This document shows, one piece after another, positions 1 to 64,000 of a stretch of DNA of 64,000 nt; position 1 is the stretch's first letter, and each line of letters opens with the position of its first letter. Source of the DNA: Candidatus Poribacteria bacterium (GTDB taxonomy: Bacteria > Poribacteria > WGA-4E > WGA-3G). A program made the position numbers and the translations under genes. The stretch is from the NCBI GenBank assembly GCA_009839745.1, contig VXPE01000110.1, positions 1 to 64,000 of the forward strand. Reading direction: 5' to 3'. The notes beneath the pieces were generated by a model. It worked only from the letters and a program-made list of their open reading frames with translations, was not told the DNA's origin and did not search any database.

Positions 1-40
1 AGAACATATTACCCCTTCTATGAGGTTATGTCAAACATTA

Positions 41-59
41 TTGCGTAAGTCCTACGCAA
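41..59. repeat. Hairpin with the GGACTTACGCA-type motif
   Basis: Perfect 7-bp inverted repeat TTGCGTA / TACGCAA around a 5-nt loop. The same GGACTTACGC word recurs at about 27651, 33700 and 44031, so it belongs to a dispersed repeat rather than to the neighbouring gene. Confidence 0.6.
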
Positions 60-113
60 GGAAAAATTAAAAAGCAACTACGCGGCAAACCGCTCAAAGA
101 CTTTCTGAAGCAG

Positions 114-581
114 GTGAAACCGCCGGAAAGAGAACTGGTTTTTATCTTACAAGATGTCCAAGACCCGGTGAATGTCGGTTCCGCATTTCGGATAGCGGAC
201 GCGTGCCGTGTGAAAGAACTGATTTTGACAGGTATCAGCGCACAACCGCCCCATCCACTGGTGCGCAAAGTGGCGCGCGGGAAACACCGACGGGTCAAAT
301 GGCGATACACAGAGCAGGCAGCGGACGCGATTGCATCGCTGAAAGCCGATGGCTACACGAGCTGCGCCTTAGAAGTTACTGCGCAATCCATCCGTTACGA
401 TGAGATAGACTATCCAGACAAAATCTGTCTCATCGTAGGGCATGAGGACCACGGGGTAACGAAACGAACGCTTGCTGCCTGTGACATGATCATTTATCTT
501 CCGATGTATGGCGCGGGTGCCTCATTGAACGTTCATGTCTCTCTCGGTATCGCCGCCTATCACATCCTGCATCAATTTTAA
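114..581 (+). CDS. TrmH/SpoU-family RNA 2'-O-methyltransferase
   Basis: SPOUT-class methyltransferase that would transfer a methyl group from S-adenosylmethionine to a ribose 2'-OH in tRNA or rRNA. All three SpoU motifs are visible: motif 1 with DPVNVGSAFRIADA (residues 17-30), motif 2 IVGHEDHGV (107-115) and motif 3 LPMYGAGASLNV (129-140), which forms the trefoil-knot SAM site. The length (155 aa) is near the minimal family size. The GTG start given here is the first standard start codon in the frame, but the frame reads plausibly upstream to position 72 (QLRGKPLKDFLKQ, a typical N-terminus). At 72-74, where a leader shared with other genes would place ATG, the sequence is AAG. The true start is therefore doubtful. 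Substrate RNA cannot be told. Confidence 0.85.
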   Translation: MKPPERELVFILQDVQDPVNVGSAFRIADACRVKELILTGISAQPPHPLVRKVARGKHRRVKWRYTEQAADAIASLKADGYTSCALEVTAQSIRYDEIDYPDKICLIVGHEDHGVTKRTLAACDMIIYLPMYGAGASLNVHVSLGIAAYHILHQF

Positions 582-614
582 TAGTTGGCATTTATCAGAA
601 AAATAGTTGGCATT

Positions 615-717
615 TATAGTAAAGTTTAGAATTAATAGGACATCCTGTGCCGGTTCGGTTAGGAAACCGAACCTACCGGGGGCGGAAAGTGTCCATTTAT
701 TTTTCGGATCCACTATA
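615..717. repeat. Small terminal-inverted-repeat element A
   Basis: The 340-bp gap between the methyltransferase and the alcohol dehydrogenase holds no gene. It starts with a 15-bp direct repeat (ATAGTTGGCATTTAT, twice within 584-617). It then carries a 103-bp element bounded by TATAGT and ACTATA, whose ends share an inverted TAATAGGACA/TAAATGGACA block. A hairpin GGTTCGGTT/AACCGAACC followed by TAC (652-676) sits inside. The left 20 bp recurs, inverted, at 3520-3543. Confidence 0.6.
652..676. repeat. REP-like hairpin with CCTAC tail
   Basis: Perfect 9-bp arms GGTTCGGTT/AACCGAACC, loop AGGA, tail CCTAC (GTAGG on the other strand). Member of the dispersed hairpin family described in the findings. 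Confidence 0.7.
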
Positions 718-776
718 AGAGGTTTTCGTTAAACCCAAATCGCGTAGCCTGCAACAATACGCAGAAATACCCCGGG

Positions 777-821
777 GAATGCCACATGGCATTCATACCC
801 GGGGAAGCCCACACGGGCTTC
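777..821. repeat. Tandem pair of hairpins with ACAY loops
   Basis: Two consecutive perfect 7-bp hairpins, GAATGCC-ACAT-GGCATTC (777-794) and GAAGCCC-ACAC-GGGCTTC (804-821). Each is followed by ATA and they are separated by a CCCGGGG block. The arms differ while loop and tail are constant. Confidence 0.5.
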
Positions 822-920
822 ATACCGTTGATTCTGATTCGCAAAAACACGCAGGCGGATATGAGAAACGCACATCAAATTCCAAACGCATGTCATTTCT
901 CCGCAAGGAATAATTAAAAA

Positions 921-1994
921 ATGTCGAAAACGATGCGAGCGATTATGTGTCGCGAACCGTGGGATTACCGCCTCGAAGAGGTCCCACTGCCGGAGGCAGG
1001 GCCCGGTGAAGTCGTCATTAAGGTGAACGCATGCGGCGTTTGCGCGAGCGACATCAAATGTTATACAGGCGCGCCGCTTTTCTGGGGCGACGAACACCGC
1101 GAACCATACGTGGAAGCACCCGTTATTGCCGGACACGAATTCATCGGTGAAGTCGTAGAACTCGGTCCAGGGGCAGGTGAGAAATATAAGCTTGAAATCG
1201 GTGATACGGCTATCGCAGAGCAGATAGTCCCGTGTTGGGAGTGTCGATATTGTCGAACCGGGAAGTATTGGCTTTGCCAAGTCCACAACATTTACGGGTT
1301 TCAACCTGTTGTGAACGGTGGTATGGCGGACTATATGAAGTTTCCGGCACGCTCACTTGTCTACAAAGTCCCTTCCGATATTCCGACGGCGAGTGCTGCG
1401 GTGATCGAACCCCTCGCTTGTTCTATTCATGCCGTGCAAAGAGGAAACATTGAGTTCGGTGATGTCGTCGTGGTTGCGGGTGCGGGGACTCTCGGACTGG
1501 GTATGATCGGCGCAGCGAAGTTGAAAAATCCAGGGGTGCTTATCGCTATTGACCTGATGCCGAAACGGTTAGAGGTCGCCAAAAAGTTGGGAGCAGATAT
1601 CGGGATCAATCCCTCGGAAACAGATGCTGTGCAAGAGGTATTAGACCTCACAGAAGGCTACGGGTGCGATGTCTATATTGAGGCAACGGGACATCCCAAA
1701 GCGGTTGAGCAGGGACTGCACATGATTCGGAAGGCGGGCACCTTCGTCGAATTCAGTGTCATGCGGGAACCGGTGACAGTGGACTGGACGATCATTGGGG
1801 ACACAAAGGAGTTGAACATCCACGGTTCACACTTAGGTCCGTATGCGTATCCATTAGCGATCGATTACATCCATCGCGGTCTCATCGAGGTCGAGCACAT
1901 TGTGACGCATCAACTGCCGTTGGAGGACTATCTTACGGGATTCGAGATGGTCCAAGAAGGGTCGGATTCGATTAAGGTGCAGTTGGTACCGTGA
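921..1994 (+). CDS. Zinc-dependent alcohol/polyol dehydrogenase (MDR family)
   Basis: Medium-chain NAD(P)-dependent dehydrogenase oxidising a secondary alcohol of a sugar, polyol or sugar acid. Visible features: catalytic-zinc Cys41 in ACGVCASD, GHE at 71-73, the four structural-zinc cysteines C105, C108, C111 and C119, and the Rossmann glycine motif GAGTLGLG at 187-194. At 357 aa it has the normal family length. The ATG is preceded by the leader CCGCAAGGAATAATTAAAAA (901-920), a pattern found before several other genes here. The enolase-superfamily gene follows 12 bp after the stop, so the two probably form a sugar-acid catabolic operon. Exact substrate unknown; L-threonine-3-dehydrogenase-like and sorbitol-dehydrogenase-like enzymes share these motifs. 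Confidence 0.9.
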   Translation: MSKTMRAIMCREPWDYRLEEVPLPEAGPGEVVIKVNACGVCASDIKCYTGAPLFWGDEHREPYVEAPVIAGHEFIGEVVELGPGAGEKYKLEIGDTAIAEQIVPCWECRYCRTGKYWLCQVHNIYGFQPVVNGGMADYMKFPARSLVYKVPSDIPTASAAVIEPLACSIHAVQRGNIEFGDVVVVAGAGTLGLGMIGAAKLKNPGVLIAIDLMPKRLEVAKKLGADIGINPSETDAVQEVLDLTEGYGCDVYIEATGHPKAVEQGLHMIRKAGTFVEFSVMREPVTVDWTIIGDTKELNIHGSHLGPYAYPLAIDYIHRGLIEVEHIVTHQLPLEDYLTGFEMVQEGSDSIKVQLVP

Positions 1995-2006
1995 GGATAA
2001 GAACAA

Positions 2007-3275
2007 ATGGAAATTACCGAAATTGAATCTATTCCATTGCGTGTGCCTTACGAGGAACGGATTCGTAAGAGATACTACCACTTCGCGATGACGGAGTTAG
2101 TCACGGTCTATAAATTTTATACCGACACCGGTCTCGTCGGTCTCGGAGAGAACCCAGGACCGCCGTTTGATCAGGAGGTGCTGGACACCTATCTCGGCAC
2201 GAACCCGTTCGATCATGTCATGGGTGAGGGTCGTTTTAATCTTGACATGGCGTGTTACGATCTGATGGGGAAACATCTCGGTCTGCCAGCATGGAAGTTG
2301 ATGGGTCAACAGGTTCGGGAGTGGGTTGCGATGGGGTGGTGGATGCCGTGTATGTCGCCTGAAGACACGGCTGCTGAGGTTCAAGTCGCTGCTGAACGTG
2401 GATACCGAGGTTTGAAGTGTAAGGCACGCGCCTTTTATGATGTCGTTGAGCAGTCAGCTGCGATCCAAGAGGTTGCGCCTCCCGACTTTCGCGTGGAGTT
2501 CGACTTCAACGGCTCGTTAATCAACGTTGAGAAGGCACTCCCCATCCTACGAGAACTGGAGAAAATTTCGGTTGTTAAGGGTCTCGAAGAACCGATTTTC
2601 GCTTACGACGTGGAGGGCTGGCGACGGCTGCATCAAGAGATTCGGATTCCGTTCTATCTACATGGTGTTGGTGTTATCCGGGAGGGTGCTTCACGTCAAC
2701 CCTCTGGTCCGTGGATTGGGCTTCGAGCGGGCGATTTTGACGGTGCGCTGTGTAGCCATGAAAGCGTCAAAAGTGCACTGGCATCGGGGTGGGCTTTCGC
2801 TGCTGCGAATACACCGATCCTACTCCAGTATGTCGGTACTGGCATTACAGCGGCATTTGCGTGTCATCTGGGAGCCGTGATTCCAACAGCGACCCTGCCG
2901 GGAGTCACTGCAAGCCACGCTTATGAAAGCGACTTAATTGTTACACCGCACAAAGTTCAGCGCGGATTTATGCAGGTGCCAGAGGGTCCCGGTCTCGGTG
3001 TGGTATTAGATGAAGCTGCTGTGAAACGGTATTCCGAAACGCCTGAACCTACATGGAAACGACACATCTCTGTTGTCACCTTACCCGGTGGCATAAAGCA
3101 TTACTACCGAAACCTACAACAGGCGGAACGCCTCATGAAACAGGGCGTGGACGAATCTTATGCACCCGGGGTGCGTTTGGATGAATGGGAAGATGACGGT
3201 AGTGAAGGCTTTGACCAACGCTTTAAGCAGTTACAGGAGAACGATTGGCCCGTGTGGGAAACTCCTATCACTTAG
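2007..3275 (+). CDS. Enolase-superfamily (mandelate racemase/muconate lactonizing) enzyme
   Basis: Member of the enolase superfamily, whose enzymes abstract a proton alpha to a carboxylate and often dehydrate sugar acids. The barrel shows the K-x-K pair (LKCKAR, K137 and K139), a metal-ligand strand EFDFNGS (D166) and EEP (194-196). The third acidic ligand is not obvious by eye. The 422-aa length is longer than most relatives (about 370-400), the extra being an acidic C-terminal tail. It directly follows the zinc dehydrogenase, suggesting consecutive steps on a sugar acid. Substrate cannot be named. Confidence 0.8.
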   Translation: MEITEIESIPLRVPYEERIRKRYYHFAMTELVTVYKFYTDTGLVGLGENPGPPFDQEVLDTYLGTNPFDHVMGEGRFNLDMACYDLMGKHLGLPAWKLMGQQVREWVAMGWWMPCMSPEDTAAEVQVAAERGYRGLKCKARAFYDVVEQSAAIQEVAPPDFRVEFDFNGSLINVEKALPILRELEKISVVKGLEEPIFAYDVEGWRRLHQEIRIPFYLHGVGVIREGASRQPSGPWIGLRAGDFDGALCSHESVKSALASGWAFAAANTPILLQYVGTGITAAFACHLGAVIPTATLPGVTASHAYESDLIVTPHKVQRGFMQVPEGPGLGVVLDEAAVKRYSETPEPTWKRHISVVTLPGGIKHYYRNLQQAERLMKQGVDESYAPGVRLDEWEDDGSEGFDQRFKQLQENDWPVWETPIT

Positions 3276-3424
3276 AAGTCAGTATTCTGCTGAGCAGTTG
3301 AGAACGATTCATAATTTGGGTTTGTAGTCGCGCAATGGTATAAGTCGCGTGTGGACTTGCGGGACAATACGCGTTTAGGCAGTGGGACGGGCGATGAAGG
3401 GTTCCCTACTGAGGGGATTTACTA

Positions 3425-3543
3425 TATAGTAAAACCCATAATTAATGGGACATTTGACAGCGGGCGAGGGGACCTCGCCCCTACGAGGTGAGGCAGGCAT
3501 GTCGGAGCGTTAAAATGTCTTTTTAATTCTAAACTTTACTATA
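3425..3543. repeat. Small terminal-inverted-repeat element B
   Basis: Fills most of the 317-bp gap before the PhyH gene. The ends are TATAGTAAAACCCATAATTA and, read on the minus strand, TATAGTAAAGTTTAGAATTA, followed on each side by a GACAT block. The interior carries a REP-like hairpin. The minus-strand end matches the left end of element A (615-634), so A and B are relatives. No reading frame of note lies inside. Confidence 0.65.
3462..3484. repeat. REP-like hairpin with CCTAC tail
   Basis: Arms GGGCGAGG/CCTCGCCC, loop GGA, tail CTAC. An identical copy lies at 14782-14804. Confidence 0.75.
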
Positions 3544-3549
3544 AATACG

Positions 3550-3572
3550 CACAGACTAACAGTCTATGCTAC
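3550..3572. repeat. Hairpin repeat with ATGCTAC tail
   Basis: Arms AGACT/AGTCT around AAC, followed by ATGCTAC. Same layout as the copies at 11756-11777, 33779-33804 and 43940-43962, where the arms are AGGCT/AGCCT. Confidence 0.6.
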
Positions 3573-3592
3573 GGAAGAAGGAGTAAAATACT

Positions 3593-4402
3593 ATGATGAC
3601 CCCTGAACAACGGTATCTTTTCGATGTCACCGGATACCTTCACTTAGAGAACGTCATGACGGACGAAGAACTGAAAGCGGCACAAGCAGCAGCGAATGAA
3701 TACATCAATACCCCTACCGAAGAACTTCCACCCGGATTTGATTCCAGCGAAAAAAATCTCCCAAACGGCTTTGCCTTCGCGAAACCCTTAGAGGCACTCA
3801 CGATGCACCGATCGACGTGGCCTATTATCAAAGAACTGACGAATAACAAACCGCAATTGATGCGTGGCACCATGATTGCGGATCGGGCGGGTGCGTCGGA
3901 GTCGGAAGAAGGCCTCCGCTTGCATTGTGCGCGAGAAGATTTTGGATGGCACTGCAACCGTTATGAGGTCCGAAATGGTCGAATCTTTTGTGACGATTTT
4001 GTCGTTTTTCCTTACCTCTATGATGTGCATCCGGGGGATGGTGGGTTGTTAGTCGTTCCCGGCACACACAAGACCTTTTTCGATCGTCCTGAACACCTCT
4101 ACAACAACGGGAGGATTAAGGATGCCGATGAGATTCCAGAAGGGGTTGTTAACATCACGCCGAAGGCAGGGGATTTCGTGATTATCTCTGAGCTCCTGAC
4201 GCACGGTGCGCTGCCGTGGAAACCGAAAGATCGGTATCGTTGTGTCCTGACCTTACGCTACAGACCGCAGCATCGCGGCGAGAGTCGGGTGCCGCCAGAG
4301 GTTAGAACACGATTGTCGCCGGAAACCCTGGAACTCATCTCCCAGGCAGGGCACTATGACACGAAAGAGATCGTTAAAAAGGACGTAATCACCTTGACGT
4401 AA
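3593..4402 (+). CDS. Phytanoyl-CoA dioxygenase (PhyH) family protein
   Basis: Fe(II)/2-oxoglutarate-dependent oxygenase of the PhyH family, which hydroxylates small organic substrates. N-terminal helix region YLFDVTGYLHLENVMTDEEL is the standard PhyH opening. The GLLVVPGTHK segment and the distal HGALPWK...RYRCVL segment (distal His and the 2OG-binding Arg) are present. The expected HxD pair appears to read H-C-N in GWHCNRYEV, so the acidic iron ligand may be missing or lie elsewhere. The start is the first of two adjacent ATGs, with SD-like AGAAGGAG at about 3575-3582. Such families are expanded in Poribacteria-like genomes; the substrate is unknown. Confidence 0.85.
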   Translation: MMTPEQRYLFDVTGYLHLENVMTDEELKAAQAAANEYINTPTEELPPGFDSSEKNLPNGFAFAKPLEALTMHRSTWPIIKELTNNKPQLMRGTMIADRAGASESEEGLRLHCAREDFGWHCNRYEVRNGRIFCDDFVVFPYLYDVHPGDGGLLVVPGTHKTFFDRPEHLYNNGRIKDADEIPEGVVNITPKAGDFVIISELLTHGALPWKPKDRYRCVLTLRYRPQHRGESRVPPEVRTRLSPETLELISQAGHYDTKEIVKKDVITLT

Positions 4403-4404
4403 TC

Positions 4405-4440
4405 GGGGTTACAAACCCCTACCACATTGGGGTTACAATC
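4405..4440. repeat. Two short REP-like hairpins
   Basis: GGGGTT-ACA-AACCCC-TAC at 4405-4422, then a degenerate copy beginning GGGGTTACAATCCC. Located between the PhyH gene and the PhyH remnant. Confidence 0.5.
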
Positions 4441-4455
4441 CCTCCCCCAAATGCG

Positions 4456-4641
4456 TTATCGGTTGTTGGAGTTGTGTTGACGGTTCTCACGTCGATCGCT
4501 CACTTCAATCAGTTTGTCAACCGTCTCCGAGTCCAGCACATTTCGGATGATGAGGTAGCCTTTATCGTCAAAGTGCTGTATGTCCTCATTGGAGAGTGGG
4601 TGCCAATCTAAATCGGTTAATGCTTCGCTTGTGTGTGCCAT
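4456..4641 (-). pseudogene. Truncated PhyH-family gene (N-terminal fragment)
   Basis: A 61-codon frame whose residues 17-47 (SNEDIQHFDDKGYLIIRNVL and following) match the N-terminal helix-strand opening of PhyH dioxygenases. It then ends in an Asn/Arg-rich stretch with none of the iron-binding region. A good SD (AGAGGAAA about 9 bp before ATG) shows it was once a real gene start. It points toward the intact PhyH gene and the REP-like hairpins at 4405-4440, so truncation probably accompanied a rearrangement there. Confidence 0.7.
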
Positions 4642-4666
4642 TACCGTTTCCTCTTATATTTTGGTG

Positions 4667-5236
4667 TCAGAATACGGGATCAATTAACTTATGAAAAAGG
4701 ACAGTAGGGCTCCGTGAGATTTTTAGAAAAATCTCGGGACGATTATGCAGTTGTCCCATGGATTGGAAAGGTTGTGTTCTACGCTTGCTCCTGTTAAAGT
4801 TAAGTTCTACAATACTAACAAACCGGTACTGATAACCATTAAGAAAGTCATCCGATGCCCAAAACGATTTTCCTATGCATTGGCAGTAAGTAATAAAGCA
4901 ATATGCCCCTTTTAATTGTTGGACAACGTGGGAAGCCAATTTAGCGTCCATTTCCTGCGTCTCGATGCAGATAATCCACTTTCTTCCACGCTCATCGTTG
5001 GATACAATCACAAAATCAGCCCGTTTGCGTTCGCCCTTCGTTCCATTGAAAACAGTAAGAGGATTCTCAAAATCTTCTGCCCTGATCACAATAGAGTGAG
5101 GAGGAATCCCTTTTATTTCGACAGTCGCACCGGATTGCAAATCGGTTAATTGCACAGAAGGTCTTCCCTGACCCGGTTGTAAGGTAACTTGGATATTGGG
5201 GGTGAGCATTTCCCTCAGTATCTGAATATCATTCAC
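4667..5236 (-). CDS. Unknown protein paired with an OLD-like ATPase; possible PD-(D/E)XK-like nuclease
   Basis: 189 aa, no family recognised with certainty. The middle has a two-strand pattern, RADFVIVSN (D74) then KWIICIETQ (E92, Q94). This spacing resembles the D...ExK core of PD-(D/E)XK nucleases, but with Gln instead of Lys, so this is only a suggestion. The start codon lies 5 bp after the stop of the upstream ATPase gene, showing translational coupling and a common function. Two-gene ATPase plus effector modules are typical of phage-defence islands, and the location beside a type III restriction system fits. It is the last gene of the minus-strand island. Confidence 0.6.
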   Translation of the reverse strand: MNDIQILREMLTPNIQVTLQPGQGRPSVQLTDLQSGATVEIKGIPPHSIVIRAEDFENPLTVFNGTKGERKRADFVIVSNDERGRKWIICIETQEMDAKLASHVVQQLKGAYCFITYCQCIGKSFWASDDFLNGYQYRFVSIVELNFNRSKRRTQPFQSMGQLHNRPEIFLKISRSPTVLFHKLIDPVF

Positions 5237-5241
5237 AAAGT

Positions 5242-6621
5242 CTACTCTTCCCCCCAGACAATTTCGTCCTGAATCCTGTTCATATCATCAATCGTCTTAT
5301 CAAAGCTGCTGACTCCAATGCCAAATCTTGGATGAATTTTAGCAGGAACGAGCGTATGCCCCCTTCTCCGTCTCTTTTGCCCTTCTTCCAATGGCATCAG
5401 TTTTTCTTCCGCTACGTATACTTTGACTTGATCGGCGTTAATCAATTCACTTTCCTGATAACCGTTTTCTTCGGCGACTCTTTTCAGGTGTGGCTTGTCG
5501 TGATTGAGCATGATCAGTGTGTTCAGTTCTTTGACGATGTAATCGCTGTGGGTAGTGATGAAGACTTTAACACCCAAATTCACGAGCCTCGCAAAGAGTC
5601 TGGCGATGCGGCGTTGATTTTCCGGATGGAGACTTAATTCGGGTTCGTCTATCATCAGCAGATCACCTTTTTCGGCAATACAATTGAGATAAAAGCTGAG
5701 GTCTAAGAGTGAACGCACGGCACTTGAACTTTCCACCATTGTTAATTTGAGTCGTGTGCCTTTCGGAATATAGTAGAGTTGGTCGTTTTGTGTAATGGTG
5801 TATTCGCCCCCGATAATATCTACAAAGTCTTCCAAAATTTCGGGATGCTCTTTGGCAATGAAACTTTTGCTTTTGGCAATATCTTCAAGTTGACCCATAA
5901 AGTCGACATCGGTTCCTATTGACGATGGGTAACTTTGATACGCCTTGGATAGCAATCCCCGCAAGTCCGTCTGTTGATCTGCTCGTGCCATGTCTTTCAG
6001 CAGTTGACTCCGAGCAAAATTAAGTTCTTTCCGAAAAGTCGAGATGCCGGTACGCTCAGCTGAAGATATAAAAGGTCTGGGTAAAGAACCAGAGAAAATA
6101 TGCTCGATAATAACAAAATCAATAAAACTTTTTACACTATCGGTATCAATTTTTTTTTCTTCTTGTTTTTTTGTTGTTCTTGAAGTAAGTATTGCTGCTT
6201 CGCTTCCCTTGCCCTTTGAAAATAGGAAAGATTGGAGGCCTGTGAATAGGCTGTTGAATTGTTTACCTTGTATGTCAATCTCATCTGTCATGAAGTAGAA
6301 TTCACTCTTCTGAAACGTCCCTTCAGGTGCCGCAAAAATTGTATCCAGTTGCTCGGTGTATTTCCTGCATGCTTCTGTAAGTAGGTCATCAGTTGCTGGC
6401 ACCAATTCAATCTTAACCTGTTTTGTAAGTGCTCGCTGGATTTGGGCATCGCTAATTGGGAAACGGATGAATTGATGCCAAGACTTTAAAAAACCGAACA
6501 ATACACAAGCAGCATAAGTTTTGCCGGTGTTATTCTCACCACAGATGAGTGTCAAATCGCCCAGCGAAAATTCTGCCTGCTTTAGGATTCCAATGTTTTT
6601 TAGTTTTACTGTCAGACTCAT
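5242..6621 (-). CDS. OLD-like AAA/ABC-type ATPase
   Basis: 459-aa ATPase of the AAA_15/AAA_21 (OLD-like) group. Walker A GENNTGKT is at 28-35, an ABC-signature-like ESSSAVRSLLDLSF at 297-310, Walker B LLMIDEPE at 321-328, and the switch His in FITTHSDYIV follows. No TOPRIM nuclease domain is seen at the C-terminus, which instead has a basic KRRRRGH patch. The nuclease activity may be supplied by the next gene (4667-5236). The ATG overlaps (ATGA) the stop codon of a leftover Mod C-terminal reading frame, implying that it once followed a mod gene directly. Likely a defence-type ATPase; the trigger is unknown. Confidence 0.8.
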   Translation of the reverse strand: MSLTVKLKNIGILKQAEFSLGDLTLICGENNTGKTYAACVLFGFLKSWHQFIRFPISDAQIQRALTKQVKIELVPATDDLLTEACRKYTEQLDTIFAAPEGTFQKSEFYFMTDEIDIQGKQFNSLFTGLQSFLFSKGKGSEAAILTSRTTKKQEEKKIDTDSVKSFIDFVIIEHIFSGSLPRPFISSAERTGISTFRKELNFARSQLLKDMARADQQTDLRGLLSKAYQSYPSSIGTDVDFMGQLEDIAKSKSFIAKEHPEILEDFVDIIGGEYTITQNDQLYYIPKGTRLKLTMVESSSAVRSLLDLSFYLNCIAEKGDLLMIDEPELSLHPENQRRIARLFARLVNLGVKVFITTHSDYIVKELNTLIMLNHDKPHLKRVAEENGYQESELINADQVKVYVAEEKLMPLEEGQKRRRRGHTLVPAKIHPRFGIGVSSFDKTIDDMNRIQDEIVWGEE

Positions 6622-6694
6622 ACTGATACCTCTACAATTGTCATAGGGTCATTACTCAAAGTGTTTACAGATTTAACAGTAAGTATGAGGGCAA
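6619..6694 (-). pseudogene. Remnant of a Mod C-terminus
   Basis: Read on the minus strand this stretch gives a tail ending ...LTVKSVNTLSNDPMTIVEVSV-stop. The intact Mod (7092-9254) ends ...LAVKVVDIFGNDTMTIVEVSV-stop. The last eight residues are identical, but the DNA differs at many third positions, so this is an old or separately acquired copy. The stop TGA overlaps the ATG of the ATPase gene. The remnant begins right at the end of the DUF4325 gene. Confidence 0.75.
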
Positions 6695-7048
6695 TTACAT
6701 TGAGAATTCATCAATTTGAAATATTTGATTGAATTTCTGGGGGTCTTTGAAATATAATTTGACATCGCGAACGACAGATTCCAGGAAAGCGAGGTCGTCT
6801 GGTTCTATATCTTCCACTTTCAATAGGGAGCGAATTTTTTCCTCACTGAATGTTCCGTACAATTCACCAACTGCAGCAGTGAGGAAAGGTGTTGTTAATG
6901 CTGTGACATTGTGAAATGAGAGGACGACATCTTGATTCGCTCTCAGAGCAGCATCAAGGTGTTTATGAATCTTCTGCCCGTCGCCGGAAGCAACGCAAAA
7001 CGGGCTGCCCACGACTTTAAACATGGATATTTTAATATTTTCTGACAC
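6695..7048 (-). CDS. STAS-like domain (DUF4325) protein
   Basis: 117 aa. The central strand-helix segment VVLSFHNVTALTTPFLTAAVG is typical of the STAS-like DUF4325 domain, a small alpha/beta fold usually found in regulators or beside ATPases. The start chosen is GTG at 7048, since AAGGAG (7054-7059) sits 5-6 bp upstream; an in-frame ATG at 7111 lies inside mod and lacks such a site. It stands between mod and the leftover Mod tail, so it appears to have been inserted there. Role in the island unknown; a sensor or partner-switch function would fit the family. Confidence 0.75.
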   Translation of the reverse strand: MSENIKISMFKVVGSPFCVASGDGQKIHKHLDAALRANQDVVLSFHNVTALTTPFLTAAVGELYGTFSEEKIRSLLKVEDIEPDDLAFLESVVRDVKLYFKDPQKFNQIFQIDEFSM

Positions 7049-7091
7049 GGTTATCTCCTTAAAAAGTATCTTCTGTGTTGAGGCGACAATC

Positions 7092-9254
7092 CTACACCGA
7101 AACCTCCACAATCGTCATTGTGTCATTGCCGAAGATGTCAACGACTTTGACGGCAAGTTTGCGATGACCAGGTTTGCATTCGTGGGCAACACTGGTCAAT
7201 TCCAATGATCGGTCTTTCTTGGTGCGGAAACTTTGCCACTCATTTTCAAAAACATAATCGCCTGTCCATTGTTCTTCCCATTCGCCTGTTTGCGAATCTT
7301 GCATGCGGATAATCTCGTGTTTGCTCTCAAAGTCGAAATCGACCGACCAGTAGTCGATCCAGTCTGTCCAGTGTTTGGTTAAAACCTCACGGCTCACAAT
7401 CCCATCCGCGTCTTTGCTTACTTTTACGACTTGCCCTCTTTCTACGACGATCCGACTACTCCTGTTCTTGAGTGTCTGCTCAGCGTTGGAGATAGAATCC
7501 TGTGAGTAAAAGACAGAGAAATCGGTTAATTCCACGGCGACCGTTGCAAGTCCCCCTGATAAGGGGGATTTAGGGGGTTTGGTCGAAGAACCTCCCTTGC
7601 CCTCCTTCTCAGGAGGGTAACAGATGGTGGGTTTGACCTCAATAAACGCCATGTCATGGAATACAACCTGACCTTGTTCCACCGCTCGTTTGTCGAAAAC
7701 CTCGGCGGGAATGAATTTCGGTGAAATGTCAAGTCCCTTGCTTTTCGCCTCATCTAACACATTGGGAAACAGCCCCATCTCGAACTCAAACCCGAGAACG
7801 TCCACACGCGTAATTTGGTGTCTACGGCACTCAAGGATAATTTCCTCCACAAAGAGGCGCGTCACCGGCATATTGACAGGACCGATTGCAACAAGCCGTC
7901 CGGCTTTTTTTCCCTGGAAATTGGTGAAACTCTCGGTCTTTTCGGCAGCGTAAGCACACAAAATGAGGTCAATGAACGCCTTTTCTCTCTCTACCGATTG
8001 CTTCTGCTGTTCAGCCTCGCGCAGGTTCGGATTAACACCGATATAGTGTTGACGCTCATATTTGCCGAGATTGAGGATTTCAAAGGCGCGGTAGTCTTTA
8101 CCATCAGTCTTAAGTTGACGCTGGGCTCCGATCATCCGTTTGCGTGTAGTGTGGATAGCGAACTTGCCGAGGTCTGTAGCAATCCACTTGCGTCCTAACT
8201 TTTCAGCAACGGCAGCAGTGGTGCCAGAGCCACAGAAGAAGTCAGCAACGAGGTCACCCTCATTGGAGGACGCTTTCATGATTCGTTCCGAAAGGGCCTC
8301 GGGCTTTTGAGTGGGATAGCCTATTCTTTCCTGTCCAACAGGATTTATCATCGAGATTTCCCACATATCCGGCATTGGAACACCTTTTGTAGGCTCATCT
8401 GTCATTATAGATCGCCTAATCCCATCTTCCCCAATAACACTTTTCCATGATTTTCCTTGCGCGCTGGATTTAGATGATTTCGGGATAAAAAGCTGGTTAA
8501 AACAATGTTTCCCTTTATTTTTTGCATAATAGAAAATATTATCGTGGTTAGCTGCAAACATTTTACCAGCAATATTCCATCTCCTGTAATACCAAGATAT
8601 TTGATTAATGAAATTCTCTCTCCCAAAAATCTCATCCATTGCAAGGCGGATATAACTATTCACGCGCCAATCACAATGCACATAGATACTCCCATCCTCT
8701 GCCAATAGCTCCCGCATTAGGACCAACCGCTCATGAATCATCGCGATAAAGGAGTCTGCTCCTTGTCCCCATGTGTCGCGGTAGGCAATCTCTTCAAGGA
8801 TATTTGGATTTTTGGTAAAAGTTTCGTCCCCAATTTCGATATCCATGGAAAAGTCCGCGCCTACATCAAAAGGAGGGTCAATATAGATGAGTTTGAGTCC
8901 ACCTTGTGCTTCAATTTCCTCGCGCAGCGGTCCGTTCTTGAGCGATGACAGAACAAGTTTGTTGTCACCCCAGATCAACTTGTTTGTCCAACCTTTGCGC
9001 TGTCGGCCACGTGTGTCAAAGAGCGCGAGTTGCATATTGTCTGGGGAAGGTTTCTCAGCACGGGGTTCATCTACCTGTTCAATCGTTTGAAAGGGTAGGA
9101 CAATGTTGCAGACCTCACTGGTTTTTCCGTTCCAGACGAGTTCGACTTCGCGTTTGTCTTCAAACAGCAGGAAGCGGTACTTGTCGGGCAGCGGTTTGTC
9201 TGCCTCAATAAAGCGGATGATTTCTTGTTGTTCTTGTTCTGTAAGTCGTGGCAT
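7092..9254 (-). CDS. mod: Type III restriction-modification methyltransferase subunit (Mod)
   Basis: 720-aa DNA methyltransferase of the beta class: catalytic motif IV DPPF (126-129) precedes the SAM-binding motif DFFCGSGTT (338-346), the order seen in type III Mod proteins. It would methylate adenine in the recognition site and supply recognition to Res (11865-14546). The N-terminal region with LIWGDNKLVL and the C-terminal region ending MTIVEVSV are Mod-like. Residues about 546-570 (containing KPPKSPLSGGL) are encoded by a palindromic repeat that is found widely as an intergenic repeat in bacteria, so this segment is an in-frame insertion. SD is weak (GAGAGA). Mod and Res are not adjacent as usual; three other genes lie between them. 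Confidence 0.92.
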   Translation of the reverse strand: MPRLTEQEQQEIIRFIEADKPLPDKYRFLLFEDKREVELVWNGKTSEVCNIVLPFQTIEQVDEPRAEKPSPDNMQLALFDTRGRQRKGWTNKLIWGDNKLVLSSLKNGPLREEIEAQGGLKLIYIDPPFDVGADFSMDIEIGDETFTKNPNILEEIAYRDTWGQGADSFIAMIHERLVLMRELLAEDGSIYVHCDWRVNSYIRLAMDEIFGRENFINQISWYYRRWNIAGKMFAANHDNIFYYAKNKGKHCFNQLFIPKSSKSSAQGKSWKSVIGEDGIRRSIMTDEPTKGVPMPDMWEISMINPVGQERIGYPTQKPEALSERIMKASSNEGDLVADFFCGSGTTAAVAEKLGRKWIATDLGKFAIHTTRKRMIGAQRQLKTDGKDYRAFEILNLGKYERQHYIGVNPNLREAEQQKQSVEREKAFIDLILCAYAAEKTESFTNFQGKKAGRLVAIGPVNMPVTRLFVEEIILECRRHQITRVDVLGFEFEMGLFPNVLDEAKSKGLDISPKFIPAEVFDKRAVEQGQVVFHDMAFIEVKPTICYPPEKEGKGGSSTKPPKSPLSGGLATVAVELTDFSVFYSQDSISNAEQTLKNRSSRIVVERGQVVKVSKDADGIVSREVLTKHWTDWIDYWSVDFDFESKHEIIRMQDSQTGEWEEQWTGDYVFENEWQSFRTKKDRSLELTSVAHECKPGHRKLAVKVVDIFGNDTMTIVEVSV
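7545..7618. repeat. Palindromic repeat inserted in frame within mod
   Basis: Contains TCCCCCTGATAAGGGGGA followed by TTTAGGGGG, and a second inverted repeat CCTCCTTCTCAGGAGG. It adds about 24 codons without breaking the mod frame. Confidence 0.7.
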
Positions 9255-9284
9255 GGTTTTCTCTCTCGGTTTTTACAACGTTTA

Positions 9285-9713
9285 TTAATCGTACGGACGA
9301 TCAACTTGAACGACGGGATCCCCGACCTTGACATAACTGTCTCCTTCATAAAGATGAGACCAACCTTTGTCTTTTGTTCTCAATGTTTCGTATTTTTTTA
9401 TCCATTCGGGGGGCATAAGCGATCGAGCAAATGGTCCCAAAGGTCCGCCCTCTCCGCCGATGTTTACTGACTCTGCTTTGTATGTACTAGCGATAGCTAA
9501 TTTATCTTGAACATGGGTGATCTTCACTCTGACTCTTGGACGTTCAATAGAACCCAACACTTCGTCTGTATCTGGATCTTTTATATCTTGCCCTTGAGGA
9601 TCCATCACATCAAAATACATACCAACATCTACGCCGTGTGCTGTTCCGATGTTTATTGCTATTTCCCGTTCGTTAAGCACCCGTGCGACTTTTCCACGGA
9701 TGGGTTCTGCCAT
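9285..9713 (-). CDS. Small FlgT-C-like beta-barrel protein
   Basis: 142 aa. The N-terminal half (GKVARVLNEREIAINIG, then GVDVGMYFDVMDP) follows the pattern of the FlgT C-terminal/OB-like barrel: a strand, an Asn-rich turn, Gly-Val-x-x-Gly and a Phe/Tyr-x-Val strand. The C-terminus has a second short motif, YVKVGDPVVQVD. No signal peptide, so it acts in the cytoplasm. It lies 12 bp after the HEPN gene and 30 bp before mod in the same operon. Function unknown; it may bind nucleic acid or be a structural partner of the ParA/HEPN pair. Confidence 0.65.
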   Translation of the reverse strand: MAEPIRGKVARVLNEREIAINIGTAHGVDVGMYFDVMDPQGQDIKDPDTDEVLGSIERPRVRVKITHVQDKLAIASTYKAESVNIGGEGGPLGPFARSLMPPEWIKKYETLRTKDKGWSHLYEGDSYVKVGDPVVQVDRPYD

Positions 9714-9725
9714 TTTTTATACCTC

Positions 9726-10328
9726 TTACCAAATGTTGGCAAGCCCGTAAGTTGACTCAATATGCGTTTTCATGCCCGTGTCCGTAACATTGACAAGGTT
9801 TTTGAAGAAAGTCTCAGTCTCTTGGATCGCTTTGCTGGTTAGACGGATTTTGCCACTCGGTGATTGTATCCAATTGTAAGTTGGCATGTTAGAACCATGA
9901 GCCAGACTATGGCGAATACGTAATATCTCATTTAATCGTTGATTTACCTGCTCCCGATTCATATTAACTTGAGACCCACCCCAATCGTTGATAGGATCGT
10001 ATCCTGTGTATTGATCGAGGAGATTGCGTGTATTTTCCCAGTTTGGCGTATTAAATCTTGTCAAAGCATTACCTGCTATATTCTTAGCGAGTGTATGTAT
10101 AGCATCAAATTTTGGGTTTAACGGATCTGCTATCACATCGTAGAAATTACGCACCAAGTTATCTATGTATGCATTCCACGCTGCGACGTAACCGGTAAGC
10201 GCTGCGTGATAGTAAACCTGTATTTCGTCAAGTGACATGGGGCGCAACCGCTTATTCGTTGCTGCTCTACGCAGTGTTTGTATACGATTTGCCGAGGCCG
10301 TGTACTTCAATGCTGCTGGTGATGGCAC
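9726..10328 (-). CDS. HEPN-domain protein (RiboL-PSP-HEPN type), possible RNase
   Basis: 200 aa, mostly helical, with the R-x4-H signature at R139-H144 (RHSLAH), the catalytic motif of HEPN ribonucleases. The helix with WNAYIDNLVRNFYD is typical of the RiboL-PSP-HEPN branch found in toxin and defence loci. The start is GTG at 10328, 9 bp after the ParA-like stop, with AAAGG upstream. Placed between a ParA-like ATPase and Mod of a type III system, it is a candidate toxic effector that cleaves RNA when the system is triggered; that role is inferred. Confidence 0.75.
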   Translation of the reverse strand: MPSPAALKYTASANRIQTLRRAATNKRLRPMSLDEIQVYYHAALTGYVAAWNAYIDNLVRNFYDVIADPLNPKFDAIHTLAKNIAGNALTRFNTPNWENTRNLLDQYTGYDPINDWGGSQVNMNREQVNQRLNEILRIRHSLAHGSNMPTYNWIQSPSGKIRLTSKAIQETETFFKNLVNVTDTGMKTHIESTYGLANIW

Positions 10329-10337
10329 GAGGAACCT

Positions 10338-11432
10338 TTAAAGATAATTTACAAATTCAGTAAGAGCATTCCGATACCGTTCTAACGGTTTGGGATTGAG
10401 TTGGACCGGTTTATCGTGAACCATATTCGGTCCGGGGCGAAGACTATCTAAGGGTATTCCTTTAACCGTCATAACGACACATGCACTGTGATAGTCTGGG
10501 ACCTCTATGAACCTTTTACTCGGTAAATCTTTTGGGGATGCATAAATTTGGCGATGTTTTTTGTGAAGTTCATCCAATGTTGCTTTAATGGCCTCATTTA
10601 CTGCCTCAAAAGCCCTGCTTGCCTTGCCACCATGGAGAGTTACGCGATTACTGATGAAGGTGTGGAGTTTCGGAACATCCAAACCCTCGTCCTTTGCTCT
10701 ATTAGCAAAGTTGATTCTCGCATAAGTTTCTATTTTAGGGTCACTCACACCGTATCCATAAAGCAGGGCAACAACATTCTCCACGGCCCGACGTGAACTA
10801 TCATCAGGTGTAAAAGGCACGACAAGGTTTTCAGTTGCAGCAAGTGCCAACTGAGTATAAATAGCGAAACTCGGATTACAGTCAATAATAAAAAGTGCAT
10901 CTCTGCTTCCGCTCCGCTTACGTAACGCGATTGTCAAATCTTTGATCCAATTGAGTACTTGTTTCCATGCATCTACCGGAATGGCAAGCTGGGAGGTCTG
11001 ACGAATCGCCTCTGAGAGGATTTCCAGCAGATAATCACCGCAAACCAAAAGTAAATTTGTTGGAAGTTTTGCGTTGAAGTTCCGAGGATGGCACACATAA
11101 GGAGAAACATCATGGATCTGCTTAAATGGAGAATTCAGTCGCGCTTCAAGGTAACCCGCAACTGTAGCACGCGGCGTTTTTCCTATTAGTTTGTGTATCG
11201 GATCAACATTTTCTCGGACTACATCGTAACTATATATTGACCTTTGGTCACCGGTATCAATCAAAAGTTGGGAATCCAAGAGCAACATCTCAGAGATGTT
11301 CGCCTGTGGACAAAGGTCTATCACATAGACATCGGCGTTCGGGTAAGTACGGGCATATTCTGTTGCGGCAACAAAGCTTAAGAAACTCTTGCCAATCCCT
11401 CCTTTGTTGTTCCAAAATGCGTAAGCTGTCAT
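10338..11432 (-). CDS. ParA-like P-loop ATPase
   Basis: 364 aa from ATG 11432; this start is preceded by AGAGGGGGTGG, whereas the longer frame begins inside that site. Deviant Walker A NKGGIGKS (residues 9-16, signature Lys10 and catalytic Lys15), Walker A' VIDLCPQANIS and Walker B-like FIIDCNPSF identify a ParA/MinD/Soj-type dimerising ATPase. No ParB or parS-like cluster is seen nearby, so chromosome or plasmid partition is unlikely. Co-transcription with HEPN and barrel genes inside a restriction island suggests a regulatory or sensor ATPase. A promoter with an 18-bp spacer lies at 11482-11511. Confidence 0.85.
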   Translation of the reverse strand: MTAYAFWNNKGGIGKSFLSFVAATEYARTYPNADVYVIDLCPQANISEMLLLDSQLLIDTGDQRSIYSYDVVRENVDPIHKLIGKTPRATVAGYLEARLNSPFKQIHDVSPYVCHPRNFNAKLPTNLLLVCGDYLLEILSEAIRQTSQLAIPVDAWKQVLNWIKDLTIALRKRSGSRDALFIIDCNPSFAIYTQLALAATENLVVPFTPDDSSRRAVENVVALLYGYGVSDPKIETYARINFANRAKDEGLDVPKLHTFISNRVTLHGGKASRAFEAVNEAIKATLDELHKKHRQIYASPKDLPSKRFIEVPDYHSACVVMTVKGIPLDSLRPGPNMVHDKPVQLNPKPLERYRNALTEFVNYL

Positions 11433-11481
11433 AGTGCCACCCCCTCTCAAAAATGAAAAAACTTGTGGAAAGATGTCTTAT

Positions 11482-11511
11482 ATTTTAACATAAATTGGTA
11501 TGGTATGTCAA
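11482..11511 (-). promoter_or_regulatory. Sigma70-like promoter of the parA-HEPN-mod operon
   Basis: Minus strand: -35 TTGACA (11506-11511), 18-bp spacer, -10 TAAAAT (11482-11487), 50 bp before the parA start. It could drive all seven genes down to 4667, since the gaps between them are short. Confidence 0.65.
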
Positions 11512-11585
11512 GCGGTTTTGGGCTTTCGATAGGGTCATTTAGTTTTAAGAATTTATTCGGGTTTTTACGCTTCTTTTGACGATTT

Positions 11586-11609
11586 GGAGCGGTTAGAAAC
11601 CGCTCCTAC
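11586..11609. repeat. REP-like hairpin with CCTAC tail
   Basis: Arms GGAGCGGTT/AACCGCTCC, loop AGA, tail CCTAC. The 430-bp gap between parA and res holds this and the GCTAC-type hairpins; no gene was seen there. Confidence 0.75.
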
Positions 11610-11732
11610 CGAGTTGAGGGAGTTAAAAAGAGTAAAAATATTCACATATATAAAGTAAATATATAAACTAAATGGCTCTGGGCTTTCGATAAGGGACTTT
11701 CGCTGAATCACTGCATTCCTTTTTCAGTAGAC

Positions 11733-11842
11733 AAAGCTTACGCTACGGAGGATACACAGGCTAACAGCCTATGCTACAAGTGGCATCATGACCAACTCAA
11801 TCATCTTTTGGGGATGCATAGGAAACCAACAGCTTATGCTAC
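11733..11842. repeat. Cluster of GCTAC-tailed hairpin repeats
   Basis: A clear copy at 11756-11777 (arms AGGCT/AGCCT around AAC, tail ATGCTAC) is flanked by degenerate copies at about 11733-11750 (AAGCTTACGCTAC) and 11828-11842 (ACAGCTTATGCTAC). Confidence 0.6.
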
Positions 11843-11864
11843 CAGGTTAGTTCATAAGCATCCG

Positions 11865-14546
11865 CTACGAGGTTTTGTATTCCGTAAATCCGTCAAGCAG
11901 TTGCTGGAATGTTTCGGGTCTGTATACGTCAAAACTCTCTTGATCTACATAAACAAAGTCATAGATAGTATTTGACGAAACCTTGTTGACATCTTTACAC
12001 CATTGCGATAAGCGTTGCATCTTGCGCGGCACATCCAGATCTTCTCTCCCCTTCGTCTCAACAACGATTACGCGTCTATTCGTCAACTTAACAACAAAGT
12101 CTGGGTAGTAATTGGAAATATCGCCATCTGCATTGATATAGTCGAGTTTGAAATGCAGGCTAAAGTCGTTTTTGACGTAGGAGACGACATCTGGGCAGTT
12201 TTCGAGAAATGCGGCGAATTCCAATTCAAAATGACTGTCACCGGTGACTCTGTTGAACACAGACTTTTGGGGGACCAAGTATTCCTGTTCTTTAACCATG
12301 AAGGGACGTGCGTCCTGTGCTCGCGTTGTTTCGATCAACTTTGCATCTCCTCTATCCTGTATTGTGAGATCGTTGATAGCGTATTTGAACGTCTCCATGA
12401 CCGTTTTTGTGGCTGAGAGTTCTGACAGGTTCTGTAGGGTATCTGGGTGCTCTAACATCACCGTTTCGCCGAAAAGTTGGTTCTGGACAAAGTCTTTAAC
12501 CTTTCCATACAGCACATCGTAACCACTGATGAGTCGGAGGTCTTTACGGAGTGTCTCTGCAAAATAACCGATCACGCTGCGGTAATCAGCGACACCACTG
12601 CCGTCTAATACCGTGGTGTGCGTAACCTCGCCCGTCGCCATGTCCGTGAAAACGATTTCGCGTTCCGATGTTTCGTCAAACGCTTGGTATGCCACGGGTG
12701 TAAAACCGAACTGTGTGATATCCAAATCCGCGAGACTCGTGTACTCCCGATAGATGCGGCGCGTCAGTATCGGGACTTCAATATCAAGCGCGTCAATATC
12801 TTTGTTGACATTCGCTTTGTCCACTTCAATGACGAGGGGTGCTTTCGGTTTTGTCCCTACACCCATCGCTTGACGTTCCAATTCGACCCCTTCCGATTTA
12901 ATCTCCTCAACAAACTCCATGAAGGCATCAGTGCCAATAACACTCACAGTTTCTTCGAGACCACCCGAGTACATGAGGCGGAGCCCGCGTCCAAGCGTTT
13001 GTTCTGGTAAGATATTGGCTTTGGCGGAATAGGCGCGGAGTCCAACAATAGTCGTTACATTCTTGACATCCCATCCCTCCTTGAGCATCAACACGGAGAC
13101 AATCGCTTTGTATGGACTCTCCAGGGAATCAATCTCATTCGCCTGCTTACGGAGTTTCTCCAATTCTGCTTGTTTCTTACTGGATCTCGCCTCAGAGATT
13201 TCACCACTTCTGTTGGTATGAATGACGAGGACGGCATTTTTGAGAGCAGGATGCAGGTTTTCGAGGGACGCTGCCACTTCGTCGCAGTTCTGGGTATTGT
13301 CGGTCATCACAAATAGGATGGCTTTCTTCCCTAATTTTTCATGTTCTTCAGCTGCTTTTCGCCACTCCATAACACCGAGTTCGAGATAGTCGGCATACTT
13401 CTCGGTATACCTCACGCTTTGGCGTTCCTCAAGTTTTGCCCGGCTCTCAGCATCCGGAAGGACAGGGTGCTTAACAACATTTTGCGAAATCGCCTCTACA
13501 AGCGGATAATCTGCGACTGTTTGCACAAAAATTGCACCGTTGTCGTGCTTCGGCGTAGCACTTACATCCACTTGCAATGCCAATTCACTGCCTTTCTGCA
13601 AAAGACGATTGTGAATATCTTCAATGGACTTGAACCATGCTAACCTCCGATCGTGGACATGGTGTGCTTCATCGTTGAGGATCATCAGTTCGTCGATGTC
13701 GCGAACGATGTCTCCGAGATCAACCTTAGAATCTGTTGTTGCCCCTGTCGGCTTTTTACCGAAAAAGTAGTCCATGCTGTTATCATCATCAGGGGACGGT
13801 GGGGATTGATCGCTGGAATAGACGCGGTGGATGTTGGTGAGAAAGATGTTGCCTGTGGGTTGGGTAGTACGTACTTCGTCTTGGACGTGTAGGGTGAGTT
13901 GAAAATCGTCACGCCAGTTGTTACCTTCAAACCCGTTATCGGGCAGCACGGGATCATTAAAGAAAATGCGTAACCCCTGAAAATCGTGATAGAGTCGGTC
14001 AAGCACAATGATATTGGGGGCAATGACGAGGAAGTTGCGCGAGAGTTCGGAATCGGATTCATATAACTTGTGAAAGAAACTCCACGCGATGGCGAGGCTC
14101 ATCACTTTCGTTTTGCCTGTGCCTGTTGCCATTTTTATGACAAACCGCCGCCAGTTTTCGTCAAACAGTCCCGCTGAAACGGCGCGGGAACTGTCAAAGC
14201 GCATGAGATCGTATTCGTCCCTTACCTTGACAACATCGTATAGGTAGATGATGGTTTCGATTGCCTCGCGCTGGGCGAAGTAATACCGGAATTCTGTCCT
14301 CGTTTCATCATCCTGTTCGCTCAGGTGTTCGGTATTAAACCACCAATTGAGGAGTGCTTTGCTCGTTTCGGAGGCACCGCTGTAGTTGTTATCCCGCCAC
14401 GTTTTGACTTGTTCCCGGATCTTTTGCACAAGCGGGGGCAATAGCATCCCATATTCCTCAAACAACAGAGGCTGATCTGGAAGCCAACGCACTGCAGGGT
14501 CAATGATTGCGTGTGGAGATTCGGGAAAATCGGGGTGTAAAGCCAT
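11865..14546 (-). CDS. res: Type III restriction enzyme Res subunit
   Basis: 893-aa DNA translocase/endonuclease partner of Mod. The superfamily-2 helicase core is clear: Walker A ATGTGKT (140-146), a DEAH-like box ILNDEAHH (about 294-301), SATPK, and motif VI in LPEQTLGRGLRL. The C-terminal nuclease has a PD-(D/E)XK pattern, YYPDFVVK followed by VVETKG. All parts look intact, so Res should cut DNA when Mod finds unmethylated sites in the proper orientation. No strong SD before ATG 14546, but a consensus-like promoter is at 14602-14630. The gene is separated from mod by 2.6 kb. Confidence 0.93.
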   Translation of the reverse strand: MALHPDFPESPHAIIDPAVRWLPDQPLLFEEYGMLLPPLVQKIREQVKTWRDNNYSGASETSKALLNWWFNTEHLSEQDDETRTEFRYYFAQREAIETIIYLYDVVKVRDEYDLMRFDSSRAVSAGLFDENWRRFVIKMATGTGKTKVMSLAIAWSFFHKLYESDSELSRNFLVIAPNIIVLDRLYHDFQGLRIFFNDPVLPDNGFEGNNWRDDFQLTLHVQDEVRTTQPTGNIFLTNIHRVYSSDQSPPSPDDDNSMDYFFGKKPTGATTDSKVDLGDIVRDIDELMILNDEAHHVHDRRLAWFKSIEDIHNRLLQKGSELALQVDVSATPKHDNGAIFVQTVADYPLVEAISQNVVKHPVLPDAESRAKLEERQSVRYTEKYADYLELGVMEWRKAAEEHEKLGKKAILFVMTDNTQNCDEVAASLENLHPALKNAVLVIHTNRSGEISEARSSKKQAELEKLRKQANEIDSLESPYKAIVSVLMLKEGWDVKNVTTIVGLRAYSAKANILPEQTLGRGLRLMYSGGLEETVSVIGTDAFMEFVEEIKSEGVELERQAMGVGTKPKAPLVIEVDKANVNKDIDALDIEVPILTRRIYREYTSLADLDITQFGFTPVAYQAFDETSEREIVFTDMATGEVTHTTVLDGSGVADYRSVIGYFAETLRKDLRLISGYDVLYGKVKDFVQNQLFGETVMLEHPDTLQNLSELSATKTVMETFKYAINDLTIQDRGDAKLIETTRAQDARPFMVKEQEYLVPQKSVFNRVTGDSHFELEFAAFLENCPDVVSYVKNDFSLHFKLDYINADGDISNYYPDFVVKLTNRRVIVVETKGREDLDVPRKMQRLSQWCKDVNKVSSNTIYDFVYVDQESFDVYRPETFQQLLDGFTEYKTS

Positions 14547-14601
14547 GAGTGTTGATTCTGTTTTTAATCCGTGTCAACAGAGGTCTGTTTTTCGTGGCTT
14601 T

Positions 14602-14630
14602 ATTATACCGAAGGTGTATTAAAATCGCAA
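14602..14630 (-). promoter_or_regulatory. Sigma70-like promoter of res
   Basis: Minus strand: -35 TTGCGA (14625-14630), 17-bp spacer, -10 TATAAT (14602-14607), 56 bp before the res start. Res thus seems to be expressed separately from mod. Confidence 0.65.
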
Positions 14631-14781
14631 CCTAAATTGATTATGGTAAAATCCCGACGGGCGCGGGAACCTACGAAGAAATACGCAGAAACACCCAAGC
14701 AAATACCCCCAGCAAAAACCCCCTACGAGCCTTCTGTTAAGCAATTTTGCGTATTACATAAGCACATTATCCATCGGTAAC

Positions 14782-14804
14782 GGGCGAGGGGACCTCGCCC
14801 CTAC
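14782..14804. repeat. REP-like hairpin with CCTAC tail
   Basis: GGGCGAGG/CCTCGCCC with loop GGA and tail CTAC, identical to 3462-3484. The 388-bp gap 14547-14934 contains this, two more hairpins, and a C/A-rich ACACCCAAGCAAATACCCCC stretch (about 14691-14710); no gene seen. Confidence 0.75.
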
Positions 14805-14843
14805 GATTCGACTTTACCATAAAAGGGTTTTTGAGGATTGTCC

Positions 14844-14867
14844 GGTGCGGTTGGAAACCGCACCTAC
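14844..14867. repeat. REP-like hairpin with CCTAC tail
   Basis: Arms GGTGCGGTT/AACCGCACC, loop GGA, tail CCTAC. Confidence 0.75.
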
Positions 14868-14884
14868 CTTCTGGTTGGAGATTA

Positions 14885-14906
14885 GGCGAGGTTAGGTAAC
14901 CTCGCC
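14885..14906. repeat. Hairpin repeat lacking the CTAC tail
   Basis: Perfect arms GGCGAGGTTA/TAACCTCGCC around GG. It lies 29 bp past the stop of the YyaL-like gene and could also act as a transcription barrier, but there is no T-run. Confidence 0.55.
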
Positions 14907-14934
14907 AGTGGTGTACCCGTGGGATTGTATGGGG

Positions 14935-16998
14935 TTATTGTAAGAGTTCTATGAATGCATCAACATCCGTTGTGGGGGCTTGGCAGACGTAATTCTCGCA
15001 GACGTAGGCGGTTGCGGTGTCGTCAACTTGGGTCTTGCCAGCGAGGAGCGGTAACGTCTGTCCGTCAGTGGATTCGCTCAAGGCGACGATTTTGTTGGGC
15101 AGATACGTGCCGTGCAATGCTTCTAACATCGCCTCCGTTTTTGCATTCCCTTTTTCACCAACAATCGCAATCTCTTTGGGTGTCGATAGCAGGAATGCTA
15201 ATTCACAGAGCAGCTGCCCGGATCCTGAAGGCATCGCCTCCATTTGCTGGAAGTAGAGCAACAACGTCTCAACGGCTTTGTCGTGGAATTCAGAATTGTC
15301 AAGGTGTTTGGCGAGCCGTAGGAGACTGTGAATCGCCATGGATGCCCCGGAAGGTGTGGCACCGTCGTAAGCGGACTTGGATTGGACGATCAGCGTCTCG
15401 TGTGCTTTGCCAGTGAAGAAGAACCCGTCGCCTGCGTCGTCCCCGAACTGATCGATCATGATGTGTGCGAGGCGTTCGGCTTCAGTGAGCCACCGCGGTT
15501 CAAAACTGGCTTCGTAGAGCGCGATTAACCCAGCGATGAAGTAGGCGTAGTCCTCAAGATAGGCGTTGAGGTGGCTTTTACCGGCACGATAGGTGCGCAA
15601 GAGGAGTCCGTCCTCTTGTGATAGGGTCGTCAAGACGAATTCAGCGGATTTTTCACACGCCTCAAGGTATTCAGGTTTCCCGGTCAGTTGGTATCCCATC
15701 GCCATACCGCGAATCATGATTCCGTTCCAACTGGTGAGGATTTTGTCGTCCAATCCGGGTTTAATTCGCTTCTCTCGTTCATCAAACAACTTCTGCTTTC
15801 CATCTGCGAGAAGCGTTTCCAGTTCCTCGCCATCCAGACGCAGCTTCCGAGCAAAGACATCAGGTGGCGTCTGGACGTGGAGGATGTTTTCTCCCTCAAA
15901 GTTGCCTTGTGGTGTGATGTCGTAATACTCACAGAAGATCTGGGCATTCTCTTCACCAACGACATCTTCCACATCGTTCGGCTCCCAGACGAAGAATTTG
16001 CCCTCTACCCCTTCACTATCGGCATCTTGGGTGGAATAGAAACCGCCGTTTTCTGCGTCGTACATCTCACGGAGAACGTAATCGAGGGTTTCCGTGGCTA
16101 CATCACGATAGAACGGTTTCTGCGTGGCTTGATACGCCTCAAAATAGGCGACAACGAGTTGTGCGTTGTCATATAACATCTTCTCAAAATGTGGGACAAG
16201 CCAGTGAGCATCGGTGGAATATCGGTGAAAACCGCCACCGAGTTGGTCATACATACCCCCGCGCGCCATCTTCTCCAGTGTAAGCTCGACCATCTCTAAG
16301 GCGTTGGCGTTGCCGCTGTGGTGCCAATAGCGCAGGAGGAAAGGCAATCCCATGCTGGGTGGGAATTTGGGAGGGTCGCCGAATCCACCGTGGTGTGCAT
16401 CGAATCGCGAGTGGTAGTGCTGAAACGCCTGGGTCATCAACTCTTCCGTGAGTTCATAATGGTGCGGGTCAACGACGTTACTCATCTGGGCAAGGTGGTC
16501 AGTAATTTGGTCGGCTTGCTGTAGGACCTGCACATTTTGATCCCTGAACGCCTCAGCAACAGCATGCATCACCTTCGGGAACCCGGGTCTACCGTATCCG
16601 TCGGTCGGCGGGTAATAGGTTCCGCCGAAGAAGGGTTTCAGGTCAGGCGTGAGGAAGACCGTCATGGGCCAGCCCCCTTGACGGGCCATGATCTGGACGG
16701 CGTTCATGTAGATTTCATCTAAATCGGGACGCTCTTCTCTATCGACCTTGATGTTGATGAAAAGCTCGTTCATGACCGCGGCGATCTCTTCATTTTCAAA
16801 GGATTCGCGTTCCATGACGTGGCACCAGTGGCACGCGGAGTAGCCGATACTCAGAAGGATAGGCTTCTGGTCATCTTTGGCGCGCGTCAATGCTTCTTCG
16901 CCCCAGGGATACCAGTCAACGGGATTATGGGCATGCTGGAGCAGATAGGGGCTTGTTTCATGGATAAGGCGGTTGGTGTGTTCGGGTGTACCGTGCAT
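14935..16998 (-). CDS. YyaL-type thioredoxin-domain protein (DUF255)
   Basis: 687-aa homologue of the YyaL/SPATA20 family: an N-terminal thioredoxin-like DUF255 domain followed by an (alpha/alpha)6 glycosidase-like domain. The family signature [14 protein letters not shown] (24-37), the CHWC redox-type motif at C56-C59 and the [11 protein letters not shown] segment are present, as are [12 protein letters not shown] and [25 protein letters not shown] precedes the ATG. The cellular role of the family is not settled; a redox or sugar-modifying function has been proposed from structure. No obvious operon partner. Confidence 0.9.
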
Positions 16999-17059
16999 GT
17001 GGGCATTTCTCCAATGTGTGGGACTCTACTTTAGAAGGTGTTCTTGCACTCAAAAAAAT

Positions 17060-17088
17060 GGGCGGGTAGTATGGAAGCCCGCCCTTAC
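17060..17088. repeat. REP-like hairpin with TTAC tail
   Basis: Arms GGGCGGG/CCCGCCC with an 11-nt loop and tail CTTAC, between the YyaL-like gene and tRNA-Glu. Confidence 0.5.
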
Positions 17089-17099
17089 AGGTGAAGAGA

Positions 17100-17171
17100 T
17101 ACCGCTACGGGGATTCGAACCCCGGTTTGGTGGCTGAGAACCACCCGTCCTAACCCCTAGACGATAGCGGC
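17100..17171 (-). tRNA. tRNA-Glu (CTC)
   Basis: Complete cloverleaf on the minus strand: acceptor GCCGCTA paired with TAGCGGT (G1-U72 wobble), anticodon stem GGTGG/CCACC with loop TTCTCAG (anticodon CTC), T arm CGGGG-TTCGAAT-CCCCG, discriminator A. The CCA end is not encoded. Confidence 0.93.
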
Positions 17172-17202
17172 ATATTGAGAGAATAGAAAAACTAAAAACG
17201 CA

Positions 17203-17223
17203 GCCTGCGACAACGGCGCAGGC
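17203..17223. repeat. Hairpin of the GTTGTT-loop family
   Basis: Minus strand: GCCTGC-GCCGTTGTC-GCAGGC. Relatives with different arms but the same loop lie at 19123, 24127 and 39470. Confidence 0.6.
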
Positions 17224-17290
17224 GACTCTACGGAAATGAACGCAAAAACTTCAGTCTACCTGCCCGAACCGCAAGTTAAAATTAAAATGA

Positions 17291-17361
17291 CTGCCCGGGA
17301 AGGACTCGAACCTTCACTACGTGGTCCAGAGCCACGCGTCCTACCATTAGACGACCGGGCA
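17291..17361 (-). tRNA. tRNA-Gln (CTG)
   Basis: Minus strand cloverleaf: acceptor TGCCCGG/CCGGGCA with the U1-A72 pair usual in tRNA-Gln, anticodon stem CGTGG/CCACG with loop CTCTGGA (anticodon CTG), T arm GAAGG-TTCGAGT-CCTTC, discriminator G. CCA not encoded. Lies 119 bp upstream of tRNA-Glu. Confidence 0.93.
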
Positions 17362-17441
17362 TCAACACGCATTTGCGGCGTGTTATGTTTAAGTATACCT
17401 TAAGAAATCGCGTTTGTCAATTTTTCGACAGATAAGTAAAT

Positions 17442-17543
17442 TTAACTTTTGTTCGCGTGTCTAATAGCAGTGCCTACGATTGTACCCAAACCAGCAAGAA
17501 AAGTAATAAATACAGCCGCAATAACCCATTCCATCCAGTTCAT
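17442..17543 (-). CDS. Small membrane protein downstream of nuoN
   Basis: A 33-codon frame, MNWMEWVIAAVFITFLAGLG and onwards, ending in RHANKS. It forms a single transmembrane helix with a short basic C-terminus. It starts 15 bp after the nuoN stop and has a clear SD (GAAGGA, about 9 bp upstream of ATG), so it is probably translated as the last gene of the complex I operon. No family recognised. It may be a small accessory subunit or an unrelated membrane peptide. Confidence 0.6.
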   Translation of the reverse strand: MNWMEWVIAAVFITFLAGLGTIVGTAIRHANKS

Positions 17544-17558
17544 TACTATTCCTTCAAT

Positions 17559-19049
17559 TCATTGCATCGGTATCACGGAGTCTGAGATATTGGAAAATGT
17601 ATAGAAAATATTGAGGAATCCGATGAGGATCGTTGGGATGACAAAGACGCTCAAGAGGGCAAAAGTGCCGGTAGAAAAGGAGACCTGCGTCGTTTCCTCT
17701 CCAGCATCTTCGAGAAACATCGCTTTCACAATACGGGCATAATAGTAGAGCGAGACGACGCTATTGAGCAGCCCGACAAGTGCGAGCCAATAATACCCTT
17801 GCTCAAGAACAGCGGCAAAGAGTAGCCATTTTCCGAAGAAACCCGCGAAGGGCGGAATCCCTGTCAGCGAAAAGAGGAAAATCACCATTGCCCAAGCGAC
17901 CAACGGTGCCCGCGAGGCGAGACCGCGATAGCCCTCAATCATCTCAGTTCCCTCCTCATTCGCAATCAGGACAACGACATAAAACGCGCCTAAGTTCATA
18001 AAGAGATAGACAACGAGATAGAAGAGGATCGCGCCGATGCCTTCAGAGGTGAGCAGGACCCCCCCCATCAAAAGGTACCCCCCGTGTGCGATGCTGGAAT
18101 ACGCCAATAAACGCTTCACATTCTGTTGTGGCAAAGCGGCGAGATTGCCGACAGTCATCGTCAATGCAGAAACGATCGCTAACATAAAGGTCCAATCAAC
18201 AGCTTGCATCAATTCAGAATTGCCAAACCCGGCATAGAAAAACCTGATGAACAGGGCAAAACCTGCGGATTTTGAGGCGACTGACAGAAAGGCGGTGATT
18301 GGGATAGGGGCGCCTTCATAGACATCAGGGGACCACATGTGAAACGGGACTGAGGCGATCTTATAGCCTACGCCCGCAAGAATGAAGGTTATGGCAATTA
18401 GCACAGCAAGAGGGGTAACGTCTCCAGATGCGAGGAGCTCGGTGAGTCGCACGCTAATTTGACCGAGATCGCCGGAGCCCGTCATCCCAAAGAGGAGCGA
18501 CAACCCGAAGAGCATGGTGCCAGAGGCGACTGCGCCATAGGTTATGTATTTAAACGCAGCTTCACTGGAACGCGGGCTATGTGTCAAGAACCCGGCGAGA
18601 ATATAGGAGGTAAGACTTACCGTTTCCAACGAGATGAATATCATCAACAGATTTGTCGAGGATGCCATCAGGAACATGCCGAGGGTGATGGCTAACAAAA
18701 GTGCATAGTATTCGCCTTTCAAACGGGCGTCCAGTTCGTCGGAGCGGAGCGAAAAGAGAATCGTTGCAGCGGTTGCGAGTAGCAATAAAACCTTGAAAAA
18801 GCTGGAAAACTCGTCAAGTCGGACCATCCCCAAAAAGAGGGAAATGGGACCTTCATCGCCGAAAGAGAAGTGCGTGATTAGGACAGCGGCGAAAACGCAA
18901 ACACACCCTGCGAGGGAGAGATGTGCGACTGCGGAACTTTCTCCATCCTTTACAACGAGATCAAGGAGTACAACAGCGGCGGCAAAAATCACAAGGAGGA
19001 TTTCTGGGCTGAAGTAGAGGAGGCTTTCGATGTTGCTTAAGGGTTGCAT
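17559..19049 (-). CDS. nuoN: NADH-quinone oxidoreductase subunit N
   Basis: 496-aa antiporter-like proton-pumping membrane subunit of complex I (Mrp/NuoLMN family), with about 14 hydrophobic helices. Characteristic segments include VSLTSYILAGF, the lysine-containing GVGYKIASVPFHMWSPDVYEG (TM7-8) and QNVKRLLAYSSIAHGGYLL. The ATG is preceded by the AAGG...AATTAAAA leader shared with nuoM and nuoD. It is followed closely by a small membrane protein gene. Confidence 0.96.
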   Translation of the reverse strand: MQPLSNIESLLYFSPEILLVIFAAAVVLLDLVVKDGESSAVAHLSLAGCVCVFAAVLITHFSFGDEGPISLFLGMVRLDEFSSFFKVLLLLATAATILFSLRSDELDARLKGEYYALLLAITLGMFLMASSTNLLMIFISLETVSLTSYILAGFLTHSPRSSEAAFKYITYGAVASGTMLFGLSLLFGMTGSGDLGQISVRLTELLASGDVTPLAVLIAITFILAGVGYKIASVPFHMWSPDVYEGAPIPITAFLSVASKSAGFALFIRFFYAGFGNSELMQAVDWTFMLAIVSALTMTVGNLAALPQQNVKRLLAYSSIAHGGYLLMGGVLLTSEGIGAILFYLVVYLFMNLGAFYVVVLIANEEGTEMIEGYRGLASRAPLVAWAMVIFLFSLTGIPPFAGFFGKWLLFAAVLEQGYYWLALVGLLNSVVSLYYYARIVKAMFLEDAGEETTQVSFSTGTFALLSVFVIPTILIGFLNIFYTFSNISDSVIPMQ

Positions 19050-19122
19050 ATTTTAATTTTTTAATTTTACCTTGCGGTTCGGTCAGAGGCGCGGGTTCAA
19101 TAACGTCTATCGCTGTCTATCC

Positions 19123-19143
19123 GCTTGCGCCGTTGTTGCAAGC
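19123..19143. repeat. Hairpin of the GTTGTT-loop family
   Basis: GCTTGC-GCCGTTGTT-GCAAGC in the nuoM-nuoN spacer. Confidence 0.6.
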
Positions 19144-19226
19144 TACGCGCTTGGGTCTAACAAAAACTTCTTTACTGACAACTATAATTATACCTTACGG
19201 TTTGGTCAGGTGCCTGGGTTCAATTT

Positions 19227-20738
19227 TTAATTTACCTGCAGGACACCAATGAGACTGGTAACCGATTCTCTGAACATATCAATAGCGAAGTTGGGCCAAA
19301 CGCCAAGCACGATGGTTAAGATGCCAAGTGGCACCAATGTCAGAATTTCGCGTCCATTGATTTCGGGAAGGTCTTCATATTTAGGGTTGAGTGTCCCTAA
19401 GAAAACCCTTTGGAGCGTCCAGAGGAAATATGCCGCACCGACAACGATCCCGATAGTGGACAAGATGGTCAACAGTTTGAATTTATCGTAGGCACCGAGT
19501 AAGGAGAGTGCCTCTCCGACGAATCCACTCAAGCCGGGGAGTCCCAAAGAAGCCATGAACGCAAGCGTCGTAATGCCGGTATAGACAGGCATTTTGGTTC
19601 CCAGACCGCCGAATCCATTGATTTCACGATGGTGTGCCCTGTCGTAAAGGACACCGACGAGTAGGAAGAGCATGGCACTGATGACACCGTGGTTGAACAT
19701 CTGGAGAATTGCGCCGGTAATACCCTCCGGATTTCGGGCGGAAAGTCCGAGGATGACGAACCCCATGTGCCCGATACTCGAGTACGCGACCAATTTCTTA
19801 AAGTCGGTTTGTGCCAGGGCACAGAAGGATCCGTAGACGATATTAATAAATCCAAGAAGTGCAAGACTATTGCCCCAGAAACCCATCCCATTACAGAAGA
19901 AGTCCAAGCCTTGTGGGAACATCGCCATGTTTACCCGAACCAACCCATAAGTTCCCATTTTTAGGAGAATCCCGGCAAGGATAACGCTAATGGCTGTCGG
20001 TGCTTCGACGTGTGCATCGGGAAGCCACGTATGGAACGGAAAGATTGGCACTTTTACAGCAAACCCGACAAAGAAACCGAGGAAGACCCAGATCTGGAAG
20101 TTGAGGTTGTTCAGGGCGTGTCCCGCTGTAGACGCTAACGTAATGAGTGTCGGAATATCAAAGGTTCGTGCCCCTGGTGTGCCACTGTTGAGATAGACGG
20201 CTATCATCGCAACCAACATTAACACACTGCCAAAGAGCGTATAGAGGAAGAACTTAATTGCAGCGTATTCGCGGCGCGGTCCGCCCCAGATACCGATAAG
20301 GAAGTACATCGGCAGGAGTGTCAGTTCAAAGAAGACGTAGAACAGGAACAGATCCAAGGCAGCGAAGAAACCCAGCATTCCGGTCTCAAGCAGTAGGAAC
20401 AACGCCATGTAAGCCTTGATACCTTTTTCGATGTTTCGCCAAGAGGCAATAACACAGATGGGCCCTAAGAGTGCAGTGAGGAGCAGAAGTGTCACACTGA
20501 GTCCGTCAATGCCGATGTGATATTGGATATTAAACGCTTGGATCCAAGGGACGTTAACGACGTACTGTGTTCCTGCAGTCGAGCGGTCATAGGAGATAAA
20601 TAAAGTGACTGCGAGTGCGAGTGGGATGAGTGTAAAGAGGAGCGTAACGCGTTTAATCAGTTCCTCTGACTCGCGCGGCAGAAGTAAAACAGCGATCATC
20701 CCGAGCAACGGGATAAAAATCATCAACGATAGTAACAT
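19227..20738 (-). CDS. nuoM: NADH-quinone oxidoreductase subunit M
   Basis: 503-aa antiporter-like pumping subunit of complex I. Recognisable segments: FYVFFELTLLPMYFLIGIWGG (with the conserved Glu in TM5), KVPIFPFHTWLPDAHVEAPT and TDFKKLVAYSSIGHMGFV. Full length. Leader with AAGGAAGAATTAAAAA before the ATG. It lies between nuoL and nuoN as in most nuo operons. Confidence 0.97.
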   Translation of the reverse strand: MLLSLMIFIPLLGMIAVLLLPRESEELIKRVTLLFTLIPLALAVTLFISYDRSTAGTQYVVNVPWIQAFNIQYHIGIDGLSVTLLLLTALLGPICVIASWRNIEKGIKAYMALFLLLETGMLGFFAALDLFLFYVFFELTLLPMYFLIGIWGGPRREYAAIKFFLYTLFGSVLMLVAMIAVYLNSGTPGARTFDIPTLITLASTAGHALNNLNFQIWVFLGFFVGFAVKVPIFPFHTWLPDAHVEAPTAISVILAGILLKMGTYGLVRVNMAMFPQGLDFFCNGMGFWGNSLALLGFINIVYGSFCALAQTDFKKLVAYSSIGHMGFVILGLSARNPEGITGAILQMFNHGVISAMLFLLVGVLYDRAHHREINGFGGLGTKMPVYTGITTLAFMASLGLPGLSGFVGEALSLLGAYDKFKLLTILSTIGIVVGAAYFLWTLQRVFLGTLNPKYEDLPEINGREILTLVPLGILTIVLGVWPNFAIDMFRESVTSLIGVLQVN

Positions 20739-20867
20739 TTTTTAATTCTTCCTTGCGGTTCGGTCAGGTGGGTTTAAGGTTTAGAATGCTTTTCCGTATA
20801 CCTGAAGAAACACCCAAGCAAAAACCCCTCCATTTCATTATGGAATGGCGCGCGGGAAACCCAACAG

Positions 20868-23087
20868 TTAAAGAGCCCGAAAAATCAGGATTAACAATAC
20901 AATTCCAGCGAGCACAACGAAGAGATAGGTTTGAATCGCGCCGGTCTGGATCCGACGGACTCTTCCGCCGATTGCCCACGTAACCTCAGCAACTCGATTC
21001 ACCATGCCATCAACGACACGGTTATCAAAAGAGCCGATGAACACAGCGAGGAAGTCTCGCGTCACTTTTCCAACACCGTTGACGATACCGTCAACGACAG
21101 TTCCATCGAATTGCGCGAAGAGTCGTGCTTTCCACACGGTTAGCGCGACCAATACACCGTTGTAAAACTCGTCAAAGTAGTATTTATGCCAGAACAAATT
21201 ATAAAGCGGTCGGAAAGTCGTTGCGACAGATTCGGCAGACAAAGTCCTCTTGTGGTAGAACAACCATGAGAGGAATATACCCAATCCAGCGGCGCAAATA
21301 GATAGCACCATCGCGATGGTATGTGCAGGACCGTGGTGTCCATGATGCCCATCATCAGCGTGTGCGCCGTGTGTATCGTGTCCGCTTTCTTCCGCTGCGA
21401 CTGCTTCAGAAACGCCGAAGAGTGATAGAGTGACTCGCGCCTCGTCCATTTTGCTGTCAGGTGAAGCGTCCGCGTGCTGTGGTGCGTGAAGATGCGGTTG
21501 TTCTGGTGGTTTAACATAGTCTTCGTTAAACCAAAGTATATTCACGACAGGGAGACTCAGAACCGCCAAAATGAGGAGCGGCACGGTCATCGACTTCGGG
21601 GATTCATGCGCCATGTCGTGCATCTCCTGATTGCGCGGTTCGCCGAAGAAGGTCATGAAAATCAGTCGGAACATATAGAATGCCGTAATTCCAGCGGCAC
21701 AGAGTGCTATCCCGAATAGGAGATAGTGATGGACAGAGTTCCATTCCATCGCTCGCCCGAGCACACCGCCTAAGATCGCGTCCTTGCTCCAGAATCCGGA
21801 GAAGACAAAAGGCACTCCAGAAATGGACAACGTTGCGATGAGCATTGTGACAAAAGTAATTGGCATTTTGTGGCGCAGTCCGCCCATGTTCCGCATGTCC
21901 TGATCGGGCGGAATTTCGGAACCGTGATCATGGACTAAAGCGTGGTCGTCGTGTTCATGTCCGTGTGTATCGTGGGCATGATCGTTTTCATCGTCATGTG
22001 CGTGCGCATGCATGGCATGGAAGGCGTGGATGACGCTCCCTGAACCGAGAAACAGCAGTGCTTTGAAAAAGGCGTGTGTCGTGAGGTGGAAAAGCCCCGC
22101 GACATAACTTCCAGCCCCAATTCCAAGCATCATATAACCCAGTTGGCTAATCGTCGAGTATGCCAGAACCCGTTTAATGTCGAAGCGGACGATAGCGATA
22201 GTCGCAGCGATGAGTGCAGTAATGCCCCCGATGTAAGCAATAACTAAAGACGAGGTTTCTGTCAGGATAGGGAACATCCGAGCCGTAAGATATACGCCGG
22301 CGGCAACCATCGTCGCAGCATGAATCAAGGCACTGACGGGTGTAGGTCCTTCCATGGCATCAGGGAGCCATGTATGCAGCGGCACCTGTGCAGATTTACC
22401 GATAGCACCACAAAAGATGAGGACCCCTGCGATCGAGAGCCATACCATATCGCCGGTATTCAGGCTGGCGACAAGGGCAAAAATACCGCCTTCTCCATAG
22501 AGCGAGAGCGTTTTAAACTTAGTGAAGAGCATCATCATGCCGATGAACATACCGACATCACCGACACGTGTGGTCAAGAACGCTTTTTTACAGGCATCCG
22601 CGGCGGAATCCTTTTCAAACCAGAAACCGATGAGCAGATAGGAGCAAAGTCCAACAAGTTCCCAACCGATATAGATGCCGAGCAAGTTGTCCGACACGAC
22701 CAAGAAGAGCATCGAAAAGGAGAAGAGCGAAAGGTAGGCAAAAAACCGTGGGTATCTCGGATCGCCGTGCATGTATCCCATTGAGAAAATATGAACGAGG
22801 CTACTGACGAGCGTGACAACAATCAGCATGATCGCTGTGACGCTGTCCAAATAAAAGCCCATAGAGAAGGTAACACCACCGAGCGAAATCCAATTAACTG
22901 TATGCGGTTCTGGATCGGGAGCGATTTCTCCCAACAACAGGAACGAACAGACGAGTGCAATGAGCATTGCGGCAGTGGAGAGGTAGTCCTGTCGCTGGAA
23001 ACTCCGATTTCCCAAGCCCAAAAGCCCAAAGATCGCAAATGCGGCAAGCGGGCAAAGTAAGATGAGACTAATTAATAGAACAACCAT
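20868..23087 (-). CDS. nuoL: NADH-quinone oxidoreductase subunit L with His-rich insertions
   Basis: 739-aa distal pumping subunit of complex I, with the long lateral helix expected at the C-terminus. Core motifs are intact: ELVGLCSYLLIGFW, SAQVPLHTWLPDAMEGPTPV and DIKRVLAYSTISQLGYM. It is longer than E. coli NuoL (about 613 aa). The extra length includes a His/Asp-rich loop at about residues 355-390 (runs such as HAHDDENDHAHD) between transmembrane helices, and a second His-rich stretch near 570-590 (HDTHGAHADDGHHGHHG). Such loops could bind Zn or other metals; no function is known. Confidence 0.96.
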   Translation of the reverse strand: MVVLLISLILLCPLAAFAIFGLLGLGNRSFQRQDYLSTAAMLIALVCSFLLLGEIAPDPEPHTVNWISLGGVTFSMGFYLDSVTAIMLIVVTLVSSLVHIFSMGYMHGDPRYPRFFAYLSLFSFSMLFLVVSDNLLGIYIGWELVGLCSYLLIGFWFEKDSAADACKKAFLTTRVGDVGMFIGMMMLFTKFKTLSLYGEGGIFALVASLNTGDMVWLSIAGVLIFCGAIGKSAQVPLHTWLPDAMEGPTPVSALIHAATMVAAGVYLTARMFPILTETSSLVIAYIGGITALIAATIAIVRFDIKRVLAYSTISQLGYMMLGIGAGSYVAGLFHLTTHAFFKALLFLGSGSVIHAFHAMHAHAHDDENDHAHDTHGHEHDDHALVHDHGSEIPPDQDMRNMGGLRHKMPITFVTMLIATLSISGVPFVFSGFWSKDAILGGVLGRAMEWNSVHHYLLFGIALCAAGITAFYMFRLIFMTFFGEPRNQEMHDMAHESPKSMTVPLLILAVLSLPVVNILWFNEDYVKPPEQPHLHAPQHADASPDSKMDEARVTLSLFGVSEAVAAEESGHDTHGAHADDGHHGHHGPAHTIAMVLSICAAGLGIFLSWLFYHKRTLSAESVATTFRPLYNLFWHKYYFDEFYNGVLVALTVWKARLFAQFDGTVVDGIVNGVGKVTRDFLAVFIGSFDNRVVDGMVNRVAEVTWAIGGRVRRIQTGAIQTYLFVVLAGIVLLILIFRAL

Positions 23088-23206
23088 ACTTTTAACTATT
23101 GCTCCAGGGCGGTGTTTCCGTTGTCAACACCGATCTAAAATTGATGAAAGAACCTGTTTGCAGTTCAAAAAGGTTTCTTAACGTTTTAGCAGTTATCGCT
23201 AAAAAA

Positions 23207-23515
23207 TTACCCCTTTAAGGTGTCCACTTCGTTGGGACGGATGCTCCCGAATTCACGGTAGATCGCGAGGATAATCGCCAAAAAGACAGCGGCTTCCGCT
23301 GCGGCGAGCACAATCCCAAAAATCGCGATAATTTGTCCGCTGATGTCTTCTGGTGGTGTCACAAAACGCGAGAATGCGGCAAAGTTAAGATTACACGAAT
23401 TGAGAATCAATTCAATTCCCATCAAAATACTAATGGCGTTGCGTCGGGTCAAGACGGCGAAGATACCGAGCGTGAACAGAATCGCACTGATAACGAGGTA
23501 GTGTTGTAGGGTCAT
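23207..23515 (-). CDS. nuoK: NADH-quinone oxidoreductase subunit K
   Basis: 102-aa three-helix subunit of the complex I membrane arm. The conserved Glu-containing helix MGIELILNSCNLNF and the second Glu in VLAAAEAAVFLAI are both present; these residues lie on the central proton path. Standard length. It sits 16 bp downstream of nuoJ. Confidence 0.97.
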   Translation of the reverse strand: MTLQHYLVISAILFTLGIFAVLTRRNAISILMGIELILNSCNLNFAAFSRFVTPPEDISGQIIAIFGIVLAAAEAAVFLAIILAIYREFGSIRPNEVDTLKG

Positions 23516-23531
23516 CTTTGGTGTAAAGGGT

Positions 23532-24062
23532 TTAGTCCCTAACCTCCTTCCGGGAAATCAGGGCGGCTCCGATTAATGCGACTAACAACAGCACAGAGAC
23601 GACCTCAAAGGGCAAGAGAAATTGTCCATTCAGGATCAACTCGCCAATGCGTTCTGTTGTCGGTGGAAGCTCAGTGCCATCGTCGGTGAGATTCTTCCAT
23701 GCGGGTGTATTCGCAATAACGGTTAAGAGCAACATAAGCAGTGCCAGTGCAATCACGCCTCCGAGCAGCAGTTGTCCGCGTTCTATATGACCTTTAACCT
23801 GAATGGGCATGTCAAAACGTTCGCTTGTCATCATGACCCCGAATAGAATGAGGACGAGTATACCACCGACATAGACAATCACCTGCGTTGCAGCGAGAAA
23901 ATCAGCCTGTAAAAAGACGTAAAGCCCGGCAACACCGAAGAGCGTCACCATGAGCGAAAACGCCGCGTGGACAATGTTTCGGACTGTGACAACGATGAGC
24001 GCTGAGGCGACTGTCATCAGGGCAAAGCCGTAAAAAATAAATGTTTTAAGCGTAAATTCCAT
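23532..24062 (-). CDS. nuoJ: NADH-quinone oxidoreductase subunit J
   Basis: 176 aa from the ATG at 24062 (MEFTLKTFIFYGFALM), a normal NuoJ N-terminus. The frame is open 20 codons further upstream, but that extension is basic and overlaps a repeat hairpin. The segment ADFLAATQVIVYVGGILVLI is the hallmark third helix with its pi-bulge. Five membrane helices, followed closely by nuoK. Confidence 0.93.
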   Translation of the reverse strand: MEFTLKTFIFYGFALMTVASALIVVTVRNIVHAAFSLMVTLFGVAGLYVFLQADFLAATQVIVYVGGILVLILFGVMMTSERFDMPIQVKGHIERGQLLLGGVIALALLMLLLTVIANTPAWKNLTDDGTELPPTTERIGELILNGQFLLPFEVVSVLLLVALIGAALISRKEVRD

Positions 24063-24126
24063 TCTTTTAAGCTGGCGCAAGCGAATTGTCAGGATTACTT
24101 GGCGTGCAGCTCCTCTTTTCAAACCC

Positions 24127-24150
24127 GCACTGCTACCGTTGTTGCAGTGC
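24127..24150. repeat. Hairpin of the GTTGTT-loop family
   Basis: GCACTGC-TACCGTTGTT-GCAGTGC between nuoI and nuoJ. Confidence 0.6.
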
Positions 24151-24260
24151 TGCTGACTTTTGCCAATCTTTTCAACTTTTTAGGACATCAAGCAAGTGCC
24201 ACAGAAACCCCATTCAATACGAATTAAATCTGTAACGCAAGATCCAACGTTATGAAAGTG

Positions 24261-24980
24261 CTAATCTGCGGCATCCACTTCTTCCGTGCTACCTTTACCG
24301 TACATCTCCTGTTTGTCAAACTTAAAGATGAGATCCGATCGGTCGAATTTTGAGTATTCAACCCCGGCGAGTGTGTCCTTCATAGTGAGACACTCCGTCG
24401 GACAAACTTCAGTACAAAGTCCACAATACATACAGAGGGACATATCAATATCGAACTGATCGAGGTAGAAGACCACCGGATTTCGGGTGACAACACGCGA
24501 CACCTCGTCACCGGAAAACGTCTGGGTTCGATTCTCAACTCCTGATGATTCAAGGCGGTCTATGACCTCCTGTGAACCTTGGCGAGACGTGATATTCGTA
24601 AGGGTTATTGAATCTGCCGATTTTATTTTTTTATCGTTCCCTTCAATAATACCGATGACTTCCCGCCCATCCTTGAGGTGCACAACGTTCATGCTATCCC
24701 AGAGTTGTTCACCTTTGGGAAGTTTGGTCCCTGTGATGGTAATGCAATCGACAGGACAAATCATCTCACATTTTTTGCACCCGATGCAATCCTCAATTCG
24801 ATTGTAGAGTTGCCCGCGATACCCCTTCGGAATCTCTCGGACGTTGCGTTTCTTTTCAAAGTCGTGTTCATACGGATATTGATGTGTGACATTCGGTTTA
24901 AAGAACTGCCTGATTGTCACCCGCATCCCGACGAGTACAGTATAAACGCCTCTGTAGATGTTTCGTATGTATTTGTCCAT
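24261..24980 (-). CDS. nuoI: NADH-quinone oxidoreductase subunit I with enlarged inter-cluster region
   Basis: 239-aa peripheral-arm subunit carrying two [4Fe-4S] clusters (N6a/N6b): C65-C68-C71-C75 (CIGCKKCEMICP) and C183-C186-C189-C193 (CMYCGLCTEVCP). In most NuoI proteins these motifs are about 40 residues apart; here they are 118 apart because of an inserted, beta-rich, charged segment (residues about 95-165, including HLKDGREVIGIIEG). The insertion is in frame with good codons, so it is probably a real added domain. SD GGAAGGAG before the ATG. Confidence 0.95.
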   Translation of the reverse strand: MDKYIRNIYRGVYTVLVGMRVTIRQFFKPNVTHQYPYEHDFEKKRNVREIPKGYRGQLYNRIEDCIGCKKCEMICPVDCITITGTKLPKGEQLWDSMNVVHLKDGREVIGIIEGNDKKIKSADSITLTNITSRQGSQEVIDRLESSGVENRTQTFSGDEVSRVVTRNPVVFYLDQFDIDMSLCMYCGLCTEVCPTECLTMKDTLAGVEYSKFDRSDLIFKFDKQEMYGKGSTEEVDAAD

Positions 24981-25019
24981 TTTAGGTGCTCCTTCCAGAT
25001 AATGGATACAGATACGACC

Positions 25020-26288
25020 CTAACTGGGTTGTGGTGCGGGTCTCTGTGCGAGACCCCGTCCAGCAACCTTATACGCAGCGATAAGTCCAATATAGATAAT
25101 TGCACAACTAATGCTGGTGCTGATCACAGTGTCTTCCGGGAAAATGAGTCCCCAGATACCAGTGCCTAAGATGTTAAAGAAGGCGATCGGGATGAAGTAT
25201 TTCCAGCAGAGATTCATCAGCTGATCTACTCGCAAGCGCGGCAACGTCCACCTCAACCACATCATCAAGAAAACGAGTGCCATGGATTTGATAACAAAAC
25301 CGGGGAAGCCGCCGAGGATATCGTAACCCGGCAAAACACCTTCCCAACCGCCGAGGAATAGTGTTACAGCGATTGCGCTCACAGCGAACATATTCGCGTA
25401 TTCAGCAATAAAGAAGAGTGCGAAACGCATACCGCTATACTCGGTATGGAAACCCGCAACGATTTCGGATTCGGCTTCAGGCAAATCAAACGGTGTTCGG
25501 TTTACTTCAGCGATAGAAGAGATAAAGAAGATAAAAAATGCGATAAAGGCAAAGGGGGTTCGGAAAATGAGCCAACTGAAAACGCCATTGGATTGACTTG
25601 CGACAATCTCTTGCATGCTCAAACTTTCGACGAGCATCACAACAGTAAGGATAGAAAGACCGAGCGGAATTTCATAACTGACAATCTGGGCAGCAGAACG
25701 GAGCGACCCCAACAGTGACCATTTGCTATTCGAGGACCAGCCCGCCATAATCACCCCCATAACAATCACAGAGGAGATCGCCATGATATAGAAGATGCCG
25801 ATATTAAAGTCGCTCACCAATATACCGTCGCTGAAGGGAATCGCGGCGAAAACAGCAAAAGAGCAGGCAAAAATGATATAGGGTGCAAGCAGGAAAAGAA
25901 GTTTATCGCCTTGCGGGGGGATAAAATCTTCTTTGAAGATGAGTTTCACACCGTCGGCTAACGTTTGCAGTGTTCCCCACGGTCCGACGCGCATGGGACC
26001 CGTTCGATTCTGAAAACGTGCAGAGACTTTTCGCTCGGCGAGCACCAATACCAAGGGGAGTAATGGGACGACTCCAACAAAAACGCCAGCACATGCAAAC
26101 ATGACGAGAACTGTGCCGATCTCCACAGGAAAATGCGAAGCGACCGCTTCCGGTAATCGCGGAATCACAACGTTCTGTATAAATTCCTCTGCCCAATTGC
26201 GTCCATCTTGTAGCCTTAGATTGGGAAAGAAATTTTCAGATATATTGAAATATGGGAAACCTGCAAGCATCGCCCTAAAATCCGACAT
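25020..26288 (-). CDS. nuoH: NADH-quinone oxidoreductase subunit H
   Basis: 422-aa membrane subunit that helps form the quinone site of complex I. Conserved segments: LAERKVSARFQNRTGPMRVGP, the E-rich loop AEVNRTPFDLPEAESEIVAGF facing the quinone chamber, and WLRWTLPRLRVDQLMNLCWK. The N-terminus is about 60-80 residues longer than the common form. SD AAGGAGG before ATG. Directly follows nuoD with only 44 bp between, so nuoE, nuoF and nuoG are absent from their usual place. Confidence 0.96.
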   Translation of the reverse strand: MSDFRAMLAGFPYFNISENFFPNLRLQDGRNWAEEFIQNVVIPRLPEAVASHFPVEIGTVLVMFACAGVFVGVVPLLPLVLVLAERKVSARFQNRTGPMRVGPWGTLQTLADGVKLIFKEDFIPPQGDKLLFLLAPYIIFACSFAVFAAIPFSDGILVSDFNIGIFYIMAISSVIVMGVIMAGWSSNSKWSLLGSLRSAAQIVSYEIPLGLSILTVVMLVESLSMQEIVASQSNGVFSWLIFRTPFAFIAFFIFFISSIAEVNRTPFDLPEAESEIVAGFHTEYSGMRFALFFIAEYANMFAVSAIAVTLFLGGWEGVLPGYDILGGFPGFVIKSMALVFLMMWLRWTLPRLRVDQLMNLCWKYFIPIAFFNILGTGIWGLIFPEDTVISTSISCAIIYIGLIAAYKVAGRGLAQRPAPQPS

Positions 26289-26332
26289 CTAACCTCCTTG
26301 TTTGATTCGGTCCACTTCGCTATGAAGTGCGT

Positions 26333-27538
26333 TTACCGGTCCACTTCTCCCATCACAATATCAATACTGCCGATAATCGCGATAATATCTGCGACCATCA
26401 AACCGCGACTGAGTTCCTGGAGTGCGCTCAAAGCACTGAAACAGGGGGAACGTCCCTTGAGACGGACAGGTTTCGGTGTGCCATCACTGACAATGTAGAA
26501 GCCGAGTTCACCGCGCGGGGCTTCACTGCGGAAATAGATTTCACCTTTCGGTGGACGGACGGCTTTTAAATCCGCCATTACTGGACCCTCGGGGAGTCCT
26601 TCCGCTAAAATCTGTCGCACAATCCGGACAGACTCTTTCATTTCGTCCATGCGTATTTTGTAACGACACCAACAGTCACCGACGACCGCTCCTAATTCTG
26701 GAACGTCCACAGCAACAGGCACATCAAAGTCAAATCTGTCGTAAATAGAGTAAGGTTCGTCTCGGCGCAGATCCCAATCAATACCGGAACCGCGAAGGTT
26801 CGGACCCGTTGCGCCGTAGCTGAGTGCCATCTCTGCTGACATGACAGCGACCCCCGTCGTGCGTTGCGCGAAGATGCTGTTTTTTGTCAGGAGTTCGTTA
26901 TATTCGTCAATCAACGGTTCAAAGTAGTCTAAAAACGCTTCGACTTCGTCCAAAAAGTTCTGTTCGGCAATGGAACCCGACTCCATCGGGATGATTTCGG
27001 AGACGCCCCCGATGCGGATATAGTTGTAGGTGAGACGTGCGCCGCATACTTTCTCAAAAAGCAGGAGCAACCGTTCCCGATCCCGGAAGGCGTAAAGAAA
27101 TGGCGTAAATGCACCGAGGTCCATCCCGTAGGTCCCGAAGGAGAGGAGATGGCTCGCAATACGATTTAATTCACAGATAAGTACCCGCAGGTATTCCGCC
27201 CGTTCCGGCACCTCGAAGTTCTTGGTTTCATCCATCTCCAACAATTTCTCAACAGCGAGACAGAACCCCCAATTCTGGTTCATCGCCGCTATATAATCCA
27301 TTCGGTCGGTAAAGGGAATAATTTGGGGATAGGAGAGGTTCTCGGAGTGCTTCTCAAAACAGCGATGCAGGTAGCCGATGTGGGGGATTGCTTCCCGAAC
27401 GACTTCGCCATCCAATTTCAACTCCAGCCGTAACACGCCGTGTGTACTTGGATGCTGAGGTCCCATGTTAACAACCATTTCATCAGCGAACGGTTTCAAT
27501 TCTATAATTTTGCTTTCAGTCTGTGGCGTAGCTTCCAT
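26333..27538 (-). CDS. nuoD: NADH-quinone oxidoreductase subunit D
   Basis: 401-aa 49-kDa-type subunit, which with NuoB lines the quinone pocket. MGPQHPSTHGVLRLEL is the diagnostic quinone-site segment (conserved His in QHPSTHG), followed by GYLHRCFEK. The C-terminal DPxxGEVDR ending appears here as GSIDIVMGEVDR. Not fused to NuoC, which is a separate gene 409 bp upstream. The gap holds a small inverted-repeat element. Confidence 0.96.
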   Translation of the reverse strand: MEATPQTESKIIELKPFADEMVVNMGPQHPSTHGVLRLELKLDGEVVREAIPHIGYLHRCFEKHSENLSYPQIIPFTDRMDYIAAMNQNWGFCLAVEKLLEMDETKNFEVPERAEYLRVLICELNRIASHLLSFGTYGMDLGAFTPFLYAFRDRERLLLLFEKVCGARLTYNYIRIGGVSEIIPMESGSIAEQNFLDEVEAFLDYFEPLIDEYNELLTKNSIFAQRTTGVAVMSAEMALSYGATGPNLRGSGIDWDLRRDEPYSIYDRFDFDVPVAVDVPELGAVVGDCWCRYKIRMDEMKESVRIVRQILAEGLPEGPVMADLKAVRPPKGEIYFRSEAPRGELGFYIVSDGTPKPVRLKGRSPCFSALSALQELSRGLMVADIIAIIGSIDIVMGEVDR

Positions 27539-27767
27539 TTTTTAATTTTACCTTGCGGTTAAAGCAGGGCGGTTTGGTTTACGACTGTCCTTTCTTAAAT
27601 CCGCTTTCCACTTCGTTCCAAGCTGCGTTTCTTTTTCTGTTAGGACTTACGCGTTCTCTCGTATTTTTAGACTTTACCAGTATATATGATACCATTTTTG
27701 CCGTTCAATGTCAAATCTTGACCTGTTTTTTCAGAGAAGATTTGTGTCGTAATTTGGCTCCCATTCC

Positions 27768-27916
27768 CAGAGAAAAATGTTACACTAAGTGTAACATTGC
27801 AGGCTTAACATTCACGTCCCGTAAACCTACGTCCTGACTGCGTTCGGAGGCATTTTGAGTGCCGTGCTCCGTTTCGAAAAAATTAAAAAAACATTAAAAG
27901 TGTAACATTTTCTCTG
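27768..27916. repeat. 149-bp element with 18-19 bp terminal inverted repeats
   Basis: Ends: CAGAGAAAAATGTTACACT (27768-27786) and, on the minus strand, CAGAGAAAATGTTACACT (27899-27916), which differ by one A. Next to the left end, ATGTTACACT-A-AGTGTAACAT forms a perfect 21-bp palindrome (27777-27797). No coding frame inside. It occupies the nuoC-nuoD gap, the rest of which is AT-rich with a GGACTTACGC repeat word at about 27651-27662. Confidence 0.7.
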
Positions 27917-27947
27917 TCGCGTCGCACAAAACGCAATGTCTCTATAT

Positions 27948-28433
27948 CTAATATGGCACACGCATGCCGCGATAGAATTCAGGCTCCTTGTAGTCCTTAC
28001 GTAGGGGGTATCCGTCCCAATCATCGGGAAGCAAGATACGGCGGAGATCGGTGTGTCCCTCAAAGAAGATGCCGTAGAGGTCATAAGCCTCACGTTCGTG
28101 CCAATCCGCGGTTTTCCAGATATGCGAGACGCTTGGAAGGTGTGAATCGGTTTTCGGAACCGTCGCTTTCAGCACGACGCTATGCCGGTGCTGCATGGCA
28201 TAGAGATGGTAGACAATAGCCAGTTCTTCGTCCCTGGCACTCAAATCAAGACCACTAAGGCACATCAGGGAATCAAATGCCAATGTGTCGTTTTCGGCGA
28301 GATATTGGCACACATCGGCGATTGCTGAGGGGGCAATGCGAATATTCGGGTCACCAGCGAGTTCGGTGTCAAAACCGAGGACGGCTTCACCGAACTGTTT
28401 GGTTAGGACTTCATAGATTTCTTCCGGTTTCAC
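27948..28433 (-). CDS. nuoC: NADH-quinone oxidoreductase subunit C
   Basis: 161-aa 30-kDa-type subunit. ADWHEREAYDLYGIFFEGHTDLRRILLPDDW (in parts) is the family signature. The GTG start is supported by AGTAGGATATAC upstream. The C-terminus GYPLRKDYKEPEFYRGMRVPY is typical of the cyanobacterial/short form. It connects the hydrogenase-like module to the rest of complex I. Confidence 0.95.
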   Translation of the reverse strand: MKPEEIYEVLTKQFGEAVLGFDTELAGDPNIRIAPSAIADVCQYLAENDTLAFDSLMCLSGLDLSARDEELAIVYHLYAMQHRHSVVLKATVPKTDSHLPSVSHIWKTADWHEREAYDLYGIFFEGHTDLRRILLPDDWDGYPLRKDYKEPEFYRGMRVPY

Positions 28434-28510
28434 GTATATCCTACTCCATGTCGCGATTACAAATCGCTCCTACCGTTGGACACCTGGTCGTTTAGACGGT
28501 AGTTTCAGTC

Positions 28511-28541
28511 TTTCGGCGCAGCTTGCAAGCCGAAACTTGCT
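28511..28541. repeat. TTTCGGC...GCCGAAA hairpin repeat
   Basis: Hairpin TTTCGGC-GCAGCTTGCAA-GCCGAAA followed by CTTGCT. A copy with arms TTTTGGC/GCCAAAA lies, inverted, at 48242-48272. Confidence 0.55.
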
Positions 28542-29109
28542 ATTCCCTGTCGCCTTCTGGGGCTTCAGTTCCCTCAAGCTCGTACCACTCCGTTTTCGTA
28601 AAGAGTCTCTTCAGGAAGGGGACGTGATCGCGTTTTGCGACGGTCTGGGTTCTAATCTTCTCTTGTAACTTGAGCAGTCCTTCAATAAGTGCTTCCGGGC
28701 GCGGTGGGCATCCGGGCACATACACATCAACAGGAATAATCCGATCCACGCCTTTGAGGACGTGGTATCCGTGTTGCCAATAGGGGCCGCCGCTGGTCGC
28801 ACAACTGCCCATCGAAATAACATATTTCGGTTCCGGCATCTGTTCATAAAGCCGTCGGATCCGAGTTGCCATTTTGAGTGTCACCGTGCCAGAGATGACC
28901 ATGAGATCGGACTGACGGGGTGTCGCGCGCGGCACACCTGCCCCGAACCGGTCGAGGTCGTAGTTAGAAGCGGCAGTCGCCATAAATTCAATGGCACAGC
29001 AGGCAAGCCCGAACGTCATGGGCCAGAGGGCGGAGGAGCGTGCCCAGTTGGCGACGGCATCAACCGAGGTGACAATAACATTTTTGTCCAGTTTTTCATC
29101 AATTATCAT
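28540..29109 (-). CDS. nuoB: NADH-quinone oxidoreductase subunit B
   Basis: 189 aa from ATG 29109, supported by GGAGGG 8-9 bp upstream; longer frames overlap nuoA heavily. It holds the N2 [4Fe-4S] cluster nearest the quinone: tandem cysteines in [12 protein letters not shown], then [11 protein letters not shown] and [14 protein letters not shown]. The start overlaps the nuoA stop region by about 11 bp, showing coupled translation. Confidence 0.96.
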
Positions 29110-29509
29110 AACTTTCTTCCCTCCGGACGGATTGGACTTCCAACTGCGTGGATCGGATCCATTCCAGATCTCCCTTTGCCCAGACATAAGCAAGCCCGAC
29201 TAACAGAATGGCGATGAAAACGAGCATCTCCAAAAATGCGAAGAGCCCGAAGTCGCGAAAGACGACCGCCCACGGGAAAAGAAACACCGTCTCCACGTCA
29301 AAGATGAGGAAAATGAGCGCGATGACGTAAAAGCGGGTGTTAAACTTAATCCGTGTATCACCGATCGGATCTTCGCCGCATTCGTATGGGATATACTTTT
29401 CGCCTGAGAATTGTTTCGTATGGAGGAGGCGAGAGATAGTAAGGTTTAAAACGACAAATAAACAGCCAACAATCAAGAAGATTAGCACATTTGCGAAGTT
29501 AAAAAGCAT
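29099..29509 (-). CDS. nuoA: NADH-quinone oxidoreductase subunit A
   Basis: 136-aa three-helix membrane subunit and first gene of the operon. The loop [19 protein letters not shown] contains the conserved Cys near the quinone pocket, followed by [23 protein letters not shown] consensus-like promoter lies 67 bp upstream of the start. Confidence 0.96.
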
Positions 29510-29575
29510 TCTGGGTGATCCTTGAGAATCGCGATGTCACGTAAACTTTAGGGTGTATGCGTTTCGTTGGTTAAA

Positions 29576-29604
29576 ATTATATATTATTTCGCGCTAATTT
29601 GCAA
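29576..29604 (-). promoter_or_regulatory. Sigma70-like promoter of the nuo operon
   Basis: Minus strand: -35 TTGCAA (29599-29604), 17-bp spacer, -10 TATAAT (29576-29581), upstream of nuoA. Nothing else was seen in the 29510-29786 gap. Confidence 0.65.
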
Positions 29605-29786
29605 GTAAAATTTTTAAAGGACGCGAGGGCATTCTGTTTGGGCATTTCGCAAAGAATTAAGACTAAAGACTTTCCCAAATCCCTATTCTAAAGATTAGGT
29701 TTGTAAACTCGTGATGCACCCCATCACGCTTAAAATCAGAACTATACAAAGAAGTATAAGACAGTTAGATGGTTTCATAGAAAATT

Positions 29787-30563
29787 TTACTCTATCGTTA
29801 GTGTGATTTCGTTAGATACAAGCGGTGCCTTCCCACGCCGCGATTTGACGGGTAAGTAAATGTCCTTCACTTCACCCTTGTGTCTTTCTTCAATAAATTT
29901 AATTTGTTCTTGGTAGTAATTGACAGCGTCCGCCTTTGCGGCTGCTTGAAGATTCGGATCACTCTGAAGCCGTGCGAGATCGCGCTTTAATTCGAGTATC
30001 TCGGGGTGATCCTCAATGATAGATTCTCGGTAAACTTCCAGATCAATCGCGAGTGTTAGGGTGTAAATGCCGGGTTGTAACCGATAGTATCGCTGGATAT
30101 CTTTCAATGTCAGTTCCTGCTTCATGTCCGCTTTGAAATCAAACCCGTGGATACATCGGACAGACTTTCCGTCGTGTTTTACATATTTCTGTGGGTTCTC
30201 CTGTGTAATTGCGCGCTTCGGTTCGACGATTTGTCCATTCGCGTCCTTTACAGTTATCCGCGTGAAGGCACCCTTTGTCGCGACACTGAAGAAAGGCACG
30301 AGGAGGTCAAATTTGCCGTTCTGAATATTGAGTTGAAGGGGAATTTCTTCCTGTGCAGCATAATTTGCCTTAGGGGTCGAGAGGTGAAGTTCCGAGAGCG
30401 GACGTGATGCTTCCTCCGTCTCTGCAGCGGGAGCAGGCGTATCGGTTGCGGTTTGCATCGTCTGTAGGTTTCCGAGGCATCCAGCAAAAGTAAAGACAAG
30501 CAGAAAGAGGCAAAGCGGCATAAATTTTAGGATAATTGGGTTGTCAGGTTTGCAAAACATCAT
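29787..30563 (-). CDS. Uncharacterised lipoprotein
   Basis: 258 aa with a lipoprotein signal peptide (hydrophobic FMPLCLFLLVFTFAGC, lipobox FAGC at about residues 26-29), a low-complexity Thr/Ala/Glu linker, then a beta-rich domain in which SELHLSTPKANYAAQEEIPLQ resembles an Ig-like or DUF-type extracellular domain start. A charged helical stretch (about 175-235) is followed by a final strand SNEITLTIE. Family not recognised. It is tail-first next to the enolase-superfamily gene (18 bp gap), so it is likely downstream in the same transcript. SD AGGAGT. Confidence 0.7.
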   Translation of the reverse strand: MMFCKPDNPIILKFMPLCLFLLVFTFAGCLGNLQTMQTATDTPAPAAETEEASRPLSELHLSTPKANYAAQEEIPLQLNIQNGKFDLLVPFFSVATKGAFTRITVKDANGQIVEPKRAITQENPQKYVKHDGKSVRCIHGFDFKADMKQELTLKDIQRYYRLQPGIYTLTLAIDLEVYRESIIEDHPEILELKRDLARLQSDPNLQAAAKADAVNYYQEQIKFIEERHKGEVKDIYLPVKSRRGKAPLVSNEITLTIE

Positions 30564-30581
30564 TCAGACTCCTGAGATATT

Positions 30582-31661
30582 TTAAAGTGTAATGCCGAGT
30601 CCGGTTCGGGAAGGCACGTCAATAAATCCATCAACGATTGCTTCGGGTGGATCAATGAGCGTGGCGCGCCAGTCTACTTCTCCCCACGCGTATTCAAGGA
30701 TTGCGAAGTTCGGGACACTCGCCATGCATTGCACACTCGCGGCGGTCGCGACAGGACCACTCGGATTGTGGGGTGTTACCATGACGTTTCGTGCAGCAGC
30801 AAGCGTCGCAATTTTTTTCAAACCCGTGATCCCGCCAACATGTTTGACATCCGGTAAAATATAATCAACGTGTGTTTGGGTTAGCAATCGATCAAAATCC
30901 GTGAGGGTGCGTAAGCGTTCACCGGTTGCGATTGGAATCCCAATGGATTGACTCATATAGGCAAAGGCATCGAGATTGTCCAGGGACACGGCATCCTCAA
31001 TCCAGAAGAGGTGCAAGTCCTCCAGTTCCTTTGCGACTTGGATGAGAATACCCGGGTTAAAACGACTGTGGCAATCCACCATGAGATCGATATCCGCACC
31101 GATCGCTGCGCGAATTGTGCGAATGCGCTCAATTCCCGTGCAGATAGCAGGGGTCAGCGTTCCGCGTGAAACGTTCACAACGGAAACATCGTCGAAGGGT
31201 GCACATTTTATGGCGGTAAACCCCTCAGCAACGGCGCGCTCGGCGTTGGTAGCAAAACCGAAAGGGGTGCGATCGAGGGTTGCACGGTTGATATTGGCGT
31301 AAAGACGGATCTTTTCTCGGCACTTGCCGCCTAACAATTGATAACTCGGCACATCCAACGCCTTACCTATCAGATCGCACATCGCCTGCTCAATCCCGCT
31401 GAGAGCGGTATGGTAGGTGTGGCTTTCAGCGTCGTGGTAGAAACGTTGGCGAAATGCCTCAAGTTGAAACGGATCCCAACCGATGAGCACAGATCTGAGT
31501 GTTTGAATGATATGTTGGATGCTCGCGTCGTCCCTACCGTGGGAAGCCTCGCCAACACCGACTGTGCCGTCATCGGCATGGACTTTGACGAAGACCCAAT
31601 TGCCGCGGTGGTTTACCTGAACGATCTCGGTCTCTATGTTTGTGATTTTTAGTGTGGGCAT
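30582..31661 (-). CDS. Enolase-superfamily enzyme (galactonate-dehydratase-like)
   Basis: 359-aa mandelate-racemase-group protein predicted to dehydrate or racemise a sugar acid. Metal ligands are visible as D in LMVDCHSRFN, E in FWIEDAVS and E in ATGERL. The catalytic His appears in VMVTPHNPSGPVATAASVQ, a segment typical of D-galactonate dehydratase relatives. ILPDVKHVGGITGLKKIA is the standard barrel strand 7. An N-terminal GVGEASHG loop shapes the pocket. Substrate not certain. Confidence 0.85.
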   Translation of the reverse strand: MPTLKITNIETEIVQVNHRGNWVFVKVHADDGTVGVGEASHGRDDASIQHIIQTLRSVLIGWDPFQLEAFRQRFYHDAESHTYHTALSGIEQAMCDLIGKALDVPSYQLLGGKCREKIRLYANINRATLDRTPFGFATNAERAVAEGFTAIKCAPFDDVSVVNVSRGTLTPAICTGIERIRTIRAAIGADIDLMVDCHSRFNPGILIQVAKELEDLHLFWIEDAVSLDNLDAFAYMSQSIGIPIATGERLRTLTDFDRLLTQTHVDYILPDVKHVGGITGLKKIATLAAARNVMVTPHNPSGPVATAASVQCMASVPNFAILEYAWGEVDWRATLIDPPEAIVDGFIDVPSRTGLGITL

Positions 31662-31682
31662 TTAGATTTAAGGTAGTGGAGT

Positions 31683-31708
31683 GGCGAGGCATGAATGCCT
31701 CGCCTTAC
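31683..31708. repeat. REP-like hairpin with TTAC tail
   Basis: Perfect 10-bp arms GGCGAGGCAT/ATGCCTCGCC around GA, tail CTTAC, between the enolase-superfamily and ThuA genes. Confidence 0.7.
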
Positions 31709-31755
31709 AGAATTTTAGGTGTAACTTGCAGGTTTCCAAGATTGACTATACAAAA

Positions 31756-32403
31756 CTACGATGCTGCTGCCCATTTCACGCCTTGGGTGAGAAACTTCTG
31801 CATTCCGACGCGCTCGAAGGTTCCGGGTCCGTGTCCTAACGTGGTGTAAAAGACGCGTCCAGAACCGTAAGACCGCACCCATGCCATCGGGTGTGCCTTA
31901 CCGAACCATTCAGCAGATGCCAGCACGTGAATATGGGGATCGTGGGCGGAGATATAGATTTCATCTTCCACATCAAAATCTTCGACGCCTTGGGTCGTGG
32001 GATGTTCGCTATCCTCAATATGGACAGTAAACGTTGAGCCGGGCGGATGCCAATTGGAAGCACCCCCGATGAGGTCCATTGCTTGACCACTGATCCACCA
32101 CGCGGTCCCGTGAATGCCGACTAACCCTTTGCCGCTATTGACAAATTGGAACAAACCCTCTTCTTCAGCAGGCGCTAAATCGGAGACACGGGCGACGGAA
32201 CCGTCCGCTTGGCGTTCTGTCCGCGTGAAGCCGGTGCCAAAGACACACGCATCGTAGGTATTTAACGCCTCGGATGCTAAAACCTCTTTATCGTCAGTTA
32301 ACGTCGCTGAAATATTAGCATCGTCGGAGAGGAAATCGTGAATGATGCTGGCACTTGCACTGAAACCGTGGTTTTCACCTGATAACACGAGAATTTTCGA
32401 CAT
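31756..32403 (-). CDS. ThuA-family protein
   Basis: 215 aa from ATG 32403 (SD GGAGGC). ThuA proteins have a class-I glutamine-amidotransferase-like fold and are linked to trehalose and other sugar utilisation. Typical segments: KILVLSGENHGFSASA, GKGLVGIHGTAWW, WHPPGSTFTVHIEDSEHPTTQGV and GSGRVFYTTLGHGPGTF. No nucleophilic Cys is seen at the elbow position, as usual in this family. Function in detail unknown. It shares the sugar-acid theme of the neighbouring enolase-superfamily gene. Confidence 0.88.
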   Translation of the reverse strand: MSKILVLSGENHGFSASASIIHDFLSDDANISATLTDDKEVLASEALNTYDACVFGTGFTRTERQADGSVARVSDLAPAEEEGLFQFVNSGKGLVGIHGTAWWISGQAMDLIGGASNWHPPGSTFTVHIEDSEHPTTQGVEDFDVEDEIYISAHDPHIHVLASAEWFGKAHPMAWVRSYGSGRVFYTTLGHGPGTFERVGMQKFLTQGVKWAAAS

Positions 32404-32589
32404 GAGAGCCTCCAATGTAAAGCAAAGACACATTGCGTCTTAAGAGCACACACAATTTGGAAACGGCACTGAATCCGCCGCTTACGATGAAAAATCGAAT
32501 GCAAGAACTGCAATTTGTGGAGATAGTTTAATTGAAAATCAAAATTGTGTCAAATCAATTCTCAGAAAATTTACCCCTCACAAAAAATC

Positions 32590-32618
32590 TTGAACTTTAT
32601 TAGTGCCTCGTGTATAAT
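32590..32618 (+). promoter_or_regulatory. Sigma70-like promoter of the RpoA-CTD-like gene
   Basis: -35 TTGAAC (32590-32595), 17-bp spacer, -10 TATAAT (32613-32618), 40 bp before the ATG at 32658. Confidence 0.65.
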
Positions 32619-32657
32619 CTGTAGAAATCTGATATTCCGATTACATGGAGATAGCAC

Positions 32658-33440
32658 ATGAAAATGCCCAAACTCGTCGTTGGATACTTACTGGATGACG
32701 AAGTGTTCGTCAAATCTTTTACGATCCCAGAATCTCACGATTGGATCAAGTGGTTAGCGAACGAGGAACTTGCTCAGTTTTTTGGGGAATTATTTGAATT
32801 GATGATCCAAATTTCAGAGGAAAAGGAGGATAGTGAAACGCTTCGGACTTTTCTCGACTTTTGGCATGAAATTGCCTTAAGTTGGCGCGAAATAGCGTTA
32901 GGTGAAGAAGACTCCGAGATACTTGAAAAAGCTAGCGAGACACTCGGAACTATTGTCACCAATTGGAACGAGGCTATCTTAAAAGGACAAGACCCGGAGA
33001 TGCTTTTGAATTCTCTCGCCGGTTTACTCGGAAAAGCCATGATCGATTCTGAACGGGATGTTTTGTCAGATATTTTGGGGGCAGAACAGGAATTGGATGC
33101 GCCTTGGATAGATATCATTGAGGTGCAACAGGAACCCAGATTAACGACTCGCAAGACTTACGTTGAACCGGAGCCTGTGGCTGATGTAACAGAAGAACAA
33201 CGGGATGCCTACTTAGCTGAAACTATCTATGAACTTGGACTCTCTACTCGAGCCCAAAGCTGCCTTGAAAGGGAAAATATCCGAACCGTCCAAGAACTCA
33301 TCGCAAAAGAGGAATGGGACCTTCTGGAATACAAAGGGCTCGGAGAAGGGACGCTCAACGAAATCAGAAACCGACTCGCTTCTAAGGGGCTCTACCTGGG
33401 AATGGATTTGGATAACATAGATGACGAGGAAGAGTTTTAA
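32658..33440 (+). CDS. Stand-alone protein with RNA polymerase alpha-CTD-like domain
   Basis: 260 aa. Residues about 187-250 (LGLSTRAQSCLERENIRTVQELI, then LLEYKGLGEGTLNEIRNRL) match the RpoA C-terminal domain, a helix-hairpin-helix fold that contacts UP elements and activators. The first 180 residues are helical and acidic (repeated WHEIALSWREIAL-type heptads) and match no family I know. The C-terminus is very acidic (DNIDDEEEF). It lacks the alpha N-terminal dimerisation and assembly domain, so it is not RpoA. It could be a decoy or adapter that contacts DNA or sigma, but this is inference. Own promoter; the transposase scar follows directly. Confidence 0.75.
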   Translation: MKMPKLVVGYLLDDEVFVKSFTIPESHDWIKWLANEELAQFFGELFELMIQISEEKEDSETLRTFLDFWHEIALSWREIALGEEDSEILEKASETLGTIVTNWNEAILKGQDPEMLLNSLAGLLGKAMIDSERDVLSDILGAEQELDAPWIDIIEVQQEPRLTTRKTYVEPEPVADVTEEQRDAYLAETIYELGLSTRAQSCLERENIRTVQELIAKEEWDLLEYKGLGEGTLNEIRNRLASKGLYLGMDLDNIDDEEEF

Positions 33441-33441
33441 C

Positions 33442-33567
33442 ATCTGAACAGCGGCCCGGGGTGAAAAACGTTTCAACGATTTTGCCGGTCTCGGTGACCA
33501 TCAGATGGACTTTCAGACCACAGTTAGGTCCATGGGGGGCTCCTTTTGGTTTTTGGGATAAAAACAC
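33442..33567 (-). pseudogene. Transposase fragment
   Basis: Minus-strand frame with GLKVHLMVTETGKIVETFF followed by TPGRCSDVKTL, the pattern of DDE transposases of the IS4/IS982 type (LKxHLxxxxxGxI...TPGxxxDxK). It has no start, no catalytic triad and stops within about 40 codons, so only a scar is left. Confidence 0.6.
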
Positions 33568-33582
33568 TATAAAGGAGATCCC

Positions 33583-33675
33583 ATGGATTTACAACTCATT
33601 ACTAACCGGCAACTTGGGTTAATATACGAAGAACCAAGTAAACCAATGCCCGTTGAGGATCCTTGGACAAAGTAG
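33583..33675 (+). CDS. Possible 30-aa small ORF with strong SD
   Basis: ATG preceded by AAAGGAGATCCC. The frame encodes MDLQLITNRQLGLIYEEPSK and ends ...PVEDPWTK before TAG. No family known. It follows the transposase scar, so it may be a broken 5' end of a transposon gene and not a functional peptide. Confidence 0.3.
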   Translation: MDLQLITNRQLGLIYEEPSKPMPVEDPWTK

Positions 33676-33695
33676 ATAATTGATTACTACACAGG

Positions 33696-33830
33696 ACTTA
33701 CGCAATTTTGACCATAGCACGTTTTGTGAGATGGAAATGGCTAAAAAATGCAGGGTAAAAAATGCAGACGGTCTCTTGACACAGGCTAACGGTTCCTATG
33801 CTACAAAAGAGCATCATACGTAAGCCCTAA
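33696..33830. repeat. Repeat segment bounded by AGGACTTACG words
   Basis: CAGGACTTACGCAA on the left and, inverted, TTAGGGCTTACG on the right, with a GCTAC-type hairpin (33779-33804) inside. No gene. Confidence 0.4.
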
Positions 33831-33850
33831 CTACATTGAAGGAGATGAAA

Positions 33851-34192
33851 ATGAAATTCATCACACTGTTATTCGCAGTGCTTTTGTGCTTTACTGCATC
33901 TGCCTTCAGCGAATTGACCTCATCGGACATTGATAAGATTCGCTTAATTGTCAAAGAGGAAGTTGAGGCGGCAGTTGCGGCATCCGAGACACGGATGAAA
34001 CACCATATCTCTACCGAAATTAAAGCAGTCAACATCACAATCGCGGAGATGGACAAACGCTTGAACCAGATTTTTACGTTGGTTATGGGTTTGATAGCAT
34101 TAATCATAGTGGTCGTCGGAATCCCGCAAATCCTCGTCGCATTGCAGCGAAAAGACATGCGCGCACAAGATGAAAAGATTGAAGCACAATAA
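33851..34192 (+). CDS. Signal-peptide/coiled-coil/TM protein; first open part of a frame continued past TAA
   Basis: 113 aa from the ATG at 33851, which is spaced 6 bp from AAGGAG. Signal peptide MKFITLLFAVLLCFTASAFS, a Glu/Ala-rich coiled coil (about 20-65), a transmembrane helix (LVMGLIALIIVVVGIPQIL) and a basic/polar cytoplasmic tail. The frame ends at TAA 34190 but stays otherwise open through two TAA codons into the winged-helix segment at 34286-34480. It may be a short functional protein or the front of a decayed longer gene. Confidence 0.55.
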   Translation: MKFITLLFAVLLCFTASAFSELTSSDIDKIRLIVKEEVEAAVAASETRMKHHISTEIKAVNITIAEMDKRLNQIFTLVMGLIALIIVVVGIPQILVALQRKDMRAQDEKIEAQ

Positions 34193-34285
34193 AAACAGAT
34201 TGAAGCGTTGCAACAAAAAATGAAAACGGAGAGACAAGAACATACTGCCAGCCCTTAAAAAGTTATTGACGACATTTCGGAACAG

Positions 34286-34480
34286 TTGAATGAACGGCAA
34301 AGGAATGCATTTTTCTATGTGCAAAGACACGGGCAAATTGCGACAAAAGAGTATGTAGAGATCAACCGTGTTTCGCGCCAGACCGCCCATGCTGAACTAA
34401 GGGACTTGACTAACAAAGGTTTATTTACTATGACAGGAAAGGGAAGAGGAACAAGATACGTCCGAAAGGTCACTGATTAA
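34286..34480 (+). pseudogene. Winged-helix segment, probably a decayed gene
   Basis: 64 codons with QRNAFFYVQRHGQIATKEYV, VSRQTAHAELRDLTNKGLF and GKGRGTRYV, the wHTH found at the C-terminus of AlbA_2/RecG-like ATP-binding regulators. There is only a TTG start and no SD. The same frame upstream joins the coiled-coil protein across TAA codons at 34190 and 34253. Downstream it continues through four more TAA codons to TAG 34547. Confidence 0.55.
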
Positions 34481-34534
34481 TTAGGCGATTAATTAGGCGA
34501 TCAGGTGAACGATTAATTGCGTGATTAACTACGC
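34475..34534. repeat. Five tandem 12-bp units
   Basis: GATTAATTAGGC twice, then GATCAGGTGAAC, GATTAATTGCGT and GATTAACTACGC, in exact 12-bp register. Units begin with GATTAA or GATCAG, in frame with the winged-helix segment. They lie just before the ATPase/PIN operon and could also serve as operator sites. Confidence 0.75.
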
Positions 34535-34556
34535 CAACATAAGAAGTAGGATCTAC

Positions 34557-35852
34557 ATGTCAGATAAAACGATCAAAGGCATCACTAAAATAGCAGTCAA
34601 GGGTTTCAAGTCGATAGCGGAGGAGTGCGAAATCGACATCCGTCCGTTAACGATCCTTGCTGGTGCGAACAGTTCTGGGAAATCCAGTATCATGCAACCA
34701 CTCCTAATGCTAAAACAGACGCTGGAGGCCCCCTATGATCCAGGACCGTTATTAATTGATGGCCCGAACGTTCAATTTACTGAGACAGCGCAATTTTTGT
34801 CCACACTACCTAACGGAAAAAGAACGGATCGTTTTCAGATTGGGATTAAGGTTGATGGGTCTGATTTTTCTGGGACAGTGAAAACGACTTTCAGAAAGAA
34901 ACCAAGCGGAATTGAACTTGTCGAAATGGCAGTTGATCAATCTATACCGCCCGAGAGTTTTATCTTGTACCCTAAAATGTCGCAAAAAAAAATCAAACTG
35001 ATAGTTGAACCTCCACCACCCTCGCTTTCTGAAGATGCTGATGTTGTAAAGCGTTCAGGTTGTTTTTTACGTTTAGAGTCTCAACATGGTTATTTTGTTT
35101 GGAATGTCGCCGTTGATGAGCTCGCAGATGATATTTTTAACAGCATCCACCTCCCCGGCTTGCGTGGCAATCCAGCGCGCACTTACAAACGGACTAGCGC
35201 AAGTTCTTGGTATCCTGGCACGTTTGAAAACTACGTTGCAAGCATCATTCACGAGTGGCAGGAGAGAAAAGATAAACGCTTGAAATGGGTTACCGATGCC
35301 CTTCGTACGCTTGGACTGACAGGACAGATCAGCACAAAAAAAATCGGTGATGTCGGTATCGAACTTCAAGTTGGTCGTCTCCCACGCGGCAGCACCGACG
35401 AGATGGATATGGTCAACATCACCGATGTAGGACTCGGTGTGTCTCAAGTTTTACCGGTTATAGTGGCATTGATTGTCTCGGAAACCGGACAGTTGGTCTA
35501 TCTCGAACAACCAGAGTTACATCTTCATCCCCGCGCACAGGTCGCCTTAGCACAAGTGTTAGCAGATGCAGCGAAACGGGGTGTGCGCGTTGTCGCTGAA
35601 ACGCACAGTTCGCTGCTGGTTTTGGGAGTTCAAACGCTCGTCGCAGAAGGCGACCTCTCGCCGGAGTTGGTAAAACTGCACTGGTTCTCACGGCAGGAGG
35701 ATGGTGTGACCGAAGTCAACAGTGCCGACTTAGACGAGGCGGGGGCTTACGGAGAGTGGCCCGAAGATTTCGCAGATGTTAGTCTCAACGCGCAGAGTCG
35801 TTTTCTTGATGCCGTTGACAATGTCAGATTTGGCGACAAGGAAACTTCATGA
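34557..35852 (+). CDS. AAA ATPase (DUF3696/AAA_21 type) of a two-gene module
   Basis: 431 aa from ATG 34557 (AGGA 8 bp upstream); a longer in-frame start overlaps the 12-bp repeat tract. ABC/OLD-like ATPase: Walker A GANSSGKS (36-43), signature-like DVGLGVSQVLPVIVAL, Walker B LVYLEQPELHLHP, and switch His in VVAETHSSLLV. The large middle region is a coiled-coil-poor insert. No nuclease domain at the C-terminus; instead the next gene, overlapping by ATGA, encodes a PIN-like protein. This resembles phage-defence pairs in which an OLD-like ATPase controls a toxic nuclease. Confidence 0.82.
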   Translation: MSDKTIKGITKIAVKGFKSIAEECEIDIRPLTILAGANSSGKSSIMQPLLMLKQTLEAPYDPGPLLIDGPNVQFTETAQFLSTLPNGKRTDRFQIGIKVDGSDFSGTVKTTFRKKPSGIELVEMAVDQSIPPESFILYPKMSQKKIKLIVEPPPPSLSEDADVVKRSGCFLRLESQHGYFVWNVAVDELADDIFNSIHLPGLRGNPARTYKRTSASSWYPGTFENYVASIIHEWQERKDKRLKWVTDALRTLGLTGQISTKKIGDVGIELQVGRLPRGSTDEMDMVNITDVGLGVSQVLPVIVALIVSETGQLVYLEQPELHLHPRAQVALAQVLADAAKRGVRVVAETHSSLLVLGVQTLVAEGDLSPELVKLHWFSRQEDGVTEVNSADLDEAGAYGEWPEDFADVSLNAQSRFLDAVDNVRFGDKETS

Positions 35853-36382
35853 GAGCAAGAAATTCAAAACGATTGGTGATTGACACAGATGTTGTCCAAT
35901 CGTCTGGTGATGAAGCCGCGACAGATCCACGAGCCATTCATTGTCGTGATTTCTTAAAGGAAGTGAGGTCTCAAGATCATAGGGTGGTGATGACAAGAGA
36001 AATCAGTGATGAGTGGAAAAGACATCAATCTCGTTTTGCCCTTGAGTGGCGGGTGTCAATGGATGCACGCAGAAAAATAGATCGCATTAATCCATCAGAA
36101 GATAAGGAACTTCAAGACAAGGTCACAAATACAACAAACGATAAAAATGAGATTGAAGCGATGGAAAAAGACTTTCATCTCCTCCAAGCAGCACTCACAA
36201 CCGATCAAACGGTCATTTCGCTGGATGAAACTATCCGCGGGCTTTTCAAACGAGCATCTCAACAGGTTGGCGAAATCCGAAATATTATCTGGGTAAATCC
36301 AGATAAGACAACGGAAGAACAACCTATTCTCTGGTTGCAAAATGGCGCACCGCCTGAAGCACATCGTCGGCTTTCTGCCTGA
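35849..36382 (+). CDS. PIN-like nuclease partner of the AAA ATPase
   Basis: 177 aa. The fold pattern fits a PIN domain: VIDTD (D12, D14) on the first strand, an acidic REISDEW helix (E51/E55), then EKDFHLLQAAL (D109) and TVISLDETI (D126), the four-acid arrangement of metal-dependent RNases such as VapC. A charged Lys/Glu/Asp linker (75-108) is longer than in VapC. Its start overlaps the ATPase stop by 4 bp, so both are made together. No VapB-like antitoxin is seen. Predicted effector nuclease. Confidence 0.7.
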   Translation: MRARNSKRLVIDTDVVQSSGDEAATDPRAIHCRDFLKEVRSQDHRVVMTREISDEWKRHQSRFALEWRVSMDARRKIDRINPSEDKELQDKVTNTTNDKNEIEAMEKDFHLLQAALTTDQTVISLDETIRGLFKRASQQVGEIRNIIWVNPDKTTEEQPILWLQNGAPPEAHRRLSA

Positions 36383-36531
36383 TTCCATATTCATTATAAT
36401 CAATAAGTTAGATGCTTGCACTAATTACTGGGTTTTGTTAAAATAGTCCTACCGACATTTAGCCCCTTTACAAGACAAAAATAGCATTTATGGTGAATTA
36501 GAAAAATACTTTTACACTTTATTAATACGAC

Positions 36532-36550
36532 GGGCGATGAATCGCCCTAC
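36532..36550. repeat. REP-like hairpin with CCTAC tail
   Basis: GGGCGAT-GA-ATCGCCC-TAC in the 264-bp gap between the PIN and DprA-like genes; the rest of the gap is AT-rich with no gene. Confidence 0.7.
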
Positions 36551-36646
36551 TACAAACGTTCCCTCGTTAAGGGTAGGTTAAACACAATTGTTAAGTTTCA
36601 CCATATATTCTACCAACTATCAGTTAATATCATATAGGATTGAGAA

Positions 36647-37297
36647 GTGACGCAGTCGATTCAACGCATCACACAAAAAGATACGAATTACCCAACAGAA
36701 TTAGAGCAGTATTTAAAAACGGAGACACCGGAGACGATCTGGGCACGCGGGAATATCGACCTGTTACCTTGGCAAAACACCACCTTAAATGGAGACCTCT
36801 GGGCACTCTTTTGCTCCAGCAAATGTCCCGGCGAGATTATTCTGAAAGCCCACGACTTGGCACAGAAATTCAAGGAAATAGGTATCCCTACAATCGGTGG
36901 GTATCACTCGCCAGTTGAGCAGGAGTGCCTACGTGTCTTATTGCGGGGGGCACAACCAATACTTTTATGTCCGGCGCGGAGTATCGAAAACATGCGACTG
37001 AAATCGACGTGGAAGGATGCGTTGTCTGAGGAGCGTCTCTTAATCCTATCTATTTTTGGCAGCCGCTATGAGCGATCGACCGCGGCATTGGCGCACCAAC
37101 GCAATGCCTTTGTTGCAGCACTTGCGGACAAAATCTGTATCGCACACGCTGCAGAGGAGAGCAAGATTTTGGAATTTGCGCAGCAGGTATTGGCATGGGG
37201 TAAACCCGTTTTTACCCTTGACACACCAGCGAATCAATCGCTTTTTGAACTTGGGGCGCGACGGCTTGAACCGTCCCTAAATGTAAGGCAAAGATAA
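36647..37297 (+). CDS. DprA/Smf-like Rossmann protein
   Basis: 216 aa. The N-terminus YPTELEQYLKTETPETIWARGN matches the DprA opening, and a Rossmann core follows with GEIILKAHDLAQ, QPILLCPARS, SIFGSRYERSTAALAHQRNAFVAAL and LAWGKPVFTLD (the RNxxxAxL helix is diagnostic). It is shorter than DprA (about 290-370 aa) and lacks the winged-helix end; the GGARGID loop reads GGYHSPVEQ. The start is GTG with AGGA 8 bp before. DprA loads RecA on DNA in transformation, but shortened homologues occur in defence loci; the neighbours here suggest the latter. Confidence 0.7.
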   Translation: MTQSIQRITQKDTNYPTELEQYLKTETPETIWARGNIDLLPWQNTTLNGDLWALFCSSKCPGEIILKAHDLAQKFKEIGIPTIGGYHSPVEQECLRVLLRGAQPILLCPARSIENMRLKSTWKDALSEERLLILSIFGSRYERSTAALAHQRNAFVAALADKICIAHAAEESKILEFAQQVLAWGKPVFTLDTPANQSLFELGARRLEPSLNVRQR

Positions 37298-37331
37298 ATT
37301 GTGCCTTAATGGCACAATTTGGAGGAAAATA

Positions 37332-38234
37332 ATGGCGAAGACCGTTTTTTTGGGAGACCATGAACTTACTTTTCCCGGTCCACACCTCGGTGTGCTTCGG
37401 GACTGCAACGCTGTACTCGATTCAGCCGAGGGTTTGCAGAAACAGATAGCCGCGGACGGGTATCTCCTCGTTCGGGGCTTAATCGATAAAGAAAAAATTG
37501 TTGCGGGGCGTCGGGCTATCCTTGAATACGCCAATGGAAACGGGAAAGATGAGGTTTTCAAGTCCGGTACTGACATGATAGAAGCAATCGCCGGTGAGGG
37601 GAGTCCTGGACGCACAATGGGCACGCCTGCTGTTACACACCATCCAGACGTGCAGGCAGTTTTGGAAGGGGATGAACTCTTCAAGTTTTTCCGAACCTTC
37701 TTTAGTGGCGATACCCGAACTTTCGATTACAAGTGGCTACGGTTCGTCCGTCCTGATGGCTGGTCGGGACCCCATTTCGATTTCGTCTATATGGGGCGGG
37801 GTTCAGAGCAGTTGCACACCTGTTGGGTGCCGTTCGGCGATGTGCCAGCAACGATGGGAACATTGACTGTGCTTGTCGGATCGCATAATCTCCCAAGCTT
37901 CGCTCCGATTCGGGATACCTACGGCAAAACAGATGTTGACAGAGACGGCACCCCAGGACATTTCGGGCGCGTTCCGATGGAGATTAGTGAAAAATATGGG
38001 GGCGAGTGGCAGACAGCGGATTTCGAGATGGGGGATGTCATCATCTTCACGATGCACACGATGCACACCTCTACGAAGAATCTCTCCGACAGATGGCGAA
38101 TCAGCTGTGATATCCGTTTCCAACCCGCAGAGCATCCTATTGATGAACGATGGGTCGGCAAAAACCCGATCTCCCACACGGGCAGTCAAAAAATTTCATT
38201 TGAAGAAGCAAAGAAAGAGTGGGGACTGGATTAA
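37332..38234 (+). CDS. Phytanoyl-CoA dioxygenase (PhyH) family protein
   Basis: 300 aa from the ATG at 37332, preceded by GGAGG. Fe(II)/2OG oxygenase with a complete ligand set: HxD in SGPHFDFVYMG, the distal His in HTMHTSTKNLSDRWR with the 2OG Arg following. The DGYLLVRGLIDKEKI opening is PhyH-like. Substrate unknown. The gene is convergent with the aminotransferase gene and overlaps it by 4 bp at the stop. A 45-bp leader (37278-37323) resembles one upstream of the ThuA gene. Confidence 0.87.
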   Translation: MAKTVFLGDHELTFPGPHLGVLRDCNAVLDSAEGLQKQIAADGYLLVRGLIDKEKIVAGRRAILEYANGNGKDEVFKSGTDMIEAIAGEGSPGRTMGTPAVTHHPDVQAVLEGDELFKFFRTFFSGDTRTFDYKWLRFVRPDGWSGPHFDFVYMGRGSEQLHTCWVPFGDVPATMGTLTVLVGSHNLPSFAPIRDTYGKTDVDRDGTPGHFGRVPMEISEKYGGEWQTADFEMGDVIIFTMHTMHTSTKNLSDRWRISCDIRFQPAEHPIDERWVGKNPISHTGSQKISFEEAKKEWGLD

Positions 38235-39406
38235 CCGAACAACGCTCGTCGAATCTGACGCACTGCCTGACGAATCCGATCTTCGTTCTCTACGAGGGCA
38301 ATACGGATATAGCCTTCGCCGTTATGCCCGAATCCCGCGCCGGGAGAAACACAGACCTCTGCTTCGCTCAGAAGTTTCATGGCGAATTCCATGGAGCCCA
38401 AGTGCTTCCACGCTTCAGGAATCGGTGCCCAGACGAACATTGAAGCCTGTGGTTTTGGGACCTTCCATCCGATTCTGTTTAGACCATCGACAAGCACATC
38501 ACGGCGTTTTTGGTAGACGGCAGCGTTTTCCATCACCGTATCCTCTGGGGTCCGCAATGCCATAATTGCGGCGACCTGGATCGGCGCGAAAATCCCGTAA
38601 TCGTAATATCCTTTAATCCGAGCGAGTGCTTCAACAATCTCACGGTTTCCAGCAGCAAATCCACACCGCCATCCCGCCATATTGTAGGATTTAGACAGAG
38701 AGATAAATTCGATACCGATATCCTTCGCCCCTTTTGCTTGCAAGAGACTCGGTGCCTTGTAGCCATCAAAAACAATGTCTGCATACGCCAAATCGTGGAT
38801 TACAACAATCTCTTGGCGTTTCGCGAAGGCAACAATCTCTTCAAAGAAGCCAAGGTCGACGACAGCACCCGTTGGATTGTGCGGAAAACTTAAGATTAAC
38901 ACCTTGGGTCTGGGCCAGATGTCACGTGTGATTTCGGTAAGCGAGGGGATGAAATCGTTCTCTTCTGTGAGAGGTATGCTCACAACGCTTCCACCTGCGA
39001 GCACAATGCTGTACATGTGAATGGGAAAGGTCGGATTTGGGACCATCGCTAAGTCCCCATTATCAATTAAGGCTAAAGCAAGGTGTCCGAGTCCCTCTTT
39101 TGTGCCAATAACAGCGATTGCCTCTTCATTTGGATCAATATCCACACCGAACCGACGTTCATAATGCCAACTGACTTCCCTGCGCAGGTTGTAGATGCCA
39201 CGCGAAACGGAATAGCGGTGATTTCTGAGTTCTTGCGCCGCCTCCGTCAATTTATCAATAATGGGTTGCGGGGTCGGTTGATTCGGATTGCCCATCCCCA
39301 AATCGATAATATCGATGCCTTGCTGCCGACGTTCGTGTGTTAACTGCCTCAGTTTGCCGAACATATAGGGTGGGAGTCGATTTAAGCGTTTTGAAAATAT
39401 ATTCAT
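38231..39406 (-). CDS. PLP-dependent class I/II aminotransferase
   Basis: 391-aa fold-type I aminotransferase. PLP Lys lies in SLSKSYNMAGWRCGF. Also visible are IDLGMGNPNQPTP, the SFPHNPTGAV loop and the RIALVENEDRIRQAVRQI C-terminal motif (substrate carboxylate Arg). The sequence pattern is closest to alanine/LL-diaminopimelate-type aminotransferases, but the substrate is not certain. Leader with AAGGAAAATTAAAAG before the ATG. Confidence 0.9.
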   Translation of the reverse strand: MNIFSKRLNRLPPYMFGKLRQLTHERRQQGIDIIDLGMGNPNQPTPQPIIDKLTEAAQELRNHRYSVSRGIYNLRREVSWHYERRFGVDIDPNEEAIAVIGTKEGLGHLALALIDNGDLAMVPNPTFPIHMYSIVLAGGSVVSIPLTEENDFIPSLTEITRDIWPRPKVLILSFPHNPTGAVVDLGFFEEIVAFAKRQEIVVIHDLAYADIVFDGYKAPSLLQAKGAKDIGIEFISLSKSYNMAGWRCGFAAGNREIVEALARIKGYYDYGIFAPIQVAAIMALRTPEDTVMENAAVYQKRRDVLVDGLNRIGWKVPKPQASMFVWAPIPEAWKHLGSMEFAMKLLSEAEVCVSPGAGFGHNGEGYIRIALVENEDRIRQAVRQIRRALFG

Positions 39407-39469
39407 CTTTTAATTTTCCTTGCGGATAAGTGGAGTGGTCTGTAATCTGACGCTTATTGTGTTCGAGTC

Positions 39470-39490
39470 GCCCGCGCTGTTGTTGCGGGC
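39470..39490. repeat. Hairpin of the GTTGTT-loop family
   Basis: GCCCGC-GCTGTTGTT-GCGGGC, between the sulfatase and aminotransferase genes. Confidence 0.6.
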
Positions 39491-39593
39491 TTGCAGTTTA
39501 ATATTACACCGCACAGATATTTATTTTAGTTGCGGATTTACCAAGAACCTGCTCGTAATGTAATGGAGCCCAAGTGGCGATAAATTAAAAATT

Positions 39594-41018
39594 TTATTCG
39601 TTGTGCTGCCAATATGTTCGTAACCGATCGCCCCAATTCGATATGACCTGCTTCGGGCTTGGATGCACGATTTGCTGCCGATGGAGTCTCGCCTCTTGGG
39701 CAAATAGTTTGTTCCTGCATACCTTAACGACTTCATCATAAGTTGGGTTTCCTGCTAAGTTTTCCGTCTCCCCAGGATCATTTTGTCGGTCAAACAACTG
39801 CGCAAGCCCAAGTTGGTCGGTATCTGGTCCAGGGGACTGGAAGTCCTCTACTGCTTTAGGTTTGTATTCTGTAACGTATTTATACCGATCCGTGACAATT
39901 GCCCGTCCCCAATAATTGCTCTCTATGTAGGCGTAATCGCGCCAAGGGACATCCTTCCCCTCTACAAGGGAACGGACGCTCAATCCCCGTATTCCTTCAG
40001 GCACGTCAATACCGGCGTAATCGCAGACGGTAGGCAATAGATCGACCCCAGAGACGAAGTGCGTTTCGTCGAACCGATCCTTCTCTACAGAAATGTCTTC
40101 TCCCAAGCACGCGACGATGAAAGGCACTCTCACACTCTCTTCGTAAAGCGTGAATTTCTGGAACATCTGGTGGCTACCGCATGCCTCCCCGTGGTCTGTG
40201 CTGAAGATAATAAGCGTGTTATGGTGCCGAGATGTCTCGCGTAGCAGTGCGAGGACTCTTCCAATTTCTGCGTCCACTTTCTCGATGAACCTATAATAGT
40301 TCCATCTCAGGTAACGCCAGTGGAATTCGTCCCAATCCCGGACCCCTTTAAGAATCGCGGCGTGGATAAGCGCGTCGTCAACCCTTCGGCAGACCCGGTG
40401 TAGCACGGTTTCCCGTTCATCATAACCGAAGTTGTCTGGGAGCGGCGGCAGATCGTCTTCGGAAACGATTCCCTGTTCCAATGGGTTTGGAATATGTTTC
40501 TCCTCATGGTTGTGCAAGTATTCGCATACGTCGTGCGGATCGACGTAACCGATCTGGAGGTAGAATGGATCGTCGCTGTCATAGTTCGTCAAGAAATCAG
40601 CAACTGCGTGCGTAGATGCCGAATCGTAGTATGCGGCACCCCCTGCGCCAATGTCCTGTTGCCCATAATAGAGGGTCTGAAAACTCTCGCGGACATCTCT
40701 GCCCGGTACATGCCACTTACCGCAGTGGAATGCTTGATAGCCCCCTGCGTTCAGCAATTGCCCAAGGTCAGGGATTTCTGAGTGCAAATATCCACCGTTA
40801 AACGGAACACCTGTTTCGGAGGTGTATAGACCCGTCGCCCAGCTGGAACGAGCGGCGGCACACACTGGATCTGTGCAGAACGATCTGCGAAAGGAGGTCC
40901 CGTTTCGATGAAGTTCATCGATATTGGGTGTCCGAAGGAACGGATTTCCGTAAGCCGAAATCGCATCCCACGAGTGCTGATCGGTGTTAATAAAAAGAAT
41001 ATTGGGGCGTTCGTTCAT
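39594..41018 (-). CDS. Sulfatase family protein
   Basis: 474-aa alkaline-phosphatase-fold sulfatase that would remove sulfate esters, perhaps from polysaccharides. Metal-ligand region NILFINTDQHSWD, a later FSTDHGEACGSH (Asp, His ligands) and HCGKWHVPG are present. The formylglycine site reads C-A-A-A-R in DPVCAAARSSWATG, instead of the classical CxPSR. The Cys is retained, so maturation by FGE is possible but the context is unusual. No signal peptide, so cytoplasmic as it stands. Coupled by ATGA to the upstream uncharacterised gene. Confidence 0.9.
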   Translation of the reverse strand: MNERPNILFINTDQHSWDAISAYGNPFLRTPNIDELHRNGTSFRRSFCTDPVCAAARSSWATGLYTSETGVPFNGGYLHSEIPDLGQLLNAGGYQAFHCGKWHVPGRDVRESFQTLYYGQQDIGAGGAAYYDSASTHAVADFLTNYDSDDPFYLQIGYVDPHDVCEYLHNHEEKHIPNPLEQGIVSEDDLPPLPDNFGYDERETVLHRVCRRVDDALIHAAILKGVRDWDEFHWRYLRWNYYRFIEKVDAEIGRVLALLRETSRHHNTLIIFSTDHGEACGSHQMFQKFTLYEESVRVPFIVACLGEDISVEKDRFDETHFVSGVDLLPTVCDYAGIDVPEGIRGLSVRSLVEGKDVPWRDYAYIESNYWGRAIVTDRYKYVTEYKPKAVEDFQSPGPDTDQLGLAQLFDRQNDPGETENLAGNPTYDEVVKVCRNKLFAQEARLHRQQIVHPSPKQVISNWGDRLRTYWQHNE

Positions 41019-41809
41019 ACACGTTCCCCCATCTTCTCTCTCAGCACCAGCGTCTCGAAAAAAGTTGAAGCGATAGCGACATCTCCGTGTCCATCAAGCC
41101 ACCAATACGAAGGCAAAAGTCCAGCACCGTAAAGATAATAACCGTCCAGCGGAAGAGGGGTCTGTATCGACTCAAGGAAACCGAGCTTACTTTTTAGTCG
41201 CAGTTGTTCCAGATCTTCAAGCACAGCAATGTCTACCCCATCGCCTGACGCTTGAATTGTTCGGGCAAGCGTGGGAATTACATCAAAGAGTGCCCAATTG
41301 CACGTCAATTTGACGGATGCACCGACTGCTCCTCCAGCGATTTCAGGGTTTCCGTTGATGCGTAGCCGCACCTCTGAATCCGAGGTGAGATAGCCCGTAC
41401 ACGTCAATTGAGAGTATTTATCACCAGCACTATTTCGGGCATCAACGCTCCAATTGCTCGTAAGCGGACGGTAGTTTTCATCATGACAACAGAATTGCAT
41501 TTGTAGATTCTCGCCGCTCGTTGTATTCTCATATTTGACGGAATAATGCCACAGATCGTCGTTTTTGCGCCGTTCGATGACGGCAGTTCCGATGCGCAAG
41601 GGCTCTGTGTTCTCTCCTCTGCTATAGCCGCGCCAGTAGTTCGGTAGCACATTGTAAACATGCGTGATAATTTGCGGTGTCTGCGTGCAGCGTATGGCAG
41701 CTTCAGGGTCATATCCGCGAAGCGTTCCGATTAATTCTTGGGCAAATTGGGGGTTTTGGGCACCGTAATTGTAGTCAAAGGACCAGTGCAGCGAATTGCT
41801 ATCGTTCAT
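41015..41809 (-). CDS. Uncharacterised protein coupled to the sulfatase
   Basis: 264 aa from the ATG at 41809; an earlier in-frame ATG (41866) would overlap endonuclease V by 44 bp. No family recognised. It looks like a beta-sandwich-rich protein (IGTAVIERRKNDDLWHYSVK, VRLRINGNPEIAGG) ending in a helical part with LDGYYLYGAGLLPSYWWLDG. The stop overlaps the sulfatase start by ATGA, so the two are made together; it may be a carbohydrate-related partner. No clear SD. Confidence 0.55.
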   Translation of the reverse strand: MNDSNSLHWSFDYNYGAQNPQFAQELIGTLRGYDPEAAIRCTQTPQIITHVYNVLPNYWRGYSRGENTEPLRIGTAVIERRKNDDLWHYSVKYENTTSGENLQMQFCCHDENYRPLTSNWSVDARNSAGDKYSQLTCTGYLTSDSEVRLRINGNPEIAGGAVGASVKLTCNWALFDVIPTLARTIQASGDGVDIAVLEDLEQLRLKSKLGFLESIQTPLPLDGYYLYGAGLLPSYWWLDGHGDVAIASTFFETLVLREKMGERV

Positions 41810-41822
41810 GGTATTTGAATCG

Positions 41823-42500
41823 TTAATGTATTTTGGTTTTGGGGACTTTACCAGAGGCAGCGTCATGTGCGTGACGAGTTGTTTCGGGTAATCGGTAGCC
41901 TCGACAACATGCGAGTGTCAATGTGCGTGCGGAATCCAAAGAGATTCGATGTCCTATGGATATGTAGACCACCCGAACGTTTCTACGCGTGCGAACAGCA
42001 GCACCGATCACCTCGTCTTTGTCCATCAGGTAGGTGTAAGATCCGTGTTCCGTTTCTGGCTCCTCGTAGCGTCCCCAAAGTCGGGATTTTGCGCATCCGA
42101 TCGCCGGTTTATCCAAAACCAGTCCCAAATGCGATGCGAGTCCAAACCGTCTTGGGTGTGCGATTCCCTGTCCGTCTACTATTACCAGATCCGGCTCGGT
42201 GTGTAACTGTGTGAATGCTGTCAGCAGGGGCGGGATCTCCCGAAAGGATAACAACCCCGGTATATAAGGAAAACGAACAGGGCTTTCAGTAACCACGCTA
42301 TCTACCACCTGCAAGCCGGGAAAACTGAGGACGACCACGGATGCGCGTGCGATGTCCTTCTTGAATCCGATATCTGCCCCAGCAACGGTGCTGATCTTCC
42401 CAAACCGGTCTGTTTTAACCACCTGCGTGCGGAGTTCGTTTTGGAGCTGCCGCGCTTCTTCAGGTGTAACATCCCACGAATGGAGATCGCGATACTGCAT
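41823..42500 (-). CDS. nfi: Endonuclease V (deoxyinosine 3'-endonuclease)
   Basis: 225-aa RNase H-like repair nuclease that nicks DNA one base 3' of deoxyinosine. Family motifs: AGADIGF (first catalytic Asp), PYIPGLLSFREIPPLL, LVIVDGQGIAHPRRFGLASH and IGCAKSRLWG. Full length with intact acids. The gene starts the nfi-unknown-sulfatase cluster on the minus strand, though a shared function is unlikely. Confidence 0.93.
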   Translation of the reverse strand: MQYRDLHSWDVTPEEARQLQNELRTQVVKTDRFGKISTVAGADIGFKKDIARASVVVLSFPGLQVVDSVVTESPVRFPYIPGLLSFREIPPLLTAFTQLHTEPDLVIVDGQGIAHPRRFGLASHLGLVLDKPAIGCAKSRLWGRYEEPETEHGSYTYLMDKDEVIGAAVRTRRNVRVVYISIGHRISLDSARTLTLACCRGYRLPETTRHAHDAASGKVPKTKIH

Positions 42501-42660
42501 AACTGCCGCTGTTCGTTTTCAATGTAAACGTCGTCGTGTTTTACAATGCTTCAGGCATAAAGCGGGCACGGTAGTAAACCCTTCCGCGGATGCTCATAAC
42601 ATGATAACACAAAACACTTCGATTGTCAAGCCTTTTCGGCGTAGTTTATGAGTCTAATAA

Positions 42661-42813
42661 TTATTTCTTTTGCCTCGTCTCTTTGACTTCAACGGCACCG
42701 GGCTTCGTGATGTGCCGGATGCCCGCGAAGAAGGCAGAAAGGACTAAGTAGCCACCACCGATACCGATGAGGGCACCCAAACTGCCGATAACAAATTCTA
42801 TTCCGTTGAACAT
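42661..42813 (-). CDS. Small membrane protein, 50 aa
   Basis: ATG with SD GAGGAGAA 8 bp upstream. MFNGIEFVIGSLGALIGIGG and following make one long Gly-rich transmembrane helix, then a basic tail ending KETRQKK. No family recognised. It stands alone on the minus strand 160 bp from endonuclease V. Confidence 0.6.
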   Translation of the reverse strand: MFNGIEFVIGSLGALIGIGGGYLVLSAFFAGIRHITKPGAVEVKETRQKK

Positions 42814-43160
42814 CGTATGTTCTCCTCAACATAGGATTTCTATGATAGTTCTATATGAACCTGTCGGCATTTCTCAAATTTTGAGACAATTGCCTGAATT
42901 ATTATAGTTAGTAAACGGAAATATCTACGAGTTGGTTTCAAATTTGTTACGTTAAGTTTCCAAATGAATGGATGAATGCTCAAGAGGTAGCAAGAATCAT
43001 GCCATCGCAGAGATGTCAATACGGAAGGATAAGGGAGGAAAAATGTGTATAATTAAACACAATAGGACAAGAAATATATATTTATGTAGCAAAATAGCAA
43101 CATATTTAGGACGGATGCATGCCGCGCTTTTGTCGTGTAAATAAAGGAAAAAGGAAAAAA
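42814..43160. other. AT-rich gap with no gene seen
   Basis: 347 bp. No convincing frame on either strand. A TATAAT at 43048 lacks a good -35, and an A/G-rich run (43141-43158) precedes the nadD-like stop. Confidence 0.5.
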
Positions 43161-43910
43161 TTAGTCGAGCATGGCAAGGAGGCTGGGTGGCACGAGGTGT
43201 TCAATAGCTTCACCCCGTTCTAACAGTTCGCGCACCTCTGTGGAGGACATATACGCGTAAACATCGGGAAGTAGAAGACATGAAACGTAGGGGGCATATT
43301 GGCGGATCTCCGGTTGATCCATGAAGGACACTATTGTCTCGACATCTGCCTCCGCTCGGTTTGCAACAATGAAACGGGCATCTACAAAGAGTTCTCCCAA
43401 CTCGGTGTGGAAATCTGTGTAGTATTTCGGATCGAAGATTCTGACGAGGGTATCGTATCCAATGATGAAATGGAACTCGGTTTCTGGTGGCAAAATAACC
43501 TTTAAAGCGGTTACTTTATCAATATACCTGCCATGGCTCGAGACACCGACGGAAAATTTTTCTCGGTTTTCCGTGTACCTTTTGAGGGTCAAGAGCCTTG
43601 CGGCAAGCGGTAAGCCAAAGACCGTTTTATCCACATTGGCCTTCGCCAAGAGTAGGAGCAGTTCCTCCAACTGGTATTCAGCAATTGTATCCTCAATCAT
43701 TTTGGTATGCGCAAGCGTTAGCGGGTTGAAGGAACCTGAAAAAATGCCGAGTCTCTTACTGGGTTCCGATATTGCTGATTCTGCCCGGTGTATCAATTCT
43801 ATCCGCGGCGATGCCGCTGGATTCAACCGATTAAAGAGTTCGGTGTACCCTTCATAATCCGGATGATCTTCACACTTTTGTATCAATAGGTCCAATAGTG
43901 AATGTGCCAT
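43161..43910 (-). CDS. Nicotinate-nucleotide adenylyltransferase-like protein
   Basis: 249-aa nucleotidyltransferase of the NadD/NMNAT fold. Nucleotide-binding GIFSGSFNPLTLAHTKMI (GxFxPxxxxH) and the C-terminal YMSSTEVRELL (SSTxIR-type) motif are present, with HFIIGYDTLVRIFD between. The N-terminal 50 residues are extra compared with NadD (about 200 aa). It would adenylylate nicotinate mononucleotide in NAD synthesis, but a diverged substrate is possible. The gene start is duplicated upstream (43975-44000). Confidence 0.8.
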   Translation of the reverse strand: MAHSLLDLLIQKCEDHPDYEGYTELFNRLNPAASPRIELIHRAESAISEPSKRLGIFSGSFNPLTLAHTKMIEDTIAEYQLEELLLLLAKANVDKTVFGLPLAARLLTLKRYTENREKFSVGVSSHGRYIDKVTALKVILPPETEFHFIIGYDTLVRIFDPKYYTDFHTELGELFVDARFIVANRAEADVETIVSFMDQPEIRQYAPYVSCLLLPDVYAYMSSTEVRELLERGEAIEHLVPPSLLAMLD

Positions 43911-44000
43911 TCGTCTATCCGTGTTTGTGTTCTTAGGATCACAGGCTAACAGCCTACGCTACAAAGTGGAAACGCCAATAGTGAGTGTGCCATTCGTCTA
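43892..44000. repeat. 26-bp direct repeat flanking a GCTAC-type hairpin
   Basis: CCAATAGTGAATGTGCCATTCGTCTA (split here as CCAATAGTGA + ATGTGCCATTCGTCTA) at 43892-43917 recurs at 43975-44000 with one mismatch. The first copy holds the nadD-like start codon. The hairpin AGGCT/AGCCT with tail ACGCTAC (43942-43962) lies between. Confidence 0.75.
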
Positions 44001-44030
44001 CGTGCGCTCCTGTTGCATATTAGGACTTAC

Positions 44031-44065
44031 GCAAGGTGCATTGTTCCGCAAGTCCACACGCGACG
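44031..44065. repeat. GGACTTACG inverted repeat
   Basis: GGACTTACGC and, inverted, GGACTTGCGG about 14 bp apart, between the nadD-like and mazG genes. Confidence 0.45.
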
Positions 44066-44080
44066 TGCGCTATTGCGCCA

Positions 44081-44881
44081 CTACGAACCGAGGTCTCCAT
44101 TAACTTCCGCCTTTTTCGCTTCTTCCCAGATTACATCGAGACTCTCTAAGTCTTGTGCTTCAAAATTTGTGCCGCGGCGTTCTAATTCCGCTTCCATCCA
44201 TTTAAAGCGTGTTATAAACTTGCGGTTCGCCGCCCGGAGTGTTTCTTCGGCTTGGATCTCCATAAAGCGACACAGATTGACAATGGCAAAGAACAGATCT
44301 CCGAGTTCCATTGAAACTGCTTCAGGTTCATCAGTCCTCATACTTGCCTTGACCTCTTGGAGTTCTTCGTCGACTTTGGCGACAACATCTGCGAGTTCCT
44401 CCCAATCGAAACCCACCCGGGCTGCTCGGTTCTGTATTTTCTGGGCGCGGAGCAGTGTCGGGAGCGCGTCGGGAATTCCGTCAAGAACGGATTTCCGATC
44501 TTCATAGCCTGCCTCTTGGCGTTTAATTTCTTCCCAGTTTTTCACAACTTCATCTGAATCCTCAACGTCAATATCGCCAAAGACGTGCGGATGTCGCCGA
44601 ATGAGTTTCTCTGTAAGTGTTTCAATCACGGCGTAGATGTCAAAATCCTTATGTTCTGCTGCGATCTGTGCTTGGAGCATAACGTTCAGCAGGAGATCCC
44701 CCAATTCCTCTTTCAATTTTTTCGGGTCGCCTGCATCAATGGCTTCAAGTGTCTCGTAGGTCTCCTCAATGAGTGTGGATTTCAGGGTTTCATGGGTTTG
44801 CTCGCGATCCCACGGACACCCATTCTCGCTTCTTAATATCGCTATGACACCGACAAGTTCTTTGAACAATTCTTTTTCCAT
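44081..44881 (-). CDS. mazG: Nucleoside triphosphate pyrophosphohydrolase MazG
   Basis: 266-aa all-alpha NTP-PPase with two tandem MazG domains, the standard E. coli-like form. Domain 1 has NGCPWDREQTHETLK and the EETYETLEAID acidic helix (EExxE) followed by EELGDLLLNV (ExxD). Domain 2 has VDEELQEVK and SMELGDLFFAIVN. It hydrolyses aberrant or alarmone-related NTPs to NMP and PPi. SD AAGGAGG; the gene begins 10 bp after the preceding small gene. Confidence 0.95.
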   Translation of the reverse strand: MEKELFKELVGVIAILRSENGCPWDREQTHETLKSTLIEETYETLEAIDAGDPKKLKEELGDLLLNVMLQAQIAAEHKDFDIYAVIETLTEKLIRRHPHVFGDIDVEDSDEVVKNWEEIKRQEAGYEDRKSVLDGIPDALPTLLRAQKIQNRAARVGFDWEELADVVAKVDEELQEVKASMRTDEPEAVSMELGDLFFAIVNLCRFMEIQAEETLRAANRKFITRFKWMEAELERRGTNFEAQDLESLDVIWEEAKKAEVNGDLGS

Positions 44882-44891
44882 AAGATCCTCC

Positions 44892-45140
44892 TTATCTCAT
44901 TCCTGTTTTGTTTTTCAAGGCTCTTACATGTTTCTGGACTTCCGCGTAGCGTTCTGCTTCCCGGAAGTGGGTAAGATAGAGTTTGTAGAGTTGCAGTGCC
45001 CGCGTATAGTTGTTCCCTGCTTCCGCCTCGCGCGCTCGGTCCTCTAATGCATCCGCTTTGGCATTTAGGAGTTCACTGAGCAGTTGCGTGGCGTGTCCTT
45101 TGAAAACGCTGCCAACATATTTATCGCGGAACGTTTCCAA
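44892..45140 (-). CDS. 82-aa helical protein, probably the 3' part of the gene at 45195-45902
   Basis: Helical, TPR-like sequence (NNYTRALQLYKLYLTHFREA). Only a TTG start with a weak AAAGG site exists. The same frame is open 18 codons further up to the TGA that ends the upstream gene, without any ATG. So this may be one gene split by a TGA, or a separately initiated small protein. Function unknown. Confidence 0.45.
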   Translation of the reverse strand: METFRDKYVGSVFKGHATQLLSELLNAKADALEDRAREAEAGNNYTRALQLYKLYLTHFREAERYAEVQKHVRALKNKTGMR

Positions 45141-45194
45141 TGCCTTTACTATCTCGGTGTAGGGTTTCTCATCGGCAGTCTTTTTAACGTGTTT

Positions 45195-45902
45195 TCATGC
45201 GTTGGTTCCATTCTCTTGATCTTGAAGGGTTTCTAATTGAAGAATCAGTTGACCGAGTTGAAGTCGCAAGAGTAGTGTATAGATCTGCATCAGAAGCGTA
45301 ACCTGTGCTTCTGTCGGTAAATCGCTGGCATGGATTACCGCGAGCAACCTGTCCGCACGTTCTCTGACCTGTTCGGCTTTCTCTAAATCGTCGTTCTCTG
45401 TTCCCACTGTGCTTTCCTTGATGAACTGCCAGATACGATCCTGGATTTCCAGCATATAGTTTTTTGCCATTGCGGTGCGTGCGCGTTTCGCAGAGTCCAC
45501 CCAGATCGTGTTTGCCTTCCAATTGAGCATGAACGCGACACTGTTGATGAGCACATCACGGAGAGTATCTTCCCCAGAAAGGAGTTCCTCAATATTGGTG
45601 ATCCCTTCTGCTTCTGCCGAGAAGGTCCGCACGCGGGTATACTCTTTCAGATTTTTCAGCATCAACTCGTTTTCAGCGATGAGATGCCAAAGGTCTGAAC
45701 TCGTTGAAAGCAAAGTCTCTACACGGTTGCAAACCGGATCGGGAATTTGTGCGCGGATGCAGTAATAGTGGAGGCTGTGGAGCCGACTTCTGAGGTCTTG
45801 CAAGCCCTCAGTCGTCTGGAGTTCCGAAGGATGCACAATGGATGGGAGGACTTCCTCCCGAATCTGATTCAAAAGTGTAGGGATAGTGCGTTCGGCATTC
45901 AT
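45195..45902 (-). CDS. Uncharacterised helical protein
   Basis: 235 aa from the ATG at 45902; an upstream TTG is less likely. Almost entirely helical, with Leu/Glu/Arg-rich repeats. The C-terminal part (TEAQVTLLMQIYTLLLRLQLG) is an amphipathic helix. No family recognised. It ends in TGA, after which the same frame continues into the 44892-45140 segment. Upstream is the divergent promoter region of the redoxin-like gene. Confidence 0.6.
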   Translation of the reverse strand: MNAERTIPTLLNQIREEVLPSIVHPSELQTTEGLQDLRSRLHSLHYYCIRAQIPDPVCNRVETLLSTSSDLWHLIAENELMLKNLKEYTRVRTFSAEAEGITNIEELLSGEDTLRDVLINSVAFMLNWKANTIWVDSAKRARTAMAKNYMLEIQDRIWQFIKESTVGTENDDLEKAEQVRERADRLLAVIHASDLPTEAQVTLLMQIYTLLLRLQLGQLILQLETLQDQENGTNA

Positions 45903-45986
45903 GTTGCGGATCTCAATAATAGGCAAGCGTTTGTTAGCACAATTCTCTTGTCTAATAGCGTAGCAGGTTTTCCGGGAAAAGTCAAC

Positions 45987-46016
45987 TTGACAATCGTTAA
46001 CAGCACGTGTTAGAAT
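45987..46016 (+). promoter_or_regulatory. Sigma70-like promoter of the redoxin-like gene
   Basis: -35 TTGACA (45987-45992), 18-bp spacer, -10 TAGAAT (46011-46016), 33 bp before the ATG at 46050. Confidence 0.6.
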
Positions 46017-46049
46017 GTGGATAGTAAATGCAAGGAGCCGAGAACTGCT

Positions 46050-46604
46050 ATGAAACTACTTATCGTTGCAGCTATTAGTATTCGTCTTTTTGGAATGTTC
46101 GTGGTTGTTGCCGATGAAAAATCAGAAACAGCACCACCGAAAGTCGGAGACACCGCACCGGATTGGACGCTCCAAGACGCTGAAGAAAAGGAGTACACCC
46201 TGAAGAAGTTGCGCGGCAAGGTCGTTTTTCTCATTATGGGGAATCGCAAAATTCGGGAGGAAGACGACAAGTGGGCAGAGGCGTTCCAGAAAGAATACGG
46301 AGAAAACGAACAAGTTGTCGCCTATATCATTGGCGATTTACGGAGCGTTCCCGGGTTCATACCGAAACGATTTATCAGAAGTCAGCTGAAGAAGAACCCA
46401 CCTCCTGTGAAATTCCTGCTGGATTGGAAGGGAGAGATCCACAAACAGTATCAAACAGAAGAAAAGAAACCGACGCTCTATCTCATCTCGCAAGAAGGCA
46501 CGATTGTGTTCCACCGAAAAACGAATTTCAAGGCAGAAATTCACGCCGAACTCAAAAAAGAGATCGACAGGCTTTTGGCAATACCAGATACGAAACAAAA
46601 ATAA
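46050..46604 (+). CDS. Exported redoxin-like (thioredoxin-fold) protein without active-site Cys
   Basis: 184 aa from the ATG at 46050 (SD AAGGAG). N-terminal signal sequence (MKLLIVAAISIRLFGMFVVV), then an AhpC/TSA-like domain: VGDTAPDWTLQDAEEKEYTL, GKVVFLIMGNRK, and a C-terminal KPTLYLISQEGTIVFH strand-turn. Where a redoxin has its peroxidatic or CxxC cysteines, this protein reads GNRKIREED, and the mature part has no cysteine. It is therefore unlikely to be a classical thiol oxidoreductase; a binding role is possible. Confidence 0.75.
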   Translation: MKLLIVAAISIRLFGMFVVVADEKSETAPPKVGDTAPDWTLQDAEEKEYTLKKLRGKVVFLIMGNRKIREEDDKWAEAFQKEYGENEQVVAYIIGDLRSVPGFIPKRFIRSQLKKNPPPVKFLLDWKGEIHKQYQTEEKKPTLYLISQEGTIVFHRKTNFKAEIHAELKKEIDRLLAIPDTKQK

Positions 46605-46621
46605 AAATTAGGAGTGATATT

Positions 46622-47593
46622 ATGAAATATCTTGTCACCGGTTGCGCGGGATTTATCGGATGGAGGGTGACGGAATTTTTGTTGGCGGCGGGGCACACCG
46701 TCGTTGGGATCGATAACATAAATACTTCGTATGACACGCGGGTCAAGCAGTGGAGGCTTGAGCAACTCGAAGGCACCCCAAACTTCCACTTTCACCGTTC
46801 AGACATCTGTGATCGGGAATCACTTCGCACAATCTTCAATACCTCTTATGATGCGGTGATTAACCTCGCAGCGCGTGCTGGCGTCAGGCATTCCGTTGAG
46901 GATCCCTGGGTATATCAGGATACAAACGTGACTGGCACGCTGAATTTACTGGATTTGTGCCGCGAATTTGAAGTGAAGAAATTCGTGCTGGCTTCTACGT
47001 CAAGCCTCTACGGAGACAATAATCCACTTCCGTTCAGTGAGGAGGCAAACACAGAGGGCCCCTTGTCTCCTTATGCCGCCTCAAAAAAAGGTGCCGAAGC
47101 GATCTGCCACAGCTACCATCATCTCCACGGCATCGACGTAACAATTTTCCGTTTTTTCACTGTGTATGGACCCGCGGGTAGACCCGATATGAGTGCGTTT
47201 CGCTTTGTCCACTGGATTAGCGAAGGGAAACCGGTTATCGTCTATGGCGACGGCAAAGAATCCTCACGAGACTATACCTATTTGGATGACATAGCAAGAG
47301 GGGTGATTGCGGGGCTGAAACCGCTCGGATACGAGGTAATCAATCTCGGTTCCGACAGTCCGATCGTGCTTATTGATACGATTCGATTGATAGAGGAACT
47401 GGTTGGTAGAAAAGCCGAACTCTCACACCAACCGTTTCATCCTGCAGATGCTCGGGCTACGTGGGCAGACATCCGTAAAGCAGAAAAACTTTTAGGGTGG
47501 CGCCCTCAAGTGAGTTTTCGCGAAGGGATTACTACGCTCGTAGAGTGGTACCAAGCGAATCGTGAATGGGCAAAGCACATCCGAACGAACTAA
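46622..47593 (+). CDS. NAD-dependent nucleotide-sugar epimerase
   Basis: 323-aa extended short-chain dehydrogenase from the ATG at 46622 (SD AGGAGTGAT). Rossmann motif TGCAGFIG, the Ser in ASTSSLYGD, and catalytic YxxxK in YAASKKGAE. The FFTVYGPAGRPDM and KESSRDYTYLDDIARG segments are typical of UDP-glucuronate 4-epimerase and related UDP-sugar epimerases, which supply precursors for surface polysaccharides. Follows the redoxin-like gene by 17 bp. The frame is open far upstream, but that part is antisense-like to the redoxin gene and is not used. Confidence 0.88.
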   Translation: MKYLVTGCAGFIGWRVTEFLLAAGHTVVGIDNINTSYDTRVKQWRLEQLEGTPNFHFHRSDICDRESLRTIFNTSYDAVINLAARAGVRHSVEDPWVYQDTNVTGTLNLLDLCREFEVKKFVLASTSSLYGDNNPLPFSEEANTEGPLSPYAASKKGAEAICHSYHHLHGIDVTIFRFFTVYGPAGRPDMSAFRFVHWISEGKPVIVYGDGKESSRDYTYLDDIARGVIAGLKPLGYEVINLGSDSPIVLIDTIRLIEELVGRKAELSHQPFHPADARATWADIRKAEKLLGWRPQVSFREGITTLVEWYQANREWAKHIRTN

Positions 47594-47601
47594 ACTGCTT
47601 T

Positions 47602-48189
47602 TTAAGTCAGTAAAGGAACTGCTTTTTTTAATGCCGCTGCGTCTACCTTTATTTTTGCGATTTCTGCTTCGCGTTGAACATAGGTGAGCGTATGCGCCGC
47701 GCTCATCGGCGCGGCAATGTCCTGAACGATCTTATGGAGACGTTTTACATCGGCTTTCTTGATGCCGGTCTGTGCTTCAATCCGAGTATGTAGTGCGGCT
47801 GGAGTTTCTGGTTTTTCAACGGATGCTGCACGTTTGGAAGACGTCCTACTGGTCTTGGGCCTCGACTCCATTGTGGCAGAAGTGGATGTTTTCGCACGGC
47901 GGGTCTTTTTCCGAGATGTCCCCTGCTTGGAAGCTTGAATCTTTCCTGTCTCCAATGATTTGACCCCACACTCTTTACACAACTTCGCTGTGATGTCAGC
48001 CAAGGTCATGGTTACAATCATTTCTGTGATTGCGCCGCAGAGTTCACATTCGGCAAGGTTTTCAATACTTGCCAGGATCTCGGCATGTATTCCGAGCATC
48101 TTTTTTTTGTCGGTTTTTGTTTGTTTTTCTTTCTGACAGAGTGCGATCAATTTCTGTGCTGCTTTTTCAATTGTGTCTAAATGTCCCAT
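47602..48189 (-). CDS. Zinc-ribbon protein with Lys/Arg-rich linker
   Basis: 195 aa from the ATG at 48189 (GGGAGA upstream). N-terminal helix, then a treble-clef or ribbon-like C-x2-C (CELCG) and, about 24 residues later, C-x2-C (CKECG). A low-complexity basic Ser/Thr/Lys/Arg linker follows (SRKKTRRAKTSTSATMESRP), then a helical C-terminal domain with ADVKRLHKIVQDIAAPMSA. The basic linker suggests nucleic-acid binding. Family not recognised. Confidence 0.6.
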   Translation of the reverse strand: MGHLDTIEKAAQKLIALCQKEKQTKTDKKKMLGIHAEILASIENLAECELCGAITEMIVTMTLADITAKLCKECGVKSLETGKIQASKQGTSRKKTRRAKTSTSATMESRPKTSRTSSKRAASVEKPETPAALHTRIEAQTGIKKADVKRLHKIVQDIAAPMSAAHTLTYVQREAEIAKIKVDAAALKKAVPLLT

Positions 48190-48240
48190 GTTTTCTCCCA
48201 AAGATGTTAGGCACGGTGACCTCAAGGCAAGATATTTTAA

Positions 48241-48275
48241 CAGCAAGTTTTGGCTTGCAAGCTGCGCCAAAATTT
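48241..48275. repeat. AGCAAGTTTTGGC hairpin repeat, left of cimA
   Basis: CAGCAAGTTTTGGCTTGCAA then GCTGCGCCAAAATTT; arms TTTTGGC/GCCAAAA. A degenerate copy lies right of cimA, and one with arms TTTCGGC/GCCGAAA at 28511. Confidence 0.6.
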
Positions 48276-48296
48276 GAACGTTATTTGTAGGTGAGG

Positions 48297-49871
48297 TTAT
48301 TGTGTTTCAATGGCTTTATCTATATAGAGTTTATACTCGAAACTATCTATCAGTGCTTCGCAACTTGCGGAGATAATATTCTCTGAAACACCAACGGTAC
48401 TCCAAATCCTTTCACCATCGCTCGCTTCAATTAACACCCGAACCTTCGAACCCGTGCCAGCCTTCGTATCCAATACCCGAACCTTGTAATCTATGAGTCG
48501 GACTGTCTGCAAGGCAGGATAGAACTGCTCAAGTGCTTTTCGGAGTGCAGTATCAAGGGCATTGACGGGCCCATCTCCATCAGCGGCGGTGTGCGCGGTA
48601 AGACCATCTGGCGTTGTGACCTTTATCGTTGCTTCCGAACGCAGAGCGAAGTCGCTGAACTGTTCGACAATTACGCGGAAACCGACAGGCTCAAAGAAGG
48701 ATTCGTATCCATTGAAGATCTTATGCGTCAAGAGTTCAAACGATGCCTCGGCGGCTTCGTATTGGTAGCCTTCCTGTTCGGCTTCTTTGAGGCGTTTGAA
48801 GAGTTCCAGGACCTGTGGTGAATTCTTGTCGTAATCGGGATACGCCTTCTCGATTTTTTTCATAAGGGTCCCCCGTCCTGCTTGATCGGAGACAAGAATC
48901 CGTTGTGTGTTGCCGACCATTTCCGGCACGATATGCTCATAAGTGAGGCGGTTTTTACGGATCGCATCGGTATGTAAACCCCCTTTATGCGCAAAGGCGG
49001 AACGTCCAACGTAGGGTTGACGTTCGTCATGCGGGAGGTTCGCCAATTCACTGATGAGCCGAGACACACTTGTTAACGCTTGTAATTGTGGATCACTGAG
49101 ACACTCTATCCCGAGTTTGAGTTGAATTGTAGGAATGATAGAGGCAAGATTCGCGTTGCCGCACCGTTCACCATATCCGTTGAAAGTGCCTTGCACGTGG
49201 GTTGCGCCTGCTTGCACGGCGAGTACGGCGTTTGCAGCACCCATTCCAGCGTCGTTGTGGGTATGGATACCGACAGGCAGTGACAGATCGGAGCGGACGA
49301 CTTCAACACCTTCCTGAATTTCCAAGGGTAATCTGCCGCCATTCGTATCGCAGAGGACGAGGCAATTCGCGCCGCCAGCGGCAGCGGCTCGTAGCGTCTC
49401 TATCGCATATTCAGCATCGTCGGCGTAACCATCGAAGAAATGTTCGGCATCGTAGATGACTTCGCGACCATTCGCCACGAGATAACGGACAGAACTCTCA
49501 ATTAATTCCAGGTTCTCTTCTGCTGTGACGCGTAGGACATCCGTGGCATGGAGTCGCCAACTCTTTCCAAAGATCGTTACAGTTCTTGCCCCTGTATCCA
49601 GCAAAGCGGTTAGATTTGGATCGGCATCGGCGGTATAGGTGGGATAGCGTGTGCTACCGAACGGCACGATGGTCGCTGTTTCCAGAGCCATGCCTTTTGC
49701 CCGCTTGAAAAATTCTATGTCTTTTGGATTGGAACCCGGATAACCGCCTTCAATATAGCGAATGCCTAACTTATCGAGTGCCTCTATGATGATGAGTTTA
49801 TCTTCAACAGAAAACGCTACGCCTTCTGCTTGGCTGCCATCCCTGAGTGTTGTATCATAAAATTCAACCAT
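48297..49871 (-). CDS. cimA: (R)-citramalate synthase
   Basis: 524-aa acyltransferase of the HMGL/DRE-TIM family (2-isopropylmalate synthase relatives), condensing pyruvate and acetyl-CoA to citramalate in isoleucine synthesis. The start is the ATG at 49871: VEFYDTTLRDGSQAEGVAFS is the family N-terminus with the catalytic Asp-Gly and Arg, and the metal-binding HTHNDAGMGAANA follows, then HVQGTFNGYGERCGN. The C-terminal regulatory domain (LeuA dimer type) ends the protein. The CimA type is preferred over 2-isopropylmalate synthase because of the TTLRDGSQAEGV variant. No SD; the upstream frame extension is repeat DNA. Confidence 0.88.
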   Translation of the reverse strand: MVEFYDTTLRDGSQAEGVAFSVEDKLIIIEALDKLGIRYIEGGYPGSNPKDIEFFKRAKGMALETATIVPFGSTRYPTYTADADPNLTALLDTGARTVTIFGKSWRLHATDVLRVTAEENLELIESSVRYLVANGREVIYDAEHFFDGYADDAEYAIETLRAAAAGGANCLVLCDTNGGRLPLEIQEGVEVVRSDLSLPVGIHTHNDAGMGAANAVLAVQAGATHVQGTFNGYGERCGNANLASIIPTIQLKLGIECLSDPQLQALTSVSRLISELANLPHDERQPYVGRSAFAHKGGLHTDAIRKNRLTYEHIVPEMVGNTQRILVSDQAGRGTLMKKIEKAYPDYDKNSPQVLELFKRLKEAEQEGYQYEAAEASFELLTHKIFNGYESFFEPVGFRVIVEQFSDFALRSEATIKVTTPDGLTAHTAADGDGPVNALDTALRKALEQFYPALQTVRLIDYKVRVLDTKAGTGSKVRVLIEASDGERIWSTVGVSENIISASCEALIDSFEYKLYIDKAIETQ

Positions 49872-49881
49872 GTCGTTTTCA

Positions 49882-49946
49882 CAGCAAGTTTTGGCTTGCG
49901 GTTTTACATAAAGACTTGCAAGCTCCACCCTACAATGCCAAAATTT
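49882..49946. repeat. AGCAAGTTTTGGC hairpin repeat, right of cimA
   Basis: CAGCAAGTTTTGGCTTGC (49882-49899), CTTGCAAGCT (49915-49924) and GCCAAAATTT (49937-49946): the same blocks as at 48241-48275, but spread by two short insertions. Confidence 0.5.
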
Positions 49947-50144
49947 AGTGTCTCCTTTTATGCTTTTAGGTCATAATTTCTGTTAAATTACCTTATGATA
50001 TTTTAACACATCTCAGCGCAAAAGTCAAATTTCCGGCTACTGTCTTACCGATAATTCTCACTGCGAGGCAAACTGAAAACTGAAAATTAGTTTCCATCGG
50101 TTTGTATTTTGATAATTCACTGAGTTGTGATATGATTAAAGATC

Positions 50145-51413
50145 ATGAAGACCTTTGCTATTTTTCTATTTTGCGGCACGCTGTTACTCTCAGGTTGTGG
50201 GATATTCACTACCCATCCGACTCCAACCGAACCGCCGACCCATACTGTAGACCCGCTCGAAAGACTACAGACCGATATCGATGCCGTTTTGCAAGAAGAA
50301 CTGTTCACGAATGCAAGCATCAGTATCAAAGTGGTTGCTGTTGAAACAGGAGAAGTGGTTTACGAAAAAAATAGCCACAAGTTGCATCATCCAGCTTCTA
50401 CAACAAAACTCTTCACGGCAGCGACCGCCTTAGCGAAATTGGGGTCGGACTATCAATTTGAGACAACACTCTATAGTGATGCCATTGTGAAAGGTGAAGT
50501 CTTAGGAAATATCTATCTAAAAGGTAGAGCTGATCCAGTGCTCCAACCTCAAGACATTGTAAAATTGGGTGATGCCTTGCTTGAAGCGGGTGTGAAGTCG
50601 ATACAGGGGTATATCGTTGTCGATGAAACATATCTCGACGCCATTTGGGAGGGTCCGGGGTGGATGCGGGACGATAGACCGCTGTGGATCAGTCCTTTAA
50701 GTATCCGAGAAGTCAAACCGAACGCAAACACAATGAGCAGGGCATTTGCCTGTGGACACCTCTTGAAAACTGCGCTTACAGAAAAAGGGATCCACGTGCC
50801 GGATAAAATCGTCTCTGGAACAGTTCCATCGGATGCGCGCAGCATAGCGAAACATCTATCGCCACCCCTCACCGACATTCTCAGGTTGATGAACAAACCG
50901 AGCGATAACTGGATCGCTGAATTAGTTTTTAAGACAATCGGTGCTGAGGTGATGGGTGAGCCGGGGACGTGGAAAAAGGGGAGAGAAGCCATCGCCGAAT
51001 TTTTAGGGGAAATTATGGACGAGCCGCCGATACACCGATTCGTTGACGGTTCTGGACTCTCTCGGTACAACCTCCTCAATGCGGAATTGCTCACACGGTT
51101 GCTCGTCCATATCTATCATAATTTTGAGGTGATGCCGGAGTTTCTGGCATCGCTTCCGATTGCTGGCGTTGACGGCACCTTGAAAAATCGGATGCAAGGC
51201 GTGTCCGCTGAGAAGATATTACGCGCGAAAACGGGGACGTTGAGTGGGGTTTCTGCGCTCGCTGGCTATACCGTGACCGCAGACGATGAGGTGTTTGCAT
51301 TTGGTATCCTCATCAGTCATTACATCGGTCCAGCAAGATCTGCGCGAAGTATCCAAGATAAGATTGGGAATTATTTGACTGGCTTCAGTCGTCATTCTTC
51401 TATGGATCGTTAG
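50145..51413 (+). CDS. D-alanyl-D-alanine carboxypeptidase/endopeptidase (PBP4, S13) lipoprotein
   Basis: 422-aa periplasmic penicillin-binding protein that trims or cleaves peptidoglycan cross-links. Signal peptide with lipobox LLLSGC, then the three active-site motifs: S-x-x-K in HHPASTTKLF, S-x-N in NKPSDNWIAE, and KTG in RAKTGTLSG. Domain content matches peptidase family S13 with a shortened insertion (E. coli DacB is about 477 aa). Membrane-anchored as a lipoprotein. The GATTAAAGATC upstream holds only a weak SD. Confidence 0.9.
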   Translation: MKTFAIFLFCGTLLLSGCGIFTTHPTPTEPPTHTVDPLERLQTDIDAVLQEELFTNASISIKVVAVETGEVVYEKNSHKLHHPASTTKLFTAATALAKLGSDYQFETTLYSDAIVKGEVLGNIYLKGRADPVLQPQDIVKLGDALLEAGVKSIQGYIVVDETYLDAIWEGPGWMRDDRPLWISPLSIREVKPNANTMSRAFACGHLLKTALTEKGIHVPDKIVSGTVPSDARSIAKHLSPPLTDILRLMNKPSDNWIAELVFKTIGAEVMGEPGTWKKGREAIAEFLGEIMDEPPIHRFVDGSGLSRYNLLNAELLTRLLVHIYHNFEVMPEFLASLPIAGVDGTLKNRMQGVSAEKILRAKTGTLSGVSALAGYTVTADDEVFAFGILISHYIGPARSARSIQDKIGNYLTGFSRHSSMDR

Positions 51414-51471
51414 AGATTAATTGCTATAGAGCGCGGAGCAACCCAATGTACCACCTTACCTGCGCAATTTT

Positions 51472-51500
51472 TTGACATTTAAGTTGTGACATAGTATAAT
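51472..51500 (+). promoter_or_regulatory. Consensus sigma70 promoter of the TPR gene
   Basis: -35 TTGACA (51472-51477), 17-bp spacer, -10 TATAAT (51495-51500): a perfect match to the consensus in both boxes. The transcript would have a leader of about 200 nt before the GTG at 51710; nothing else was seen in it. Confidence 0.75.
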
Positions 51501-51709
51501 ACTTGTAGTTTTTTGATTATAGTGGTAAATTGACTGTAAGTTCGCCAATTTCCTGCGAATTAACTTCAACCCACAAATAGGGATTGAGATTAAAAAGAGT
51601 CGCCCTACCCTTGTCTTATCTCCCTTTGCTTTTAACCATATACAGAAAGTGGCTCTTGTTTGTCCAATTCCCCACACAGACCGAGAAAAGGACATCATCA
51701 AGGAAAACC

Positions 51710-52915
51710 GTGAACATAAAAATTTTAATCGAACTTATAGAAAATATCAGCAATTCCACAAGAGATGGTTCAATTAGCGAAACTGTGCAGGAAGAGCTGC
51801 GGGATGTTGAACTGTCTCTCGTCGACAAGGCGATTATTGATGCCTACCTACTACGACAGAGTGGAAAAATTGCGGATGCTATAGAAAAGTGGCGTTCCAT
51901 CGCAAATATTGCAGAAGAAGCAGATAATGAACTTGCTGCCCACGCTTGGTTTTCCATGGGAGGTCTCCTCTCAGATAACAACCCAGAAGAGGCACTTCTT
52001 GCTTACAACAAGGCAATACATCTGGATTCACAGTATACTGATGCATACTACAACCGCGCGAGAGCGAAGAGTAGACTTAGACACTATGAGGCTGCAATCG
52101 TGGATTTTGATGCGGCACTCCGTCTAAAACCGGATTATACAGAAGCTTACAGCAACCGAGGAATAGCAAAAGGTGCGTTGGGATACCATGAGGATGCGAT
52201 TGCTGATTTTGATAAGAGTATCAAAATTAATCCAGATAATGCTTATGCTTATTTCAGGCGCGGGCACGCGAAAGTTGAATTAGAACGCTATGCGGACGCG
52301 ATCGCTGACTTTGATAAAGGGCTTCAACTTGAATCGAATCATGCCCAAACCTACTTTGATCGGGGATATGCAACGCTTGAATTAGAACGCTACGAGGAAG
52401 CGATTGAGGATTTTGATAAAGGCTTAAAACTTAAACCAGATGATGCCCAAGCTTACTTCGTGCGAGGTTATGTAAAATATGAGATAGGAGAATATGAAGC
52501 TGCAATCAAAGACTTCGATCACACTATCAGACTTGAACCAGAGCATTCCCCAGCTTATAACAATCGAGCGCATTTGAAAAACAAGCTCAGACAATACGAA
52601 TCTGCACTGGCAGACTGTGATGAATCCATCCGTCTCAATTTTGATGATGCCTGGCCGTATATTAATAGAGGATTTGCGAAAATTAAGTTAGGTCAAATTG
52701 AGTCTGCGCTTACTGACTGCGACGAGGCAGTGCAGAGAGATCCCTCTTTGGCTGAAGCATATCACACCCGAGGCGAAGCAAATGCGCTTTTGGGCAGAAC
52801 TCCGGAAGCACAGACAGATCTCCAGAAAGCCTTGGAATTAGCAGAACAAACCGATAACCAAGACCTCAAAACTGAGATTGAGCAATCACTTCAGAAACTT
52901 GACAACACTGAGTAG
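51710..52915 (+). CDS. Tetratricopeptide-repeat protein
   Basis: 401 aa from the GTG at 51710, which has AAGGA 6 bp upstream; the longer frame starts in a region with no SD. After an N-terminal helical part (about 1-75) come 9-10 TPR units of 34 residues with the pattern AYYNRARAKSRLRHYEAAIV - DFDAALRLKPDY, regularly spaced to the end. TPR arrays bind partner proteins. No enzymatic domain, signal peptide or membrane segment. No operon partner. Confidence 0.88.
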   Translation: MNIKILIELIENISNSTRDGSISETVQEELRDVELSLVDKAIIDAYLLRQSGKIADAIEKWRSIANIAEEADNELAAHAWFSMGGLLSDNNPEEALLAYNKAIHLDSQYTDAYYNRARAKSRLRHYEAAIVDFDAALRLKPDYTEAYSNRGIAKGALGYHEDAIADFDKSIKINPDNAYAYFRRGHAKVELERYADAIADFDKGLQLESNHAQTYFDRGYATLELERYEEAIEDFDKGLKLKPDDAQAYFVRGYVKYEIGEYEAAIKDFDHTIRLEPEHSPAYNNRAHLKNKLRQYESALADCDESIRLNFDDAWPYINRGFAKIKLGQIESALTDCDEAVQRDPSLAEAYHTRGEANALLGRTPEAQTDLQKALELAEQTDNQDLKTEIEQSLQKLDNTE

Positions 52916-52950
52916 GAGTCAGTGTAAATCAGTCCACCGCGCAACTTCCA

Positions 52951-53730
52951 TCAATTGAACCGAGACGTAATATCGGGGGGTGGGTCTCCCACAGCGGACT
53001 TTCCATCCCGTAACAACGGTTCTGCATTGCCCCATAAGCGGCTTCCATCGTGTGCAAGGAGGGGTTCTGCTGAATACTGCGCAAGGTAGGCACGCCGCAG
53101 GTTACTGGTGTAGTTCGTGCCGCTGCAGTGGAAGTTGATGCTCGTGAAGGCGACAATACTCCCGGCAGGCACAATCGCGGGGACACCCTTTTCCGGTCCG
53201 AAATAACCCACCATATCGTTACTTCCCTCTTCACGGATATGCTTCACCCATGAACGGATACCGATCTGCGAAAACGGCATCACGTAGACAGTGCCGTTCT
53301 CTTCAGACATATCATCAAGTGCGCACCAACAGGTGAGATACGGCTTATGGTCGGGATAGCCGACGTAGCCTGAATCTTGATGCCAGCTGAACTTCATTCC
53401 GGCTTCTGCGCCTTTGACGACATACTGTTCCCAGAAAAGATATGCTGTATCGCCTAAGGTGGCACGGCAGACCTCCGCCATTAGATCGCTGAATAGGAAT
53501 TCGCGAAGTTTCGGCTGTTTCCTGAAGCAGTTTGAGACGAAATAGCGTTTGTTGCGATGATTGATACCGAGGACATCCGTGTCCTGCCGGTCCATGTCGG
53601 CATCCATCTGACTGATAAAGGTTCCGCATTCACCGCGGAGGAGTTCCAGCAGCGGTTCTGGGATCACATTCTCTAAAATGAAATAGCCTTCCTCTTGGAA
53701 TTGCTGTTTCTGTGCATCGGTTATCTTCAT
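52951..53730 (-). CDS. Phytanoyl-CoA dioxygenase (PhyH) family protein
   Basis: 259-aa Fe(II)/2OG oxygenase with clear ligands: H-x-D in FSWHQDSGYVGY, the distal His in INFHCSGTNYTSNLRRAYLAQ together with the 2OG Arg, and a MPFSQIGIRSW lid. N-terminus FQEEGYFILENVIPEPLLELL is typical. A full-size family member; the substrate is not known. Separate transcription unit before the sulfite-oxidase-like gene. Confidence 0.92.
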   Translation of the reverse strand: MKITDAQKQQFQEEGYFILENVIPEPLLELLRGECGTFISQMDADMDRQDTDVLGINHRNKRYFVSNCFRKQPKLREFLFSDLMAEVCRATLGDTAYLFWEQYVVKGAEAGMKFSWHQDSGYVGYPDHKPYLTCWCALDDMSEENGTVYVMPFSQIGIRSWVKHIREEGSNDMVGYFGPEKGVPAIVPAGSIVAFTSINFHCSGTNYTSNLRRAYLAQYSAEPLLAHDGSRLWGNAEPLLRDGKSAVGDPPPDITSRFN

Positions 53731-53767
53731 ATTTTTCTTTTTTTAAGTTTTGCTTTGCCCTCTATAC

Positions 53768-53790
53768 GGGCTGGGTTACCCAGCCCCTAC
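53768..53790. repeat. REP-like hairpin with CTAC tail
   Basis: GGGCTGGG/CCCAGCCC arms, loop TTA, tail CTAC. Confidence 0.75.
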
Positions 53791-53868
53791 GGTTTCGGGC
53801 AAGTCTCTGGTTAAGTAGCGAAATGTCGGGAATCGGAGTTCCCTCCTACAGAATACTCTAAGAGGCTT

Positions 53869-55005
53869 CTATTCGATATTGACTTGGCGGACAACTTGAC
53901 CGTTGCTCTCCCAATAGGTGTGCTTTCCAGTGATGTAGTCGGAATCACCTGCGGGTTGGATATTGCCTGCCGTATCAATGGCTCTGGAAACGACAGTGTG
54001 TTCACCCTTCGAAGGACTGTTCCAGTCGAGATGCCAGATTTTCCATGCGAATTCCGCGTCCTCTTCGGGATCTATCGTCGCCTTTTGCCATGCCCCACCG
54101 TCAATGCGGACTTCAACCCTTTGGATAGGGGCACCCCACGCCGCACCGTAGACACGGTATTTGTCGCCGATACGGGTTACCTTCGCCGCTAACGATTTCA
54201 ACTTTGTTCTACCCACCGAAGTCTCCATCCAGACGGATTCACCGTCGGAACGTTTCTCCTCGCGGATCGTGACATAGTCGCGCCCCATGAATCTCCCCAT
54301 AAATCGGGTGTCGCGCACCTCGATGCGTTTGAACCATTTGACGCACGCAATGCCGTACCAACCGGGTGCTATCAAGCGAAGCGGGGCACCGTTTGGTTGG
54401 GGCAACGGTTCACCGTTCATTTCATAGCAAAGGAGATTTGTGTCCTGTAGCGCGTCTTCGAGGGACATGCTCCGTGCGAAATTCTGGCGCATCTTTACAT
54501 CGCGTCGTTCCTCTTCGCCGACATCGTGACCGAAGAAGATGACCTCAATGCCGTTTTCTCGGATACCGGCTTCCTTGAGGATCGGTGCGAGCGGTGTCCC
54601 TGCCCATTTTGCGTTGCCTATCCCGCCAGTGAACGTTGGAAACCCATGATTACCAGAACATTCCAGCGTAAAGGTCACCTCCTGTCGGGGACGTGCTTTG
54701 ATGTCCTCAATCGTGAGCATCAACGGATTTTCGATCAAGCCGCCCACTTCCAGTTTCCACGTCGCGAGGTCTACTTCAGGTTTGCCGTAGTGTGAAACGT
54801 TGAAGAATTCAGCGTTCGGTGTGATAAAGGAATCGAGTTCGTTCCAATCCAGTAAACCGCGTTTTGAAGGCGGTTCGGGTGGCTGATCGGTGAATGGGAT
54901 AAGCACTTCACCTTCACGGTTTGGGAAGGCGTAGACCACCCATGGGCTGAGCAGTAATCCGGTAAGCGTTAAACCGCTCTGTCGCAAAAAATCTCTACGC
55001 TCCAT
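53869..55005 (-). CDS. Tat-exported sulfite-oxidase-like molybdoenzyme
   Basis: 378-aa molybdopterin oxidoreductase of the sulfite oxidase family. Twin-arginine signal ERRDFLRQSGLTLTGLLLSP, then the Mo domain with the ligand Cys in FTLECSGNHGFPTF and an APGWYGIACVKWFKRIEVRD segment. The C-terminal dimerisation domain (VYGAAWGAPIQRVEVRIDGG, FAWKIWHLDW) is also typical. It has no b5 heme domain, so the electron acceptor is separate. Likely periplasmic oxidation of sulfite or a related S-compound. SD GGAGCAACT. Lies 45 bp downstream of a Tat-exported superoxide dismutase. Confidence 0.9.
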   Translation of the reverse strand: MERRDFLRQSGLTLTGLLLSPWVVYAFPNREGEVLIPFTDQPPEPPSKRGLLDWNELDSFITPNAEFFNVSHYGKPEVDLATWKLEVGGLIENPLMLTIEDIKARPRQEVTFTLECSGNHGFPTFTGGIGNAKWAGTPLAPILKEAGIRENGIEVIFFGHDVGEEERRDVKMRQNFARSMSLEDALQDTNLLCYEMNGEPLPQPNGAPLRLIAPGWYGIACVKWFKRIEVRDTRFMGRFMGRDYVTIREEKRSDGESVWMETSVGRTKLKSLAAKVTRIGDKYRVYGAAWGAPIQRVEVRIDGGAWQKATIDPEEDAEFAWKIWHLDWNSPSKGEHTVVSRAIDTAGNIQPAGDSDYITGKHTYWESNGQVVRQVNIE

Positions 55006-55050
55006 AGTTGCTCCTTATTCTTTCTCGTTCGGCGCGGCTTGTAACTCAGT

Positions 55051-55758
55051 TTAAGCCTTTATTGCTGCGAGATAGTTGGTGTTGACCTGTTCCCAATTGA
55101 CGATTTTGCCCCACGCGTCAATGTAATCGGCACGTCGATTCTGATAATTGAGATAGTAGGCATGTTCCCAGACATCGAGGCCGAGGATCGGCGTGTGTCC
55201 CTTCATCAGGGGACTATCCTGATTCGATGTGGCGTAAATCTGCAGCTTCTTGTTTTCATCGACAACAAGCCACGCCCATCCGGATCCGAAATGCGTTTTC
55301 GCGGCTTTGACGAACATTTCGCTGCCGGCATCGAAGGAACTGAAAGTGGATTGAATGGCTTCCGCAACTTTGCCTGTCGGTTCACTGCCGCCAGGAGTCA
55401 TGATGTTCCAGAAAAGCGTATGGTTAGCATGCCCACCGCCGCTGTTGATAATGGCTTGTCGGATATGCTTCGGCACCCTTTCAATATTTCGGAGCATGCC
55501 TTCAAGCGACATGTGCTGTAGGTCATGGCTGCGCGCGATTGCTGCATTGAGTTTATTGACGTAGCCTTGGTGGTGTTTTCCGTGATGGATTTCCATTGTG
55601 CGTTTGTCAATATGAGGTTCAAGCGCATCGTAGGCGTAAGGTAATGGTGGTAATTGCTGACCTTGGTGATGGTTCGCATACACACACAGGGGACTGTGCG
55701 CAACGAAAAGTCCCGCCAACGCGGTGCTTCCGTGAATTAAGAAATTTCTACGATTCAT
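55051..55758 (-). CDS. Tat-exported Fe/Mn superoxide dismutase
   Basis: 235 aa from the ATG at 55758 (SD GGGAGAACCC). Twin-arginine signal [18 protein letters not shown], then a full [23 protein letters not shown], metal His in [12 protein letters not shown], second His in [10 protein letters not shown], and Asp/His in [16 protein letters not shown]. The Gly-Gly pair and Gln/His near the site do not settle Fe versus Mn. Exported SODs protect the periplasm from superoxide, which fits the neighbouring oxidase. Confidence 0.92.
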
Positions 55759-55914
55759 GGGTTCTCCCTGTCCTGCTGTTTTGAATATCATTTTACAGAA
55801 ATTGTGGGATTGTGTCAAGTGCGAAAATTCAGTTGATTTTGGTAGAGAGATGTGGTAGGTTAATACAAATCTAATGCAAAGAGACAAAAATTGATAAAGG
55901 AGACAGAACACTTT

Positions 55915-56917
55915 ATGTCTAAAGAACTTTCCCGTCTTGAACCCGTTGAACTCCGTGATATTTGGCCCAACGAGGCTACAGATTTCACACTGTGGCTGGC
56001 ACAGGCAGAAAATCTATCTTTCCCTCGGGGAGACACTCGGTATGACTCTTGAACTTGAGGATCAAGAGTTAAATGTTGGGAACTTTCGAGCCGATATGCT
56101 GTGCAGAAACGCAGTGGATGGCTCGCGAGTCCTGATTGAGAACCAGTTGGAGGAGACTGACCACAGTCACTTCGGTCAAATCCTAACGTATGCAGTTGGA
56201 TTGGATGTTGACGCAGTTATCTGGATCGCGAAAAAATTCCGGGAGGAACACCGCGCCGCGCTTGATCGATTAAATGAAACGCCAAGCGCAAATTTCCAGT
56301 ACTTTGGAGTAGAGATTAAGGTATGGCAGATTGAAAACTCAGCTTGTGCACCACAATTTGAGATCGTCTCCAAGCCGAAGGATTGGAGACGTCCGATAAT
56401 TCGGGACACACAAAGGGCAGCATCCAAGGCACCCTCTGAAACTCCACTGTGGGTGGGGAGGTTTTGGAGAGAATGGAGCGATTACATGACTCAGATAGGT
56501 AAGCCTCTTAAAGGTCCGCAATCAGGCACGTGGAGTCTCCTAAATTTCGACACAGAGCACTATGGGAGCGAATTCTACATAGATGCCTATCTGATTAACG
56601 AAAAGAAGGAGATTGGTATTAGACTCTGCATAGAATGGCAAAGCGAGATGAAATACTTCTACCCGCTAAAGGAACAACGAAAAGAAATTGAGCGAGAATT
56701 CGCTGAACCCCTTGAATGGCATGAATCTCTTGGATACGAAGGTAGCCGGATATTCTTACGGAGGACGGATATCGATCTGACAGACGAAACCGATTGGCCC
56801 AACCAGCATGAGTGGCTTGGATCAAAATTGGAACTATTTGACAAGGTCTTCGGACCACGCCTCAAAGCACTCAATGCCGCAGACTGGGAACCCCCGGAAG
56901 ACGAAGATGAGGCATAA
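55915..56917 (+). pseudogene. DUF4268-type protein gene with a frameshift
   Basis: Residues 1-35 ([20 protein letters not shown], then [14 protein letters not shown]) read from the ATG at 55915, but that frame soon stops at 56047. The expected continuation LGETLGMTLELEDQELNVGNF is in another frame from about 56025 on, to 56917. A one- or two-base shift near TCTATCTTTCCCTCGGGG (about 56019-56036) explains this. The second part has the typical DUF4268 pattern (GSRVLIENQLEETDHSHFG, AVIWIAKKFREEHRAALDRL) of PD-(D/E)XK-type restriction-like proteins. Either a true pseudogene or a sequence error. It directly precedes a patatin-like gene. Confidence 0.7.
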
Positions 56918-56975
56918 ACATGAGTGTGGTTTGTAGTAGGGCAATTTATTGCTCGTTCCTCAAAGAGAACACTCA

Positions 56976-57887
56976 ATGAACAACAAGGACACCTTTCACA
57001 TCCTTGCATTAGATGGCGGTGGCACTCGCGGCATATACACCGCCCAACTCCTTGCCAAGATTGAACAGGCTCTTGGAACACCTATCAGAACCTGTTTCGA
57101 CCTCATCGCTGGGACAAGCACAGGGGCAATCATTGCTGGTGCCGCTGTCTCCGACATCCCTATGCAAGAGATCGTCGAACTTTTTGAGACGGAGACCCCT
57201 TATATCTTCCGAAGACGATGGTACCGTATCCCGTTGTTCCTCAGTAAATATCCCGATCAAAAACTGGCACAGATTATCGCCAAGCACCTCCCTGCGACGT
57301 CTCTTAGTGAAATAGAAACGCCTTTGATGATAACGAGTTCGGAGATTGCTAAAAGTGAGGTCCATATCTTTAGATCGAATTATAGCAATCGCGATTCGGA
57401 GAGTGCTTCTACAGATAAAGCCGTGAGTCTAAGAGATGCGATTCTCGCTTCCTGTGCCGCGCCTACGTTTTTTGCACCAAAATCCGTTGACAATTTCCTG
57501 TTAGCGGACGGTGGACTCTGGGCAAACAATCCGTCCACGGTCGCTTTCACAGAAGCACTCTCGGTGTTTGGGAAGGAAACACAAGAGATTCGGATGCTGT
57601 CCGTTGGCACCGGGCATTCGGTGAATATGTATCACAACAGACGTGGCTGGGGATTTATCACGGGATGGGGTGGCGCAAAGTTGACATCTTATGTGATGAC
57701 CTTGCAATCTCAGGCATCCGCGAGGACAGCAAAATTGTTGTTGAAGGAGAACTACCTGCGAATCAATCCAGAAATTGATTTCTGGGAGTTGGATAGCCTT
57801 ACGCAGTTGAACAACCTAAAATCTCTCGCAGATCGTGATTTTGAGAGGTATACTGCCGAGATTGCGGCGTTTATTTCCGTTTTTTGA
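56976..57887 (+). CDS. Patatin-like phospholipase
   Basis: 303 aa from the ATG at 56976. Patatin hydrolase with the oxyanion-hole motif DGGGTRG, nucleophile Ser in GTSTG, and catalytic Asp in LADGGLWANNPS, an intact Ser-Asp dyad. The overall pattern (HILALDGGGTRGIYTAQLL, FDLIAGTSTGAIIA) is like that of CapV, the phospholipase effector of CBASS defence, but also of general patatin enzymes. No cGAS-like cyclase is nearby, so a CBASS assignment is not supported. No signal peptide. It follows the broken DUF4268 gene with 58 bp between. Confidence 0.88.
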   Translation: MNNKDTFHILALDGGGTRGIYTAQLLAKIEQALGTPIRTCFDLIAGTSTGAIIAGAAVSDIPMQEIVELFETETPYIFRRRWYRIPLFLSKYPDQKLAQIIAKHLPATSLSEIETPLMITSSEIAKSEVHIFRSNYSNRDSESASTDKAVSLRDAILASCAAPTFFAPKSVDNFLLADGGLWANNPSTVAFTEALSVFGKETQEIRMLSVGTGHSVNMYHNRRGWGFITGWGGAKLTSYVMTLQSQASARTAKLLLKENYLRINPEIDFWELDSLTQLNNLKSLADRDFERYTAEIAAFISVF

Positions 57888-57981
57888 AGTGCACACTTCA
57901 CTTTTTTATAGACAACTTCCAAAATTCCTGATACGCTTTAGTTCTAAAATAACAACCTTTTGGGACTTTTGGGAGAAATCT

Positions 57982-58737
57982 ATGGAAATAAGATCAAATC
58001 GGGTTAAACAGAAATTGGCAAACGGGGATCTTGCGTTCGTTATCTCAGGATTGACGAGCGCCGACGATATAGACACCTTCGGTCCGAACGGATACGACGG
58101 TGTATGGCTGGAAGGCGAACACGGGAGCGTTGACGCAGCACAACTCGGGGACCTAACGCGTGCCTGCGATCTCTGGGGTATGACCTCTATCACACGGGTC
58201 AATCGCAATGACCAAGGACTTATCTACCGCACATTGGATTGTGGGTCAATGGGCATCTGCGTCCCGCATGTCAACACGAAAGCAGAGGCACAAAACGTTG
58301 TAGAGGGAACGAAGTTCGCACCGATCGGACACCGTGGAATGTATACCAGTCGCCAAGGCTATGGTGTGGACAACTATTTTGACGTAGCCAACTCTCAAAC
58401 GCTTGTCATCGTGTTGATCGAAGACATTGCAGCGGTTAACAATCTGGACGACATTCTCACCGTCGACCATATCGACGTATTTTTCGTTGCACCGTCAGAT
58501 TTAGCGACTTCTATGGGTCATATTGGAAACCTCACTCACCCAGATGTTCAGGGAACGATTGATTCCGCACTGGCTCGTATCCAAGAGGCGGGACGGGTTG
58601 CCGGGACCTTGACGACTGATGCGACTGTTGAAAAATACGTAAAGGCAGGCGTGCGATTTTTAATGACAGGTGTTGGCGCGTGGATTACAGCCAGCGCGGC
58701 GGCATTTAAAGAACGGGCAGAGGGTGCGAAATCTTAA
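57982..58737 (+). CDS. HpcH/HpaI aldolase family protein
   Basis: 251 aa from the ATG at 57982 (SD GGGAGAAATCT). Class II, metal-dependent pyruvate aldolase fold: GYDGVWLEGEHGSVDAAQL, the metal Glu in LIEDIAAVNN, the Asp in FFVAPSDLATSMG, and a C-terminal LMTGVGAWI. Such enzymes cleave 2-keto-3-deoxy sugar acids to pyruvate and an aldehyde. It is convergent with L-fuconate dehydratase 78 bp away, whose product is 2-keto-3-deoxy-L-fuconate, so a joint pathway is plausible. Confidence 0.88.
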   Translation: MEIRSNRVKQKLANGDLAFVISGLTSADDIDTFGPNGYDGVWLEGEHGSVDAAQLGDLTRACDLWGMTSITRVNRNDQGLIYRTLDCGSMGICVPHVNTKAEAQNVVEGTKFAPIGHRGMYTSRQGYGVDNYFDVANSQTLVIVLIEDIAAVNNLDDILTVDHIDVFFVAPSDLATSMGHIGNLTHPDVQGTIDSALARIQEAGRVAGTLTTDATVEKYVKAGVRFLMTGVGAWITASAAAFKERAEGAKS

Positions 58738-58815
58738 CGGATTTAATCCACCTCAGTCTTCTATCTTCTTACCTGCGCGGTTGTTCACCGCGCATTTCTA
58801 TTTAAGCCAAGGCAC

Positions 58816-60150
58816 CTACGCCAAAAAGGTTATTCCTCCAGATGCCTCTCTGCCTTGCCAGACGGAACCCGTCGGATAGATGTGCTTCTCAACAAACTCT
58901 GGATACATCTCAAGCCCCCAACCGGGGACTGTCGGCGTAACATAGGCACCATTGCGCACCTGAATCGGATGCAGGAAAACGTCCTCTTGTAGGAAGTTGA
59001 GGTATTCAACGACCTGTGTTTCCGAATGCGCGGCGACACAAATTTGATCCCATAAGGCGTAATGTTGAATCATGTTACACAACCCAATACCACCCCCGTG
59101 AGGACAGACTGGAATATCGTATTTTGCTGCCATTAAGATGACCCCGAGGACATCGTTGACCCCTCCGAGCCGCGTCGCGTCAATCTGGCAGTACTGAATC
59201 GCTCCACTCGTGATTAACTGTTTGAAGATGACAGGCGATGGCACCTGCTCCCCTGTAGCGACACCGATACCGTATTTCTCTAAGGCACGTGCGATTTTCA
59301 CGAAGCCGAGGACATCGTCTCGCGCTGTTGGTTCCTCAATCCATGTCGGTTTAAATTGTGCTAACGCCTCCATATAGGCGATGGCTTCATCGACCCCCCA
59401 TATCTGGTTTGCGTCCAGCATCAAACGCGCCGCTGGACCGATTGCCTCCCGGATGAAAGCGAGCCGTTTCTTGTCAAAATCCAGATCCTGTCCGATCTTC
59501 ATTTTGAAGCAGTCGAGTCCGTCGGCTTTCACCTGATTCACGGTTTCGATAATTTGTTCATCCGTGAGACCGAGCCATCCGGCAGTGGAGTAAGCCTTGG
59601 GTCCCTGTTGACGGAGCGTCTGCTCCCGGGTTTCGCGACTGTCCGCGTGTGTGTTGAGAATCGCCGCTGCTTCGTCAGGGGTCAATGCGTCGCGCAGATA
59701 TCGCCAATCGATAGACTGCACAATCTTTTCTGGCGGTAAATCGACGAGGAGTTTCCAGAGCGGTTTATCCACCAGTTTTGCCCACGCATCCCACATCGCG
59801 TTAACGATGCTCCCGATCGCCATCCGGTTAACACCGTCAGCAAGCCAACGCAACTGGTGATGGTCAACGAGAAGTTTGTGGAACGCGCCCGGATCGTCAA
59901 CGAAAGTAGCCATTTCCATCCCGACGACGAGTTGCGCGAGGTCTTTAACCCCGTAGGCGATCCAATCATTTCCGGCACCAGCGGTGAACGCTACGGATAT
60001 GCCGTGGTGTCCTGTGTTTGTTTCGAGTGTCGTTAGGACTGCGGAATAATTCGGTTTTTTATGAAAGGGATCGGAACCGAGGAGTGTATCCGATGTAGGG
60101 ACGCGTAGATCGACGACATCAACTTTTATGATTTTTCCTAAGCTATCCAT
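58816..60150 (-). CDS. L-fuconate dehydratase
   Basis: 444-aa enolase-superfamily enzyme of the FucD/ENOSF1 type, which converts L-fuconate to 2-keto-3-deoxy-L-fuconate. Diagnostic points: SIDWRYLRDALTPDEAAAIL, catalytic K-x-K in CFKMKIGQ, Asp ligand in LMLDANQIWGVD, WIEEPTARDDVLG, GEQVPSP, and catalytic His in PVCPHGGGIGLCNMIQHYA. Length and C-terminal TFLA match the family. Good SD AAAGGAGT. Together with the adjacent aldolase it suggests fucose (fuconate) degradation, as from sulfated fucans. Confidence 0.93.
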   Translation of the reverse strand: MDSLGKIIKVDVVDLRVPTSDTLLGSDPFHKKPNYSAVLTTLETNTGHHGISVAFTAGAGNDWIAYGVKDLAQLVVGMEMATFVDDPGAFHKLLVDHHQLRWLADGVNRMAIGSIVNAMWDAWAKLVDKPLWKLLVDLPPEKIVQSIDWRYLRDALTPDEAAAILNTHADSRETREQTLRQQGPKAYSTAGWLGLTDEQIIETVNQVKADGLDCFKMKIGQDLDFDKKRLAFIREAIGPAARLMLDANQIWGVDEAIAYMEALAQFKPTWIEEPTARDDVLGFVKIARALEKYGIGVATGEQVPSPVIFKQLITSGAIQYCQIDATRLGGVNDVLGVILMAAKYDIPVCPHGGGIGLCNMIQHYALWDQICVAAHSETQVVEYLNFLQEDVFLHPIQVRNGAYVTPTVPGWGLEMYPEFVEKHIYPTGSVWQGREASGGITFLA

Positions 60151-60187
60151 GTTTACTTGACTCCTTTTTCGACAAAGTATATAATGA

Positions 60188-60748
60188 ATGAATATGAAAA
60201 TCTATACTAAATTTGGCGATTCTGGAGAGACGGCGCTTTACGGTGGAACGCGGTTAGGGAAAGATGAACCGCGCATTGAGGCAATCGGCACCGTTGACGA
60301 ACTGAACGCCTACATCGGTTATGCGCAGACGTTGGTTGAGGACGTTGATCTTTCTGAACTCATGGCGCGGGTCCAGAATCACCTCTTCGATGTCGGTGCA
60401 GATTTAGCAACGCCAGCAACACATACGAAAGCCACCGAGTTCCGCATACCGGCAGGTTTCACCACAGAGATGGAGACCGCAATAGATACACTCTCTGCGG
60501 AACTTCCACCACTGACGAATTTTATTCTGCCGGGCGGTTGCACCGCCGGTGCTACTTTACACATCGCGCGCGTGGTGTGCCGGCGAAGTGAACGGTGTGC
60601 CGTGCGTCTGGCAGGCGAAGAAGAAGTCAACCCGGAGATAATCCGGAGTTTGAACAGGCTTTCGGATCTCCTTTTTGTTCTTGCTCGAACAGTGAATTTT
60701 CGTGCACAAACGCCAGAGCCGATTTGGAAATCACAATCAAACGCTTGA
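60188..60748 (+). CDS. ATP:cob(I)alamin adenosyltransferase (PduO type)
   Basis: 186-aa trimeric five-helix enzyme that makes adenosylcobalamin. Family signature KIYTKFGDSGETALYGGTRLG, GTVDELNAYIGYAQ, the FILPGGC segment, and RVVCRRSERCAVRL with DLLFVLARTVNF at the end. An alternative ATG at 60194 gives MKIYTKFG, the more usual beginning. No strong SD. Stands alone, divergent from the L-fuconate dehydratase gene. Confidence 0.94.
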   Translation: MNMKIYTKFGDSGETALYGGTRLGKDEPRIEAIGTVDELNAYIGYAQTLVEDVDLSELMARVQNHLFDVGADLATPATHTKATEFRIPAGFTTEMETAIDTLSAELPPLTNFILPGGCTAGATLHIARVVCRRSERCAVRLAGEEEVNPEIIRSLNRLSDLLFVLARTVNFRAQTPEPIWKSQSNA

Positions 60749-60795
60749 ACATCCTGGCGATTTCCCGCATCCTGAAACCATACACAAACTATAAT

Positions 60796-60824
60796 TTGAT
60801 TTAGGCATCAAATTTGTGTATAAT
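60796..60824 (+). promoter_or_regulatory. Sigma70-like promoter of the HAF/FlgD-domain gene
   Basis: -35 TTGATT (60796-60801), 17-bp spacer, -10 TATAAT (60819-60824). An inverted repeat AATTTGAT/ATCAAATT covers the -35 and spacer, a possible operator. The start codon is at 61001; the rest of this 253-bp gap holds nothing more that I can support. Confidence 0.6.
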
Positions 60825-61000
60825 TAATCATCTTCACTATAACTATTTATAAATCTCTTATTGATAAATTTTCATGCTCATAAGTTTTTGCCCAGTGGCA
60901 ATTTAGGTTTATCTGATTTTTAGGACACCTAAATGTAAACACAACTTAATCTTTCAGGAGACACCTTAACTAAGATTCTTTTTTAGGGGACAACCAGACT

Positions 61001-63709
61001 ATGCATAATCAGACTAAAATTAGTTTTTTGTTTTTCATGCTTACGTTGTTCGTATACTTCAATTCCTTTTTCCCAAGCAACACCGATGCACAAACCGATA
61101 ATGAACCAACTCCCTCACCACCTGAATTCAATTTTACTTATGAGAGCATTGATGTTCCCGATGTAGATTTTTTAGCAGTGACGGCTAGCAGCGACTTTGA
61201 GGGTTATGCTGGCTACACGCGGAGTGCGGATGGTGAAAAAATGGTCGCCTTTACACTTATTGATGGCGTTTTTACGACGTATGACTTCCCCGGTTCACAG
61301 AACACCTACTTTTATGCGTTTGGCAATAATGGGTTAGCCGCAGGATACTACGAGGACAGCGAGGGTCTCCTCCACGGGGTCATCTTAGAGGATGGCGAAC
61401 TTCGGGAATACAACTTCCCCGGTGCTGTCGAAACGGAGATATACGGTTACAGTGATTCGAGGGAGGTATTGACGGGTAATTTTATAGATGCGTCTGGTGT
61501 TCGCCGCGGCTTCTCAGGAGACATCACCGTTGAGGTACCCGGGGCAACAGCGACTTATGCCGATTTTGTGACTGGGGCAGGTGCTGTCACAGGAAGTTAC
61601 ATAGATGCTGAAGGTCTATATTATCCTTATCTGCGTACCCCAAATGGCACGTTTGTATTTCACAACTATCTGGAACCCTCTAATCTGGAATACTCTTTTG
61701 TGCACGGCATCACGGATACAAGAATTATCGTCACTCGAGCCAAAGCCGTGGGGGACATCCCGCGCTCCTATGTCGGCACATCCCAGCAGGGCGTATCTGA
61801 ATTAGAGTTTCCGGGCAGCGTTAGCACGGAGGGCTGGAATATCAATCAGGACGGTTCTGTCGTCGGACACTATGACTCACCCGATGGACGTAGACATGGG
61901 TTTATCGCCAGACCCACCGCGGAAACTGCTGCAAAATTTAGAGATATAGCGTATCCCCCACCACCCGAATTCAACTACATTTATGAGAGTATTGATGTGC
62001 TAGGTGTAGAGTTTTTAGAGTTGACGGCGAGTAGCGACTTTGAGGGGTACGCCGGAAACACCAAGAGTGCTGATGGTAAAAAGATCGTCGGATTTACACT
62101 CATAGACGGTGTTTTTACGACGTATGACTTCCCCGGTTCACAGAACACTTACTTCTATGCGTTTGGCAATAATGGGTTAGCCGCGGGACACTACGAAGAT
62201 AGTGAGGGTCTTTACCATGGTGTTATCTTAGAAGATGGTGAGTTGCGGCACTATGATTTTCCGGGTGCCGTCGAAACAGAAATATACGGTTACAGCGATT
62301 CGACAGGGAAACTGACGGGGAGTTTTATAGATGCGTCTGGTGTGCGTCGCGGCTTCTCAGGAGACACCATCGTTGAGGTACCTGGGGCAACAGCGACTTA
62401 TGCCGATTTTGTGAATGCAGCAGGTTCTATCGTAGGCAGCTACGTAGATGCTGAAGGTCTCTATCATGCATACGCACTTCCCTCGACTGGCAGGTTTATA
62501 ATTCTGGACTATTTGGAACCATCGAGTCTGGAATACTTTTTTCTCCACGGTATTAACGATTCCGAGGGAAGCGGTGTGTTTGTGGTTGCTCGAGCCAAAG
62601 CTGTGGGGGACCTCCCGCGCTCCTATGTCGGCTCATACCGGTATGGACTCCATGAGTTGAAGTTTCCGGGTAGTGTCAGCACAGAGGGTTGGAATATCAA
62701 TCAGGATGGTTCTGTCGTCGGACACTATGACTCACCCGATGGACGCAGACACGGGTTCATCGCCAGGCTCGACACCAAGGCAGCGCACGACCGTTTTCGT
62801 AACGCTTACACTGTCACGCTGTCTAAAGGGTTAAACATGCTTTCTGTGCCATTGGCATCCCCAACCCCTATGACGGCTAAGAACCTTGTTGCACTGACAG
62901 GGGCAACAACGATCATAGCGTTCGATGCCCCTAATCAGCGTTTTATCGCGTGGACACCAAGCGCCCCCGATGACGGTTTTCCAATTGAAGGTGGACAAGG
63001 CTATATCGTCAATGTCCCAGAAACTCGCAACTTTGCCTTCGTCGGCGCACCGTGGACAGATCCAACCGAGGCTGCCGCAGCAGCACCCGCCACAGCCACA
63101 CAGATGCCGCAAGCAGCGTGGGCGTTCGTTGTTGATGGCCACTTGAAAGGTAAACCCGCGTTTGACGGGTACAACGTCATCGTTCGGAACTTGAGAACAG
63201 AGAGTATCATAACTACCCCAGTGCAAGGGAGTTATTTCGCCGTGGCAACTGCCGATCTGACGCGACGGAGCGTCGTCCAAGTCGGTGACGTGATTGAATT
63301 GCGTCTCATCGGTCCAAATGGAAATGCTGAGTTACAACCCCTCAGCTTCAAAGTGACACCCGAGGACTTGGCAAATGCGGTCTTGTCTGTCAATCTTGAT
63401 GGCATCGGTCAACCGACCCAGAACCTCCTCTTACAGAACTACCCGAATCCGTTTAACCCGGAGACGTGGATTCCATATCAACTCTCCGAAGACAATCTTG
63501 TATCGATATCTATTTATGATACAACAGGTAGGTTGATTCGCACACTTTCGCTCGGTTTTCAATCCGCAGGCTTCTATAACAGTCAGGGGCGTGCGGCGTA
63601 TTGGGATGGACGGAATGCCCTTGGAGAACGCGTTGCGAGTGGTATCTATTTCTACCAGTTGACAACCCTCTCCTTTCAGCAGACACGACGACTCGTCATT
63701 GTAAAGTAG
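61001..63709 (+). CDS. Exported HAF-repeat protein with C-terminal FlgD-like domain
   Basis: 902 aa. Signal peptide (FLFFMLTLFVYFNSFFPS), then two nearly identical halves of about 290 residues each (residues about 41-310 and 325-598) with HAF-type repeats such as TYDFPGSQNTYFYAFGNNGL and GVILEDGELREYNFPGA. A Thr/Ala-rich spacer (about 690-710) leads to a C-terminal domain with NYPNPFNPETWIPYQL, DTTGRLIRTL and WDGRNALGERVASGIYFYQL, a FlgD-Ig-like or sorting-type domain common on exported proteins of Poribacteria-like bacteria. Surface or extracellular; binding partner unknown. Confidence 0.88.
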   Translation: MHNQTKISFLFFMLTLFVYFNSFFPSNTDAQTDNEPTPSPPEFNFTYESIDVPDVDFLAVTASSDFEGYAGYTRSADGEKMVAFTLIDGVFTTYDFPGSQNTYFYAFGNNGLAAGYYEDSEGLLHGVILEDGELREYNFPGAVETEIYGYSDSREVLTGNFIDASGVRRGFSGDITVEVPGATATYADFVTGAGAVTGSYIDAEGLYYPYLRTPNGTFVFHNYLEPSNLEYSFVHGITDTRIIVTRAKAVGDIPRSYVGTSQQGVSELEFPGSVSTEGWNINQDGSVVGHYDSPDGRRHGFIARPTAETAAKFRDIAYPPPPEFNYIYESIDVLGVEFLELTASSDFEGYAGNTKSADGKKIVGFTLIDGVFTTYDFPGSQNTYFYAFGNNGLAAGHYEDSEGLYHGVILEDGELRHYDFPGAVETEIYGYSDSTGKLTGSFIDASGVRRGFSGDTIVEVPGATATYADFVNAAGSIVGSYVDAEGLYHAYALPSTGRFIILDYLEPSSLEYFFLHGINDSEGSGVFVVARAKAVGDLPRSYVGSYRYGLHELKFPGSVSTEGWNINQDGSVVGHYDSPDGRRHGFIARLDTKAAHDRFRNAYTVTLSKGLNMLSVPLASPTPMTAKNLVALTGATTIIAFDAPNQRFIAWTPSAPDDGFPIEGGQGYIVNVPETRNFAFVGAPWTDPTEAAAAAPATATQMPQAAWAFVVDGHLKGKPAFDGYNVIVRNLRTESIITTPVQGSYFAVATADLTRRSVVQVGDVIELRLIGPNGNAELQPLSFKVTPEDLANAVLSVNLDGIGQPTQNLLLQNYPNPFNPETWIPYQLSEDNLVSISIYDTTGRLIRTLSLGFQSAGFYNSQGRAAYWDGRNALGERVASGIYFYQLTTLSFQQTRRLVIVK

Positions 63710-63841
63710 GGTCCATCCGTATAGAACTTGCAAATGTCCCAGTTCTATAGGATGGTGTGTTAGACTTGAAAGGATGATGTATTAGTTTTGAAAAATCTTT
63801 ACGTTTTATGTATCAATTTTTTTAAGGAAGGAGACTAAACA

Positions 63842-64000
63842 ATGAACCCGAAATTAACAAATCTCTCTTTGATAATCCTTATAGCGCTTGTCGCTTTAGT
63901 AGGCTGTGAGAAGGCACAAAAAATGGTGGTGGATGGCGTGCCAGCAGATACCTCCATGGATGAGACGATGACCGATATGGAAGCGACTCCAGTGAAGTTT
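63842..64000 (+). CDS. Lipoprotein, partial (runs off the window)
   Basis: ATG with SD AAGGAAGGAGA. The first 53 codons give a signal peptide with lipobox (LIALVALVGC, Cys at residue 21) and then an acidic Met/Asp/Thr-rich segment, VDGVPADTSMDETMTDMEA. Incomplete at the window end. It may belong with the exported HAF protein just upstream. Confidence 0.75.
   Translation, partial: MNPKLTNLSLIILIALVALVGCEKAQKMVVDGVPADTSMDETMTDMEATPVKF

Follow-up and report, generated by a model that had tools for sequence, protein, structure and literature searches.

Introduction

At least 16 HEPN clades are linked to restriction-modification (R-M) systems in those portions of Anantharaman et al. 2013 (PMC3710099) that concern us here, which also cover the PrrC paradigm. 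Among the arrangements in these portions is a dyad of a MAE_18760-family HEPN and a ParA/Soj ATPase, with the ATPase proposed as the antitoxin. In PrrC-EcoprrI, a HEPN RNase and a P-loop NTPase of the ABC ATPase type are joined in a single protein, PrrC, which lies within a type Ic R-M locus and with which the R-M system interacts. HEPN-MNT (MntA-HepT) systems place a HEPN toxin of ~130 aa beside the gene for a minimal nucleotidyltransferase. In PD-T4-4, PDC-M47 and WonAB, a putative PD-(D/E)XK nuclease comes after an OLD-like ABC ATPase, and the relation between WonAB and PD-T4-4 has been treated previously (PMC12137116). In Salmonella, the region of the ParA-like STM14_3218 of Gifsy-1 is required for a tRNA-fragment signal (PMC9879122).

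Here, we describe a type III R-M island in a 64-kb window (the whole stretch of Candidatus Poribacteria DNA that was analyzed) in which a parA gene and a HEPN gene lie between res and mod. As in the dyad passages of PMC3710099, there are two genes, a ParA/Soj-like ATPase in the antitoxin position and a HEPN RNase; ParA is upstream of an adjacent HEPN on the same strand across taxa, and the Rx4-6H motif is kept. The HEPN of the 2013 dyad, however, is of the MAE_18760 family (Pfam PF18737), whereas that of the island is of PF18735 (RiboL-PSP). Across 30 dyad-bearing genomes we located 26 PF18737 HEPN places, none with this ParA within ~1.5 kb, and identity with the 2013 MAE_18760 dyad is unsupported by this search. 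The presence of a P-loop NTPase and a HEPN RNase within an R-M locus, here in Poribacteria only, recalls PrrC-EcoprrI, but the island ATPase is ParA-type and encoded by a separate gene, and elsewhere the pair lives without R-M. HEPN-MNT is alike in pairing a HEPN toxin with the product of a neighboring gene, and HepT-type toxins provide the nearest solved folds, but the partner here is a ParA and the HEPN has 200 aa. The likeness to PD-T4-4, PDC-M47 and WonAB concerns positions 4667-6621 alone, a separate cargo known here by profile match. A link between the island ParA and the Gifsy-1 STM14_3218 region is a suggestive lead.

The sequence-only reading of this DNA knew of no named system with this gene order. 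That holds for the island as a whole, but not for its parts, since the dyad passages of PMC3710099 had predicted a ParA-HEPN dyad in 2013, and the two terminal genes of the island match PDC-M47/PD-T4-4. With the type of dyad known from those passages, what is new here is that a type III R-M island carries, among its exchangeable cargoes, a predicted toxin-antitoxin/abortive-infection dyad; the same passages do not mention a type III cargo slot. Our literature search found no study of this ParA-HEPN pair, although its coverage is incomplete and a more recent account could have been missed. We consider it probable that the segment promoter-parA-HEPN (~11515 to 9726) constitutes a mobile, self-contained toxin-antitoxin/abortive-infection cassette residing in the exchangeable res-mod cargo slot of the island.

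Organization of the island

The island occupies the minus strand from 4667 to 14546 and comprises eight ORFs, listed here with their promoter-like sites in the direction of transcription:

14602..14630, minus strand: res promoter-like site, TTGCGA-17-TATAAT (10/12 matches, sigma-70-like scan)
11865..14546, minus strand: Res, type III restriction subunit-like helicase with a C-terminal PD-(D/E)XK motif, 893 aa (profiles and motifs)
11482..11511, minus strand: parA-HEPN promoter, TTGACA-18-TAAAAT (11/12 matches, sigma-70-like scan)
10338..11432, minus strand: ParA/Soj-type ATPase, predicted controller/antitoxin of the HEPN RNase (AAA_31, 8e-10)
9726..10328, minus strand: HEPN of PF18735 RiboL-PSP type, predicted endoRNase with R139/H144 as catalytic residues (profile, motif and model)
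9285..9713, minus strand: FlgT_C-like barrel, second half of a transmembrane (TM) protein-barrel cargo pair (weak profile and fold match)
7092..9254, minus strand: Mod, type III N6-adenine methyltransferase (N6_N4_Mtase, 1e-42; PADLOC MTase_III, 1e-113)
6695..7048, minus strand: DUF4325 STAS-like protein, recurrent downstream cargo (DUF4325, 1e-14)
5242..6621, minus strand: OLD-like ABC ATPase, homolog of PDC-M47A / PD-T4-4_A (PADLOC, 1e-183; 9e-146)
4667..5236, minus strand: 189-aa protein, homolog of PDC-M47B and putative PD-(D/E)XK nuclease partner of the OLD-like ATPase (PADLOC, 6e-56)

Both components of a type III R-M system are present, Mod as a beta-class N6 methylase and Res as an SF2 helicase with a nuclease. 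Res matches the ResIII helicase profile (7e-18) and, weakly, RE_endonuc (2e-4); its Walker A (GTGKT), DEAH and PDF...ETK nuclease motifs were found by reading the sequence. Mod carries a repeat-derived in-frame insert near 7549-7620 that is evident against the Mod of another locus, L144. The OLD-like ATPase also matches an AAA_15/OLD-like profile (6e-25), and the 189-aa protein has a weak HSDR_N_2 match (0.02), its nuclease residues being weakly supported. Likely start codons are ATG at 11432 for parA and GTG at 7048 for DUF4325. Intergenic gaps measure 5 to ~75 bp from parA through the last gene, and ~430 bp separate Res from parA. On gene content and order, the single strand, R139-x4-H144 and both promoters, the sequence-only reading proved correct. 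Because the arrangement recurs in other genomes, it is far beyond chance.

The best minus-strand sigma-70-like sites of the region are those before parA and before res, so that both the separate res promoter and the one readable promoter proposed for the genes from parA to 4667 are present, in a region whose total of promoter-like sites is not above that of shuffled sequences. The parA promoter motif is unique in the genome. Upstream of parA, a block of ~90 bp shows 87-91% column identity across 12 Poribacterial loci, with a sharp upstream edge at the -35 box of the promoter. Since the block starts at this box and ends abruptly upstream, the mobile unit looks like promoter-parA-HEPN.

ParA and HEPN form a conserved pair

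The HEPN protein of the window matches PF18735 HEPN_RiboL-PSP (1.7e-9), and this profile scored above its cut-off in the window protein and eight others, with PF18737 reaching only 0.04-0.14. The motif is R139-HSLA-H144, and R139, H140 and H144 are invariant in all 56 of the 56 homologs that reach it. The predicted structure is helical and of high confidence (pLDDT 93.9); among solved folds, the closest coherent set consists of HepT-type HEPN toxins, at a probability of 0.96 and weak E-values (~0.6). A comparison of the HEPN profile with the sequences of solved structures found no relative. ParA has the deviant Walker A NNKGGxGKS and conserved K11/K16 and D40/D185, and its distant solved relatives are ParA/Soj. 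No ParB gene lies near parA in the window, and PADLOC has no model for the island's ParA or HEPN.

ParA, Res, HEPN and the barrel were each searched separately across 85 genomes of the Poribacterial phylum, with 10-20 kb around the matches annotated where contigs allowed. HEPN was found in 16 genomes and directly follows ParA in every one of them (16/16). A ParA alignment scan of the genomes of 84,980 species, followed by profile annotation of the loci, placed HEPN directly after ParA in 51/56 loci with ParA at >=43% identity (at least 43%) and not cut by a contig end. The five exceptions are four Poribacterial loci with ParA and the TM protein-barrel pair (TM-barrel) and one in Oscillatoria. 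Outside Poribacteria, HEPN lies directly downstream in 37/38 genomic loci with ParA at 43-71% identity, in dyads that span Chloroflexota, Cyanobacteriota, Pseudomonadota and Actinomycetota. Below ~41% identity, ParA is solitary (HEPN in 0/23 loci); it is likewise solitary in temperate phages, where cI is its neighbor, and on plasmids, both P1-like and small. These solitary phage and plasmid ParAs have no consistent downstream partner, and a general ParA-plus-effector design for the ParA relatives was rejected.

The HEPN-linked ParAs form one clade in the tree (62 rows, SH-aLRT 96), and across 56 pairs the protein distances of ParA and HEPN show a correlation of 0.93 (Mantel 0.001); within Poribacteria the correlation is weak (0.36 Pearson, 0.05 rank). 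A remnant of the HEPN start is recognizable in L049 and possible in L050, and the HEPN losses inside the ParA clade are secondary. Within Poribacteria, HEPN never occurs without ParA, while ParA persists without HEPN in four loci, an asymmetry as expected of a toxin and its antitoxin. Where ParA is retained without HEPN beside a TM-barrel, it could be serving other partners, a point against the toxin-antitoxin reading. Both genes of the pair are intact and show purifying constraint, with pN/pS of 0.14-0.35, even in loci that lack R-M or retain it only in decayed form.

The pair is also found on viral contigs. A HEPN scan of IMG/VR gave 13 related loci, four with ParA; the 9/13 without ParA nearby are all more distant, and some are cut by contig ends. 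Two of the four ParA-HEPN pairs adjoin phage genes, a tail protein in one (L235) and an integrase with a Schlafen-domain protein in the other (L236). Since ParA-HEPN also occurs by itself, across many unrelated bacteria as well as on phages, the pair has the look of a mobile toxin-antitoxin or anti-phage unit and not of a part of a restriction machine.

Such a mobile, phage-borne distribution, together with heterogeneous chromosomal neighbors and persistence after R-M loss, would also suit a pair that acts only as an addiction module, stabilizing islands and prophages without a specific anti-phage role. Outside Poribacteria, the neighbors of ParA-HEPN are mostly ordinary genes with scattered defense matches, so that a role in defense, as opposed to simple addiction, is tentative; defense-island enrichment outside Poribacteria was set aside, given these heterogeneous neighbors and a weak signal. 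Addiction alone nonetheless seems unlikely given the repeated placement of the pair inside Poribacterial defense islands and the Schlafen, Fic, OLD/AriA-like and type IIG R-M neighbors of some other loci.

Relationship of the pair to the R-M system

Res and/or Mod, or their remnants, flank 18/21 Poribacterial ParA loci, and the ParA-HEPN and R-M genes lie on the same strand with small gaps. An NTPase and a HEPN embedded in an R-M locus, as the PrrC part of PMC3710099 has it for PrrC-EcoprrI, would fit a guard arrangement in which the R-M complex silences ParA-HEPN and a phage block of Res/Mod unleashes an RNA-cleaving second defense. Several observations make such a guard quite improbable. As to INDEPENDENCE from R-M, L039 and L040 carry an intact pair but no R-M, and L035, L043 and L052 an intact pair beside R-M fragments (in L038, a contig end cuts the locus after the HEPN start). 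In other phyla, this Res or Mod lies within 6 kb in 0/38 genomic loci of the ParA clade. Distances in Poribacteria correlate at 0.72 between Res and Mod and at -0.10 between ParA and Res, a test that counts for little alone, with 10 ParA-Res loci and even ParA-HEPN weakly correlated in this phylum. In addition, parA-HEPN has its own conserved promoter, and its ATPase is ParA-type and separate with no fused ABC domain, unlike PrrC. Obligate coupling of ParA-HEPN to R-M is thus unsupported by distribution or co-divergence.

Exchangeable cargo between res and mod

In Poribacterial loci with res ahead of mod, the intervening stretch serves as a cargo slot with exchangeable contents:

ParA-HEPN: L046
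ParA-HEPN and TM-barrel: L036 and L047, and in the opposite order in L041
ParA and TM-barrel: L037, L049 and L050
ParA-HEPN and another TM protein: L034 and L042
TM-barrel alone: L138 and L148
TM proteins and barrel: L136, L141 and L146
Mrr-type nuclease: L140 and L150, and with ParA-HEPN in L052

The gap of ~1 kb in L144 holds no recognizable cargo, and in L044 an IS605-type transposase gene lies beside ParA-HEPN. The adjacency of mod and res normal for type III systems is not seen in Poribacterial loci where Res precedes Mod, which have cargo between the two; L147 and L149, in which mod precedes res, are the only loci with the two directly adjacent. Downstream of Mod is a second variable stretch, with HATPase, DUF4325, PIN, a second OLD-like gene and the OLD-like/189-aa pair, and elsewhere DUF4325 accompanies HATPase_c and PIN genes.

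The barrel belongs to a different cargo. Its FlgT_C match (7e-4) is below the Pfam cut-off, and the FlgT likeness is supported by a Foldseek fold match (E 2-5e-4) on a model that is confident only over about residues 1-80. Poribacterial R-M loci contain 21 copies, 17 of which directly follow a small protein with 1-2 predicted TM segments; the copies without it are those of the window, L142 and L153 and the second copy in L047. A barrel relative on a Glutamicibacter plasmid is likewise preceded by a similar TM protein, next to a CAP12-type TIR protein, although this TM protein resembles the Poribacterial one in layout and scarcely in sequence (E 0.004). Among Poribacterial loci, ParA-HEPN-barrel is contiguous without a TM gene in the window only, which suggests that the window has probably lost the TM partner. 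The trio as a unit was therefore rejected: ParA-HEPN is one module, and TM protein-barrel another.

This bears on the proposal, made from the sequence alone, of a composite defense system in which a ParA/HEPN/barrel trio adds an RNA-cleaving response to DNA restriction. What survives is a defense-type island whose res and mod enclose a predicted RNase module, an arrangement not confined to one genome given the 18/21 flanked ParA loci; the trio as a unit and a dedicated coupling to DNA restriction do not, the latter given the 0/38 loci, the pair intact without R-M and the correlations above. The measure set beforehand was how often the trio sits between mod and res, and it was found mostly away from them. 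A single co-evolved eight-gene machine, with barrel, HEPN, ParA, Mod and Res in one complex, might be read from the co-directional genes, their small gaps and the position of the barrel, immediately before Mod in most of its loci, but it is extremely improbable, as every res-mod component is dispensable across genomes, the slot contents vary and Mod and Res are directly adjacent in L149 and L147.

A mobile RNase cassette

We favor the self-contained mobile cassette in the res-mod slot because the pair is conserved and linked throughout its clade, has a conserved promoter to itself and invariant catalytic residues, is independent of R-M and is present on phage contigs. Most likely, the HEPN acts as an RNase toxin that ParA restrains in an ATP-dependent manner; we infer in this way an RNase activity, an antitoxin role, a trigger and a defense function. 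HEPN proteins are dimeric, and the island HEPN would be a metal-independent endoRNase toxin, probably dimeric as well. The ParA-type ATPase, as the first product of the shared transcript, would keep HEPN inactive in an ATP-dependent complex. Phage infection, through replicating DNA, a nucleotide change or the loss of ParA, could then release HEPN, which would cleave RNA and halt growth. The R-M system would act on DNA independently, the slot stacking defenses side by side.

A further-reaching possibility, which we regard as doubtful, is that ParA-HEPN constitutes a widespread candidate anti-phage system in which ParA, as a DNA-binding ATP sandwich, reads foreign or replicating DNA and switches the HEPN RNase. 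The res-mod gap would then be a dedicated docking slot, its exchangeable effectors (ParA-HEPN, TM-barrel, another TM protein or an Mrr nuclease) co-expressed with Mod as back-ups to restriction.

For the mobile cassette, the one-paragraph ParA-HEPN prediction of 2013 has become a defined family, for which a clade, a promoter and catalytic residues can be named and natural homologs are numerous, and those in cultivable bacteria such as Azospirillum and Delftia are convenient for cloning. For R-M systems, exchangeable cargo can accumulate at a hotspot between res and mod, so that searches inside R-M operons may reveal further effectors.

Genomic sites of the island

On its Res side, the type III restriction-modification island borders the following gene in the window:

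14935-16998, thioredoxin-domain (DUF255-like) gene

Many genomes of the genus have this gene in the same position next to the island, and it marks a conserved integration site. In one Poribacterial genus, a dihydrolipoamide-dehydrogenase-like gene has the ParA-HEPN pair (an ATPase and a predicted RNase) downstream of it, always at the same site (loci L038-L040 and L043). L043 retains at this site the tail of Res and the TM-barrel pair (a small TM protein and a FlgT-like barrel), which suggests that a whole island has decayed.

Mod variation and the downstream block

The window Mod carries an in-frame insert of ~17 aa (7549-7620) derived from a palindromic dispersed repeat (CCTAAATCCCCCTTATCAGGGGGACT) whose core has 29 copies in the genome versus 0 for the reversed control. 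Comparison of the two Mods shows that L144 Mod lacks the insert. Barrel and Mod are duplicated in tandem at L047:10895-16265; both Mod copies are ~75% identical to window Mod and probably give this island two methylation specificities. After Mod, a recurrent block of HATPase_c, DUF4325 STAS-like and PIN-domain proteins (L034, L045, L046) is possibly a further signalling or toxin module.

Related genes on phages and plasmids

The TM-barrel pair of the Poribacterial res-mod slot is shared with a 6.6-kb Glutamicibacter plasmid, in a consecutive row that is a candidate defence operon:

L059:4485-6311, CAP12-type TIR protein, small TM protein, FlgT-like barrel

The ParA-like gene is solitary in L056, L057, L058 and L060, at ~2.5-6 kb of each, with no ParB named among its neighbours there. 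In the temperate phages of this set it lies at the immunity region, adjoining cI, and in the P1-like plasmids after repL-like genes. An immunity-region ParA-like gene of Salmonella Gifsy-1 is required for a tRNA-fragment signal (PMC9879122). The solitary phage and plasmid genes may be morons or superinfection genes.

Follow-up and report, generated by a model that had tools for sequence, protein, structure and literature searches.

How did the last codons of a methyltransferase gene come to lie, cut off from the rest of that gene, directly in front of an ATPase gene? The question is raised by a window of 64,000 nucleotides of Candidatus Poribacteria DNA (contig VXPE01000110.1, positions 1 to 64,000), which holds a predicted type III restriction-modification (R-M) locus, both Mod and Res being found by profile. 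The intact Mod (7092–9254, minus strand; MTase_III, N6_N4_Mtase), which ends in NDTMTIVEVSV, matches PF01555 with 147 bits and PADLOC MTase_III with E = 1.3e-113, while the Res subunit (11865–14546, minus) matches PF04851 with 65.5 bits and PADLOC REase_III, and scores 21.6 bits against PF19778, slightly below the cut-off of 23.4. Between res and mod lie FlgT_C-like, HEPN (RiboL-PSP) and ParA-like genes (9285–11450, minus), which are retained in several sister loci, and beyond res stands a yyaL-like (DUF255) gene (14935–16998, minus), the fixed chromosomal flank. After mod come a DUF4325 (STAS-like) gene with a GTG start (6695–7048, minus; PF14213, 54.1 bits), an OLD-type ABC ATPase gene (5242–6621, minus; 609.5 bits for PDC-M47A in a match over 456 residues, 484.7 bits for PD-T4-4_A) and a partner gene (4667–5236, minus; PDC-M47B, 187.1 bits), which adjoins the ATPase in nearly all related loci. 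The partner is itself adjoined by a small fragment of a phytanoyl-CoA dioxygenase-like gene (4456–4641, minus), which occurs in many sister loci (designated here by L numbers) and in two copies in L065 and L073.

In front of the ATPase, the minus strand carries a 29-codon open frame without a convincing start codon (6618–6707), ILNVIALILTVKSVNTLSNDPMTIVEVSV, with its codons at 6707–6621 and its stop at 6620–6618. It ends in NDPMTIVEVSV, against NDTMTIVEVSV* in the intact Mod, the final eight residues being the same, and its stop overlaps the ATPase start codon (6621–6619) as ATGA (6618–6621). Across the six reading frames of the 64 kb, the octapeptide MTIVEVSV is confined to two places, this tail and Mod, and five of its eight codons differ synonymously between the two; over the final 21 residues, tail and Mod agree at 14 positions, as against 8 of 21 for the runner-up 21-mer in the window, and the part that can be aligned without gaps to the last 22 Mod codons (6621–6686, minus) is identical at 45 of 66 nucleotides. 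A nucleotide profile built from 29 Mod 3′ ends, with ATPase-adjacent Mods left out, matches 71 nt at the tail, exactly in register with the start of the ATPase (E = 4.3e-9, 28.7 bits), and the best score of shuffled leaders is 4.3 bits. A chance match is ruled out by this uniqueness in 64 kb, by the profile E-value of 4e-9 and by the negative shuffles. The sequence-only reading, which had described a minus-strand tail ending like Mod, with many synonymous changes and with its stop over the ATPase ATG, is borne out on these three points, and needs correction in the span that it gave (6619–6694), as the open frame reaches 6707, with TGATGA as its upstream limit. When the final 24 nt are removed, the window tail scores just 4.8 bits (E 0.14), close to the best shuffle, whereas the upstream part scores 26.0 bits in L034, 15.9 in L174 and 14.6 in L075; the similarity beyond the last 24 nt thus appears marginal in the window alone and secure only through the sister loci.

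The search with the ATPase gave 80 loci in GTDB genomes, with orthologues in many of the 85 genomes of the phylum, and the close relatives all belong to Candidatus Poribacteria. The tail precedes nearly all of the 37 distinct Poribacteria orthologues, where the gene upstream may be PIN, DUF4325 or yyaL, and ahead of most of them the Mod-tail profile matches in register, the shuffles again being negative. The claim that the ATPase pair once followed a mod gene directly is supported by L064 (OY282383.1), in which the orthologous ATPase starts within the stop of an intact mod of 694 aa (ATGA) and DUF4325 is lacking, the very arrangement that had been named beforehand as confirming the ancestral order, and also by L072 (= L168), in which an internally deleted mod, with Mod residues 1–84 and 683–720 left, precedes the ATPase by the same overlap. 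The gene order of L064 is flgT-mod, flgT-mod, ATPase, the second mod being the intact one that overlaps the ATPase. Farther afield, the ATPase of a Caldilineaceae locus (L093) is preceded by the opening 51 residues of Mod (82% over this length) and a tail-like MTIAEV, two Latescibacterota loci (L083, L113) show VVEVSV or MVEVSV-like leaders with ATGA ahead of it, and longer mod remnants persist in L034 (~100 nt) and L058. Direct mod-ATPase junctions are few (L064 and L168, plus the remnants), which counts against the history of the tail proposed below. The orders mod-ATPase-M47B-res in Methylobacter (L096) and mod-DUF4325-ATPase-M47B-res in Nitrosomonas (L101) indicate that in this R-M family the ATPase pair can be placed between mod and res, and the latter also that the succession of mod and DUF4325 is itself old, a further point against that history.

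The direction of descent follows from the Mods themselves, since the ending KVVDIFGNDTM.IVEV.V is found in most Poribacteria Mods and also in Mods of other genomes that do not have this ATPase alongside, so that the tail derives from Mod and not the reverse. Nor does the leader belong intrinsically to the 5′ region of the ATPase gene, as distant orthologues, the cyanobacterial ones and most of the others, do not have it. A general leader placed before unrelated genes, which would have told against the sequence-only reading, was not found among the Poribacteria leaders examined, in which the gene upstream of the relic varies and the one downstream is this ATPase. In the ATPase tree, a supported clade of 11 rows holds both the window and L168, and L064 branches at another place among the Poribacteria; several forks of the tree are open, and it therefore gives no order for insertion versus loss.

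The alleles with and without R-M genes occupy the same chromosomal site, flanked by yyaL on one side and by phytanoyl-CoA dioxygenase-like and mandelate racemase-like genes on the other. In most of the R-M-less alleles the ATPase still bears the Mod tail and yyaL is the next gene upstream, and some of the joins to yyaL have a short stretch in common with mod, for example TACAATGACA. Five R-M-less alleles (L067, L074, L078, L080, L178), in which the tail is joined a few nucleotides from the yyaL stop, would suit a mobile cassette, in which part of mod travelled with the ATPase pair to serve it as ribosome-binding site, the R-M genes being added at yyaL later. This history seems rather unlikely, given that alleles with R-M and alleles lacking it share their flanks, that L034 and L058 hold longer mod remnants and some joins the short mod stretch, and that an earlier mod-ATPase junction would be required all the same. 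On the same grounds of shared flanks, remnants and mod stretches at the joins, loss of the R-M genes is simpler than their later addition, and deletion of the R-M block is the simplest reading of how the R-M-less alleles may have arisen.

The persistence of the tail may be explained by what its codons offer to the ribosome. Intact mods are variable at the third codon position and fixed at the first two; in the 35 decayed leaders this two-of-three pattern is lost, and conservation peaks from −11 to −7, at GAGGT (6628–6632 of the window, minus), the putative Shine-Dalgarno core of the ATPase, which stems from codons that spelled Glu-Val in the tail of the former Mod and lies 6 nt ahead of the ATPase ATG. 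A G stands at −9 in 35 of 35 decayed leaders, though this is a third codon position, and the predicted pairing with the anti-Shine-Dalgarno sequence averages −6.9 kcal/mol in the leaders versus −1.5 in nearby control stretches, being weak in a few leaders (L172, L050, L176). Given the lost codon periodicity, the retained GAGGT and this pairing, the constraint has moved from the protein to the ribosome-binding site, and the 3′ end of a lost mod has probably been retained as the ribosome-binding site of the ATPase. The eight residues shared with Mod, the frame that ends in the ATGA overlap, and a DUF4325 frame that seems to read into the tail in L068, L069 and L073 would also accord with a functional leader peptide, an upstream ORF kept for its residues MTIVEVSV and coupling or regulating ATPase translation. 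Such a peptide is nevertheless improbable, as the residues are not kept (L085 has a stop codon inside the tail peptide and retains GAGGT, and L169, L178, L062 and L065 differ), the constraint on codon positions is gone while GAGGT stays, and the window shows no evident start site of its own for the peptide.

The genes that separate mod from the ATPase form a module, of which the window keeps one member. A PIN gene lies between DUF4325 and the ATPase in L059, L065, L070, L071, L075, L077 and L174 (PF01850, 41.5 bits for L075; the L077 copy is interrupted by Ns), and a HATPase-like gene of ~290 aa lies between mod and DUF4325 in L065, L070 and L077, with its 3′ part in L174; the label HATPase-like was given by eye, and the copy at L179:3948-4820 has no Pfam match above cut-off. 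Further coordinates of the module are L065:4376-4990 and L174:4563-6034. The PADLOC scan gave no match for the PIN protein of L075, the HATPase-like protein of L179 or the DUF4325 proteins scanned. In the window DUF4325 is present, PIN is deleted and HATPase is absent: DUF4325 continues, out of frame, into sequence that in the sisters forms the spacer behind PIN, with the junction at ~6715–6718, just upstream of a TGATGA (6708–6713, minus) which, by alignment with the post-PIN spacer of L075 and L071, represents the stop codons with which PIN once ended. It is this alignment of the spacer that shows PIN to have been lost, DUF4325 now ending in IDEFSM, with its stop 73 nt before the ATPase. The proposal that the DUF4325 gene, or a block of mod plus DUF4325, had been inserted later is supported as regards an insertion between mod and ATPase, and fails as regards DUF4325 by itself, since the sisters show HATPase-DUF4325-PIN. 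The spacer, if accepted as shared, also disposes of a recent copying of the 3′ end of the intact Mod, which the agreement of the final eight residues within one window might suggest and which is very improbable, as five of the eight codons differ and as tail and preceding spacer are orthologous to the post-PIN spacer of L075 and the leaders of L059 and L060, making the tail older than the window's arrangement.

The tail is thus best explained, with a high degree of confidence, as the 3′ end of an older mod that may have been kept as the Shine-Dalgarno site of the ATPase after the loss of that mod and the arrival of the module. The older mod would once have run directly into the ATPase gene through a stop-start overlap, and a second mod allele would then have come in upstream with the HATPase-DUF4325-PIN module, probably by homologous recombination in conserved parts of mod. 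This step would give tandem mods, still visible in L064 (L064:2634-8001), whose two copies are 95–100% identical except at residues ~181–360, where identity drops to 30%; the divergent stretch is bracketed by the motifs DPPF (residue 126) and FFCGSG (residue 339), where this class has its target-recognition region. A crossover within conserved mod sequence is proposed because it would leave tandem mods of differing specificity, as in L064, whose pair is likely an intermediate in mod displacement, and given this pair, arrival of the module together with a new mod copy is favoured over arrival of the module alone. The older copy would then have decayed save for the part that the ATPase needs, with GAG-GTN, once Glu-Val of Mod, kept as the Shine-Dalgarno site and the peptide freed from constraint. 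In the window a later deletion has taken out PIN, leaving DUF4325 an orphan.

The window tail does not represent a new system but a relic, and the parts of the locus can be set beside known systems. As in type III R-M systems (PADLOC MTase_III and REase_III), the DPPF and FFCGSG motifs of Mod flank a hypervariable target-recognition region and Res has a ResIII helicase and an RE_endonuc-like domain; unlike them, ParA-like, HEPN and FlgT-like genes split res from mod, and changing defence genes come after mod. The ATPase and its partner correspond by profile to PDC-M47A/PD-T4-4_A and PDC-M47B, and WonAB and PD-T4-4 have been described as pairs of an ABC ATPase and a nuclease (PMC12137116); the pair studied here differs in being apparently translated from a mod-derived putative Shine-Dalgarno site. 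The mod stop overlaps the ATPase start in L064 and L168, with GAGGT inside the last mod codons, and stop-start (ATGA) overlaps are associated with translational coupling; in contrast, most Poribacteria have lost the upstream gene and are left with the end that bears the Shine-Dalgarno site. Accessory nuclease genes embedded in R-M loci are known, such as PrrC in type I hsd loci, and here too a second defence module is tied to an R-M operon, although the system is type III, the cargo stands at the mod stop and several unrelated cargo families share the slot. Searches of the literature on DUF4325, and on genes lying at the mod stop in type III R-M loci, brought up no paper that treats either subject directly. 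The trail of rearrangements can be followed with unusual completeness, and the deduction drawn from a tiny tail proved correct; its ordered steps would show a type III R-M locus exchanging its methyltransferase allele and neighbouring defence genes, and would offer a clear example of codons that became a ribosome-binding site once the protein they encoded was lost. A search for such tails could reconstruct former neighbours in other defence islands.

The 3′ end of mod may also have a wider role. The next gene starts exactly at the −1 overlap in 16 of 29 Poribacteria Mod 3′ ends and in 8 of 33 elsewhere, and the genes docked there are unrelated (PDC-M47A ATPase, AAA ATPases best matching AriAB, HATPase-like, DUF4325, and GajA, the last with 672 bits in Desulfatirhabdium). 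GAG is the codon used for Glu in 18/18 docked versus 10/14 undocked Mods (Fisher p 0.028, with relatedness ignored). It may tentatively be proposed that the mod 3′ end is a general docking slot, in which the VEV codons supply GAGGT and unrelated anti-phage genes (PD-T4-4-like, AriAB/PARIS-like ATPases, Gabija GajA, HATPase-DUF4325-PIN) plug in, to be made only when Mod is fully translated; four-base gene overlaps are common in bacteria generally, and a special docking role is for this reason put forward only as a possibility. The docked genes could possibly act as guards of the R-M system and, if the slot exists, orphaned mod tails would be scars of the exchange of cargo and alleles.

Finally, some minor observations concern mod ends in other arrangements. 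Defence-type genes start at the mod stop through an xTGA overlap in L069, L073, L179, L181, L100 and L101. In another family (L076:8001-17195 and L079), the order is tail-ATPase-M47B-res-parA-(flgT or hepn)-mod, a Mod-like tail still standing ahead of the ATPase though mod is at the far end. An orphan Mod C-terminus of ~43 residues, followed by the apparent start of an AAA cargo gene, lies at L171:403-531, in a genome with an intact mod ~3 kb away, and makes a second scar, one that has no connection with the PDC-M47 ATPase.
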